DNA of 41,843 nt, taken from NCBI GenBank assembly GCA_018436595.1, contig JAHDLC010000050.1, positions 1 to 41,843 of the forward strand, read 5' to 3'. Below are positions 1 through 41,843 of this stretch, piece after piece. The notes under the pieces are model-generated. The model saw only the letters and a program-made list of their open reading frames with translations, made no database searches and was not told where the DNA came from. Origin of the DNA: Synergistaceae bacterium (GTDB taxonomy: Bacteria > Synergistota > Synergistia > Synergistales > Aminobacteriaceae). Made by a program: the position numbers and the translations under genes. Numbering within the stretch: position 1 is the first letter of the stretch; every line of letters begins with the position of its first letter.

Positions 1-88
1 AAATGAAAAGCCGGCTCCTTGTACGCCGCGCTGCAGCAATGCAGCCCATGGCGTCGGGTTCTGCCGGTCAGTCGGAATGATACCTGAT

Positions 89-117
89 AAAGTAGCATAA
101 GCACGGTATATTTTCAA
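89..117 (-). promoter_or_regulatory. Possible leftward promoter at the window edge
   Basis: Read on the minus strand there is a TTGAAA box, a 17-nt spacer, and a TACTTT box preceded by TG at the extended -10 position. It would drive a gene lying beyond the left edge. Positions 1-180 otherwise show no convincing coding sequence in any frame. The -10 is weak, so this is tentative. Confidence 0.3.
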
Positions 118-190
118 CACCGCCGCGTGTGCCTTCTCTTCTCCGCTCACGGCGCCTGTTTCGGAAAGAGTTTTTCCGCCTCCCCCGAAG

Positions 191-223
191 AAAAAAACCC
201 GGAAGAAATAATCTTCCGGGTTT
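191..223 (-). terminator. Intrinsic terminator after speD
   Basis: An 8-bp stem (CCCGGAAG/CTTCCGGG, 198-220) has a 7-nt loop and is flanked by A-runs and T-runs on both sides, so it could work in either direction. It begins a few bases beyond the speD stop codon. Confidence 0.85.
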
Positions 224-228
224 TTCCG

Positions 229-639
229 TCAGTTTCCGTTGCGCCTGAGCACTTCCTGCCACGTGACAAAGGAGTGGTAATATTCCATATCTCCATCGTC
301 GAGGCCTCTTGTGATTTCAGTTATGTGGGTCTGCTTGGCCCCTATCTGTTCAAGGACATAATCGACTGCCACCTGGGGTTTGCTTTCTTCGCCGCACGTG
401 TAAATATCCAGGGCCATATACCCCACTTCGGGCCAGGTATGGATTGAGAGATGAGATTCGCTGATCACCACGACGCCGCTCACGCCATCGGGGGGGAAAC
501 GGTGAAATGAAACCGACCAGACTTGCGTATTCGCCCTTTTCGCCGCTTCCACGAGAATCTCCTGCAGCCTGTCAACCTGAGAAATGACAGGGCCGCACCC
601 TGAAGCTTCCACTATGAAATGAAACCCTTTTGGTGACAT
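229..639 (-). CDS. speD: S-adenosylmethionine decarboxylase proenzyme
   Basis: Decarboxylates S-adenosylmethionine to supply the aminopropyl donor for spermidine synthesis in the cytosol. The 136-residue protein matches the short bacterial class that self-cleaves to make a pyruvoyl cofactor. The cleavage motif SESHLSIHTWPE is at 60-71; by family analogy Ser62 becomes the pyruvoyl group, His67 aids processing and Cys82 is the catalytic acid. I chose the ATG at 639 because GAGGAGG lies just upstream and the first residues fit the family; a longer in-frame reading to 705 has no ribosome site. No speE lies nearby. The gene follows a long leader with an internal terminator, so expression may be attenuated. 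Confidence 0.95.
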   Translation of the reverse strand: MSPKGFHFIVEASGCGPVISQVDRLQEILVEAAKRANTQVWSVSFHRFPPDGVSGVVVISESHLSIHTWPEVGYMALDIYTCGEESKPQVAVDYVLEQIGAKQTHITEITRGLDDGDMEYYHSFVTWQEVLRRNGN

Positions 640-680
640 TTTTTTCCTCCTCTTCCAGGCAGATATTTTCCCAAGGGAAG

Positions 681-714
681 AAAAAAGGCCGCCCGATAAT
701 CTCACCGGCCGGCC
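681..714 (-). terminator. Terminator inside the speD leader (possible attenuator)
   Basis: On the minus strand a GC-rich hairpin (687-714, about 10 pairs with one mismatch) is followed directly by six T. It lies between the candidate promoter near 850 and the speD start at 639, leaving about 45 nt from U-tract to start codon with no evident promoter in between. That arrangement fits a conditional terminator. It could instead simply end upstream transcription, with an unseen speD promoter closer in. Confidence 0.65.
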
Positions 715-844
715 CGATCATCATAACAATGACGGGAATTCCGCCATTCAATATTCTTCCGCTTCCGCCCGTTTTTTCAAATTGCTCCGGAGATATAGGC
801 CGGAACTGAGCTCTCCAAGGCAGTCCATTTCAAATTCCGGAGGA

Positions 845-853
845 ATTATATCA
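845..853 (-). promoter_or_regulatory. Extended -10 promoter for the speD leader
   Basis: The minus strand reads TGATATAAT, a perfect extended -10. No good -35 lies 16-18 nt upstream. The inferred start near 838 gives a leader of about 200 nt before speD. Positions 640-985 hold this promoter, the leader and its terminator but no convincing gene; an 8-codon reading frame (MAEFPSLL) ends just before the terminator hairpin. Confidence 0.5.
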
Positions 854-985
854 TAAATGGACCAGGAGGAAAGGTTCCGGCTTTCCCCCAATACAGCCCT
901 GGCATGGCAAAAGCATCATTGAACCTGTCTGAACGGTCTTTCTTTCTCATTGAGAAAATCTATATTCTACATGTTTCTTTGTCCT

Positions 986-1061
<76 letters not shown>

Positions 1062-1078
1062 TTACGCGCAACGGGAGT

Positions 1079-1107
1079 ATTATAAGGAGCCCAACCGATT
1101 CTGTCAA
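1079..1107 (-). promoter_or_regulatory. Consensus promoter of tRNA-Ala
   Basis: Minus strand TTGACA, 17-nt spacer, TATAAT: a perfect match to the housekeeping consensus, ending 17 nt before the tRNA 5' end. The start region contains CGTTGCGCG, also found at the tRNA-Leu promoter. Confidence 0.92.
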
Positions 1108-1126
1108 CCCGATTGGAAGAAAAAAA

Positions 1127-2230
1127 TCAGCCTGCCAGTGACTGCCCTTTTTTCTCTATCCCCTCAAGCAGAAGGATATAGGCTTTTTCAAAGGCATCCA
1201 GCCCATCTTTGAGCAGCTTCCCCGTCACCTCGTCGAGGGAGATGCCGAGGACTTCAAGCTCATCGAGCCTGCGTTTCATTCCTTCCCTGTCCGAATCTGC
1301 CGTCAGGCTGACCGATCCCGCTGCAAGAAATGCCTCGAGAGTGGCTGGAGGGATCGTGTTGACCGTATGGGGGCCGATGAGGGAATCCACGTAGAGGGTC
1401 GGGGAGTAGTCCGGATTCTTTGTGCCCGTGCTTGCCCAGAGAGGCCTTTGAACCTGGGCTCCCTTTTCCGCAAGGACGGTCCAGCGGGGGCCGGAAAAGA
1501 GGGACTCAAAGTCCATGTAGGCTGCCCGTGCATTGTCCACGGCGATTTTGCCGGCGAGGGCCGCCCCGCTGTTTCCTGATGGGAGGAGCTTGTCCACCGC
1601 TGTGTCGACACGGCTGACGAAAAGAGAAGCCACGGAGGCAATTCCGGAAATCGGATTTCCATCGGACACCCGGTCTTCAAGGCCGGATATGAACGCCTCC
1701 GCCACTTGCCTGTACTGCTCTCCCGAAAAAATAAGCGTAGCGTTCACGTTGATGCCCAGGGCGATACACCGGCGAATTGCCTTCATGCCCTCAGGAGTCG
1801 CCGGAATCTTGATCATGACGTTTTTCTTCCCCGTAAGCCGGGCAAGGGTCTCCGCCTCCGATACGGTTCCTTCCGCATCGTGGGCTAGAAGAGGGCTGAC
1901 TTCAAGACTCACGAAACCATCCCTGCCGCCGCTCCGGCTATAGATCGGGAAGAACCGTTCTGCCGCCTCACGGACATCGGCAACGGTCAGTGACGTATAA
2001 ATTTCTTCCCTTTTCTTTCCCTGCCGGACCATGGACAGAATGTCCCCATCGTAATCGGAAGTCTTCCCGATGGCATTCTCGAAAATGGAGGGATTTGTCG
2101 TCACTCCACGAACACCATCTTCAATCATTTTGTCCAGCTTGCCGGACCGGAGAAGGTCTCTGCTGAGGAAGTCGCACCAAATGCTCTGCCCGAGAGCAAG
2201 CGCCCTGTAAATGGTATTATCCTGTGTCAT
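1127..2230 (-). CDS. tal: Transaldolase
   Basis: Transfers a dihydroxyacetone unit between sugar phosphates in the non-oxidative pentose phosphate pathway. At 367 residues it has the length of the long bacterial Tal class rather than the roughly 215-residue short class. The N-terminal signature GVTTNPSIF is at 42-50. The Schiff-base lysine is Lys141 in the strand KNVMIKIPATPEG, and the following NVNATLIFS segment is typical of the family. The ATG at 2230 is preceded by AGGAGAGG. It lies downstream of the small membrane protein gene with a 76-nt gap and no terminator, so co-transcription is possible. No transketolase gene is in view. Confidence 0.95.
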   Translation of the reverse strand: MTQDNTIYRALALGQSIWCDFLSRDLLRSGKLDKMIEDGVRGVTTNPSIFENAIGKTSDYDGDILSMVRQGKKREEIYTSLTVADVREAAERFFPIYSRSGGRDGFVSLEVSPLLAHDAEGTVSEAETLARLTGKKNVMIKIPATPEGMKAIRRCIALGINVNATLIFSGEQYRQVAEAFISGLEDRVSDGNPISGIASVASLFVSRVDTAVDKLLPSGNSGAALAGKIAVDNARAAYMDFESLFSGPRWTVLAEKGAQVQRPLWASTGTKNPDYSPTLYVDSLIGPHTVNTIPPATLEAFLAAGSVSLTADSDREGMKRRLDELEVLGISLDEVTGKLLKDGLDAFEKAYILLLEGIEKKGQSLAG

Positions 2231-2306
2231 CTTGAAAAAGTCCTCTCCTCTTCAGATGTGAACCTGAATCACTTCGCGGATGCCGCCGCCCTTGGAAGGG
2301 AATATA

Positions 2307-2747
2307 TTAACGGGATCCGGTGCCCGTTGAAACAGGAAGTTCCGGTCTGTATTCCGCGGCAGCAGCACGAAGGTCTGCTTCCGTGGCTTCGGGAAAAAAT
2401 GCCCTCCATCCCCTGTCCTTCAGAGGAAACAAAACACCGGTCCCTTTTGCCGCAGGCATGAGGATCATTTCTTCCATTTCGCTCCAGGGGAGAATGTCAG
2501 TCCTTCCCTTACCCCAGAAGAGGGTTTGCCTGACAAACCCCTTCTCGGAAAGGGTAACTTTTTTGTCGTATCCGGCCACGTAAACGCAGGCGGAACCTAC
2601 CAGGAGGTAAGGAACAAAGTCCGACAGCCCGCCGCCCCCCGTGAGGAGGCGGCGAAGGCCGTCGGAAAGAAGGAAGAAACCGGTCAGCAGACCTACACCC
2701 CTCATCCACCGCGGAAAAGGAAGTCCGCTTCCGGAAAAGACCCTCAT
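2307..2747 (-). CDS. Small membrane protein, possible bacterial PH-like domain
   Basis: I do not recognise a named family. The protein has two likely membrane segments in its first 65 residues, then a soluble strand-rich part (KKVTLSEKGF, followed by a tryptophan-containing segment) that resembles bacterial PH-like domains, then a low-complexity tail. It follows the nhaC-type gene directly: a TTG at 2756 overlaps the nhaC stop codon, while the ATG at 2747 used here is 5 nt past it. Neither has a strong ribosome site, so translational coupling is likely. An accessory role for the antiporter is speculation from position alone. Confidence 0.7.
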   Translation of the reverse strand: MRVFSGSGLPFPRWMRGVGLLTGFFLLSDGLRRLLTGGGGLSDFVPYLLVGSACVYVAGYDKKVTLSEKGFVRQTLFWGKGRTDILPWSEMEEMILMPAAKGTGVLFPLKDRGWRAFFPEATEADLRAAAAEYRPELPVSTGTGSR

Positions 2748-2752
2748 TTCGC

Positions 2753-4309
2753 TCAATCTGCGGTGACCTCTCCGGTCTCGTGCTTATCAACCCAGGGGAT
2801 TCCGATTCCCAGCCTGGTCATGAGAAGAGCCACGAGAGGGTTGATATAGTTGAGGAAGGCATAGGGAAGGTATGACAGGGTCGGTACGCCAAGAACGCCG
2901 CTGTTGTACGCTCCGCATGTATTCCAGGGGACGAGGACGGATGTGAGCGTTCCGGAATCCTCAAGGGATCGGGAAAGAAGTTTCGGATCCAGCCCCTTGC
3001 CGTCTTTTCGGAAATCTTCAAAGGCAGGCCGGAACATCCTCCCAGGCATGACCAGGGCAAGATACTGGTCCCCGAGGAACATGTTGGTGAAAACGCAGGA
3101 GGAAATAACCGCCCCCACAAGACCGAACACGGACTTCACCTTCGCCATGAGCCTTTCAAGGAGCACCTCGAGGAAGCCGCAGGTCTCCATGATGCCGCCC
3201 AGCACAAGGGCTACCAGGATGAGGGCCACCGTTTCGAGCATACCCGTCAGGCCGCCCCTGGCAAGAAGGTCGTTCAGCATGGAGGCCACTTCCTTTACGG
3301 TCTCGAAGTTCTCCGGCTGGAAAACGACCGCCCCCTTGAGGAGTTCATTCACCGCTCCTATGTCGGCGGATTCGGCAACCTGGCTGATAAGGCCCGGGGT
3401 ATAGCCGGAATGAAGAGCTCCCAGCACATCGCCCAGTCCTACTCCCTGAAAGAGGGACATGCCTGCGGCAAGCAGCATTCCTGCGGTTATCCCCGGCAGG
3501 GCGGGGACTTTCAGCGCCGCAAGAAGAAGAACGAGAAGGGGCGGCAGGAATCCGATCTTGGAAATGGCAAATTCTGACGACATCATCTGCTGGATGACCG
3601 ATATGCGGGAACTATCGAGCTCGGCTCCGCTGTAGCTTCCGCCCATATACACGGCTATTCCGGCCACTATCAGTAGCGTGGGGCCGGTTGTCCACAGCAT
3701 GGCCCTGATGTGGCTGAAAAGGTCGCTTCCGGCCACTGCGGGGGCAAGATTCGTGGTATCAGACAGGGGTGACATCTTGTCGCCGAAATAGGCCCCGGAG
3801 ATGACGAATCCTGCGGTTACAGGGGCAGGGACGCCGAGCCCCGCACCTATTCCCATGAGGGCGATGCCCACGGTGCCGCTTGTGCTCCATGAGCTGCCCG
3901 TGGAAAGGGACACGATCGAGCAGATGAGAAGCGACGCCAGGAGGAAATACTGGGGAGAAAGGAGGTTCAGGCCGTAATAGATGAGGGTGGGAACGACTCC
4001 GCTCTGGATCCAGGCCCCGATGAGGCCTCCGATGGTCATGAGGATCAGGACGGCCTGGAGGGCAACGGTAATGCCGTTGATCATGCCTTCTTCAACATCG
4101 CGCCACTTTTTGCCGATAAAAAACACTCCGACAATGGCGGTGAAGACTGCCGCTATGAAAAGAGGCACATGAGCCGACAGAGCCAGTCCGAAAGTGGCGC
4201 CTGACTCGAAATGGATGTCCAGAACTCCGTAGCTGATGATAAGGGCATCGACAACAAGAACAAAGAGGGCTTCGCCGAAGCTGGGTTTTCTTCCCCTTTC
4301 AAGCTCCAT
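2753..4309 (-). CDS. nhaC: NhaC-family Na+/H+ antiporter
   Basis: Integral inner-membrane secondary transporter, 518 residues, about eleven or twelve hydrophobic segments throughout. The strongly conserved NhaC segment GDKMSPLSDTTNLAP occurs near 176-190, and a Ser/Thr-rich stretch (STGSSWSTSGT) near 136-146 is also typical. NhaC relatives exchange Na+ for H+, or malate/lactate as in MleN, so the exact substrate cannot be fixed. The ATG at 4309 was chosen because the -10 box TATAAT overlaps the next upstream in-frame ATG, and AAGGATG lies about 10 nt before 4309. A clear promoter and the terminator of the preceding operon isolate this as a new transcription unit. Confidence 0.9.
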   Translation of the reverse strand: MELERGRKPSFGEALFVLVVDALIISYGVLDIHFESGATFGLALSAHVPLFIAAVFTAIVGVFFIGKKWRDVEEGMINGITVALQAVLILMTIGGLIGAWIQSGVVPTLIYYGLNLLSPQYFLLASLLICSIVSLSTGSSWSTSGTVGIALMGIGAGLGVPAPVTAGFVISGAYFGDKMSPLSDTTNLAPAVAGSDLFSHIRAMLWTTGPTLLIVAGIAVYMGGSYSGAELDSSRISVIQQMMSSEFAISKIGFLPPLLVLLLAALKVPALPGITAGMLLAAGMSLFQGVGLGDVLGALHSGYTPGLISQVAESADIGAVNELLKGAVVFQPENFETVKEVASMLNDLLARGGLTGMLETVALILVALVLGGIMETCGFLEVLLERLMAKVKSVFGLVGAVISSCVFTNMFLGDQYLALVMPGRMFRPAFEDFRKDGKGLDPKLLSRSLEDSGTLTSVLVPWNTCGAYNSGVLGVPTLSYLPYAFLNYINPLVALLMTRLGIGIPWVDKHETGEVTAD

Positions 4310-4367
4310 GTATATCCATCCTTTCTGTTTCCGCGATTTTTCCGCCTTCGTTTCAGGGCGTTTTCTC

Positions 4368-4396
4368 ATTATAAAGAGAGAAATTTCATCTGTCCA
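4368..4396 (-). promoter_or_regulatory. Promoter of the nhaC unit
   Basis: Minus strand TGGACA, 17-nt spacer, TATAAT, eleven of twelve consensus bases. The inferred transcript starts near 4361, which rules out start codons of nhaC upstream of 4309. Confidence 0.88.
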
Positions 4397-4421
4397 TAAA
4401 TTACACTGTTCATGGAGAAAG

Positions 4422-4449
4422 AAAAAAGGGTGCAGCATAAGCCGCACCC
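4422..4449 (-). terminator. Terminator of the ctsR-clpC operon
   Basis: A 9-bp stem (GGGTGCGGC/GCTGCACCC, one G-U) with a TTAT loop is followed by TTTTTT on the minus strand, 16 nt past the parvulin stop codon. Confidence 0.9.
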
Positions 4450-4465
4450 CGGAAACAGCCTGGAA

Positions 4466-5314
4466 TCAGTGCAAGGGGGTATTCCCGAGAGCAGCTGGTC
4501 TCAAGATCACGGGGAACCGTTTCCGGAGAGAAGCGGCCTCTCCCGAGAGGACTGTCTTTTGAAGGTCAGAGGCTACCAGTTTTTTTGCTTCAGCAAAGGA
4601 GAGAGAACGGCCCTCACTTCGTTCCATCACCTCGAAAATGTAGAATCCGGCGCCTGCTTCCACGGGCCCGAGGACAGTATTGAGCGGGGCGGAGAATACG
4701 AGCCTGTCAAGACTTTCAGGGAGGGTCCCTTCTTCTACCCACCCCGTTTCGCTTCCCGACGCGGATGAGGCTGAATCCTCACTGAGGCGCCCGGCGACGG
4801 AATAGAAATCTTCCCCGGAAAGAAGGGCAAGAAGGGCCGATCTTCCTTTTTCTCCGGAGGTGACAAAAATATGCCTGATCCTGGCGCTTCCTTTGCGGAC
4901 ATATTTTTGCCGGTTCTTTTCATACGCAGCTTTCAGTTCATTGTCACCGAAGGTCAGCCGGGGTTCGAGCGAGGCGATATAGGCATTTGCCAGGAGGTTG
5001 ACCTGGTTCCAGCGCAACTGGGCGGCTATTTTCGGGTCAATGTGGAGTCCCTTGAGAACAGCCCCCCTGGAAAAGAGAAGAGCTGTGGATACTCTCTCGA
5101 GGAAGTCCGCTCGTTCCTCTTCGGTCATTTCTTTTAATCGGAGCGCCGCAAGGGCATCGTTTCCACCAAGTTCCAGGCTGAGCAGATATAAAATCTCATC
5201 CCCGGAAACCTTGTCATCTCCCACTGTAAGGACGGCCTCTTCAGAACCTGCCGCGGGAAGGGCCGCCAGGAGAGAGAGAACAACAAGAAGCCAGAAGACG
5301 GATCGGCATTTCAT
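4466..5314 (-). CDS. Exported parvulin-type peptidyl-prolyl isomerase
   Basis: Probable periplasmic foldase of the SurA/PrsA/PpiC group, 282 residues. A Sec signal peptide covers about residues 1-23 with AAG before the mature part; no lipobox cysteine is seen, so it is likely soluble rather than a lipoprotein. A helical N-terminal segment (25-135) of the SurA_N kind precedes the parvulin domain (about 140-240), which begins ARIRHIFV and contains the expected GWVEEGTLP and glycine-rich turns. GGAGGT precedes the ATG. It lies 15 nt after the SDH-type protease gene and is the last gene of the ctsR operon, suggesting a link between cytosolic stress control and envelope folding. Confidence 0.88.
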   Translation of the reverse strand: MKCRSVFWLLVVLSLLAALPAAGSEEAVLTVGDDKVSGDEILYLLSLELGGNDALAALRLKEMTEEERADFLERVSTALLFSRGAVLKGLHIDPKIAAQLRWNQVNLLANAYIASLEPRLTFGDNELKAAYEKNRQKYVRKGSARIRHIFVTSGEKGRSALLALLSGEDFYSVAGRLSEDSASSASGSETGWVEEGTLPESLDRLVFSAPLNTVLGPVEAGAGFYIFEVMERSEGRSLSFAEAKKLVASDLQKTVLSGEAASLRKRFPVILRPAALGNTPLH

Positions 5315-5329
5315 GGCAGAACCTCCATT

Positions 5330-6175
5330 TCAGTAGATGTCCCTGGGGGAATGGGCGGAGGGGCGGCCGGGGTAGGGCACCGGTATATATTGAACCGAAG
5401 GCCGTGCGGAGGTGGATTGAGGATACAGGCTCATCAGGTTGCAGAAGGAATCCTGATCGTTCGGCACCACAGGCAGACCGAGATCAGCCGCTTCGTCCAC
5501 GGTGATCGGGTAATCATGGGTCCACCGGCCCTCGGTGAGGATCTTCGCCAGTTCCATTCCCTTTTTCTCGCCGAGGCGCTCGGATATCAGTTCATACACA
5601 AGGTCCCGCGTCTGCCGGAGGGCTTTCCCGCTCACGTCAGCGAGAATCAGGGTCTCGTCGTCCACGTCGTTTACTGCCTTGCTTTCCACCGCTTTCAGGA
5701 TGGAGGCTGCCGGATACTTGCCGATCTGCGGATCCACCGGTCCAAGAACAGCGTGCCTGTCCATCAGAATCTCGTCCGCCGCGAGGGCGATGAGGGTGCC
5801 CCCCGACATGGCATAATGGGGTACGACCACCGTCACTTTCGACGGATGCCGCTTCAGAGCCCTGGCAATCTGTTCAGCCGCCAGGAGGAGACCGCCGGGG
5901 GTGTGGATGATGAGGTCGATGGGCGTATCGTCGGAGGTAAGCCGTATCGCCCTCAGCACTTCCTCGGAGTCCTCTATGTTGATGAAATTCCTGGAAAACA
6001 TGCCGAGGAATCCCATGGTTTCCTGGCGATGGATCAGGGTGATGATCCGTGTTCCCCGCCTCTTTTCACAGTTCCTGATGGCGGTCACCCTGCGCCACTG
6101 GATCAGCTGCTGCTTCATCTGGGGAAACACGATGAAAAAAAGGAGAAACAACATCCAGAGTGATGAACCGTCCAT
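5330..6175 (-). CDS. Membrane-anchored SDH-family Clp-fold serine protease
   Basis: A 281-residue protein of the SDH_sah group (Clp/crotonase fold, Ser-Asp-His catalysis). An N-terminal hydrophobic segment (about 5-20) anchors it. The conserved HTPGG is at 91-95, the probable nucleophile Ser124 is in MSGG (123-126), and a His141/Asp148 region (HAVLGPVDPQ) supplies the remaining expected polar residues. The tail of about 45 residues is Pro/Ser-rich. AAGGAGG precedes the ATG. It sits 39 nt after clpC and 15 nt before the parvulin gene without a terminator, so it is co-transcribed with both. Partnership with the ClpC unfoldase is possible but not shown. Confidence 0.88.
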   Translation of the reverse strand: MDGSSLWMLFLLFFIVFPQMKQQLIQWRRVTAIRNCEKRRGTRIITLIHRQETMGFLGMFSRNFINIEDSEEVLRAIRLTSDDTPIDLIIHTPGGLLLAAEQIARALKRHPSKVTVVVPHYAMSGGTLIALAADEILMDRHAVLGPVDPQIGKYPAASILKAVESKAVNDVDDETLILADVSGKALRQTRDLVYELISERLGEKKGMELAKILTEGRWTHDYPITVDEAADLGLPVVPNDQDSFCNLMSLYPQSTSARPSVQYIPVPYPGRPSAHSPRDIY

Positions 6176-6214
6176 GGGATGCCTCCTTCCGCCCGAAGGG
6201 GAAAAGTGGGGTTC

Positions 6215-8707
6215 CTATTTTGAAACCGTTTCGGCCAGGTCGTTTTTCTGTCCCGCGACAGAGCGAAATCTCACTTCATCTCCATCAAGAAACGCTTCGA
6301 TGCTCTTTTCCCGTGTGCTTCCCTTTCCGAGGAGGAAGTCAGCCAGCCTATCCTCGATATGGGTCTGGATTGTCCTCCGGAGAGGCCGGGCCCCGAACTT
6401 CGGCTGATATCCCTTGTCAAGGAGAAAAGACCGCACATCGTCGCCAACCGACAGGACGATGTCCCTGGAGGCAAGCCTGGAGACAACTTCTTCAAGCATG
6501 ATGCTTACGATGGATATCATGTTCTCCCTGTTCAGCGGCCGGAAGACGATCATTTCATCGAGACGGTTGATGAACTCGGGCCGAAATGTCCTGTTCACCT
6601 CATCCATTATCGCGGCCTTGAGCCTGCTCCAGTCGAAGGGGTCTTTCTCGTCTCCCCCGGAAAACCCGAGAGTCGACCCCCTGGCCGCCTCCCTGGCCCC
6701 GACGTTGCTGGTCATGAGGATGACCGTGTTCCGGAAATCCACAGTTCTCCCCTGACCGTCCGTCAGCCGTCCGTCTTCCAGAATCTGGAGCAGTATGTTG
6801 AATATGTCGGGATGGGCCTTTTCGATTTCGTCGAAAAGCACCACCGAGTAGGGTCTCCGCCGGACCGCTTCCGTGAGCTTGCCTCCCTCTTCGTAGCCAA
6901 CGTATCCCGGGGGGGCGCCGATGAGTTTGGAAACTTCGTGTTTTTCCATGAATTCGCTCATGTCAAGACGGATCATGGTATCCTGCGAACCGAAGAGAAA
7001 CTCGGCCAGCCGCCTGGCAAGTTCCGTCTTGCCCACTCCGGTGGGCCCCAGGAGAAGGAAGCTGCCGATGGGCCGCCTGGGGTCTTTGAGGCCGCTCCTG
7101 GCACGCCGTATGGCCCTGGCGACGGAAACCACAGCTTCATTCTGGCCGATGAGCCGCTTCTCAATCTCCTCTTCCATTCGGAGGAGCCGCTCCGATTCCT
7201 CTCCCGTAAGCTGGAAAACCGGTATTCCGGTCCACTCGGCCACCACGTCGGCAATATCCTCACCCGTTACCACAGGCTGGTAGGAGTTTCTCCGGGACCG
7301 CCACTTCCGCCGCTCTTCCTCAAGATCCTCCGAAAGCTTCCTTTCATCATCCCTGAGCCGGGCAGCCTTTTCAAACTCCTGGGAATCAACGGCAGCTTCC
7401 TTTTCCCTCCTGATCTCCTCGAGTTTCTTCTCCATCTCTTTCAGGGATTCAGGGGTCTCCATGGCATTGATCCTTGCCCTGGCGGCCGCCTCGTCGATGA
7501 GATCTATCCCCTTGTCCGGAAGATGACGGTCGGTGATGTACCGGGCGGAAAGCCGTGCGGCAGCCTCAAGGGCATCGTCCTGTATCTTCGCCCTGTGATG
7601 GGATTCATACCGGTCACGAAGGCCTTCAAGGATAAGAATGGAGTCGTCAACGCTCGGTTCCTGGACATGAACGGGCTGAAAACGTCGCTCAAGGGCGGCG
7701 TCCTTTTCGATATGCTTCCGGTATTCGTCCAGCGTAGTGGCCCCGATGACCTGAAACTCTCCCCGGGAAAGACTTGGCTTGAGAATGTTGGCGGCATCAA
7801 CGGCCCCTTCTGCCCCTCCCGCTCCGACAATGGTGTGGATCTCGTCGATGAAGAGGATGACGTCCCTGGCCTCGGACAGTTCCTTCACCAGTTTTCTCAT
7901 GCGCTCCTCGAACTCTCCGCGGTACTTGGTTCCTGCCACAAGGTTCCCCATGTTGAGCTGCATGACCTTTTTGTCTTTGAGAATCTCCGGTATGTCCCCG
8001 TCGGAAATTTTCTGGGCAAGCCCTTCCACGATGGCCGTCTTGCCCACTCCCGGGTCACCGATCAGCACCGGGTTGTTTTTCGTCCTTCTCGATAGGATCT
8101 GGATTATCCTCCGGATCTCCTTGACTCTTCCGATCACGGGATCGAGTTCGCCGTTCCTGCTCTTTTCGCTCAGGTCGAGAGCAAGCTGATCCAGGGTCGG
8201 CGTCTTCGTCCGGCCCTTTTTGCGGCCTGTCTCCGCCGGCGGCTCCGTTCCCCGGTCTCCGTCACTGTCGGCTCCGCCGAGAAACCGCTGGACTTCCCTG
8301 ACAACCTGGGCGTGGTCGACGCCTACGGACTGGAGCATCTGGGCCGCCATGCCCTCCCCTTCAGCGAGGATACCCAGAAGGATATGCTCCGTTCCGACAT
8401 AATTGACTCCCATGTTCCGGGCTTCCCGGATGGAAAGATCCAGCACCCGTTTCGCTCTCGGGCTGAGGGGAAGATCCACCGGCTTGAGGATGGGATGGGA
8501 TTTGCCGACCGACTCCTCGATACGGAGTCTCATCTCGTGAAGATTGATCCCGAGGGATTCCATGGACTGCACCGCAGCACCTTCCCCTTCGGCAAGTATG
8601 CCGAGAAGGATGTGCTCCGTTCCGATAACGTCGTGCCCGAGGCGAAGAGCTTCCCTGTGGGCAAGCTGGACTACTTTTTTTCCCCTCTCAGTGAAAAACT
8701 GCCACAT
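6215..8707 (-). CDS. clpC: ATP-dependent unfoldase ClpC
   Basis: AAA+ Hsp100 unfoldase that feeds substrates to ClpP, 830 residues, the usual ClpC length. Two Clp-N repeats occupy about 5-140. The first AAA domain has Walker A GDPGVGKT (217-224) and Walker B FIDEIH. A UVR-type coiled segment at about 425-470 marks ClpC rather than ClpB. The second AAA domain has Walker A GPTGVGKT (554-561), Walker [10 protein letters not shown] and a C-terminal Clp-D2 region. It begins 47 nt after ctsR, with an AAGGATG ribosome site. No clpP is in the window; the next gene encodes a different Clp-fold protease. Transcription is probably repressed by CtsR through the upstream operator. Confidence 0.97.
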
Positions 8708-8754
8708 GATTCATCATCCTTTGTCTCTCCCGGTCAGGGAGTCTCTCCTTTGGT

Positions 8755-9234
8755 TCACGCCAGGGCCAGGCTCCGGAGCATTCTCTTCAGAAGCTCTGCC
8801 TGTATGGCGTTCCTTTTGTAGGGCGACACGTCGAATTCCGAACTCCCGAGCTCGTCGGCGTGCCGGAGGGCGACCTCGATAAGGATCCGCTCCCGGGAAT
8901 CGATCATGCCCCGTTCCTGGAGCGATGTCAGGAGGCGCTTTGCCTCCTGGTCGGTAACGGCATCCCCCACTATTTCTTCTATATGGTTGATTCTTTCCTC
9001 CGGAATATCGTAACAGAGCCTGAATATCCGGATATATCCATGGCCGCCTCTCTGGCTTTCCACGATATAGCCTCGCTCGGGGGTAAAACGGCTTCTGAGG
9101 ACGTAGTTGATCTGGCTGGGCACACATCCGAAGATTTCGGCCAGCTCCTTTCTCCGGAGCGACACGGCCTGTTCGTCCATCTCGGAAAAAAGGTTGTTGA
9201 TATAGTTTTCAATGACTCTCGTCAGACTCGCCAT
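8755..9234 (-). CDS. ctsR: Transcriptional repressor CtsR
   Basis: Heat-shock repressor of clp genes, 159 residues. The N-terminal winged HTH includes QINYVLRSRF, and the conserved DNA-contacting glycine loop is present as RGGHGYIRI near 63-71 (usually GGGGYIRI, so one glycine is replaced by histidine). A helical C-terminal dimer region follows. GGAGGG precedes the ATG. A probable CtsR box overlaps the promoter, implying autoregulation. In Bacillus the gene is followed by mcsA and mcsB, whose arginine kinase inactivates CtsR; here clpC follows directly, so another inactivation route must be used, or the kinase is encoded elsewhere. Confidence 0.93.
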   Translation of the reverse strand: MASLTRVIENYINNLFSEMDEQAVSLRRKELAEIFGCVPSQINYVLRSRFTPERGYIVESQRGGHGYIRIFRLCYDIPEERINHIEEIVGDAVTDQEAKRLLTSLQERGMIDSRERILIEVALRHADELGSSEFDVSPYKRNAIQAELLKRMLRSLALA

Positions 9235-9270
9235 GGCACTTCCCTCCAGACGTAAAATTTCCCGATGATT

Positions 9271-9299
9271 ATTCTACGCCATTGGTCAGCATTAGTCAA
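9271..9299 (-). promoter_or_regulatory. Promoter of the ctsR-clpC operon
   Basis: Minus strand TTGACT, 17-nt spacer, TAGAAT. The ctsR start is 37 nt beyond the -10, with a standard ribosome site between. Confidence 0.9.
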
Positions 9300-9300
9300 T
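9284..9300 (+). promoter_or_regulatory. Probable CtsR operator (CtsR box)
   Basis: The plus strand reads GGTCAGC-ATT-AGTCAAT, a tandem heptad matching the known CtsR consensus RGTCAAA-NAN-RGTCAAA except at the last two bases of the first heptad, the final base of the second, and the last spacer position. It covers the -35 box and much of the spacer, the expected place for repression. Confidence 0.8.
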
Positions 9301-9340
9301 GCGAATGGGCATGGTCGAAGATCCTGACGAGTCGGGGTTC

Positions 9341-9940
9341 CTATTTCTTGAAGCTGCTTTCCTTTCCTTCAAAAAGACGGCGGATGTTGTCCCTGTGCCG
9401 TGTGGTGGAAAGGGCGGCCAGGGCTGTCAGAAGAGCGAGGAAGGGAGCGGGGAAAGAGAGAGCGGCGGCGATGCCGGGAAGGCACCAGAGAGAAATGAGG
9501 GACGCGAGAGAAACATATCCCTTCAGTTTCAGCAGGGCAAACCAGATGACACCTCCCGCAGGGGCAAGAAAAAAAGAGAGAGGCGGGTGGAGAAAAAACA
9601 CGACGCCGTAGGTGGATGCGACACCCTTTCCTCCCCGGAAACCGAGCCACAGAGGGAAATTGTGACCGCAGACACCGGCAAAACCGGTGAAAGCAATGGT
9701 CCATGAGGATTCAACACCGGCGGCCCGGGCGCATAAAATCCCGACGGACGCCTTGATCATATCCAAAAGTGTGACTGCAACCGCCCATTTTTTCCCCATG
9801 AGCCTTCCCACGTTGGTCGCACCCACATTGCCTGAACCGAAGGTCCGAATATCCACCCCCCGAAATGCCCGGGCTGCAAGATAGCCCGTGGGAAAGGAAC
9901 CGGCGAGGTACCCCAGAAGAATCCAGAACAGGAAACTCAT
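9341..9940 (-). CDS. plsY: Glycerol-3-phosphate acyltransferase PlsY
   Basis: Inner-membrane enzyme that transfers an acyl group from acyl phosphate to glycerol-3-phosphate, the first step of phospholipid synthesis. The 199-residue protein has about five hydrophobic segments and the three PlsY motifs: GSGNVGATN (35-43), GHNFP (92-96) and GGKGVA (103-108). Start chosen at the ATG of 9940, which overlaps the preceding stop as ATGA and follows AAGGAAGG. It is therefore translationally coupled to the degenerate acyl-CoA synthetase gene. No plsX is in view. The CtsR promoter begins shortly after its stop, with no clear terminator in the 107-nt gap, so some read-through into ctsR is possible. Confidence 0.94.
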   Translation of the reverse strand: MSFLFWILLGYLAGSFPTGYLAARAFRGVDIRTFGSGNVGATNVGRLMGKKWAVAVTLLDMIKASVGILCARAAGVESSWTIAFTGFAGVCGHNFPLWLGFRGGKGVASTYGVVFFLHPPLSFFLAPAGGVIWFALLKLKGYVSLASLISLWCLPGIAAALSFPAPFLALLTALAALSTTRHRDNIRRLFEGKESSFKK

Positions 9941-11709
9941 TTTTTCCTTCCTTTCTTTTCTATGAAGGCATCCACTACAAGGACGCCCTTTTTGTTCACA
10001 AAGAGCGGATTGACGTCGAGCCGGGCCACTTCCCTCTCGCAGAATGCCAGTCTGGAAAAGGCGGAGAGTGCCGAGGCAAAAGCAACCATATCGAGAGGAT
10101 CTCTTCTCCATCCTTCCAGCAGCAGCGGATATCCCCTCGATTCCCTTATCATGCACAAAGCTTCTTTTTCGTCGAAAGGAGCAACCCGGATCACCCCGTC
10201 CGGCAAAATTTCCGTATAAACTCCGCTTATTCCGGTTTCCACAAGGGGACCGAACCGGGAATCCCTCCGGAATTCCATCCTCCATTCGGTTCCGCCCCTG
10301 ATCATTTCCTGGACAAGGACTCCCCTTATCCTGGCCCGGGGGTTGGCGACCCTCGCTTTTTCAAGTGTCCTGCCGTAGGCGTTCCTCAGTTCCTCCCGGT
10401 CCTGCAAATTGAGGGCGACCACCCTTGCCTCACTTTTGCGAAGGATGTTCGGTGACATGACCTTGAGGGCCACAGGATACCCGATCTCCTCCGCAGCCTC
10501 CGCAGCTTCTCTGAAAGACCTGCAGAGTCTCTCCCTCGCCACGGGTATGCCGAAAGCGCCGAGAAGAACTTTTGCATCATATTCCGTGGGCCGGGGGTGT
10601 ATCGGGCAGCCGGGCGGGATGGGCTTTTCCGTCCCCCCCGTCATTGTTGCGGCCTCGGGAAAAAAGGTATAGGAAAGTGCGTCCAGGGATCTTCCGATGC
10701 CGGGTATGAGCGGAGTCTTCGGATCTTCCGGACCGCGTCCGTTCTCTTCCCGGGGAAAGGACAGGGAAGAGGCCAGGAGGCAAGGCTTTTTTTTATCACC
10801 GGTCTTTTCCGCCATCGGCCTCCGGGGAGATGTATGCACGCAGTTCCTGAGAACCTTCAGCACCGGAGAGGATCCGTCGTCCTGGTCGAGAAGGGGAATT
10901 CCCCTCCTGGACGCTTCGGACCTGACGAGCCGGGCCATTTCTCCCTGGCCCGCTTCGAGGAGAATCCCCCTGTGCAGCTCTACGCCGCAGGCAAGAAAAG
11001 CCGCTGCTCCATCAACCACCTGGGAGGGTTCGTGAAGGGAGACGATACCGAACTGCCGGAGGGCGGACTCCCTGACCCGGTCTTCTCCGGAAAGAGGATC
11101 ATACTCCAGCAGACCGACGCATTTCCCGCAACCGGCCGCTTCCGCGGCAAACTCGAGGAGGTCCCTGCCCTTGCGGAGACGCTCAAGGAGAAAGACAAAA
11201 AAACGAACCTCCCCATCAAGTTCGAGAATGGCCCGGGCTGCCTCTACGGGAGAAAGGTCGCTCTTTTCCCCAAAAGAGAATGCGTATCGCATCGGTACCG
11301 ACCTCTCATGGGACTCGCACACCGTCCGCTGGAAGAGATCTCTTCCCTCTGCGAGAAGGGCGGTTTTGCTCCGCCCGTCTCCTGACAGGAACGGTGTAAC
11401 CAGGCCACCGCTCCCCGGGCCGATGATCCTTGAACCCGTTTTCTTTGCGAGATTCCGTACAGCGGCAGGGACATCCCGGGGCCATCCCCTTCCCAGCACC
11501 ACAAAAGGAATCCCGTGGGAAACGCATTCCTCGAGAATACGCTTTCCACGGGGTCCGTCGTTTTCTCCGATCAGGACCGTTTGAGGCAAAGCATTCTCCT
11601 CCAGGGAGGAAAGAGGTTCAAGGCCGTCCAGGGTCAAAGGAAAGGAATCTTCACCCTTCCCGGCCAGGAGTGTTTTCCCCATTCCGGGCAGTCTGTATTT
11701 TTCCTTCAA
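9937..11709 (-). CDS. Degenerate NDP-forming acyl-CoA synthetase homologue (ATP-grasp)
   Basis: A 590-residue relative of ADP-forming acetyl-CoA synthetases, shorter than the usual 680-710. The N-terminal CoA-binding Rossmann part is incomplete: only its second half is recognisable, ending in GPGSGG where GPNxxG is usual (97-102). The flavodoxin-like ligase part (about 140-300) lacks the SHTGSLAG loop with its nucleophilic histidine and has YDPLSGED at 203-210. The ATP-grasp part (380-585) is well kept (GGTEWRMEF, FGPLVETG), but the second histidine of the HKSD motif is arginine (RKSE, 424-427). So acyl-CoA formation by the known phosphohistidine route looks unlikely. Start is a TTG with AGGGGGAG 7 nt upstream. 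Coupled by ATGA to plsY. Confidence 0.8.
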   Translation of the reverse strand: MKEKYRLPGMGKTLLAGKGEDSFPLTLDGLEPLSSLEENALPQTVLIGENDGPRGKRILEECVSHGIPFVVLGRGWPRDVPAAVRNLAKKTGSRIIGPGSGGLVTPFLSGDGRSKTALLAEGRDLFQRTVCESHERSVPMRYAFSFGEKSDLSPVEAARAILELDGEVRFFVFLLERLRKGRDLLEFAAEAAGCGKCVGLLEYDPLSGEDRVRESALRQFGIVSLHEPSQVVDGAAAFLACGVELHRGILLEAGQGEMARLVRSEASRRGIPLLDQDDGSSPVLKVLRNCVHTSPRRPMAEKTGDKKKPCLLASSLSFPREENGRGPEDPKTPLIPGIGRSLDALSYTFFPEAATMTGGTEKPIPPGCPIHPRPTEYDAKVLLGAFGIPVARERLCRSFREAAEAAEEIGYPVALKVMSPNILRKSEARVVALNLQDREELRNAYGRTLEKARVANPRARIRGVLVQEMIRGGTEWRMEFRRDSRFGPLVETGISGVYTEILPDGVIRVAPFDEKEALCMIRESRGYPLLLEGWRRDPLDMVAFASALSAFSRLAFCEREVARLDVNPLFVNKKGVLVVDAFIEKKGRKK

Positions 11710-11741
11710 CAGCCCACTCCCCCTTTGCTCCGCGGGATATC

Positions 11742-11771
11742 AAAAAGGGGAAGGCATATTCGGCCCTCCCC
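11742..11771 (-). terminator. Terminator after the RelA/SpoT-domain gene
   Basis: A 9-bp GC-rich stem (GGGGAGGGC/GCCTTCCCC) with a 7-nt loop is followed by TTTTT on the minus strand. It lies 30 nt past that gene's stop and 33 nt before the next gene's start. Confidence 0.85.
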
Positions 11772-11801
11772 TGTGAATACAGATACCGCAGCGGCGGAAA
11801 A

Positions 11802-12872
11802 TCAGGATACTCCCTTGATTCTGTCGGATCCCTTCTTTATATTCAGCTCCACAAGGTCTTTCTGCTGCAGGATATCCCATTTCATGTTCAGAACGAGAAG
11901 GAAGAGAGCCGAATATCCGTCCACCTTCCAGGAAGATGCCTCCTTTTCGAAGGCCCTGTAGATGGTGGAAATCTGCTCTTTCCCCCGCCCCTCCTCATCA
12001 AGGGACCGGATGAATTCATCGAGGGGCTCCCTGCTGTCCATTTCGGCAGCCCGCAGGATATCCCAAAGGTACGAAAGACTGGTTTCAAGATACTCCTGGG
12101 AAGGTATAAAGGGCGGGAAGCCCGTTTCCTCCGCCGCGTCGGTCCATCGCCGGAGGACGTCACCCCGCTCCTCGAAATACTCTTTAAGGGAAGCCCGGTC
12201 GAAAGCCTTCGACGGAGCGAGAGCGGCATCGGTAGAGGACGGAACGGTAACAGGCATGGCCGATTCCCTGGCGGACTCCCATAGAGAGAGAAAACCTTCG
12301 TCCGCTTCCTCAAGGAGAGCGCTGAGGCGAAGCAGCTTCCGCTGCATCTTTTTCTTCGTTGATGTATCGGTGGGCAGTGACACCTTGGGGGCATTTGCCG
12401 CCCAGACTTCCTGGAGTACGGTCCGGATCTCGAGGGTGAACGGCAGGTCCTTGTATTTCGCCCATTCTCTCAGGGCGCCCCGCTCCCTGTTCAGGGAAAG
12501 AACATAGGACACTGCCGGATAGCCGTACCGGTCTGGTGAATCAAGACTGGAAAGGGGAACGGAACGGGAAAGGTCTGCAAGAAATTCTTTCTGGACAATG
12601 TCTTCCACTTTCGCCACGTCATCGGGGAAATTCACGAGAATCTTCACCCGGCACAAGTCCGACATGCCGGCAAGAACCGACGCATCCGCCGTCCCGGCGG
12701 TACTGAGGAATTCCTCCGGGGTCTTCGCCCGTCCGAAGACACTGTACACTTCGATGTTCTCTCCTTCGACGAGGTTCTGCAGAAGATTGCCTATCCTTTC
12801 GGCGAACTCCTCGTAGAGAGAGTACTTTTCCATGTACTTTCTTCCCCATTCGTCAGTTCTCGATCCGTTCAT
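11802..12872 (-). CDS. Divergent stand-alone RelA/SpoT-domain protein
   Basis: A 356-residue protein with a RelA/SpoT nucleotidyltransferase-like domain at about 25-215. Recognisable elements are a GRAK strand (48-50, equivalent to RxKxxxS), RVKILVNFPDD (75-85, equivalent to the metal-binding RIICxxxDD), YGYPAVSY (116-123, equivalent to GYRSxH) and FTLEIRT (145-151, equivalent to EIQIRT) followed by VLQEVWA. The histidine of GYRSxH is serine and the catalytic glutamate of EIQIRT is threonine, so classical (p)ppGpp synthesis is doubtful. There is no HD hydrolase, TGS or ACT domain. About 140 helical residues of unknown role follow. Start at 12872 chosen for GGCGGTGATG upstream; an ATG at 12890 lacks a site. 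Monocistronic, with its own terminator. Confidence 0.75.
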   Translation of the reverse strand: MNGSRTDEWGRKYMEKYSLYEEFAERIGNLLQNLVEGENIEVYSVFGRAKTPEEFLSTAGTADASVLAGMSDLCRVKILVNFPDDVAKVEDIVQKEFLADLSRSVPLSSLDSPDRYGYPAVSYVLSLNRERGALREWAKYKDLPFTLEIRTVLQEVWAANAPKVSLPTDTSTKKKMQRKLLRLSALLEEADEGFLSLWESARESAMPVTVPSSTDAALAPSKAFDRASLKEYFEERGDVLRRWTDAAEETGFPPFIPSQEYLETSLSYLWDILRAAEMDSREPLDEFIRSLDEEGRGKEQISTIYRAFEKEASSWKVDGYSALFLLVLNMKWDILQQKDLVELNIKKGSDRIKGVS

Positions 12873-13000
12873 TGCTTCATCACCGCCCATAATAATAAAG
12901 TGCTGCGAGCCCGCAAAAACCGGTCTTTAGCAGGCTATACCCCTTGAGGGAACGATACGTTGCCTGAGTGACATTTCCATGAATACATAATCCAACGGCA

Positions 13001-13029
13001 AGTATATAGTAAGTCAACTCCAATGAAAA
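13001..13029 (-). promoter_or_regulatory. Candidate promoter for the RelA/SpoT-domain gene
   Basis: Minus strand TTTTCA, 17-nt spacer, TATACT. An overlapping alternative uses TTGACT (12-17 of 13,000s) with GATTAT 19 nt on. Either gives a leader of over 100 nt. The 185-nt gap contains no convincing gene. Confidence 0.4.
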
Positions 13030-13057
13030 GCCCCGGAAGGAAATGAACCGGAGAATG

Positions 13058-15298
13058 TCAGGTTTCCTGCCTCTCTCTTCCAAGGAAAAAACTTTCCAGC
13101 GAGAGGACGTGGCCAAGAAGCTCTCCCGTGGCGCGTCTCTTCGCGGCGTTGATAAAAAGGACAGCCTTGTCCCTCTCCCCCTTGCGGAGCCAGGCATGGG
13201 CGAGAAGAGAATAATAAACGGCCTGTTCTTCCTCGTTCCTCTCTCCGAAAACAATCCCCTGTCCTTCCCCTTTTCTTCCGAGAATGTAGCTCATGGCGAG
13301 GTTCAGATAGACCGCTCCCTCCTTCGGGTTCAGAGCCACCGCTTCCATGAGAGGGACTTTGTCTCTCGCCCAGCGGGCAGGCCCATCTCCGGATCCTGGA
13401 AGAGGCACCGAAAGAGGGATGTTTCCCTCCAGAGGTCCGTTTTCCACCGGGGCAATTTCCCTCCACCGCCCTTTGCTGAAGGGAACTCCGTCAAACACCA
13501 GGAGGTCGCCGCCGGCAGTTCCGGAAACCCGGGAGGACGGCAGAAGCATTCTCTTCCAAAAAAAGGAAAAAGCGGATGAGTAATTGCCCTGCCTGAACTG
13601 CTCAACGCCCTTCCCGGCAAGCGTTTCTGGGGATTCATCTGCTGCGGGAGAACCTTTCTTTGCGGTTTTCCAGCTTTTTTCTCCCCCCGAAAGCTTCTTG
13701 CCTTTCGGGAGTTCTGACGAACCTTCCGCTTTTCGTCCACTGAAACCGGGCAGGGAATCACGAGCCGCCGGTGGCGGCTGAATCATAGCCTGGGGCTGCG
13801 CCTTCTGGCGGGGTCGGACTGCCGGAGCGGGTTTTTTTTTCTGAACCGGGGAAGAAGGCTGTGTTTTTTGTGGTTTTGAGCCCTCTTTCGGTTTTTTCTT
13901 CACTTCTGGAGATTTTGTTGATGCAGGGGGGGCGGTACCGGCATTCTTTGCATCGGGGGTCTCCCCCTTTTTCACCCCTTCCGTCGGCTTCGTTTCCTGA
14001 GCTGCAGCGGAGAGGGCTTTTTCAGCTTCCGCCAGCGCTGCCGCGGCCAGGGAGGAATCGGGGTGGAATTCAAGGACCGCCCTGTAATAACCGGCTGCCC
14101 CTTCCATGTCGCCGGCTGCTTTTTTAACGTCTCCAAGCCCCATAAGGGCGTCATGGTCGTCAGGAACAAGATCCACGGCCTGAAGAAAATTGTTTCGGCT
14201 GTCGTCCAGATCGTTGAGAGCAAGGGCTCCCCTTCCCAGGAGGACTTTTTCCTTGGCAAGGATGGACCGTTCCAGCCGTTCCGCTTCTTCATTCTGCTGC
14301 GAAAGGGCAGTTTCCACCCGTACAAGAGCGGAACGATACTCTTCCGAAGACGGGTCAAGTTCCAGGGCTTTTTTGAAGGCGGAAACCGCCTGGACATAAT
14401 CGGCCTTTGCCTCGTAAGCCCTGCCCATGCCTTCAAATACCCCGGCATTGGAAGGATCGAAGTTCACGCTTTCCTGAAAGGAGCGGATGGCTTTGTCGTA
14501 GGAGGACATGGAGGACAGCAAAAAACCGAGCCTCCCATGAACCCGGGGATCTCCGGGCGCGACCTGGAGGCACCGGTAGTAAGCATCAACAGCCTCTCCT
14601 TTCCTGTCGAGTCCTTCAAGGGCTTCAGCAATGCCCAGAAGGGCATCGAGCTCAAGGGGGTTCCGCTCCGCCGCCCTGTTGTAGTAAACGAGGGCCTGGG
14701 CATAGTTCCCGCCCCTGGAATGCTCACGGCCTTTCAGGAGAAGTTCCCCGGTGCTCTCCCTTCCAAAAAGGAAATAGGCACCCACAGCAACTGCAGCGGC
14801 AGCCATTCCGGCAGCGGCCATTTTTCTCCCTCTGCCTTTCTTTGCGGATGACTGTCCTTCGACGGGAAGCACCGGGGCAAAAAAGGATTCCTCCTGGCCG
14901 GCCAGGCCAGGTTCTTCTCCAGCCCGTCGCGAAACGTCGTATCCGGACCCCGGAGATGCGTTCCCGCCCCTTTCCTCCTCAGGTTCTTCGTATTCTCCAT
15001 GTACATCTTCCCGCGGGAAATATCCGCCGAATTGGATTTCCTCCGGTTCGAGAGGGGGGAATGGTTCAGCGGTAAGAAACGGCTTCAGGGGATCAGGCCC
15101 TGATGGAGTCTTTTCATCCGATACCTTTCCGGCGGAAGAACCGGCATCATCCCCGGCCGCACTTTTGAAGCGTGAAAGGGCTACGGGAAGACCAAGAAGG
15201 GCGGCAACGTCATCTGCCATTCCTTCAGAAGGCGAATCTCCTACGGTTTCAGGCTGAACCGGATCTCCCCTCAGCCATTGTTCCAGGTTTCTGTCCAT
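13058..15298 (-). CDS. TPR-repeat membrane protein
   Basis: A 746-residue protein of unknown specific role. Residues 1-155 are acidic and low in structure, with no signal peptide. One transmembrane segment at about 160-178 follows a KKGRGRK basic patch, so the N-terminus is probably cytosolic and the rest outside the inner membrane. About six TPR-like repeats (roughly 185-415, with typical G-Y-A-P spacing such as NYAQALVYYNRA) lead into a Lys/Pro/Ser-rich linker (about 430-560), then a second shorter TPR-like region with YLNLAMSYILG. Such proteins usually serve as scaffolds in envelope complexes. The ATG at 15298 has AAGGGGTGG upstream. It follows the tRNA-Leu terminator. Confidence 0.8.
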   Translation of the reverse strand: MDRNLEQWLRGDPVQPETVGDSPSEGMADDVAALLGLPVALSRFKSAAGDDAGSSAGKVSDEKTPSGPDPLKPFLTAEPFPPLEPEEIQFGGYFPREDVHGEYEEPEEERGGNASPGSGYDVSRRAGEEPGLAGQEESFFAPVLPVEGQSSAKKGRGRKMAAAGMAAAAVAVGAYFLFGRESTGELLLKGREHSRGGNYAQALVYYNRAAERNPLELDALLGIAEALEGLDRKGEAVDAYYRCLQVAPGDPRVHGRLGFLLSSMSSYDKAIRSFQESVNFDPSNAGVFEGMGRAYEAKADYVQAVSAFKKALELDPSSEEYRSALVRVETALSQQNEEAERLERSILAKEKVLLGRGALALNDLDDSRNNFLQAVDLVPDDHDALMGLGDVKKAAGDMEGAAGYYRAVLEFHPDSSLAAAALAEAEKALSAAAQETKPTEGVKKGETPDAKNAGTAPPASTKSPEVKKKPKEGSKPQKTQPSSPVQKKKPAPAVRPRQKAQPQAMIQPPPAARDSLPGFSGRKAEGSSELPKGKKLSGGEKSWKTAKKGSPAADESPETLAGKGVEQFRQGNYSSAFSFFWKRMLLPSSRVSGTAGGDLLVFDGVPFSKGRWREIAPVENGPLEGNIPLSVPLPGSGDGPARWARDKVPLMEAVALNPKEGAVYLNLAMSYILGRKGEGQGIVFGERNEEEQAVYYSLLAHAWLRKGERDKAVLFINAAKRRATGELLGHVLSLESFFLGRERQET

Positions 15299-15397
15299 TG
15301 CCCCACCCCTTGGTAAACCGGAATCCCTCAAAGTGTACTAAAAAAAAGACGTCCGGGCCAGTCCCGGAGAGAAAGAATTCTCTTCCGGCAGAATGCG

Positions 15398-15433
15398 AAA
15401 AAAAAAAGCCTTTCTCTTCTCAGAGAAAAGCTT
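15398..15433 (-). terminator. Terminator after tRNA-Leu
   Basis: An 11-bp stem (15406-15433, one G-U) with a 6-nt loop followed by a run of ten T on the minus strand. A second, weaker hairpin (TCCGGG/CCCGGA) with eight T follows near 15345-15375. Confidence 0.85.
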
Positions 15434-15443
15434 TCGTTTCTGA

Positions 15444-15530
15444 TGGTGCGGAGGGGGAGACTCGAACTCCCACAGCCTTGCGGCCACAAGGTCCTTAGCC
15501 TTGCGCGTCTACCTGTTCCGCCACCCCCGC
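15444..15530 (-). tRNA. tRNA-Leu (anticodon AAG)
   Basis: An 87-nt class II tRNA with encoded CCA. The acceptor GCGGGGG pairs with CCTCCGC (one G-U), the D stem is GCG/CGC, the anticodon stem CAAGG/CCTTG is perfect, the long variable arm forms a 4-bp stem, and the T stem GGGAG/CTCCC is perfect. The anticodon loop CTAAGGA gives AAG, whereas GAG is the usual bacterial tRNA for CUU/CUC codons. A34 would need deamination to inosine by a TadA-like enzyme to read CUC. A single-base error in this read would also explain it. Confidence 0.95.
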
Positions 15531-15542
15531 GCAACGACGGAT

Positions 15543-15571
15543 ATTATAATCGCCCTTCCCGAGAGAGTCAA
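15543..15571 (-). promoter_or_regulatory. Promoter of tRNA-Leu
   Basis: Minus strand TTGACT, 17-nt spacer, TATAAT. The start region contains CGTTGCGCG as at the tRNA-Ala promoter. Confidence 0.9.
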
Positions 15572-15590
15572 GAGACCGGGGAAAAGAAAA

Positions 15591-15938
15591 CTAAAATTCT
15601 CTTCTTTCCTTGATCCTGGCGGATTTTCCGCTTCTCTTCCGGAGGTAGTACAGCTTTGCCCGGCGAACCTTGCCCAGTCTCTTCACCTCGATCTGGCTGA
15701 TGGAAGGGCAATGCAGGGGAAAGACGCGCTCCACGCCGACGCCGCTCGACACTTTTCTTACGGTGAAGGTCTCGCTGAGCCCGCCGTGTTTTCTGGCAAT
15801 GACAACGCCTTCAAACACCTGAATTCGCTCTCTCGCTCCTTCTTTCACCTTCACGTGCACCCGAACGGTATCGCCCGAACGGAAATCAGGAACATCGCTC
15901 TTCAAAAATTTCTTTTCCACAAGACTGATTACGTCCAT
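15591..15938 (-). CDS. rplS: 50S ribosomal protein L19
   Basis: Large-subunit protein at the 30S-50S interface, 115 residues, the standard length. The N-terminal [16 protein letters not shown] and the C-terminal [19 protein letters not shown] are diagnostic. AAGGAGGG precedes the ATG. Last gene of the ylxM-ffh operon, 48 nt after trmD. I found no clear terminator after it; the tRNA-Leu promoter starts just past its stop. Confidence 0.98.
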
Positions 15939-15986
15939 TGTAAAACCCTCCTTGCGTCCATTTCACTATTCTCTGTTCAAATTTTG

Positions 15987-17246
15987 TCAACGCCATCCGA
16001 AAAAACGGTCCAGCACGACGCCCACGGCTGTCCTGACTGAAAGATGGTTGTAATCGCCGAATCCTCCGGATAGGGGCTGCAGAACTATGTGACAGTGTTC
16101 AAGCACATCTTCATGGAGTCCCGCCCCTGTACCGAAGACAAATACCACCGGCTGTTTCTTCTGAAGCACGGTTCTTTTCGCCTCAATCCAGTGAAATCCG
16201 CCTTCCCTGTTTCTCGCCGTTGTCCCGATCAGCAGCGGGCTGTCTTTCTCCCTGCCGGTCACCCATTCCGCCGCTCTTGCAAGGGAAGGGAACAGCTTTA
16301 TCCTGCTGAATGCTTCTTTCCTGTCAGGATTGACGTCACCTCCGGCACCGCTGGTCCAGTGGGAAGCCATGGTTTTAACCAGTTCTCTCTGGCTTGCCAG
16401 CGGCGTTGTCACAAGAAACCTGTCAAGGCCGTAGGTCCTGCAGGAACGGCCGATGTCGGAAAGGTCGAGCCCGGTGACCGCAGCCGTCGTTTTTTTGCCT
16501 TTCCTGTCAAGAACCGGAGAATGCACCAGGGCGATATAAACCCCCTTGGGCAGATAGGGACGAATATTGGCCCTCCCTATCAGTTCAGGTCTTCTTGACA
16601 GTGTTCTTTGCACGGCTTCACTCCTGCGCCAGTTCTCTATTTCCGCCGCATGGCCCGAAAGGAGAACATCCGGAGCGGGAATTCCCTCCCATTCCGAGGG
16701 ACGGGTGAAGTGAGGATGATCAAGCATCCCGCGGAAAAATGAGTCCTCCACCACCGCCGACTCCTTCCCGATGACCCCGGGAACAAGACGGGCCATGGCA
16801 TCGATGATGGCCATGGCGGGGATTTCTCCGCCGGTGAGGACAAAATCGCCCAGGGAGATTTCCCGGTCCACCCTTTTTTCGATAAACCGCTCATCGAGCC
16901 CTTCGTAGTGGCCGCAAATAATCACCGTGTGCTCCCTGGCGGCAAGGGTCTCCACTATTTCCTGGGACAGGAGTTCGCCCTGGGGCGACGGACAGACCAC
17001 GTAGGCCGGTCCTTTCTTCTCCTCAAGGGAATGAAGGGCCTTTTCAAGGACTTCCGGCAGAAGAACCATTCCACCGCCGCCGCCAAAGGAGTAGTCATCC
17101 ACCTGTCTGTAGTTTCCGGAACCGAAATCCCTCAGGTCCACCACGTCTATGCGGATAAGCCCGTTCCGGACAGCCCTCCCGATCATGCTTTCGGAGAGAA
17201 AATCCCGGAAAAAACCGGGAAAGGCGGTAACGATGCTTACGTTCAC
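15987..17246 (-). CDS. trmD: tRNA (guanine-N1)-methyltransferase TrmD fused to a second SPOUT methyltransferase domain
   Basis: Residues 1-230 are TrmD, which makes m1G37 in tRNA: YSFGGGGGM near 52-60, GHYEGLDERF (112-121), and VLTGGE (136-141) of the SAM-binding trefoil knot. Residues about 235-419 form an additional domain of the RNA_Me_trans type (the Thermotoga TM1570 family), with YIALVHSPVLDRKG at its start and FGTGAGLHEDVLE plus a C-terminal knot-like segment at its end. TrmD alone is about 230-250 residues, so this is a fusion of two SPOUT enzymes; in Thermotoga the two are, as I recall, adjacent separate genes. The start is GTG, overlapping the rimM stop as GTGA. Confidence 0.93.
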   Translation of the reverse strand: MNVSIVTAFPGFFRDFLSESMIGRAVRNGLIRIDVVDLRDFGSGNYRQVDDYSFGGGGGMVLLPEVLEKALHSLEEKKGPAYVVCPSPQGELLSQEIVETLAAREHTVIICGHYEGLDERFIEKRVDREISLGDFVLTGGEIPAMAIIDAMARLVPGVIGKESAVVEDSFFRGMLDHPHFTRPSEWEGIPAPDVLLSGHAAEIENWRRSEAVQRTLSRRPELIGRANIRPYLPKGVYIALVHSPVLDRKGKKTTAAVTGLDLSDIGRSCRTYGLDRFLVTTPLASQRELVKTMASHWTSGAGGDVNPDRKEAFSRIKLFPSLARAAEWVTGREKDSPLLIGTTARNREGGFHWIEAKRTVLQKKQPVVFVFGTGAGLHEDVLEHCHIVLQPLSGGFGDYNHLSVRTAVGVVLDRFFGWR

Positions 17247-17785
17247 GAGTCCCAGAGCCCCTCTATGAGGGAAATCCTCATTTCTCTTTTTTCAAGGTCC
17301 ACTCCGGCGATGAACTCCTTTACCGCCGGGATGAAATGATCGGCACCCTTTTCGTCCCGCACGGCGTACAGGTCGTTTTCTCCCGCCGGCATCACATCGG
17401 AAACCGTCCCCAGCACATCGCCGGTGGAATGGTCCACCGCCGTCATCCCTATCAGGTCGTCGACCCAGAAGGCACCTTCCTCGAGAGGATAGCGCTCTCC
17501 GGGAAAGATCTCAACGGTAGTCCCGACGAGGGACTCCGCCCCGTTCCTGTCCGTGACTTCTTTCGTTCCGGCCACTACGATCCCCTTGCTGTCAAGAAAA
17601 CGGACCGAAAGAAGAGTCAGTTCAGCCCTGAGCATTCCATCGCTCCCGTACAGCCTGAGGTTTTTCATATCTGCAAATCGTGCGGGGTTATCGGTCAGGG
17701 CGTGGATTTTAAGCTCTCCGCGCAGCCCCTGCGCTCCGACGATCCGTCCGATCAGAACCCTATTCGTCCTCAACGATGTCCACAT
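17243..17785 (-). CDS. rimM: Ribosome maturation factor RimM
   Basis: Assists assembly of the 30S head by binding S19. The 180-residue protein has the RimM N-terminal barrel (VLIGRIVGAQGLRGELKI) and the C-terminal PRC-barrel (WVDDLIGM, IPAVKEFI). The ATG at 17785 overlaps the KH gene by 26 nt; a TTG at 17773 is an alternative with slightly better ribosome-site spacing, so the exact start is uncertain. Overlaps trmD by 4 nt. Confidence 0.95.
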   Translation of the reverse strand: MWTSLRTNRVLIGRIVGAQGLRGELKIHALTDNPARFADMKNLRLYGSDGMLRAELTLLSVRFLDSKGIVVAGTKEVTDRNGAESLVGTTVEIFPGERYPLEEGAFWVDDLIGMTAVDHSTGDVLGTVSDVMPAGENDLYAVRDEKGADHFIPAVKEFIAGVDLEKREMRISLIEGLWDS

Positions 17786-18008
17786 CCACCCGGTCGTTGA
17801 CCTTCACTGCGGCAGCTTTCGCGAGCAGCCGGACAGCGTTGATCGTCGCACCGCGTTTCCCGATCACACGGCCCACGTCATCCTGGGCGACGTGTATCGT
17901 AACTGCCGTCACATCCCGGTCGTCGGTCTCGGCTTCGACCCGGACACTGTCCGGATCGGTCACGAGACGCCTGACGATGAATTCGACGAGCTCCCTGTAG
18001 TCGGGCAT
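17760..18008 (-). CDS. khpA: KH-domain RNA-binding protein (KhpA/YlqC type)
   Basis: Small single-KH protein of 82 residues. The GxxG loop is present in VIGKRGATINAVR. Members bind RNA and, where studied in Firmicutes, pair with KhpB/Jag to affect cell division. ATG at 18008, 2 nt after the rpsP stop; the next gene rimM overlaps its end. Its place between rpsP and rimM is the usual one. Confidence 0.92.
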   Translation of the reverse strand: MPDYRELVEFIVRRLVTDPDSVRVEAETDDRDVTAVTIHVAQDDVGRVIGKRGATINAVRLLAKAAAVKVNDRVDVDIVEDE

Positions 18009-18010
18009 GA

Positions 18011-18286
18011 CTATTCGGCCTGCTTCTTGCCCGCCTCGAATTTCTCCCAGACGCCCGATTTTTTGAGCAGTCCCCTGGCCGTATCGGACGCGGTGGCTCC
18101 GACGGTCAGCCAATACACCGTTCTTTCTTCATTGACGGTAATTTTTGCCGGTTCCGTCATGGGATCATAGGTTCCGAGAAGTTCGATGAACCTTCCGTCC
18201 CTGGGAGAGCGGGAATCTGCAACCACCAAACGGTAAAACGGGGCCTTTTTCCGTCCATGACGGGCAAGGCGAATTCGTACTGCCAT
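18011..18286 (-). CDS. rpsP: 30S ribosomal protein S16
   Basis: Small-subunit assembly protein, 91 residues. MAVRIRLARHGRKKAPFYR is the diagnostic N-terminus, and GTYDP follows at 38-42. AGGAGGTG lies 10 nt before the ATG. It follows ffh by 81 nt; that gap has hairpins (for example GGGAGA/TCTCCC) but no U-tract terminator, so the operon continues. Confidence 0.98.
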   Translation of the reverse strand: MAVRIRLARHGRKKAPFYRLVVADSRSPRDGRFIELLGTYDPMTEPAKITVNEERTVYWLTVGATASDTARGLLKKSGVWEKFEAGKKQAE

Positions 18287-18367
18287 ATACCATACACCTC
18301 CTAAAAGAATACCGGATCACACCTGGGAGACAATTTTTTCTCCCGGCGGTCCGTGACCGGACGTTGC

Positions 18368-19723
18368 CTACCTGAAACGGAAACCTCCGCCTCCGAAGAG
18401 TCCCTTCGGGAGGCGAAGCCCCTTTCCTCCCTGCTTGCCGAACTGCTTCCAGAGCTTCCGCATCTGTTCGTACTGGGCGAGAAGCTGGTTCACCATCTGT
18501 ACCGAGGTCCCGGATCCCAGGGCAATCCTGCGGCGCCTGCTCCCCTTGATGATGGAAGGTTCACGCCTTTCTTCCCGGGTCATGGACTGGATGACGGCCT
18601 TCGACTGTTTCAGCCTTTTGGCGTCCAGTTCGTCGGCTCCCATTCCCTTCATTCTGCTTAAGCCGGGTATCATCTCCAGAACCTTGTCCAGTGGACCCAT
18701 CTTTTCTATCTGCTCGAACTGGAGAAGAAGGTCCTCCAGGGTGAACTTCTTTTGCTTGAGACTTTCGGCGATCTTTTCCGCACCGCCGGAGTCGGCCATT
18801 TCCCTGATCTTTTCGGCGAGACCCATCACATCGCCCATACCCATGATTCTCTGGGCCATGCGGCGGGAGTCGAACACCTCAAGTGCATCGGTTCCCTCAC
18901 CAACACCGGCGAGCTTGACCGGAACGCCGGTAACCTGCCGGATGGCAAGGGCAGCGCCGCCGCGGGCATCGCCATCAAGCTTGGAAAGGACCACGCCGGT
19001 GATGGTGAGCTTCTCGTGGAACGCCGATGCTACCTTCACCGCTTCCTGTCCCGTCATGGCGTCAACCACGAGCAGGATTTCAGTGGGAGGAAGCTGCCGC
19101 TTCATTGCCGCAAGCTCCTCCATGAGCTCTTCGTCGGCATGAAGCCGTCCGGCCGTATCAAGCAGGATTACGTCATACAGCCTTTCCGAGGCGAACTTCA
19201 CGGCTCCCCTGACGACGGAAAGAACATCCGACTCACCCGCCGCAGGACCGAAAAACCCTATTTTCGACTGCTCGGCAAGAATCCTGAGCTGTTCCACGGC
19301 GGCCGGACGCCTGAGGTCGCAGGCCACCACGAGGGGTTTGTGTCCTGCGGAAAGCTTCTTCGCTATTTTTACCGTGGTGGTGGTTTTCCCGCCGCCCTGG
19401 AGCCCGACCATGAGGTACACCGATGGCGGCATGGACGAAATAGCCAGTGGAGCGGGTTCCGTACCCATGAGAGCCGAAAGCTCCTCATAAACTATGGCTG
19501 CAACCTGCTGGCCGGGAGTTATGGATTCGAGGACATCCTTGCCCACAGCCCGGATTTTTATGGCTTCGACAAGGGTTTTAACGACCTTGTAATCCACGTC
19601 GGCTTCGAGGAGTCCCCTCCTGACCTCCCGGAGGGCGCTGTCAACGTCGGATTCGGTTAATCTGCCCCGGCTCTTCAGTTTGGATAAAACACCTTCCAGG
19701 CGTTCACGAAGTGCGTCGAACAT
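18368..19723 (-). CDS. ffh: Signal recognition particle protein Ffh
   Basis: GTPase that binds signal peptides with 4.5S RNA and delivers ribosomes to FtsY. The protein has 451 residues. The N domain precedes the G domain with GLQGGGKTTT (usually GLQGSGKTTT, so serine is glycine here), DLRRPAA, DTAGR and SKLDGDARGGA. The methionine-rich M domain includes GSGTSVQMVNQLLAQYEQM. The ATG at 19723 was chosen for GGAGGAAG upstream and the family N-terminus; it overlaps ylxM by 20 nt. Confidence 0.97.
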   Translation of the reverse strand: MFDALRERLEGVLSKLKSRGRLTESDVDSALREVRRGLLEADVDYKVVKTLVEAIKIRAVGKDVLESITPGQQVAAIVYEELSALMGTEPAPLAISSMPPSVYLMVGLQGGGKTTTTVKIAKKLSAGHKPLVVACDLRRPAAVEQLRILAEQSKIGFFGPAAGESDVLSVVRGAVKFASERLYDVILLDTAGRLHADEELMEELAAMKRQLPPTEILLVVDAMTGQEAVKVASAFHEKLTITGVVLSKLDGDARGGAALAIRQVTGVPVKLAGVGEGTDALEVFDSRRMAQRIMGMGDVMGLAEKIREMADSGGAEKIAESLKQKKFTLEDLLLQFEQIEKMGPLDKVLEMIPGLSRMKGMGADELDAKRLKQSKAVIQSMTREERREPSIIKGSRRRRIALGSGTSVQMVNQLLAQYEQMRKLWKQFGKQGGKGLRLPKGLFGGGGFRFR

Positions 19724-20063
19724 CGCGGTCTTCCTCCGGTCGTGAATTCGTTCCTGTTCTTCCCCGTCGTTCCTCGAGAGCTGCGCGGAGCGAACGGATC
19801 TCTTCCTCAAGCCCTTCTTCCCTGCGGTGAAAACCGAGGAGCGTTTCAAGTTCCTCCAGTTTTTCCCGGCTTCTGGAAATGAGGTCATGAACGGCCTGTC
19901 TGCTGGCCCCCAGTTTTTCCGCAGTTTCAGAAAGGGAAAGGTCGGAGAACTCGTGAAGCTCCCAGGCTTCTCGCTGCTTTTCCGTCAGCAGGGGGCAGTA
20001 CAGATCGTACAGCTGGTTGACAAAAAGCCTTCTCGACAGAATCAGTTCTTCTTTTGCCACCAT
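19704..20063 (-). CDS. ylxM: YlxM/p13-like HTH protein
   Basis: A 119-residue protein with a sigma-70 region-4-like helix-turn-helix (LTEKQREAWELHEFSDLS followed by SETAEKLGASRQAVHDLISR) and a charged coiled C-terminal part. Family members sit before ffh and are thought to modulate SRP. GGGGAGG precedes the ATG. First gene of a seven-gene operon with a perfect promoter. Confidence 0.93.
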   Translation of the reverse strand: MVAKEELILSRRLFVNQLYDLYCPLLTEKQREAWELHEFSDLSLSETAEKLGASRQAVHDLISRSREKLEELETLLGFHRREEGLEEEIRSLRAALEERRGRTGTNSRPEEDRDVRRTS

Positions 20064-20086
20064 CGCACCTCCCCTGAAACAGAGGA

Positions 20087-20115
20087 ATTATAGACGGCTC
20101 TTCTTCACCTGTCAA
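20087..20115 (-). promoter_or_regulatory. Consensus promoter of the ylxM-ffh-rpsP-rplS operon
   Basis: Minus strand TTGACA, 17-nt spacer, TATAAT, all twelve bases matching. It fits the high demand for ribosomal and SRP proteins. Confidence 0.93.
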
Positions 20116-20222
20116 GATTATTTTCTTTACACCTCTACGGAAGCGAAAGGGGGATGGACAAAGGGAATGTTTCTTGACATCATAGTTGGAATACGACACG
20201 AGGTACTGAAGGAGGAAGAATC

Positions 20223-20879
20223 ATGAACGGAAGTTCTTTCGACACTGCCCGGAAAAAGCACTGGAGCGTTCTGGGCCCGACCGTGGCCACCAATCTTTCC
20301 GCAAAGGGATTTCAAGCGGTTTACGCTGAATCGAAAAAAGAAGCACTGGATGAAGTATTGAAGCTCATACCCGCAGGCTCCTCCGTCGGAATTCCCGGGA
20401 GCGTTACCATCAGGGAGATTGGCGCCATGGAAGCCCTTGCCGAAAGGGGATGCGATGTCATTCATCACTGGGATCCCTCCCTTACCGGAGAAGAACGGCT
20501 CCAGAGACTCCAGGACGAACTCCTCGCGGATTACTTCCTGACGAGCTCCAACGCCGTGACCAAAGACGGGATGCTCGTAAACATCGACGGGAACGGCAAC
20601 AGGGTCAGCGGCATGGCCTGGGGGAAAAACACCCTTATCTTCGTCATAGGGCTGAACAAAGTAACCGCAGACATTGACGAGGCCATTTCAAGGACCAGGA
20701 ACACCGCGACTCCCCCCAACGCCCTCCGGCTCGGACTTGAAACCCCCTGCACAAAAACGGGCTGCTGCGTCAACTGCTCCTCAGAGGAAAGGGTATGCAA
20801 GGCCCTTCTCATTCTTGAACGGGCTACCGGCGGCAGAAAAACACACGTCATCCTCGTGGGGGAAGATCTCGGCTTCTAG
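20223..20879 (+). CDS. LUD-domain protein (DUF162, lactate-utilisation-like)
   Basis: A 218-residue member of the LUD family that includes LutC/YkgG. The fold is shown by GIPGSVTIREIGAMEAL and SSNAVTKDGMLVNIDGNGNR. Near the C-terminus a cysteine cluster (CTKTGCCVNCSSEERVC) is common in the stand-alone anaerobe branch and may bind a metal or Fe-S cluster. LutA and LutB partners are absent here, so lactate oxidation is not implied; the function of stand-alone members is unknown. GGAGGAAG precedes the ATG. A TTGACA at 20174 has no matching -10, so its promoter is undefined. It may be co-transcribed with the asparaginase-fold gene 96 nt downstream. Confidence 0.88.
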   Translation: MNGSSFDTARKKHWSVLGPTVATNLSAKGFQAVYAESKKEALDEVLKLIPAGSSVGIPGSVTIREIGAMEALAERGCDVIHHWDPSLTGEERLQRLQDELLADYFLTSSNAVTKDGMLVNIDGNGNRVSGMAWGKNTLIFVIGLNKVTADIDEAISRTRNTATPPNALRLGLETPCTKTGCCVNCSSEERVCKALLILERATGGRKTHVILVGEDLGF

Positions 20880-20923
20880 GGGAGGAAAATCCGCAGCTTC
20901 CGCCGAATGTGCTTTTTGCTGCC

Positions 20924-20936
20924 GTTTAGTGTAAAC
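20924..20936 (+). promoter_or_regulatory. Palindrome upstream of the asparaginase-fold gene
   Basis: GTTTA-GTG-TAAAC, a perfect 5-bp inverted repeat 40 nt before the start codon. It could be an operator, but no second copy or regulator assignment supports this. Confidence 0.25.
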
Positions 20937-20975
20937 TTGCCCCGATAGTGAGAAGTGCGGGGAGGAGGAAAAAAC

Positions 20976-21971
20976 ATGTCCAACCGGGGAAAAATAGCGC
21001 TAGTTCTGGCCGGCGGGCAGATCGGGATGAAGTTCAACCCCCAGACGAATTCATGCCAGCCTACGGTCACTGCGGAGGAAATGCTGTCATGGATTCCTCA
21101 GGAACTGGCCGCGAAAACTTTCGTCGTTGACTGGAGCCGTCAGCCGAGCAGTCATTACACCATCCGCATGACGGCCGACCTGGTCCAGATCCTCTCGAAA
21201 ACCGTCGTTGAGGGAGCCGATGGAATCGTGGTCACCTGCGGAAGCGACACCCTCGAGGAAATGGCTTACCTCACCGATCTCTACTGGGCCTACCCACAGC
21301 CGGTCATCTTCACGGCCGCGACTCTTCCTTCAGACAGCAGGGGATCTGACGCATCCATCAACCTGTACCAGTCCGTCCTGGCTTCCTTTTCCAGGGAATG
21401 CTGGGGAATGGGAGTCCTCGTATGCCTTCAGGACCAGATTTTTGCAGCATCCGAAATCACGGAGGCTGCGAGCCAGCGGAAGAATTCCTTTTCCGCTCCC
21501 GACAGAGGCCCCGTCGCCCAGTTTATCGGAGAAAGGGTTGACATCCTGCGACAGAAGCGCCGCGCCAAGGTCCTCGAAGAAAAAGGCAGCCCCGCGAGGG
21601 ACGTAGAACTGCTTTTCGCATCCCTCGGCGCAAATGACAAAATGGTGGAATTTCTCGCCTCCGACGAGAAAAGGGAACTTGACGGGCTGGTCATTGCCGG
21701 GTTCGGAAACGGAAACGTCCCTCCTTCCTGGATTCCCCACATAAAAAAGCTCGTTAAAGACAACATACCGGTAGTGATAACCTCCCGGTGCCCCAAGGGC
21801 CATACCAGGGGAATGCCGTATGCGTTTGAAGGAAACATGGCCCGGCTGCTGGAAATCGGGGTACTTGACGGAGGGGGACTCAGACCGATCCAGGCACGGC
21901 TGAAACTTGCCGTTGCCCTTGGCTCCGGGCTTTCACGGTCTGAACTGCAGTCTTATCTCCTGGAGGAGTAA
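20976..21971 (+). CDS. Asparaginase-fold protein with altered active site
   Basis: A 331-residue protein of the type I/II asparaginase family (two-domain fold; DGIVVTCGSDTLEEMAY at 82-98 matches the DGIVITHGTDTMEETA motif). The first active-site motif TGGTI, which carries the nucleophilic threonine, reads AGGQIG at 12-17, so threonine is glutamine. In the second motif Thr-Asp becomes Ser90-Asp91, and the active-site lysine expected in the segment before NSF appears to be glutamate. It may hydrolyse a different amide or none. ATG at 20976 has GGGGAGGAGG upstream. A strong terminator follows. Confidence 0.85.
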   Translation: MSNRGKIALVLAGGQIGMKFNPQTNSCQPTVTAEEMLSWIPQELAAKTFVVDWSRQPSSHYTIRMTADLVQILSKTVVEGADGIVVTCGSDTLEEMAYLTDLYWAYPQPVIFTAATLPSDSRGSDASINLYQSVLASFSRECWGMGVLVCLQDQIFAASEITEAASQRKNSFSAPDRGPVAQFIGERVDILRQKRRAKVLEEKGSPARDVELLFASLGANDKMVEFLASDEKRELDGLVIAGFGNGNVPPSWIPHIKKLVKDNIPVVITSRCPKGHTRGMPYAFEGNMARLLEIGVLDGGGLRPIQARLKLAVALGSGLSRSELQSYLLEE

Positions 21972-22000
21972 ACCTGTCCGCTCCCTGCGACTCTGCAGAA

Positions 22001-22043
22001 GAGGATGTTCCCGGATTTCACCGGGAACATCCTCTCTTTTTTT
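22001..22043 (+). terminator. Terminator after the asparaginase-fold gene
   Basis: A perfect 14-bp stem (22001-22034) with a 6-nt loop followed by a run of T. Confidence 0.95.
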
Positions 22044-22063
22044 ATCGTGTCCCAAGGAAAGAG

Positions 22064-22092
22064 TTGGAGGAAAACCCGCCAAGTGGTAGAAT
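22064..22092 (+). promoter_or_regulatory. Promoter of the PPC-domain gene
   Basis: TTGGAG, 17-nt spacer, TAGAAT. The leader before the GTG start is about 70 nt. Confidence 0.6.
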
Positions 22093-22167
22093 ATTCGTGC
22101 AATATCCCGTGCCCAAAGGATGGAATGCAGTTTACCGCAGGCAAAGATCCGAAAGGGGGAATAGACA

Positions 22168-22593
22168 GTGAAATATGCCGCCACTGACGAAATGATAGCG
22201 TTGCGCCTTTCTGAAGGGGATGATCTCGGAGACTCCATAGCCCACGTGTGCCGGACCTGCGATGTGGATTCCGCGGTAATCGTCAGCGCAGCCGGAATGG
22301 TCTCCTCCGTGACCTTCGGGTGGTACAACGGCAGGGACTACAACACGGAGACCGTGAAGGACATCATGGAGCTGGCATCCCTCAGCGGAAACGTCAGCTA
22401 CAGGGGAGGGACCCTCTACCCCCATCTCCACGGAGTCTTCAACAAACCCGACCATGGAGCGGTTTCTGGGCATATCCTGCAGGCCATTGTTTTCAATAAC
22501 GCGGAGATTTTTCTCAAGCCTTTATCGACAGTCATGCTCGGAAGAGCCTTTGACGGAGCCTTCGAAGCCCTTGCCCCGGAAAAAAGACTGTAA
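22168..22593 (+). CDS. PPC/DUF296-domain DNA-binding-like protein
   Basis: A 141-residue single-domain protein of the plants-and-prokaryotes-conserved family. The conserved core PHLHGVFNKPDHGAVSGHIL holds the histidines that bind a metal ion in solved members; these proteins form trimers. Bacterial members lack the AT-hook of plant homologues and their role is not known. The start is GTG at 22168 with GGGGGA 7 nt upstream; there is no ATG near. Single-gene unit between a strong terminator and a convergent bidirectional terminator. Confidence 0.87.
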   Translation: MKYAATDEMIALRLSEGDDLGDSIAHVCRTCDVDSAVIVSAAGMVSSVTFGWYNGRDYNTETVKDIMELASLSGNVSYRGGTLYPHLHGVFNKPDHGAVSGHILQAIVFNNAEIFLKPLSTVMLGRAFDGAFEALAPEKRL

Positions 22594-22630
22594 GACGGAA
22601 GGCCTTAACAGGCCTTCCGTCTTTTATTTC
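22592..22630. terminator. Bidirectional terminator between PPC gene and ybaK
   Basis: A perfect 13-bp stem (AAGACGGAAGGCC and its complement) with a 6-nt loop, ending in A/T tracts. It serves the rightward PPC gene and the leftward ybaK gene that meet here. Confidence 0.9.
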
Positions 22631-23127
22631 CGGACGGGGCATTTTCTGCCTCCGGTCATGTTCTGAAGGTCCTCGGGCGAAACGGGGAAGAATGCGTGAT
22701 CGCTCCCCGCTGCAGCCCAAACTACGGGATAGAGGAAAAGATCCTCGTCCAGGAGGGCGGGAATCTCCTCCGGGTAGCCTACCGGAGGAACTCCTCCGAC
22801 CTGGAAGCCCGACCACCGGCAGACAAACTCAGGATCGGCCATCCGGACTTTCTTCGCGTTGCAGGCGGAACGCACCTTCTTTACATCAGCCTTGTTGATT
22901 CCTGACATGAGAACAAGAAGGGGTTTTTCATCCACAAGAAACACAAGACTTTTCAGAATATGTGCGGGCGGTGCACCGACTGCCCGTGAGGCATCGTCAA
23001 CGGTGAAAATCGTTTCTTCCGAAAAGGTGATGGAGTCGGGATACCCCTTTTTCCGAAGAAAAGTCCGCACGGTTTCGACGGGGTCCCCGGAACGATCCGG
23101 GGACCCCTCCGGAGCTTTATTCGTCAT
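22624..23127 (-). CDS. YbaK/EbsC-type aminoacyl-tRNA deacylase
   Basis: A 167-residue member of the YbaK/ProX editing family, which clears misacylated tRNA such as Cys-tRNA(Pro) or Ala-tRNA(Pro). The fold is shown by TVDDASRAVGAPPAHILKSLVF and the conserved lysine, GFQVGGVPPVGY and the terminal PEDL segment. Which mischarged tRNA it edits cannot be read from the sequence. It overlaps the end of the LysR gene by 11 nt, so the two form an operon. Confidence 0.9.
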   Translation of the reverse strand: MTNKAPEGSPDRSGDPVETVRTFLRKKGYPDSITFSEETIFTVDDASRAVGAPPAHILKSLVFLVDEKPLLVLMSGINKADVKKVRSACNAKKVRMADPEFVCRWSGFQVGGVPPVGYPEEIPALLDEDLFLYPVVWAAAGSDHAFFPVSPEDLQNMTGGRKCPVRK

Positions 23128-24004
23128 CCCCGGTCATTTTCCTTTGGAGAAGAAAGTCGAGAAGCATTTCCATGGCCTTGGTGGTCATGGTTCCATAGGT
23201 GATGGAGAAGGTCCTCATGAGGGAGGGCCGGAAGGGAACCATCACAAGCCCCTCCGTCTCACCTGCGCCGGCGAGGCGGGATATGACCGCACCCTCGGCG
23301 CCTTTCTTCACGGCTTCAACAACGGCGCTCACGTGGCCGAACTTGAGATACACGTGCTTTCCTTTCCCAGTATGAGCCTTGAAGGCATCTTCCCAGATGC
23401 GGGAGGTGGAAGACCCGGTAACACGGCCCACGAGGTCCATGTTCTCGAGATCCCTCAGGGTAACGTTTTCCCTGCCCGCAAAAGGATGTTCTTCCCTGAC
23501 CAGGAGAACCAGCTCGTCCCTGGCAAACGGAACGGTGTTGAAACCGGACGCATGGCGTCCGTGACCGGTAATGGAGATATCCGATTCTCTGGTTACCATT
23601 TTTTCGATGGCTTCCCGTGAATCGGAAATACGGACTTCCACCTCGATATTCGGGTAAAGCTGACGAAATTCCACGAGAAGGCCCGGAAGGATGAAATCTC
23701 CCGGAATGGAACTGGCGCTGATCCTGACGATTCCAGAAACATCGTCAGCGATGTCGGAGAAATCTCTTTTAATGTCGGCAAGCTGGGAAATGGTTTTCCG
23801 GGCGAATTTGTAGAGCACCTCGCCCTCTACGGTAAGGTTGGAGCATTTTTGCCCCCGGGCGAATATCTTGACCCCCATTTCCCGCTCCAGCTTTGCTATG
23901 TGCTTGCTTACGGCAGGCTGGGAAATTCCAAGAGAAGCCGCCGCAGCGGAGATGCTTCCCTTCTCCATTACTTCCACGAGACTCTGAAGTTCACGAAAAT
24001 CCAA
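23117..24004 (-). CDS. LysR-family transcriptional regulator
   Basis: A 295-residue LTTR. The N-terminal winged HTH (about 1-60) contains GSISAAAASLGISQPAVSKH; the effector domain (about 90-290) is of the CysB-like fold, with VRISASSIPGDFILPGLL at its start. The start is TTG at 24004, chosen because GGGGAGG lies 8 nt upstream; a TTG at 24034 has no comparable site. It is divergent from the XRE/ImmA/radical SAM set and co-transcribed with ybaK. LysR regulators often control the divergent neighbour, so the XRE set is the first candidate target. Confidence 0.93.
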   Translation of the reverse strand: MDFRELQSLVEVMEKGSISAAAASLGISQPAVSKHIAKLEREMGVKIFARGQKCSNLTVEGEVLYKFARKTISQLADIKRDFSDIADDVSGIVRISASSIPGDFILPGLLVEFRQLYPNIEVEVRISDSREAIEKMVTRESDISITGHGRHASGFNTVPFARDELVLLVREEHPFAGRENVTLRDLENMDLVGRVTGSSTSRIWEDAFKAHTGKGKHVYLKFGHVSAVVEAVKKGAEGAVISRLAGAGETEGLVMVPFRPSLMRTFSITYGTMTTKAMEMLLDFLLQRKMTGDDE

Positions 24005-24023
24005 CGCAGATTCCTCCCCACAA

Positions 24024-24133
24024 AATATGTTCAATTTCCCTTTGTTTCTTCCCCACCCTTAATATATTCTGAACGGGAAAGGAGTTCAAGGGGGTATATG
24101 ATTTTTTTACTGAATGTTTTTCTTGAACATATT
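24024..24133. repeat. 11-nt inverted repeat in the LysR/XRE divergent region
   Basis: AATATGTTCAA at 24024-24034 is repeated as its exact complement TTGAACATATT at 24123-24133, centre to centre about 99 bp. The right copy includes the -35 of the XRE promoter; the left copy lies about 20 nt past the inferred LysR transcript start. The inner hexamer GTTCAA appears again at 24084-24089 as the LysR -35. The spacing would suit looping by a LysR tetramer. Confidence 0.55.
24061..24089 (-). promoter_or_regulatory. Promoter of the LysR-ybaK operon
   Basis: Minus strand TTGAAC, 17-nt spacer, TATATT. The leader to the TTG start at 24004 is about 50 nt. Confidence 0.75.
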
Positions 24134-24150
24134 GTAATCATTGCTATAAT
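24123..24150 (+). promoter_or_regulatory. Promoter of the XRE-ImmA-radical SAM set
   Basis: TTGAAC, 16-nt spacer, TATAAT. It is divergent from the LysR promoter and its -35 lies in the 11-nt inverted repeat. Confidence 0.8.
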
Positions 24151-24193
24151 AATATTTATCCTGAGAAAACACTCCATCGGAGGTGGAATTGCC

Positions 24194-24565
24194 ATGAGCC
24201 TCGGAATGAGGATCAGAACGCTGCGCAAGGCCCTTGGCCTCACCCAGCAGGCCCTTGCTGACAGAACGGAAGTCAGCAGAATTTATATCCAGGCCCTCGA
24301 AAGCAACAGGAGAATGCCTTCCATGAAGCTTCTGAACCGCCTGGCTGAAGCTCTCGGCGTGGAGGTTCAGGACCTGGTGAAAACGGTCTCATCATCTCCT
24401 TCCGGACGCCTCCAGCTTGAGGAAGTGCTCCAGGTCAGTCCCGAGGTGGAGGTCTGGTACCGGAGCAAGAAACTCAAGCCCAGAGAGCTCAAATTTGTCC
24501 AGAGCCTCATTGACGCCGCTATTTCCCGATGGGAAGAAGAGGACAGGGCGGACGGCATGGCCTGA
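24194..24565 (+). CDS. XRE-family HTH regulator
   Basis: A 123-residue protein. A Cro/C1-type helix-turn-helix spans about 8-62 (MRIRTLRKALGLTQQALAD, then VSRIYIQALESNRR). The C-terminal half is helical and charged with no recognised domain. ATG at 24194 with GGAGGTGG upstream; longer upstream reading of the frame crosses the promoter and is not used. It is followed 7 nt on by an ImmA/IrrE-type peptidase. In ICEBs1 such a peptidase cleaves its partner repressor, so the XRE protein is the likely substrate. Confidence 0.92.
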   Translation: MSLGMRIRTLRKALGLTQQALADRTEVSRIYIQALESNRRMPSMKLLNRLAEALGVEVQDLVKTVSSSPSGRLQLEEVLQVSPEVEVWYRSKKLKPRELKFVQSLIDAAISRWEEEDRADGMA

Positions 24566-24572
24566 TGCTTTC

Positions 24573-24989
24573 ATGAATACACTGCAGGCTTTCCATTTCC
24601 CCGAACCGCCGGAGCATATTCCCGAATGGGCCTCCAAGGCCGCCTCAGAGTGGGCTGCCCTTGATGACTTTTGCCTTCTCGCCAAGGCGGAAGAGCGGAC
24701 AGGGAAGCAAATCGACCTTGAATACCCGCTCCTCCCTGCTGAAACGTGGGGATTTCACATCGTGAAGGGGCGAAGGGCAGGCATATTCATCAACCGGAGG
24801 CTTCCTGAGCGCTGGAAGAGATTCGCTCTTTTCCACGAGCTTTTCCATCTTCTCGAGCACAGGAAGGGAGAAGCCTTCTGGGAAAGAACGGCCACCCCGA
24901 TGTCAAGCTTCGAACGGCAGGCCGATCTTTTTGCTTGGGCAGCCACGCTCAAGGAATGGGAAACATGCTGGAAAGAATCAACGGTTTAG
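24573..24989 (+). CDS. ImmA/IrrE-family zinc metallopeptidase
   Basis: A 138-residue protein with the zinc motif HELFHLLEH (88-96; HExxH with Glu89 as base) and a downstream ERQADLFAWA helix that gives the third ligand and is typical of the family. It is a minimal IrrE domain without the GAF-like extension of deinococcal IrrE. The ATG at 24573 has a poor ribosome site and lies 7 nt after the XRE stop, so translation is probably coupled. Expected role is cleavage of the XRE repressor on an unknown signal. No integrase or phage genes are nearby. Confidence 0.88.
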   Translation: MNTLQAFHFPEPPEHIPEWASKAASEWAALDDFCLLAKAEERTGKQIDLEYPLLPAETWGFHIVKGRRAGIFINRRLPERWKRFALFHELFHLLEHRKGEAFWERTATPMSSFERQADLFAWAATLKEWETCWKESTV

Positions 24990-24999
24990 GTCGAAGACT

Positions 25000-26001
25000 A
25001 TGATGCGCCTCCCCTTCTTCCTTTCCATGCAGAGCTGCCCCCGGCGGTGCATCTACTGCCACCAGGGAGAGATTACAGGTGTATTCGACATTCCTTCCCC
25101 GGAACACGTGGAAGCGGCTGCTGCATCTGCGACAAGACCGGCTGAAGTCTGCTTCTTCGGCGGCAGTTTCACCTGCCTTCCTCCGAACCGGCAGAAGGCC
25201 TACCTCGATGGAATTCTGAAAGCTCCCCGGGGAAGCACCGTCAGACTTTCCACCCATCCTGAATGCCTTTCACCGGCAGTTCTCGCTTTGCTTGCATCCT
25301 ACCCCGTATCCATGATCGAACTGGGGATTTCCTCCCTTGACGACCATGTCCTTTCGATGTGCAACCGCGGCTACTCCGGGGCGGTAGCCCTTTCCGCGCT
25401 TGAAAGCGTCCTGGATGCGGGGTTTCACGGAGGAGCCCAGATGATGATCGGCCTTCCCGGCCAATCGGAGGAGAGTTCCTTCGACGACCTCCGCCGCCTC
25501 GGAGCGGTACGAAAAGGACGTCCCCTGACCATCCGCATCTACCCGTGCCTCGTTCTCAAAAACACTCCCCTGGAAGAACTCTGCCGGAAAGGAGGCTATG
25601 TTCCGCTGGACGTCGACCGGGCAGCCCTCTGGTCCGGCAGGCTCCTCATCCTTGCCCGGGAGCTGGGTATTCCGGTCCAGCGGGTGGGACTCCAGGAATC
25701 GGCGACCCTCGGCCGGTCCATCGTTGCGGGCCCTCATCATCCCGCCTTCGGTGAACTTGCCCGGGCGGCCGAACTGGCCTTTTCTCTTGCTGCCGTATCT
25801 TCCTCCGGGCCGTGGCAGGTTCCCCGAAAAGCGATGTCGCTCCTGACGGGCCACCGGCAGTACGGACTCCGCCTCCTGGCCTGCAGGACGGGCCTTTCAC
25901 CCGAAGAAACCGCCCGCAGGGTTGTTTTTGCCGGGAATACCGAAACAAACGGGAAGTTCCCCGACGAAAGAGGAATTGACGGAACCCTTTCTTGGGAATA
26001 A
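25000..26001 (+). CDS. Radical SAM protein, Elp3-like N-terminal type
   Basis: A 333-residue radical SAM enzyme. The [4Fe-4S] motif SCPRRCIYCHQ is at 12-22 (Cys13, Cys17, Cys20, the CxxxCxxC form). FFGGSFT and IELGISSLDD are the SAM-binding strands seen in the Elp3-like branch common in Clostridia and Synergistota. There is no acetyltransferase domain, so it is not a full Elp3. Substrate unknown. It starts 10 nt after the ImmA stop at one of two adjacent ATGs with a weak AGG site, so it is likely in the same transcript as XRE and ImmA. The promoter of the next gene overlaps its final codons. Confidence 0.87.
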   Translation: MMRLPFFLSMQSCPRRCIYCHQGEITGVFDIPSPEHVEAAAASATRPAEVCFFGGSFTCLPPNRQKAYLDGILKAPRGSTVRLSTHPECLSPAVLALLASYPVSMIELGISSLDDHVLSMCNRGYSGAVALSALESVLDAGFHGGAQMMIGLPGQSEESSFDDLRRLGAVRKGRPLTIRIYPCLVLKNTPLEELCRKGGYVPLDVDRAALWSGRLLILARELGIPVQRVGLQESATLGRSIVAGPHHPAFGELARAAELAFSLAAVSSSGPWQVPRKAMSLLTGHRQYGLRLLACRTGLSPEETARRVVFAGNTETNGKFPDERGIDGTLSWE

Positions 26002-26020
26002 ACTTAAATCTCCATATAAT
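25992..26020 (+). promoter_or_regulatory. Promoter of the MurR/RpiR gene
   Basis: TTGGGA, 17-nt spacer, TATAAT. The -35 lies within the end of the radical SAM gene. Confidence 0.82.
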
Positions 26021-26053
26021 TCCTGGACTATTATCCGGTTTCGGAGGTGTCTT

Positions 26054-26920
26054 ATGGACAGTGCACAGCTTCAGGCCATGCTGCGGGAAAAAATGGAGCA
26101 GATGCCGAACAAGGCCCGGCGCGTTGTGGAATATCTTCTTTCCAACACCAGGGAGGCGGCATTTCTTTCCATTGGAGAAGTGGCCGAAAAGCTCGACGTT
26201 TCAAAGGCCCAGCTTGTCCGTGTTTCAAGGATGGTCGGTTTCGACGGGTACGCCGATTTGAAGGACGCTCTCCAGAACACAGTCCTCGAGCACGTCAACC
26301 CCACCGCTCTTTTGAGCAAGATCATGAAAAACCGACAGGACCTCCCCGAGGAAATCCTCAGAATGGAACATGCGAACCTGGACGACACCTGGAACCAGCT
26401 CAAGCCCCAGAACATCGTGAAGTTTTGTGAAATGGTCCGCCAGGCGAACATGGTCTACTGCATGGGCTGGGGCATATCTTCCATCGTGGCCGAGTCCCTG
26501 TACACCCGCCTCATGGAGATGGGCATCCGGAGCTCACTGATGAAAAGGGGTTCAGTCGCTCTCATTGAGCAGGCAAGAACGGTGACGAAGGGTGATATTG
26601 TGGTGGTGTGCGAACTGCCGAGCTATGTCATCGAGGTAATGGAATCCATAGAGAAAATCGCCGCCAACGGCGCAACGGTCATCACCATCACCGACAGCCC
26701 GGCGGCTCCGGTCTGCCAGCTCTCCGACCTTACGTTTTTTGTAAGCGACACCAGTCCCACCTTCGGCAGCACTATCGTGGGCCCTGTTTTCCTCGTTCAC
26801 ATACTCACGTCGGTCCTCTGCGTGAACCTGGGCGAAAAGGTCCGCGCCGCCCTTCAGGACCAGGAAATGGGCCTTCACGACGAAAGAATCTATTATCCGG
26901 CCTACGGTTTAAGATACTGA
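26054..26920 (+). CDS. MurR/RpiR-family regulator (HTH plus SIS)
   Basis: A 288-residue transcription factor. The HTH_6 domain (1-77) includes AAFLSIGEVAEKLDVSKAQL and VRVSRMVGFDGYADLK. The SIS domain (about 115-265) normally binds a phosphosugar or a related ligand; VYCMGWGISSIVAESLY and GDIVVVCELPSY form its ligand loop, with a glutamate where many RpiR proteins have serine (GDIVVxIS). The ligand may therefore not be a common phosphosugar. GGAGGTG precedes the ATG. It is a single gene with its own promoter and hairpin; its target genes are not evident. Confidence 0.92.
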   Translation: MDSAQLQAMLREKMEQMPNKARRVVEYLLSNTREAAFLSIGEVAEKLDVSKAQLVRVSRMVGFDGYADLKDALQNTVLEHVNPTALLSKIMKNRQDLPEEILRMEHANLDDTWNQLKPQNIVKFCEMVRQANMVYCMGWGISSIVAESLYTRLMEMGIRSSLMKRGSVALIEQARTVTKGDIVVVCELPSYVIEVMESIEKIAANGATVITITDSPAAPVCQLSDLTFFVSDTSPTFGSTIVGPVFLVHILTSVLCVNLGEKVRAALQDQEMGLHDERIYYPAYGLRY

Positions 26921-26929
26921 AATCGTAAG

Positions 26930-26965
26930 TGAGAGGGACGCCTGTCGTCCCTCTCATTCATTTAT
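26930..26965 (+). terminator. Terminator after the MurR/RpiR gene
   Basis: An 11-bp stem (TGAGAGGGACG and its complement, 26930-26956) with a 5-nt loop, followed by an imperfect T-tract ATTCATTTAT. It also separates the convergent UPF0173 gene. Confidence 0.7.
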
Positions 26966-26977
26966 GGCAGTTTCGTC

Positions 26978-27664
26978 TCAGGCCAGTTCCAGTAAATCTC
27001 CGGGTTTCATAACCACCACTTTTGCCAGGGTTCCCACCAAACGGGAAAACTCTTCCGGATCCGCTTTGATCACGGGGAAAGTGTCGTAGTGAATTGGTAC
27101 GGCTATTTCCGGATGGATGAACCCAACGGCCCGTGCAGCATCTTTCACGTCCATGACGAAGTTGCCCCCTATGGGCAGCAGGGCCGCCTTCACCCCCTCA
27201 AGGGCGAGAAGCTGCATATCCATGGTCAGCCCGGTGTCTCCGGCATGGTAGATTTTCACTCCCCCCATGTCAAAAAGAAAGCCGCACGGACTGCCTCCCG
27301 GAATGAGGTGATCCCCTTCCGTTATATCCGAACCGTGAAGGGCCGGCGTCATCTTCACCCTGCCGAAAGGAAAGACAAAAGCGCCTCCGATGTGCATGGG
27401 ATGACATTTCAGCCCTTTCCCTCCGAAATAATGGCTGAGCTCAAAGTTGGAGGCAACAGTGGCACCCGTCCTTGAAGCGATCTCGACCGTATCGCCTATA
27501 TGGTCTCCGTGGCCATGGGTAACAAAAATAAAATCCACCGTCTCGAAATCACCGGGGCCGGCTGCCGCATAAGGATTGCCGCTCAGGAAAGGATCCACCA
27601 GTATGGTGGTTCCCTCTCCCTTCAGTTCAAAGGCCGCGTGCCCGAGGTAACGAAGCCGGACCAT
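26978..27664 (-). CDS. UPF0173 metal-dependent hydrolase (metallo-beta-lactamase fold)
   Basis: A 228-residue protein of the UPF0173 family. The metal motif HGHGDH is at 50-55; further ligands are in HAGDTG and a C-terminal PIHYDTFP. The start MVRLRYLGHAAFEL is typical. The natural substrate of the family is not established. GGAGGAG precedes the ATG. It follows aspS by 63 nt, a gap that contains a 10-bp hairpin without a U-tract, so it is probably part of the hisS-aspS operon. Confidence 0.9.
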   Translation of the reverse strand: MVRLRYLGHAAFELKGEGTTILVDPFLSGNPYAAAGPGDFETVDFIFVTHGHGDHIGDTVEIASRTGATVASNFELSHYFGGKGLKCHPMHIGGAFVFPFGRVKMTPALHGSDITEGDHLIPGGSPCGFLFDMGGVKIYHAGDTGLTMDMQLLALEGVKAALLPIGGNFVMDVKDAARAVGFIHPEIAVPIHYDTFPVIKADPEEFSRLVGTLAKVVVMKPGDLLELA

Positions 27665-27690
27665 TCTTCATCTCCTCCTTTGTATGATTG

Positions 27691-27716
27691 CGGGCTCCCC
27701 TGAACAGGGGAGCCCG
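27691..27716. other. Strong hairpin between aspS and the UPF0173 gene
   Basis: A perfect 10-bp GC-rich inverted repeat (CGGGCTCCCC and complement) with a 6-nt loop and no T-run on either side. More likely an RNA-stability or processing element than a full terminator. Confidence 0.55.
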
Positions 27717-27727
27717 TTGATGCCTCT

Positions 27728-29539
27728 CTATTTGACCTCTTCCGAAACAGAGCATATCCTCAGTTCGTCGAGCTGATCCTTCGAGACCGAGGAAGGGGCC
27801 CCCGACATAAGACACTGGGCTTTCTGGGTTTTCGGGAAGGCCATGACGTCCCGTATGGAGGATGCTCCGCAGAGGAGCATGGTCAGTCTGTCCAGTCCGA
27901 GGGCAATACCCCCGTGGGGCGGCGTCCCTGAGGCGAGAGCGTCAAGAAGAAACCCGAACCGGGCCCGGGCATCTTCCCTGGTGAAGGAAAGACATGAAAA
28001 AACCTTTTCCTGGACTGCTGGATCATGGATCCTGATGGAACCGCCGCCGACTTCGTTCCCGTTCAATACGCAGTCGTAGGCTCTGGATCTCACCATTCCA
28101 GGGTCCGTATCCATGAGGGCGATGTCCTCCGCCATGGGCGAGGTGAAGGGGTGGTGGACCGCAGCCCACCGCCGGGCTTCTTCGTCTTTTTCAAAGAGGG
28201 GAAATTCAACGACCCAGAGAAACTCCCACCGCTCGGAAGCGACGAGGCCATGTTCCCTGGCGAGGTCAAGGCGAAGGGAACCGAGAATTTCCGACACTTC
28301 CCTCCTCTCGCTGCCCGCGAGGACGAAGAGAGCGCCTCCCTCCTGAAGCCCCGATTTCTTTACAAGAAGTTCCTGCTGCCCTTCGTTGAGAAATTTCACG
28401 AGGGGGCCCTTGAGGGCGCCGTCTTTCAGCTGGAAAGCCGCAAGCCCCCTTGCGCCGAGCTTTTTCGCCTTCTCCTCCACTTCGGAAAGGTTCTTTCTCG
28501 ACAAAGAAGCGCCGCCGGGAAGAGGAAGCCCCCTGACGTACCCTCCGGCCGCAAGGATATCCCGGAAGGGTTCGAAGCCGGCCCCGGCAAAAACGGGAGC
28601 GAGGTCTGCGATTTCAAAGGGAATACGGAGGTCCGGCTTGTCGCTTCCGAAACGGTCCATGGCCTCCCAGTAGGGCATTCTGCGGAAGGGGACGGGGATG
28701 TCCACATCCAGAATTTCCTTGAAGAGCCCCTTCATGTAGCATTCCATGAGAGAGTAGATGTTTTCCTCCGTCAGGTAGCTCATCTCGATGTCCACCTGGG
28801 TGAACTCAGGCTGGCGGTCGGCGCGGAGGTCTTCGTCCCGGAAGCATTTCACTATCTGGAAATAGCGGTCGAAACCGCTGATCATAAGGATCTGCTTGAA
28901 AATCTGGGGTGATTGGGGCAGCGCGTAGAAAGTGCCCGGATTCACCCGGCTCGGGACAAGGTAGTCTCTGGCGCCCTCAGGGGTGGAGAGAGTCAGCATG
29001 GGAGTCTCAATTTCAAGAAAGCCCTCACCTGAGAGGAAGTTTCTCGTAAACATGGAGATCATGTGCCGTATCCTGAGGTTGCGCTGCATCCTCTCCCTGC
29101 GGAGGTCAAGATACCTGTGGCGCAGCCTGAGGTTTTCGTCGACCCGGTCGGTGGCCTCGGAAATTTCAAAAGGAAGAGGGGCGGCTGGCGACAGGAGAAG
29201 GAAGTCCTCCGCCACAATTTCCCAGTTTCCGGTCTTCATGGAAGGATTGGCCGTCCCTTCCGGCCGGGCCCGTATCTTCCCCCGGACGGCGACCACAAAT
29301 TCGCTGCGGAGGTCTCCCGCCCGTTCGTGGACTTCGGGAGTCAGTTCGGGATTGAAGACTACCTGGATAACCCCGGTATGGTCCCATAACTCGATGAATA
29401 TGAGACCTCCGAGATCCCGCCTTCTGCGGACCCATCCGTTCACTGCCGCCGGAATCTCTTCTCCCGCCCTGCCGGAGACCATACCGCAATAGGTGGTTCG
29501 CTGCCAGCTGCCGTCGAAATGACGATGTGTGCCTTCCAT
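27728..29539 (-). CDS. aspS: Aspartyl-tRNA synthetase
   Basis: Class II synthetase that charges tRNA-Asp (or tRNA-Asp and tRNA-Asn if non-discriminating). At 603 residues it is the bacterial type, with an N-terminal OB-fold anticodon domain, then motif 2 (CFRDEDLRADRQPEFTQ), the bacterial GAD insertion and motif 3 (GIALGLDRL near the C-terminus). AGGAAGGG precedes the ATG, 32 nt after hisS. No asnS is seen here; discrimination cannot be judged without the rest of the genome. Confidence 0.98.
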   Translation of the reverse strand: MEGTHRHFDGSWQRTTYCGMVSGRAGEEIPAAVNGWVRRRRDLGGLIFIELWDHTGVIQVVFNPELTPEVHERAGDLRSEFVVAVRGKIRARPEGTANPSMKTGNWEIVAEDFLLLSPAAPLPFEISEATDRVDENLRLRHRYLDLRRERMQRNLRIRHMISMFTRNFLSGEGFLEIETPMLTLSTPEGARDYLVPSRVNPGTFYALPQSPQIFKQILMISGFDRYFQIVKCFRDEDLRADRQPEFTQVDIEMSYLTEENIYSLMECYMKGLFKEILDVDIPVPFRRMPYWEAMDRFGSDKPDLRIPFEIADLAPVFAGAGFEPFRDILAAGGYVRGLPLPGGASLSRKNLSEVEEKAKKLGARGLAAFQLKDGALKGPLVKFLNEGQQELLVKKSGLQEGGALFVLAGSERREVSEILGSLRLDLAREHGLVASERWEFLWVVEFPLFEKDEEARRWAAVHHPFTSPMAEDIALMDTDPGMVRSRAYDCVLNGNEVGGGSIRIHDPAVQEKVFSCLSFTREDARARFGFLLDALASGTPPHGGIALGLDRLTMLLCGASSIRDVMAFPKTQKAQCLMSGAPSSVSKDQLDELRICSVSEEVK

Positions 29540-29571
29540 GGGACCCTTCCTCTCACAACATGCCGGTTTCT

Positions 29572-30849
29572 TTACCCTTTAAGGGTAGAGAGCATTTCTT
29601 TTACTGCCTGCGCCAGACCTTCTCCGGCGATTTCCTTCTGTTCGCCCGTAGTGAGGTCCTTGACCGCCACCGTTCCCCGGGTCAGTTCATCCTCGCCGAG
29701 GATACAGGCCAGACGTGCGTTTCGGGCCGAGGCCGCCTTCATCTGGGCTTTCATGCTCCGATCATTGAAATCCATATCGGCAGAGATACCGTTTTTCCTG
29801 AGCAGGTCCACAACGGAAAGGATAGCGGCTCTCGAGCGGAAATCCAGGGCGACGCCGAACACGTCGAGCCTGGGTTCTTTCCCGAAGGAACACCCCTCCT
29901 GCTCCATGACCATGAGAATCCGGTCCACTCCGGCGGCGAATCCAACGCCGGGAACATGGGGCCCGCCGATGGCTTCGGCAAGGTTGTCGTACCGGCCTCC
30001 GCCGCACACGGCATTCTGGGATCCAAGGGCTCCGGAGAGCACTTCGTATGCGGTTTTCGTGTAGTAATCAAGCCCCCTGACAAGCCGCTTGTCGAGGCGG
30101 TATACCGCCCCCAGCCCGTCAAGGGATGACCTCACGGCGTCAAAATGCTCTCTGCATTCACCGCAGAGACTCTCGTACACTGATGGAGCGTCCTCTGTGA
30201 CCTGCCGGCAGGATTCCTTCTTGCAGTCGAGAATCCTCAGGGGGTTCCTGCCCATCCTGTCGCGGCAGGTTTCGCACAGGTCTCCCTCCCTGGAAGAGAA
30301 ATACTCGGTCAGGCGCCGCCTGTAATCGGGCCGGCATGCCGGGCAGCCCACGGAATTGATGACCACCTCGAGCCGGGACAGTCCGAGCCGCCTGAAAGCT
30401 TCAAGGGACAGGGCAATGATCTCGGCATCGGCATAGGGAGAAGCCGAGCCGAGGCTCTCGAAATCGACCTGCCAGAACTGCCTGTAACGGCCCTTCTGGG
30501 GACGTTCATACCTGAACATGGGGCCTGCGCACCACAATTTTACCGGCTGGGGGAGGGTTCCCATCCTGTGTTCAAGATAGGAGCGGACCATGGAAGCCGT
30601 AGCCTCGGGGCGAAGGGTGATGCTCCGCCCCCCCTTGTCGGTGAAGGTGTACATCTCTTTTTCAACCACGTCAGTGGTGTCGCCGATGCCCCTGGAAAAA
30701 AGCTCGGTGTGTTCGAAAATGGGAAGATGGACCTCGGAAAAGCCGAAATCCGCCGCAGTCTTCCGGAGAACACCGAAGACGTAGTCCCATTTCCACGATT
30801 CATCGGGAAGTATATCCCGGACTCCCTTGGGAGCACTGATTTCCGACAT
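29572..30849 (-). CDS. hisS: Histidyl-tRNA synthetase
   Basis: Class II synthetase, 425 residues, the usual bacterial HisRS length. The N-terminal KGVRDILP, motif 2 segment MFRYERPQKGRYRQFWQ and the HisA motif LVRGLDYYTKTAYE are present, followed by GGGRYDNL and an anticodon-binding C-terminus. AGGAGGAG precedes the ATG. First gene of the hisS-aspS pair, an order common in Firmicutes and relatives. Confidence 0.98.
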   Translation of the reverse strand: MSEISAPKGVRDILPDESWKWDYVFGVLRKTAADFGFSEVHLPIFEHTELFSRGIGDTTDVVEKEMYTFTDKGGRSITLRPEATASMVRSYLEHRMGTLPQPVKLWCAGPMFRYERPQKGRYRQFWQVDFESLGSASPYADAEIIALSLEAFRRLGLSRLEVVINSVGCPACRPDYRRRLTEYFSSREGDLCETCRDRMGRNPLRILDCKKESCRQVTEDAPSVYESLCGECREHFDAVRSSLDGLGAVYRLDKRLVRGLDYYTKTAYEVLSGALGSQNAVCGGGRYDNLAEAIGGPHVPGVGFAAGVDRILMVMEQEGCSFGKEPRLDVFGVALDFRSRAAILSVVDLLRKNGISADMDFNDRSMKAQMKAASARNARLACILGEDELTRGTVAVKDLTTGEQKEIAGEGLAQAVKEMLSTLKG

Positions 30850-30925
30850 GCTATCTCCTCCTGCCGGCGCACTCCTGCTCTTTCATGATAAAGAGAGAAA
30901 GCGCCGGATATACATTATGCAGGAT

Positions 30926-30955
30926 AGTATACCTCAACGAGGGGATTGTTTTCCA
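30926..30955 (-). promoter_or_regulatory. Candidate promoter of hisS-aspS
   Basis: Minus strand TGGAAA, 18-nt spacer, TATACT. The leader of about 70 nt has no T-box-like terminator. Confidence 0.5.
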
Positions 30956-30995
30956 CACCTGATCTGTATTTTTAGCCGGTCAGCGGAAGGGATAC

Positions 30996-31026
30996 AAAAA
31001 AGCCCCGGCTCCTGCGGCCGGGGCTT
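30996..31026 (-). terminator. Terminator after spoVS
   Basis: A perfect 10-bp stem (AAGCCCCGGC and complement) with a 7-nt loop, followed by TTTTTT on the minus strand, 18 nt past the spoVS stop. Confidence 0.93.
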
Positions 31027-31043
31027 GATCGGTTCCTGCGGTT

Positions 31044-31304
31044 CTACCGCGATTCGAGCTGGAACCTGATGGCCGTCCTTTCTTCATCGTCAATGGATAT
31101 CTTGGAAAAGGCAGGGATACATATGAGATCGATGCCGTTCGGCGCCACATATCCCCGGGCTATGGCGATGGACTTCACCGACTGGTTGACCGCCCCTGCG
31201 CCTACTGCCTGTACCTCCACAGCCCCCTTTTCCCTCAGTACCGCGGCAATGGCTCCTGCAACGGACTTGGGCTGCGACTTGGCAGAGACCTTGAGAACTT
31301 CCAT
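31044..31304 (-). CDS. spoVS: Stage V sporulation protein S homologue
   Basis: A small Alba-like protein of 86 residues (MEVLKVSAKSQPKSVAGAIA start; YVAPNGIDLICIPAFS near the end). In Bacillus it affects septation and spore coat assembly, but homologues are widespread in non-spore-formers such as Thermus and Thermotoga, where a nucleic-acid-binding role is suspected. The ATG at 31304 has GGAGGT 7 nt upstream; longer readings lack a site. Monocistronic, with promoter and terminator both clear. Confidence 0.95.
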   Translation of the reverse strand: MEVLKVSAKSQPKSVAGAIAAVLREKGAVEVQAVGAGAVNQSVKSIAIARGYVAPNGIDLICIPAFSKISIDDEERTAIRFQLESR

Positions 31305-31409
31305 AAGAAAGACCTCCTTCATTGGTTGACGACCCGAATTGTGATCAGATGCAATCATAAAACCATGAAGCCTGAAGGCCCGCAAAAACAAACTCAAAGT
31401 TTTCAAATA

Positions 31410-31439
31410 AGTATAATCGCAGAGTTAAGTTCTTTGCAA
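31410..31439 (-). promoter_or_regulatory. Candidate promoter of spoVS
   Basis: Minus strand TTGCAA, 18-nt spacer, TATACT. The leader to the spoVS start is about 100 nt. Confidence 0.55.
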
Positions 31440-31471
31440 GAAGAAAATACAATTCCTTTCTTTCTGATGCA

Positions 31472-32488
31472 TCAGTTGCCCGGGTTTCCTTCTCCCGTAC
31501 GCTGCCGGAGGATGCGGCTTTCCCACTCTTGAAGGTGCTGCCTGTCCTCCGGAAAAAGCTGGGAAAAAAGTTTCGCCCTGAGAGCGGTTCCCATGGAGCC
31601 CCGCTCTCCCCGCTCCTTCCCCTTTCCGCCCAATCCCCCCCAGGAGATCTTCTCCTTGCCGCTGTACAGGTCGAAGTCAACAAGCCGGGAACCGTCCGCT
31701 CCGTATTCCAGGCCTATGAGGATTTCCTTTATCGTCGATGGGGGAAGAAAGGTAAAAAGCCTCAGGCGGTAAATTTTCACCGCCATAAGGATGTGGGCAA
31801 AATCCTTCCCCCATCCTTCCCCCAGGATCATGCCTGCCTCGAGGCTTTCCAGGACAATGCGGAGCCGTTCATAATGGTCGAGATACCTGCCCCACGAATC
31901 ATAAATCCGTATTTCCAGTTCGTTCCACTGCCGGTTCTCCAGCCCCTCGCTGAAATACCAAAGGGCCCTGCTCCGAAGGGAGTTGAGAAGTGTTTCAAAG
32001 GACACGCCTTCCACGTGGAGAACTTCGTCCATCATATCAGCGAGAGAAAGCGGCCTGTTCAGGGGCTTCGCCGTAAAACAGACCGCAATGCTACCTTTCT
32101 TCGGAACCCGGAGGACGGACCGGAGTCTTCCCCGTTCCGCAGAGTAGTCCCGGGCTATCTGGCCGATGACCCGTTCTTTTTCTCCAAAGACCCGGAAAAA
32201 AAGAAGCCGGGGCATGATTCTTACCGACACGGGCCGGGCCTCCGCCCCGCTGTTCAGGAAAAGGGCAAGGATTTCATCGGCAGCGGCTGCGGCCATGAGA
32301 AAACGTCGTCCGCTCCCCCATTGACCTCCCCGGAAAAGAAGAACGGACTGCCCCTCTCCGGCGCTGTCAAAAGCACCTTCCAGGGTATGTTCTGTACACG
32401 TGAACCGCGAAGAAACCAGAGACTTCATTGCGTCCTCGTTCCCGCTCAGCAGCAGAAGACGGGGTCCTCCCCGGACGATGGAAAGCAC
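31472..32488 (-). CDS. Unrecognised 338-residue protein
   Basis: I do not recognise this family. It has no signal peptide or clear membrane segment. It is rich in Leu and Arg, with an alternating pattern in the first 100 residues (RLLLLSGN, SVLLFRGGQWGSGRRF), a helical middle with many aromatics (WNELEIRIYDSWGRYLDHYERLR) and a Gly/Lys-rich stretch near 295-305 that looks like a linker. The start is GTG with AGGGGGGAG about 5 nt upstream. It lies 18 nt after the metallophosphoesterase gene and forms a two-gene operon with it. A 12-nt palindrome (CTGATGCATCAG) covers its stop region. Confidence 0.75.
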   Translation of the reverse strand: MLSIVRGGPRLLLLSGNEDAMKSLVSSRFTCTEHTLEGAFDSAGEGQSVLLFRGGQWGSGRRFLMAAAAADEILALFLNSGAEARPVSVRIMPRLLFFRVFGEKERVIGQIARDYSAERGRLRSVLRVPKKGSIAVCFTAKPLNRPLSLADMMDEVLHVEGVSFETLLNSLRSRALWYFSEGLENRQWNELEIRIYDSWGRYLDHYERLRIVLESLEAGMILGEGWGKDFAHILMAVKIYRLRLFTFLPPSTIKEILIGLEYGADGSRLVDFDLYSGKEKISWGGLGGKGKERGERGSMGTALRAKLFSQLFPEDRQHLQEWESRILRQRTGEGNPGN

Positions 32489-32506
32489 GAGACTCCCCCC
32501 TTTTCG

Positions 32507-33127
32507 TCACAATCCCCTTTTTCTCCGCCCCAGCCGCCCGTCGTCCACATATCCCGGATACGGCAGGCAGTACACTTTCTCCAGAGAAGGAGAAATAATA
32601 TGAACGCCCAGGAGCCCGTTCAAAAAAAAGCGCCCCTGCTCTGAAAAGTCATTCCGCGACGGTTCATGACCGAAAAGATTGTACTTGAGAGGCGGGTCTC
32701 CAAGGCCGGCCCTGTCATGGCTGAGGTTGAATCCTTCGCCGCAGAGTTCGATCCGCCCCCGTTCCCTGAAAACTATGCTTTTCGGGAACATTTCCCTGAC
32801 AGCCCTTTCGTTGTCATGATTTCCGGTTACGATGACCAGGCCCGGTGAATCATCTCCTTCCAGGGCACGCCTGAGATTCTCCAGCTTGGATCTGTATCTC
32901 GGCAGTTCGGCGGGAGAAAGCTCAAGCTTCACATCGTCGGCCAGGTCGCCCGTATGGACAATCCAGCGGGGAGACAACACCTTCACAAGCCTGCGAATCG
33001 CCCCGTAAACGGTCGAGGGGGTGTCGGCGATATGCATGACCACATCGCCTTTCAGCTCCCTGACCTCCTCGGGGACGTATATTCCGAAAAGAATGCCATA
33101 CAACGGCATCCACCAGTTTTTCTCCAT
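32507..33127 (-). CDS. Calcineurin-like metallophosphoesterase
   Basis: A 206-residue protein with the metallophosphoesterase motifs in order: HIAD (32-35), TGDLADD (59-65), TGNHD (101-105), a histidine in SHD (136-138) and FGHEP (152-156). In the first motif the usual DxH is DTP, so one metal ligand is replaced. Substrate is unknown; small members of this size act on phosphodiesters or diadenosine tetraphosphate. GAGGAG precedes the ATG. Forms an operon with the unrecognised gene downstream; divergent from tex. Confidence 0.85.
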   Translation of the reverse strand: MEKNWWMPLYGILFGIYVPEEVRELKGDVVMHIADTPSTVYGAIRRLVKVLSPRWIVHTGDLADDVKLELSPAELPRYRSKLENLRRALEGDDSPGLVIVTGNHDNERAVREMFPKSIVFRERGRIELCGEGFNLSHDRAGLGDPPLKYNLFGHEPSRNDFSEQGRFFLNGLLGVHIISPSLEKVYCLPYPGYVDDGRLGRRKRGL

Positions 33128-33185
33128 GGACGGCTCCTCTCTTCCAGCCAGATTCTACCATGATATGGCCCGGCTTTTCGTGCCG

Positions 33186-33194
33186 TGCTAGAAT
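33186..33194 (+). promoter_or_regulatory. Extended -10 promoter of the tex operon
   Basis: TGCTAGAAT, an extended -10 match, 27 nt before the tex start. No good -35 is seen. Confidence 0.55.
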
Positions 33195-33220
33195 GAGGAA
33201 AAAAGAACCGGAGGCTTTCT

Positions 33221-35356
33221 ATGAACGCCCACATCGCCCAGCGCGTTTCCCAGGAGCTCAAAATATCCCCTTCGTCCGTGGAGGCCGTTCTGTCCCTTCT
33301 CGAACAGGACGCTACCGTTCCCTTTATTGCACGGTACAGGAAGGAAGCCACCGGCTCCCTTGATGAAGAGGTCATTTTCGCCATAAAGGAGCGTTATGCC
33401 AGGATCGAAGAGCTTGAAGCCAGAAAAAAGGCGGTGCTTTCATCCCTCGAGGAAAGAAACCTTCTTTCGGCCGAACTCGGGGAAAAGGTCCGGAACGCCC
33501 CGTCACTGACCGTCCTCGAGGACATATACCTTCCCTTCAGGCCCAAGAGAAGAACCAGGGCATCCGTCGCGGAAGAAAAGGGACTGGCTCCCCTCGCCGG
33601 GCAGCTGCTGCTCCAGAAGGGGTCTGACCCGGCTGTTCTCGCCCTCCCATTCGTTTCTGAAGAAAAGGGCGTGCCTTCCGGAGAGGAGGCCCTTCAGGGG
33701 GCCCTCGACATCATCGCCGAACGGATAAGCGAAGACGGTGAGGCCCGGAGGAAGATGAGGCTTCTTTTCGGAAAACGTGGAAAAATCAGGAGTTCAGTAG
33801 CCAAAGGAAAGGAAGAGGAAGGAGCCAACTTCAGGGATTACTTCGCCTGGGAAGAACCGGCTGCACCGGCTCCCTCCCACAGGGTCCTGGCCATGTTCCG
33901 GGGGGAAAAGGAAAAAATACTCAGCCTCTCTGTCCTCCCCCCCGAGGACGAGGCGCTGAGGGCACTCAGGGAAATTTTTCTCCACGGCAGCGGTCCCGAT
34001 TCCATCCTTGTTGACCGGGCGATCGTTGACGGATACCGTCGACTTCTCGCTCCGTCCATGGAAACGGAACTGAGGAACGCCCTGAAGAAAAAAGCTGACC
34101 GTGAGGCCATTTCCGTTTTTGCGGGAAACGTAAGAGAAGTGCTCCTGGCCCCACCCCTCGGGCCGAAGAACATCCTCGCCGTAGACCCCGGATTCAGGAC
34201 AGGGTGTAAGTTCGTCTGCCTGAACCGGCAGGGAGACCTTCTCCACCACGGAGTGATCTATCCCCACCCTCCAAGGGGAGATAAAAAAGGGAGCGCGGAA
34301 ATTATCCGCCGTGCCGCGGAAGAATACGGCATCGAAGCGATCGCCGTGGGCAACGGAACCGCCGGAAGGGAAACAGAGCGATTTCTCAGGGAACTCGGCC
34401 TCCCTTCATCCATCATCATAACCATGGTGAACGAAAGCGGGGCTTCGGTCTATTCTGCTTCGGAGACCGCCAGAAGAGAGTTCCCCGATCACGACCTCAC
34501 CGTCCGGGGAGCCGTATCCATCGGCCGGAGACTTCTCGACCCCCTTGCGGAACTGGTGAAGATCGATCCCAAGTCAATCGGCGTGGGCCAGTACCAGCAC
34601 GATGTGGACCAGAAGGAACTGAAGAAGGCTCTCGACACCGTGGTGGAGTTTTGTGTCCACGCCGTGGGCGTCGACCTGAACACAGCGAGCCTTGAGCTCC
34701 TCTCCTCTGTTTCCGGTCTCGGGCAGTCCACTGCCGGGCGGATAATCAGGTACAGAGAGGCCAACGGTCCCTTCCCCACAAGGAAAGAGCTTCTGAACGT
34801 CCCCCGGCTCGGGCCGAAGACCTTCGAACAGGCCGCCGGATTCCTCAGGGTCTCCGGTGGGCCGGATCCTCTTGACCGCAGTGCAGTCCATCCCGAACGG
34901 TACCCCATTGTGGAACGGATGGCGGCCGACCTCGGCTGCACCGTGTCCGAACTCATGAAGGATCCAGAAAAGCGGAGCCGGATCGACCCGCAGAGGTATA
35001 TCTCAGGTGACGCGGGACTTCCTACCCTCACGGATATCCTCGCGGAGCTCGAGCGTCCGGGGCGGGACCCCCGGCAGACCTTCGAAATCTACTCCTTCAC
35101 CGAGGGGATCGAAAAAATCGACGACCTCTCACCGGGCATGACTCTGCCCGGAGTGGTGACAAACATTACCTCCTTCGGCGCCTTTGTGGATATCGGTGTC
35201 CACCAGGACGGGCTCGTGCACAGGAAGCACCTGCCCGGCGCTGCATCGGGACTTCGGCCGGGACAGAGGGTTGAAGTCTCAGTCCTTGACGTGGACCTGG
35301 CCAGGAACCGCATTGCCCTGTCCATGAAAGGCCATGGGGGGAGGAATGGCAAGTGA
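33221..35356 (+). CDS. tex: Tex-type RNA-binding transcription accessory protein
   Basis: A 711-residue member of the Tex/Spt6-related family. In order: helical Tex N-terminal part (1-190), a YqgF-like RNase H fold (about 320-430, with ILAVDPGFRTGCK), helix-hairpin-helix repeats (about 490-560, with LNTASLELLSSVSGLGQSTAGRI beginning there) and an S1 RNA-binding domain (about 635-705, with GVVTNITSFGAFVDIG). It binds nucleic acid and affects transcription and stress tolerance in other bacteria. GGAGG lies 6 nt before the ATG. First gene of a unit with the flavoprotein and the HD-GYP gene. Confidence 0.96.
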   Translation: MNAHIAQRVSQELKISPSSVEAVLSLLEQDATVPFIARYRKEATGSLDEEVIFAIKERYARIEELEARKKAVLSSLEERNLLSAELGEKVRNAPSLTVLEDIYLPFRPKRRTRASVAEEKGLAPLAGQLLLQKGSDPAVLALPFVSEEKGVPSGEEALQGALDIIAERISEDGEARRKMRLLFGKRGKIRSSVAKGKEEEGANFRDYFAWEEPAAPAPSHRVLAMFRGEKEKILSLSVLPPEDEALRALREIFLHGSGPDSILVDRAIVDGYRRLLAPSMETELRNALKKKADREAISVFAGNVREVLLAPPLGPKNILAVDPGFRTGCKFVCLNRQGDLLHHGVIYPHPPRGDKKGSAEIIRRAAEEYGIEAIAVGNGTAGRETERFLRELGLPSSIIITMVNESGASVYSASETARREFPDHDLTVRGAVSIGRRLLDPLAELVKIDPKSIGVGQYQHDVDQKELKKALDTVVEFCVHAVGVDLNTASLELLSSVSGLGQSTAGRIIRYREANGPFPTRKELLNVPRLGPKTFEQAAGFLRVSGGPDPLDRSAVHPERYPIVERMAADLGCTVSELMKDPEKRSRIDPQRYISGDAGLPTLTDILAELERPGRDPRQTFEIYSFTEGIEKIDDLSPGMTLPGVVTNITSFGAFVDIGVHQDGLVHRKHLPGAASGLRPGQRVEVSVLDVDLARNRIALSMKGHGGRNGK

Positions 35357-36609
35357 AGGGACCGAGAGTCGTCGTCATCGGAGGCGGAGCTGCCGGCCTC
35401 ATGGCGGCCGGGCGGGCCGCCGAAAAGGGTGCACGGGTCGTCCTCGTTGAGAAAAACCAGACCCTCGGCGCGAAACTTCTGCTGAGCGGCAAAGGCAGAT
35501 GCAATCTTACCAGTGCCGAAGAAGACCTGGACACTTTTCTCTCTGCCTTCGGCCCCAAGGGGAAGTTTCTTTATTCGGCTTTTTCCCGGTTCGGCCCCGC
35601 TGAAACCCTGGAATTTTTTTCCTCCCGGGGACTCAGGACAAAGGTGGAACGGGGGAAAAGGGTTTTTCCCGAAAAGGGAGGCTCCGAAAGGGTGATCAAC
35701 TGCCTGATTGACTACATCCGGCAGGGAGGGGTCACCGTCTACCGGAACAGAGAAGCCCTCAACCTCGAAATAAGGGACGGAAGGGCGGTCCGGTTCATTC
35801 TGCGGGGACAGGAAGTGGAAGGAGATGCCTTCATAATATGCACCGGAGGGAAATCCTTCCCCAGAACCGGGTCGACCGGAGACGGCTACAGGTTCGCCAA
35901 AAGGGCCGGCCACCAGATTCTTCAGCCGGTCCCGGCACTCTGCCCTGTCAGGCTGAAGGAAAAATGGCCCCAGACAGCCCGTGGCCTGAACCTGAAAAAC
36001 GTCTCCCTCACCCTGTTGAAGGACGGAACCGTAGTATCCAGGCGCTTCGGCGAACTGCTCCTGACCCATTTCGGCATCAGCGGCCCCATCGCCATGGACA
36101 TGAGCAGGGATATCGGCGAGGCATACTCTACAGGGAACGCCGCCCTCCTCCTTGACCTGAAGCCTGCCCTGCCCCTTGACGTGCTTACCGCACGCATCGG
36201 GAGGGACCTTGAAAAATACGCAGGAAAAATGTTCAGGGACTGCCTGAAGGACCTGCTTCCCGGGGGGATCATCCCTGCCGTGGTGGAAAAGGCGACAGTT
36301 CCCCCAGACAAAAAAGCGGAATACATCTCCCCCGAGGAAAAAAATGAGCTCGCCCGCCTTCTCAAGGAGTACCCTTTGACACCCGACGGCCTGCTGGGTT
36401 TCGACTGGTCCATCGTGACAAGCGGCGGCGTTGATCTCAAGGAAATCGATCCAAGGACCATGGGGTCGAAAATCGTTGAAAACCTCTACTTTGCAGGTGA
36501 AATCCTCGACCTTGACGGCCCCACGGGCGGGTTCAACCTCCAGATGTGCTGGAGCACAGGCTTCGTCGCCGGTGATAGTGCGGCATTGTCCGCATGCCGG
36601 GAGAACTGA
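35353..36609 (+). CDS. HI0933/BaiN-type FAD-dependent oxidoreductase
   Basis: A 418-residue flavoprotein. The FAD-binding VVVIGGGAAGLMAA is at 6-19, with ALSGKGRCNLT-like segment LLSGKGRCNLT following at about 44-54 and a C-terminal NLYFAGEILDLDGPTGGFNLQ that is diagnostic of the HI0933 family. Members have been linked to reductive steps in bile-acid metabolism (BaiN) and to an unclear housekeeping role; the substrate here is unknown. The start is GTG, overlapping the tex stop as GTGA, so translation is coupled. Confidence 0.93.
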   Translation: MKGPRVVVIGGGAAGLMAAGRAAEKGARVVLVEKNQTLGAKLLLSGKGRCNLTSAEEDLDTFLSAFGPKGKFLYSAFSRFGPAETLEFFSSRGLRTKVERGKRVFPEKGGSERVINCLIDYIRQGGVTVYRNREALNLEIRDGRAVRFILRGQEVEGDAFIICTGGKSFPRTGSTGDGYRFAKRAGHQILQPVPALCPVRLKEKWPQTARGLNLKNVSLTLLKDGTVVSRRFGELLLTHFGISGPIAMDMSRDIGEAYSTGNAALLLDLKPALPLDVLTARIGRDLEKYAGKMFRDCLKDLLPGGIIPAVVEKATVPPDKKAEYISPEEKNELARLLKEYPLTPDGLLGFDWSIVTSGGVDLKEIDPRTMGSKIVENLYFAGEILDLDGPTGGFNLQMCWSTGFVAGDSAALSACREN

Positions 36610-36621
36610 AGGGGGAAGGAC

Positions 36622-39246
36622 ATGACAGCCCGGTCCCGGCAGGGATTCAAGCTTCTGGCTGTTTTTTTTCTTCTGCTGTCCGCTCTTCACATTCAGGGAT
36701 GGTTCGAACCTGCGGCCGCTTCCGCGAACAGGAGAGTTGTCCTGCTTCACACCCTTTCCCCCGATGACGAATGGACCCGCCGGGCAACGGACGGAATAAT
36801 GGAGTCCTTCTCTGACTCCGGGGTCACGGCTGAAATTTTCATTGAATACATGGACATAACGAGCACTTTCTGGTCGTCCCACGTGGAACGGCTGAAAGAC
36901 CTCCTGGAGGCCAAATTCTCGTCCTCCCCCCCTGACGTGGTGGTCACTACGGGAAACGAGGCCGCCACATTCGCCCTGGTCCATACAGCTGTGCTGTTCG
37001 GGGGGGCTCCCATCGTGTTCTGCGGACTCACCAACGAATACCTTTTTTCAGTGTTTCCAGAGGGAAGGGGAACCGGGATTTATTCCGTTCCGGCCCACGA
37101 CCTCCTCATTTCGGAGATCGGAAGGCTCCACCCAGGGGCATCCATCGCCTTCGTTTCAGACCTAACGCCTGCAGGGCTCAGGGATCTTTCCCGGCTCAAC
37201 ACGAGCATGATAAAAGTGGAATCCCGCCCCCATGTGATCCCTCTCTCCGGTTTTTCCGCCGAGAGGCTCGCTGAATCAATCAGGAAACTGCCGGACAAGA
37301 CGGTCATCATGCTGGGAGCTCATTCTTCACTCCCTGACGGCAGCCCCATGACGATGAAGGATACCCTCGCTCTCATACTGCGGAATACCACGCTGCCGGT
37401 CTACACGCTCGATGAAGATGGCATCAGGCACGGCGCCCTGGCGAGCGTGGAGGGAAACGGATACGGAAAGGGCAGAAAAGCCGGAGAAACGGCTGTCAGG
37501 ATTTTGTCTGGAGAGGCGGTCAACACCATACCGCCGGAAAAATCAATGGCGGACCATCTCACCTTTGACTACCCGATGATGAAAGTTCATTCAATCCCCA
37601 GAAATGCTCTCTCAGACCGAAGCGTCATTTTGAACGATCCCGCCGATGCCGCGGTCAGGTATTTTCCCGTCGCTCTCCTCTACATGGGGCTGATTGTCCT
37701 TTTGGGCGGGCTGGCGTTTTTTATGAAGGGAAAGATCGCGAAAAGAAAAAGAACGGAAAAAAACCTCACTGAAAGGACGGAATACTGGGAACAGCTCTTC
37801 CAGAGATCTCCCGAGGGGATCATCGTATATAACGCTGCAGGAATTGTTCTGGAGACAAACCTTGTCTTCCGTTCCACCTTCGCCCTTACCGAAGAAAATA
37901 TCACAGAAGCGGACATTGCCGGTCTTCTTCCCTGGGAGAAGGGAACCCTCCGCCCTGAAGATTTCTTTCCCGAGGGCAGGGGACAAATCAGGGAGGTAGA
38001 AATACCTGACAGAGACGGGATTCTCATTCCCGCAACCCATCTTCCTTTCCCCCTTGTTTCGGGCACGGAAAAGATCTATTGCTCCCTCGTCCAGGATATC
38101 AGCCAGAGAAAAAAAATCGAGGAGCAACTCGAAAAAAAGGGACATTTCCATGAAATCCTCTCCGTCATAACCTCCCGCTTTATACTCTCTCCGAGTTACC
38201 GGGACGCCATGAAATCTTCCCTCGAGGATATCCTTGCCCTGTCGAAAGCAAAAACGGCGGCAATTTACAGGCTCTCGGGAAGGAAAGGCATGCTGGCTCT
38301 GGAAACGGAGGCCAGATCCGCACCGGAACAGCCTTCTCTGGCGGGGCTTTTTCCCTCGCAGCAGGAAGAAGACTTTCTCTGGAAATCCCTTCTTTTCCGG
38401 GATGGAACCTTCAGGCCCGCCACCCTCCGCCCGGCGGAGCTTTCCCGGGGCGAGAGAAAGGAATGGCTTCCCCTCACCCAGCGCGGTATTGCCACGGTCT
38501 CAGTTCTTCCCCTCTTTCTTCGGGACTCTTTCCAGGGGTTCCTGGCCCTCGCCGACCCCTCCGAGGAATGGATATCCCATTCTCAGGAACCTGTGTTCGA
38601 CATACTCCGCAACTCCCTGGCCGCAGCAATGGAACGCCACCAGGACGAGCTCTCCCTGGAAAAGCACCACCACGCTATCAACGAACGCTTCACAGGGGTC
38701 ATCCTGGCCCTCTGCCAGGTCAGTGAACTTCGGGACGTGTCAACGTCCGGACATCAGAAGAACGTCTCGACCCTCGCGGAAGGACTGGCCCGAAGGCTCG
38801 GGCTTCCAGAGGATACCGTACTGGGTGTCAGGTACGCCGGCCTCGTGCACGACATAGGGAAACTTTATATTCCGGCGGAGATTCTGTCCAAGCCCTCGAA
38901 ACTCACACCAGCCGAATACGGTCTGGTAAAAAAGCATCCGGAATACGGGAAGGATATCCTTTCACCCCTGGATTTCCCATGGCCCCTTGCGGAAATCATT
39001 CTCCAGCATCATGAAAGGATCGACGGCACAGGATATCCCGGAGGATTGAAAAAGGAAGAAATTCGCGTCGAAGCCAGAATACTGTCCGTGGCGGATGCCT
39101 TCGACGCCATGATATCCGAGCGGCCCTACCGGAAGCAGCGCTCCCCCGCCCAGGCCCTGGAAGAAATAAGAAGCCTGTCGGGAAGAGCTTATGACCCTGA
39201 AATAGTGGAAGTTCTGGAGAAACACTGCAGAGACAACACGTTATAA
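36622..39246 (+). CDS. Sensor c-di-GMP phosphodiesterase-like protein: periplasmic binding domain, PAS, GAF and HD-GYP
   Basis: An 874-residue inner-membrane protein. A signal-anchor or signal peptide spans about 8-30. Residues 38-340 form an ABC-type substrate-binding domain (ABC_sub_bind fold; VVTTGNEAATFALVHTA) outside the membrane. A transmembrane segment at about 348-368 leads to a PAS domain (390-495), a GAF-like region (510-670) and an HD-GYP domain (690-870) with the HD pair His743-Asp744 (HDIGK) and HHERIDGTGYPGG at 796-808. HD-GYP enzymes hydrolyse cyclic di-GMP. So an external ligand probably controls c-di-GMP level. GGGGGAAGGA precedes the ATG, 12 nt after the flavoprotein gene. 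No GGDEF domain is present. Confidence 0.92.
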   Translation: MTARSRQGFKLLAVFFLLLSALHIQGWFEPAAASANRRVVLLHTLSPDDEWTRRATDGIMESFSDSGVTAEIFIEYMDITSTFWSSHVERLKDLLEAKFSSSPPDVVVTTGNEAATFALVHTAVLFGGAPIVFCGLTNEYLFSVFPEGRGTGIYSVPAHDLLISEIGRLHPGASIAFVSDLTPAGLRDLSRLNTSMIKVESRPHVIPLSGFSAERLAESIRKLPDKTVIMLGAHSSLPDGSPMTMKDTLALILRNTTLPVYTLDEDGIRHGALASVEGNGYGKGRKAGETAVRILSGEAVNTIPPEKSMADHLTFDYPMMKVHSIPRNALSDRSVILNDPADAAVRYFPVALLYMGLIVLLGGLAFFMKGKIAKRKRTEKNLTERTEYWEQLFQRSPEGIIVYNAAGIVLETNLVFRSTFALTEENITEADIAGLLPWEKGTLRPEDFFPEGRGQIREVEIPDRDGILIPATHLPFPLVSGTEKIYCSLVQDISQRKKIEEQLEKKGHFHEILSVITSRFILSPSYRDAMKSSLEDILALSKAKTAAIYRLSGRKGMLALETEARSAPEQPSLAGLFPSQQEEDFLWKSLLFRDGTFRPATLRPAELSRGERKEWLPLTQRGIATVSVLPLFLRDSFQGFLALADPSEEWISHSQEPVFDILRNSLAAAMERHQDELSLEKHHHAINERFTGVILALCQVSELRDVSTSGHQKNVSTLAEGLARRLGLPEDTVLGVRYAGLVHDIGKLYIPAEILSKPSKLTPAEYGLVKKHPEYGKDILSPLDFPWPLAEIILQHHERIDGTGYPGGLKKEEIRVEARILSVADAFDAMISERPYRKQRSPAQALEEIRSLSGRAYDPEIVEVLEKHCRDNTL

Positions 39247-39254
39247 TCCGGTGC

Positions 39255-39285
39255 AAAGAGGGCGTACCCTGTGCACGCCCTCTTT
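39255..39285. terminator. Hairpin between the HD-GYP gene and gap1
   Basis: An 11-bp stem (AAAGAGGGCGT and complement) with a 9-nt loop, starting with A-tract and ending with T-tract, sits between the convergent genes. The flanking T-runs are short, so strength is uncertain. Confidence 0.7.
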
Positions 39286-39289
39286 CCGT

Positions 39290-40324
39290 CTAACGGGCCG
39301 AGGAAAAGCTCATGGAAGGTTCTTTCACCGCCATGTACCGTGCAAGTTCAAGAAGCCGGCTGGCATAACCGTATTCATTGTCGTACCAGATCATTATCTT
39401 TGCCACCCTTCCCATCAGCATCTTCGTTGAAAGGGAATCCACAATGCCCGAATGGGAGTTTCCCACGATATCCGAGGATACCAGCTCTTCCGTACTGAAC
39501 TCGAGAATGCCTTCCAGCCTTTCTTCGGCGGATCTCCGAAGCACCTCGTTGACTTCTCCGGCGTTCGCGTCCTTTTGAAGATGGACGACCAGATCGCTGA
39601 GGGAGCCGTCAGCTACCGGAACCCGGACCGCCGACATTGCCATTTTTCCCTTGAGATCTGGAAAAAGAGGGATGAGCGCCTTCGCGGCCCCCGTGGACGC
39701 GGGAATCATGGAAAGCCCAGCCGCCCTGTTCTTTCTGCATCCCCCTTTGGGAACATCAACCAGTTTTTGGGATGATGTGTAGGCATGAATGGTTGTTCCC
39801 ATAAGGTAATCGATGCCGAAGGCATCGTTCAGCACTTTTATTGCGGGAGCAATGGAATTGGTGGTACAGGAAGCATTGGACACCACCCGGTGCCTTTCCG
39901 GATCGTACTGGTCTTCGTTGACGCCGAGAACCACGCAGAGATCGGCTGTCTCGGACGGAGCGCTGATGATGACCCGTTCAGCCCCCGCGTCTATGTGGGC
40001 GAGGGCTTTTTCTTTCTGCGTGAAATGTCCTGTGCATTCCAGGACTATGTCGACTTCCAGTTCTTTCCAGGGGAGTTTGGAGGGGTCTCGTTCTCCGAAG
40101 AGGGGAATTTGTTTTCCGTCGAGTATCAGGGAGTTTTCGCCTGCTTCTACTGAAAACCGGGCTTTTCCGTGGACTGAATCGTACTTGATGAAATATGCCA
40201 TTTCTTGAGGAGACGATGGTTTGTTGAGAGCTACTATCTCCACATCTTCCGGCCGGACCTCCATGCAGCGACGAAGAACCAGCCGGCCGATCCTCCCGAG
40301 TCCGTTGATGGCCACCCGTTTCAT
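39290..40324 (-). CDS. Glyceraldehyde-3-phosphate dehydrogenase, paralogue 1
   Basis: A 344-residue GAPDH. The NAD(P) fold GLGRIGRLVLRR is at 8-19, and the catalytic Cys153 is in SNASCTTNS (149-157), with the partner histidine in MGTTIHAYT. At the coenzyme-selecting position after the second strand, where NAD enzymes carry aspartate, this protein has Lys35 (ALNKPSS), which would favour or allow NADP. The usual DLRRAR phosphate loop reads GGCRKNRAA. The C-terminus carries a short Ser-rich tail. About two thirds identical by eye to the neighbouring paralogue. GGAGGTGG precedes the ATG. No pgk or tpi adjoins it. Confidence 0.96.
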   Translation of the reverse strand: MKRVAINGLGRIGRLVLRRCMEVRPEDVEIVALNKPSSPQEMAYFIKYDSVHGKARFSVEAGENSLILDGKQIPLFGERDPSKLPWKELEVDIVLECTGHFTQKEKALAHIDAGAERVIISAPSETADLCVVLGVNEDQYDPERHRVVSNASCTTNSIAPAIKVLNDAFGIDYLMGTTIHAYTSSQKLVDVPKGGCRKNRAAGLSMIPASTGAAKALIPLFPDLKGKMAMSAVRVPVADGSLSDLVVHLQKDANAGEVNEVLRRSAEERLEGILEFSTEELVSSDIVGNSHSGIVDSLSTKMLMGRVAKIMIWYDNEYGYASRLLELARYMAVKEPSMSFSSAR

Positions 40325-40360
40325 TCATTCCACCTCCATAAAGGATAACATCATGCAAGT

Positions 40361-40369
40361 ATCTTATCA
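40361..40369 (-). promoter_or_regulatory. Extended -10 promoter of gap paralogue 1
   Basis: The minus strand reads TGATAAGAT, with the surroundings TCTTT..TGTGATAARAT..CTT shared with the gap2 promoter. No good -35 is seen. Confidence 0.5.
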
Positions 40370-40540
40370 CAGAAAGAGAGCATTTATATGCTGTTTTCTA
40401 GTATTTTTTCATTATGTTGTTTTTTTATGACAAAAACAAAGCAAAAGGGAGTTTCAAAGCGTAACAGCCTGATAGGTAAAGAAAAGAGCTGTCTATTCTT
40501 CCTTAAACAGGATTTTCAACAGGTTTGTGGAAAATTTCCC

Positions 40541-40581
40541 GAGAAAAAACGGTGTTTCCCCGCACAGAGGAAACACCGTTT
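40541..40581 (-). terminator. Terminator after gap paralogue 2
   Basis: A perfect 13-bp stem (AAACGGTGTTTCC and complement) with a 9-nt loop, followed by TTTTTT on the minus strand. The rest of 40325-40624 (AT-rich from about 40380 to 40545) holds no convincing gene. Confidence 0.93.
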
Positions 40582-40624
40582 CAAGCCGACCGTTCCTGTT
40601 TTCGAAAAAAGCTGTTTTAAGAGC

Positions 40625-41632
40625 TTACTCCCGGCTTGCCATGTACATGGCAAGCTCGAGCATTCTGTTGGAGTATCCGTATTCGTTGTCGTACCAGATC
40701 ATTACCTTCGCGATATGCCCCATGATGACCTTCGTGGAGGGGGCATCCACAATTCCCGAATGGGAGTTGCCGATGATGTCGGCGGAGACGATTTCATCCT
40801 CGCAGAATTCCACGATCCCCTTCAGGCTTCCCTCAGCCGCCGCTTTCAACGCGGCGTTAACCGACGCTACGGAGACCTCTTTCTTCAGGTGAACCACGAT
40901 ATCGGTGAGGGAACCGTCAGCAACCGGGACACGGACGGAAATCATGTCCATCCTGCCCTTCAGCTCAGGAAAGAGTGGAACCATGGCCTTGGCGGCCCCG
41001 GTAGTGGCAGGAACAAGAGAGACGGCCGCGGCCCGGCCTTTCCTTCCGCCTCCCTTTGGAACGTCCACGAGCACCTGGGTTGACGTGTAGGCGTGAATGG
41101 TTGTCCCCATGAGGGATTCGATGCCGAAGGCTTCGTGAAGCACTTTCGTCACCGGTGCCAGGGAGTTCGTTGTGCAGGAGGCATTCGAAACCACCGAATG
41201 CTTCGAGGGATCATAGAGCTTTTCGTTGACGCCGAGAACGATGGTCAAATCCGAATCCTCCGCCGGAGCGCTGATGATGACCCGTTTCGCTCCTGCGGCA
41301 AGATGGGCTGCCGCCTTTTCCCGCTTCGTAAAGAAACCTGTGCATTCGAGAACGATATCCACTCCCAGTTCCTTCCAGGGAAGCTTCGAGGGATCCTTTT
41401 CGCTGAAAAGAGGAACCGATTTTCCGTCCAGCACGAGAACTCCGTCTCCTGCTTCCACTGAAAAGCCGGCCCTGCGGTGGACTGAATCATACTTGATGAG
41501 GTAAGCCATCTCAGAAGGGGGGGTGAGATCGTTCAGCGCGACGATTTCAAAATCCTCCGGTTTTGCCTCCATATAGCAGCGAAGGACGAGACGTCCTATT
41601 CTACCAAGTCCGTTAATCGCTATTTTTTTCAT
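40625..41632 (-). CDS. gap: Glyceraldehyde-3-phosphate dehydrogenase, paralogue 2
   Basis: A 335-residue GAPDH of standard length. GLGRIGRLVLRC is at 8-19, and Cys153 is in SNASCTTNS. Asp35 in ALNDLTP is the residue that selects NAD, so this is the likely glycolytic NAD enzyme. The phosphate loop reads GGGRKGRAA, as in the paralogue, so this variation is shared by both. GGAGGTG precedes the ATG. It has its own promoter and terminator, so the two gap genes are separately transcribed despite lying in tandem. Confidence 0.97.
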   Translation of the reverse strand: MKKIAINGLGRIGRLVLRCYMEAKPEDFEIVALNDLTPPSEMAYLIKYDSVHRRAGFSVEAGDGVLVLDGKSVPLFSEKDPSKLPWKELGVDIVLECTGFFTKREKAAAHLAAGAKRVIISAPAEDSDLTIVLGVNEKLYDPSKHSVVSNASCTTNSLAPVTKVLHEAFGIESLMGTTIHAYTSTQVLVDVPKGGGRKGRAAAVSLVPATTGAAKAMVPLFPELKGRMDMISVRVPVADGSLTDIVVHLKKEVSVASVNAALKAAAEGSLKGIVEFCEDEIVSADIIGNSHSGIVDAPSTKVIMGHIAKVMIWYDNEYGYSNRMLELAMYMASRE

Positions 41633-41678
41633 TGCAGCACCTCCGTAATGGATTGATCCTATTTGAACTTAGAGAAGG

Positions 41679-41707
41679 ATTTTATCACAAAGAGAAAATT
41701 CAGTCAG
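41679..41707 (-). promoter_or_regulatory. Promoter of gap paralogue 2
   Basis: Minus strand CTGACT, 17-nt spacer, TAAAAT with TG at the extended -10 position. The -35 overlaps the last codons of the preceding gene. Confidence 0.72.
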
Positions 41708-41843
41708 CAAGTCCGTCATCCGGCACAGAAGAATTCCGCCGACGCCCGGAAATCCACCAGACCCCTGCTGCGGCCGTGACCGGGATGGTCAGAAGCAGCC
41801 CCACGGTCCCCGCCACGCTCCTCAGGACTTCCTGGGCTATGTG
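41700..41843 (-). CDS. C-terminal end of a membrane protein (YibE/F-like), cut by the window edge
   Basis: A 47-codon open frame enters from the right edge and ends in TGA at 41700-41702. It reads an amphipathic helix (HIAQEVLRSVAGT), a hydrophobic segment (VGLLLTIPVTAAAGVWWI) and a polar tail of 14 residues. The pattern of helix then LTIPVTA resembles the end of YibE/F-family membrane proteins. With only the last 47 residues visible this assignment is tentative, but that it is a real coding end is likely, since the neighbouring gene's promoter begins at its stop. Confidence 0.65.
   Translation of the reverse strand, partial: HIAQEVLRSVAGTVGLLLTIPVTAAAGVWWISGRRRNSSVPDDGLAD

Follow-up and report, generated by a model that had tools for sequence, protein, structure and literature searches.

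The window (the whole stretch of DNA that was analyzed, 41,843 nucleotides) belongs to a Synergistaceae bacterium of the diderm phylum Synergistota, whose genome (G000) is a 3.2-Mb draft of 50 contigs with a completeness of 100%. Part of it carries four minus-strand genes between one promoter with a CtsR box and one terminator, as a preliminary description of the locus had claimed; domain matches, intergenic gaps, and the reading of promoter and terminator confirm this layout. The features are as follows.

8755 to 9234, minus strand: ctsR, encoding a winged helix-turn-helix domain with an R62-GGHG wing loop and a C-terminal dimerization domain (PF05848, 112 bits; PF17727, 56 bits)
6215 to 8707, minus strand: clpC, encoding an AAA+ unfoldase with an LGF ClpP-binding tripeptide and with the phosphoarginine-site glutamates E31 and E107 retained
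5330 to 6175, minus strand: sdh, encoding a serine protease of the ClpP/SppA fold with an N-terminal transmembrane helix and invariant S124, H220, and D221
4466 to 5314, minus strand: ppi, encoding a parvulin-type peptidyl-prolyl isomerase (PF13145), predicted to be exported (signal peptide recognized by eye, no lipobox)
9284 to 9300, minus strand: predicted CtsR-type operator, a direct repeat ATTGACT-N3-GCTGACC over the -35 (25.4 bits)
9271 to 9299, minus strand: promoter of the ctsR operon, TTGACT-17-TAGAAT (10 of 12 matches)
4427 to 4450, minus strand: intrinsic terminator at the end of the operon, a stem of 10 pairs followed by T residues in a run
4368 to 4396, minus strand: promoter TGGACA-17-TATAAT, outside the operon, serving the downstream antiporter gene nhaC (NhaC, 412 bits)

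The gaps between ctsR, clpC, sdh, and the parvulin gene are 47, 39, and 15 bp, and a strong minus-strand terminator is found only 3' of the parvulin gene. The ctsR product matches both PF05848 and PF17727 above their cut-offs and can be aligned over its full length with the CtsR structure 3h0d; its named relatives are all Synergistaceae or Synergistales. The clpC product has the composition of a ClpC-type Hsp100 protein (two Clp_N domains, AAA, a UVR-containing middle region, and D2-small with the ClpP-binding loop), and its top PDB match is B. subtilis ClpC. The LGF loop, at residue 680, makes ClpP, whose gene lies elsewhere in the genome, its probable usual partner. In an AAA_2 search of this genome, ClpC and ClpB are the only two-domain Clp ATPases, accompanied by ClpX, HslU-like, and Lon-like frames.

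A CtsR-box matrix (TTGACT-N5-TGACC) was trained on the ctsR promoters of the phylum, and the same promoters were then scored. The box is above the 99.9% shuffle level in 90 of these 100 promoters, but since the matrix was trained on them, independent support comes from the spacing of the -10, from control regions, and from the smpB sites described below. A -10 with at least 5 of 6 matches lies 16 to 18 bp past TTGACT in 87 of the 90 promoters with a box (other spacings, 2 to 4 of 90), and only 1 of 224 control upstream regions (of plsY, clpC, sdh, and parvulin genes) contains the box. Based on this spacing and these controls, we conclude that the repeat covers the -35 element of an ordinary promoter. 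Bacillus CtsR has likewise been described as repressing from a repeat over the -35 of a promoter (PMC12634643). In the window, the heptad direct repeat is near the core promoter of ctsR itself, and it is the best site of the 41.8 kb, since the next site reaches 12.3 bits.

Neither mcsA nor mcsB lies between ctsR and clpC, and their absence, noted in the preliminary description, holds for the genome as a whole. A profile search for the McsB kinase gave no PF00217 match anywhere in the window's genome. The same search is positive in 43 of 151 Synergistota genomes, and the match adjoins ctsR wherever the neighborhood was read. Among the built-in controls, CtsR was detected only in Lactococcus and PF00217 in 0 of 14, so the absence of McsB rests on the positives within the phylum. 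The McsA profile search of the window's genome gave only UVR-tail matches, which lie in ClpC and in two long UvrB/UvrC-like frames of 796 and 540 codons. Copies of mcsAB elsewhere in the genome, the finding that the preliminary description had named as speaking against it, were searched for and did not turn up.

The arginine phosphatase follows the same pattern. We take the signature GNTCRSPMA in low-molecular-weight (LMW) phosphatase genes to denote the arginine-phosphatase (YwlE) type. Of the 32 genomes that encode active McsB, 29 have the motif CxGNTCRSPMA (the remainder are G005, in which none was seen, G002, and G003); where active McsB is missing, 30 phosphatase loci were read, and none has it. 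These 30 loci have GNICRSPMA (tyrosine type) or ArsC-like motifs, with one showing none; matches in G038, G040, G044, G050, and G081 fall outside this motif reading. The sole LMW phosphatase of the window's genome is ArsC-like (GNSCRSQ). A protein-arginine-phosphorylation system, that is, an active McsB kinase with a YwlE-type phosphatase, was thus not found in this genome, and the fact that the YwlE type occurs only alongside active McsB argues that the whole pathway was lost. The co-loss comprises three independent events only, and a sign test on these is too small for significance.

Gene order was read in about 100 neighborhoods from the survey of 151 genomes. The order ctsR-mcsA-mcsB-clpC is found in families f3, f5 to f8, f11, and f12 and in part of f2 and f9; f2 genera g33, g41, and g48 have the same order with a divergent McsB. 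Most remaining f2 genera have ctsR-mcsA-clpC, and ctsR-clpC is the order in f1 (including the window), f4, f10, one f9 genome, and f2 genus g31. The sdh gene is 3' of clpC alongside mcsAB in the deepest branch, f11, as well as in f3, f5, f6, f7, and part of f2; it is also 3' of clpC in f1, and the parvulin gene is next in many genomes. These comparisons indicate that the ancestral order is ctsR-mcsA-mcsB-clpC-sdh, often with ppi after it, the parvulin gene being present in many lineages. Since sdh stands beside intact mcsAB, including in f11, the order in the window is that of the ancestral operon minus mcsAB. A tree of ClpC plus CtsR places one mcsAB loss at the base of the window's clade (f1, f4, and f10; support, 99) and at least three losses of active McsB in the phylum. 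The window's clade has lost mcsA, mcsB, and the YwlE-type phosphatase and has retained ctsR, its predicted operator, and clpC; the window's genus has retained sdh and the parvulin gene too. Genome G106 has two ctsR copies on separate contigs.

The divergent McsB homologues occupy the usual operon slot (L124, L126, L127, and L170 to L176). Compared with Geobacillus McsB (6fh1), all 10 have lost the catalytic Cys (SCPTN is replaced by NPxY or similar), the GEGSE glutamate, and the SSRIRLAR arginine pattern. They retain open frames, the slot itself, and a good part of the SxxKLGxDxG region at the C terminus, and they score ~198 bits with the NCBIfam model, compared with a cut-off of 385 and with 458 for intact McsB. 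Judged by these residues, they look like pseudokinases. Their genomes have no LMW phosphatase match at all, and we found no paper on a kinase-dead McsB in the open-access literature searched. Where McsA is encoded without McsB between ctsR and clpC (L077, L078, L089, L112, and other f2 loci), it is shorter, with three CxxC pairs rather than four.

The search for further CtsR boxes that the preliminary description had proposed was run and yielded additional sites. A strict pattern scan of the window's genome detects the ctsR site and one other, TTGACTAATACTGACT, at G000:C37:182278-182293 (L226:1501), 47 bp before smpB and over the -35 of its promoter (TTGACT-17-TAAAAT). The smpB gene is directly followed by ssrA, which encodes tmRNA with the tag ADTKTNVNNNNYALAA. 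Across the family, the box pattern has 41 matches, compared with 5 for the reversed pattern. In ~65 smpB upstream regions, the site has one orientation and a near-constant distance across families, down to the root of the phylum, with and without McsB. It is present in f1 (g1, g3, g5, g16, and g19), f3, f4, f5, f6, f9, f10, and f11; the f2 version is degraded, and genus g2 has none. As at ctsR, the site lies over the -35 in the window's clade. A pair of weaker CtsR-like repeats flanks the dnaK promoter (L328:1964-2023 [G000:C44], L329, and L330) and is shared by three genomes from the genus of the window that differ in the flanking sequence. These sites suggest that CtsR control reaches past the window to smpB-ssrA and perhaps to dnaK. 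The clpP gene, which the preliminary description had also proposed to look for, was found beside clpX at G000:C26, outside the window, and no CtsR box was seen with it. As CtsR targets, clpP and clpB were rejected, with no site of at least 11 of 14 matches in the stretches read, which extend neither to the region 5' of the trigger-factor-like frame that precedes clpP nor to that 5' of the clpB start. CtsR control of smpB has no evident report in the open-access literature searched. The smpB-ssrA box would link the CtsR response to stalled-ribosome rescue in a testable way.

The window's CtsR keeps the wing loop R62-G63-G64-H-G66. Among 49 CtsRs from genomes without McsAB, R62 is present in 48, G63 and G66 are present in all 49, and G64, the wing-loop residue tested in Bacillus, is present in 36. 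Residue 64 is Glu in 13 of the 49 (genus g2 and near relatives in f1, not the window); in most of the genomes that encode such a Glu64 CtsR, sdh and the smpB box are missing as well. The CtsR of Lactococcus works without McsAB, itself sensing heat. Oenococcus CtsR, which functions without McsA, McsB, and ClpE, is documented as a direct heat sensor that is inactive above 33°C, and it interacts with ClpL1 (PMC6305308). In Bacillus, heat-driven release from DNA via the glycine-rich loop comes first, and McsB/ClpCP then acts on the free CtsR (PMC12634643). The earlier statement that McsB inactivates Bacillus CtsR needs correction, since in this published model the primary off-switch is not McsB. 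It was rightly proposed that the repressor in the window is relieved without arginine phosphorylation, as mcsA and mcsB are absent genome-wide. Because the wing loop of these heat-sensing CtsRs without McsAB is kept here, intrinsic heat sensing followed by Clp clearance would be the likeliest and simplest mechanism of relief.

We estimate a probability of about two in three for the following account, in which the window contains the Synergistota version of the CtsR (class III heat-shock) operon, with its protein-arginine-phosphorylation branch lost. A CtsR dimer bound to the repeat would cover the -35 and so block the promoter at growth temperature. Heat would loosen the glycine-containing wing loop, CtsR would leave the DNA, and Clp ATPases (ClpX, or ClpC together with the distantly encoded ClpP) would refold or remove the free protein with no arginine-phosphate tag. 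Derepression would raise ClpC, a membrane-tethered protease with a cytosolic catalytic domain, and a periplasmic foldase, so that cytosol and envelope are covered, and smpB-ssrA, under the same CtsR, would raise stalled-ribosome rescue simultaneously. Three observations count against this explanation: the Glu at residue 64 in 13 of the 49 CtsRs, the gains and losses of sdh and the parvulin gene described below, and the state of ClpC. We had considered that the phosphoarginine pocket of ClpC is lost where McsB is missing, but equivalents of E32/E106 are kept in nearly all such genomes. Either something besides arginine phosphorylation maintains these glutamates or there is a different source of phosphorylation.

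A possible, though doubtful, alternative is that a Clp ATPase or an unrecognized adaptor has taken over from McsAB and actively strips CtsR from DNA. Analogues would be ClpE in Lactococcus, ClpL1 as proposed in Oenococcus, and ClpX in Bacillus. The window's genome has both ClpC and ClpX, and release of B. subtilis CtsR also needs ClpX (PMC12634643), but the AAA_2 search revealed no ClpE or ClpL candidate, and the genomes of the window's clade show no new conserved gene in the place of mcsAB.

The preliminary description had presented the protease and foldase as the operon's own. Instead, the occurrence of sdh 3' of clpC with intact mcsAB, including in f11, makes them ancestral partners, and for the same reason we rejected sdh and the parvulin gene as replacements for mcsAB. 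The sdh product matches its family over the full length (PF01972, 400 bits; NCBIfam Clp_like_SDH, NF047768, 402 bits with a cut-off of 250), and S124 (in 24 sequences), H220, and D221 are invariant. A PDB sequence search gave no real match; SppA and ClpP are the nearest folds only by a structure model of moderate confidence (pLDDT, 76). The single N-terminal helix is followed by basic residues, which by the positive-inside rule we read as a cytosolic catalytic domain. In one genome of the same genus (G145; L003 and L166), the frame is interrupted by a stop, from either a pseudogene or a sequencing error. Both genes could be passengers that are read through from the ctsR promoter and have no functional tie to ClpC, and each is absent 3' of clpC from many genomes, with 7 (sdh) and 12 (parvulin) changes on the tree. 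We consider this unlikely, since sdh is 3' of clpC in f11, f7, f3, f5, f6, f2, and f1, every full-length (>350-bit) SDH match in f1 adjoins ctsR-clpC, and the window has no terminator between clpC and sdh. Because the two genes come and go, any functional tie to ClpC would be loose. A partnership of ClpC and SDH is possible but unsupported, and joint quality control of cytosol, membrane, and periplasm is plausible given the conserved gene order.

It is improbable that CtsR here answers mainly to a signal other than heat, such as thiol or nutrient stress: a predicted CodY-like regulon in Synergistetes does include a CtsR-family gene (PMC9318921), but the heat-sensing wing loop is conserved and the sites control chaperone, protease, and ribosome-rescue genes. 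That mcsAB were overlooked through an assembly gap or extreme divergence is very unlikely, since, although the genome is a draft of 50 contigs, its completeness is 100%, no f1, f4, or f10 genome searched has a match, and even the degenerate, kinase-dead McsB was found elsewhere with an E value of ~1e-25.

Loss of the arginine-phosphorylation branch in the window may be one outcome of a wider process. Synergistota would show a stepwise dismantling of arginine phosphorylation, from the full system to kinase-dead McsB with McsA and no phosphatase, to McsA alone, to nothing, with CtsR control of ClpC persisting throughout and also governing trans-translation (smpB-ssrA); we regard this as evenly poised. 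If it is true, McsA and McsB have a conserved noncatalytic adaptor role, and the regulon ancestrally included the connection between CtsR and ribosome rescue. Regulation by CtsR in the absence of McsAB is of a kind described before; what looks new is the smpB-ssrA site and, across the phylum, the series that includes stages with a pseudokinase or with McsA alone. With one repressor and one operator in four operon states, the phylum is a natural series for how CtsR works without the arginine-phosphorylation enzymes, in which the role of each part is testable by comparison and swaps; it bears on CtsR relief without McsB and on roles of McsA and McsB besides catalysis.

Compared with class III operons of the McsAB type, the window shares CtsR autoregulation, a repeat operator overlapping the promoter, and clpC as the last core gene, and other members of its phylum have the exact core. 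In contrast, mcsA, mcsB, and the YwlE-type phosphatase are gone, sdh and the parvulin gene are added downstream, and clpP has no visible CtsR box in the stretches read. The window's sdh resembles the SDH family of Clp-fold serine proteinases (PF01972 and NF047768) in its full-length match, its modeled ClpP/SppA fold, and its Ser/His/Asp candidates, and differs in its conserved place after clpC under CtsR. With the CtsR of Oenococcus oeni and Lactococcus lactis, the window shares regulation without McsA/McsB and a conserved wing loop. It differs from these in belonging to another phylum with diderm cells and in having no ClpE or ClpL candidate seen, and in Synergistota the loss is reconstructed as independent, with intermediates surviving.
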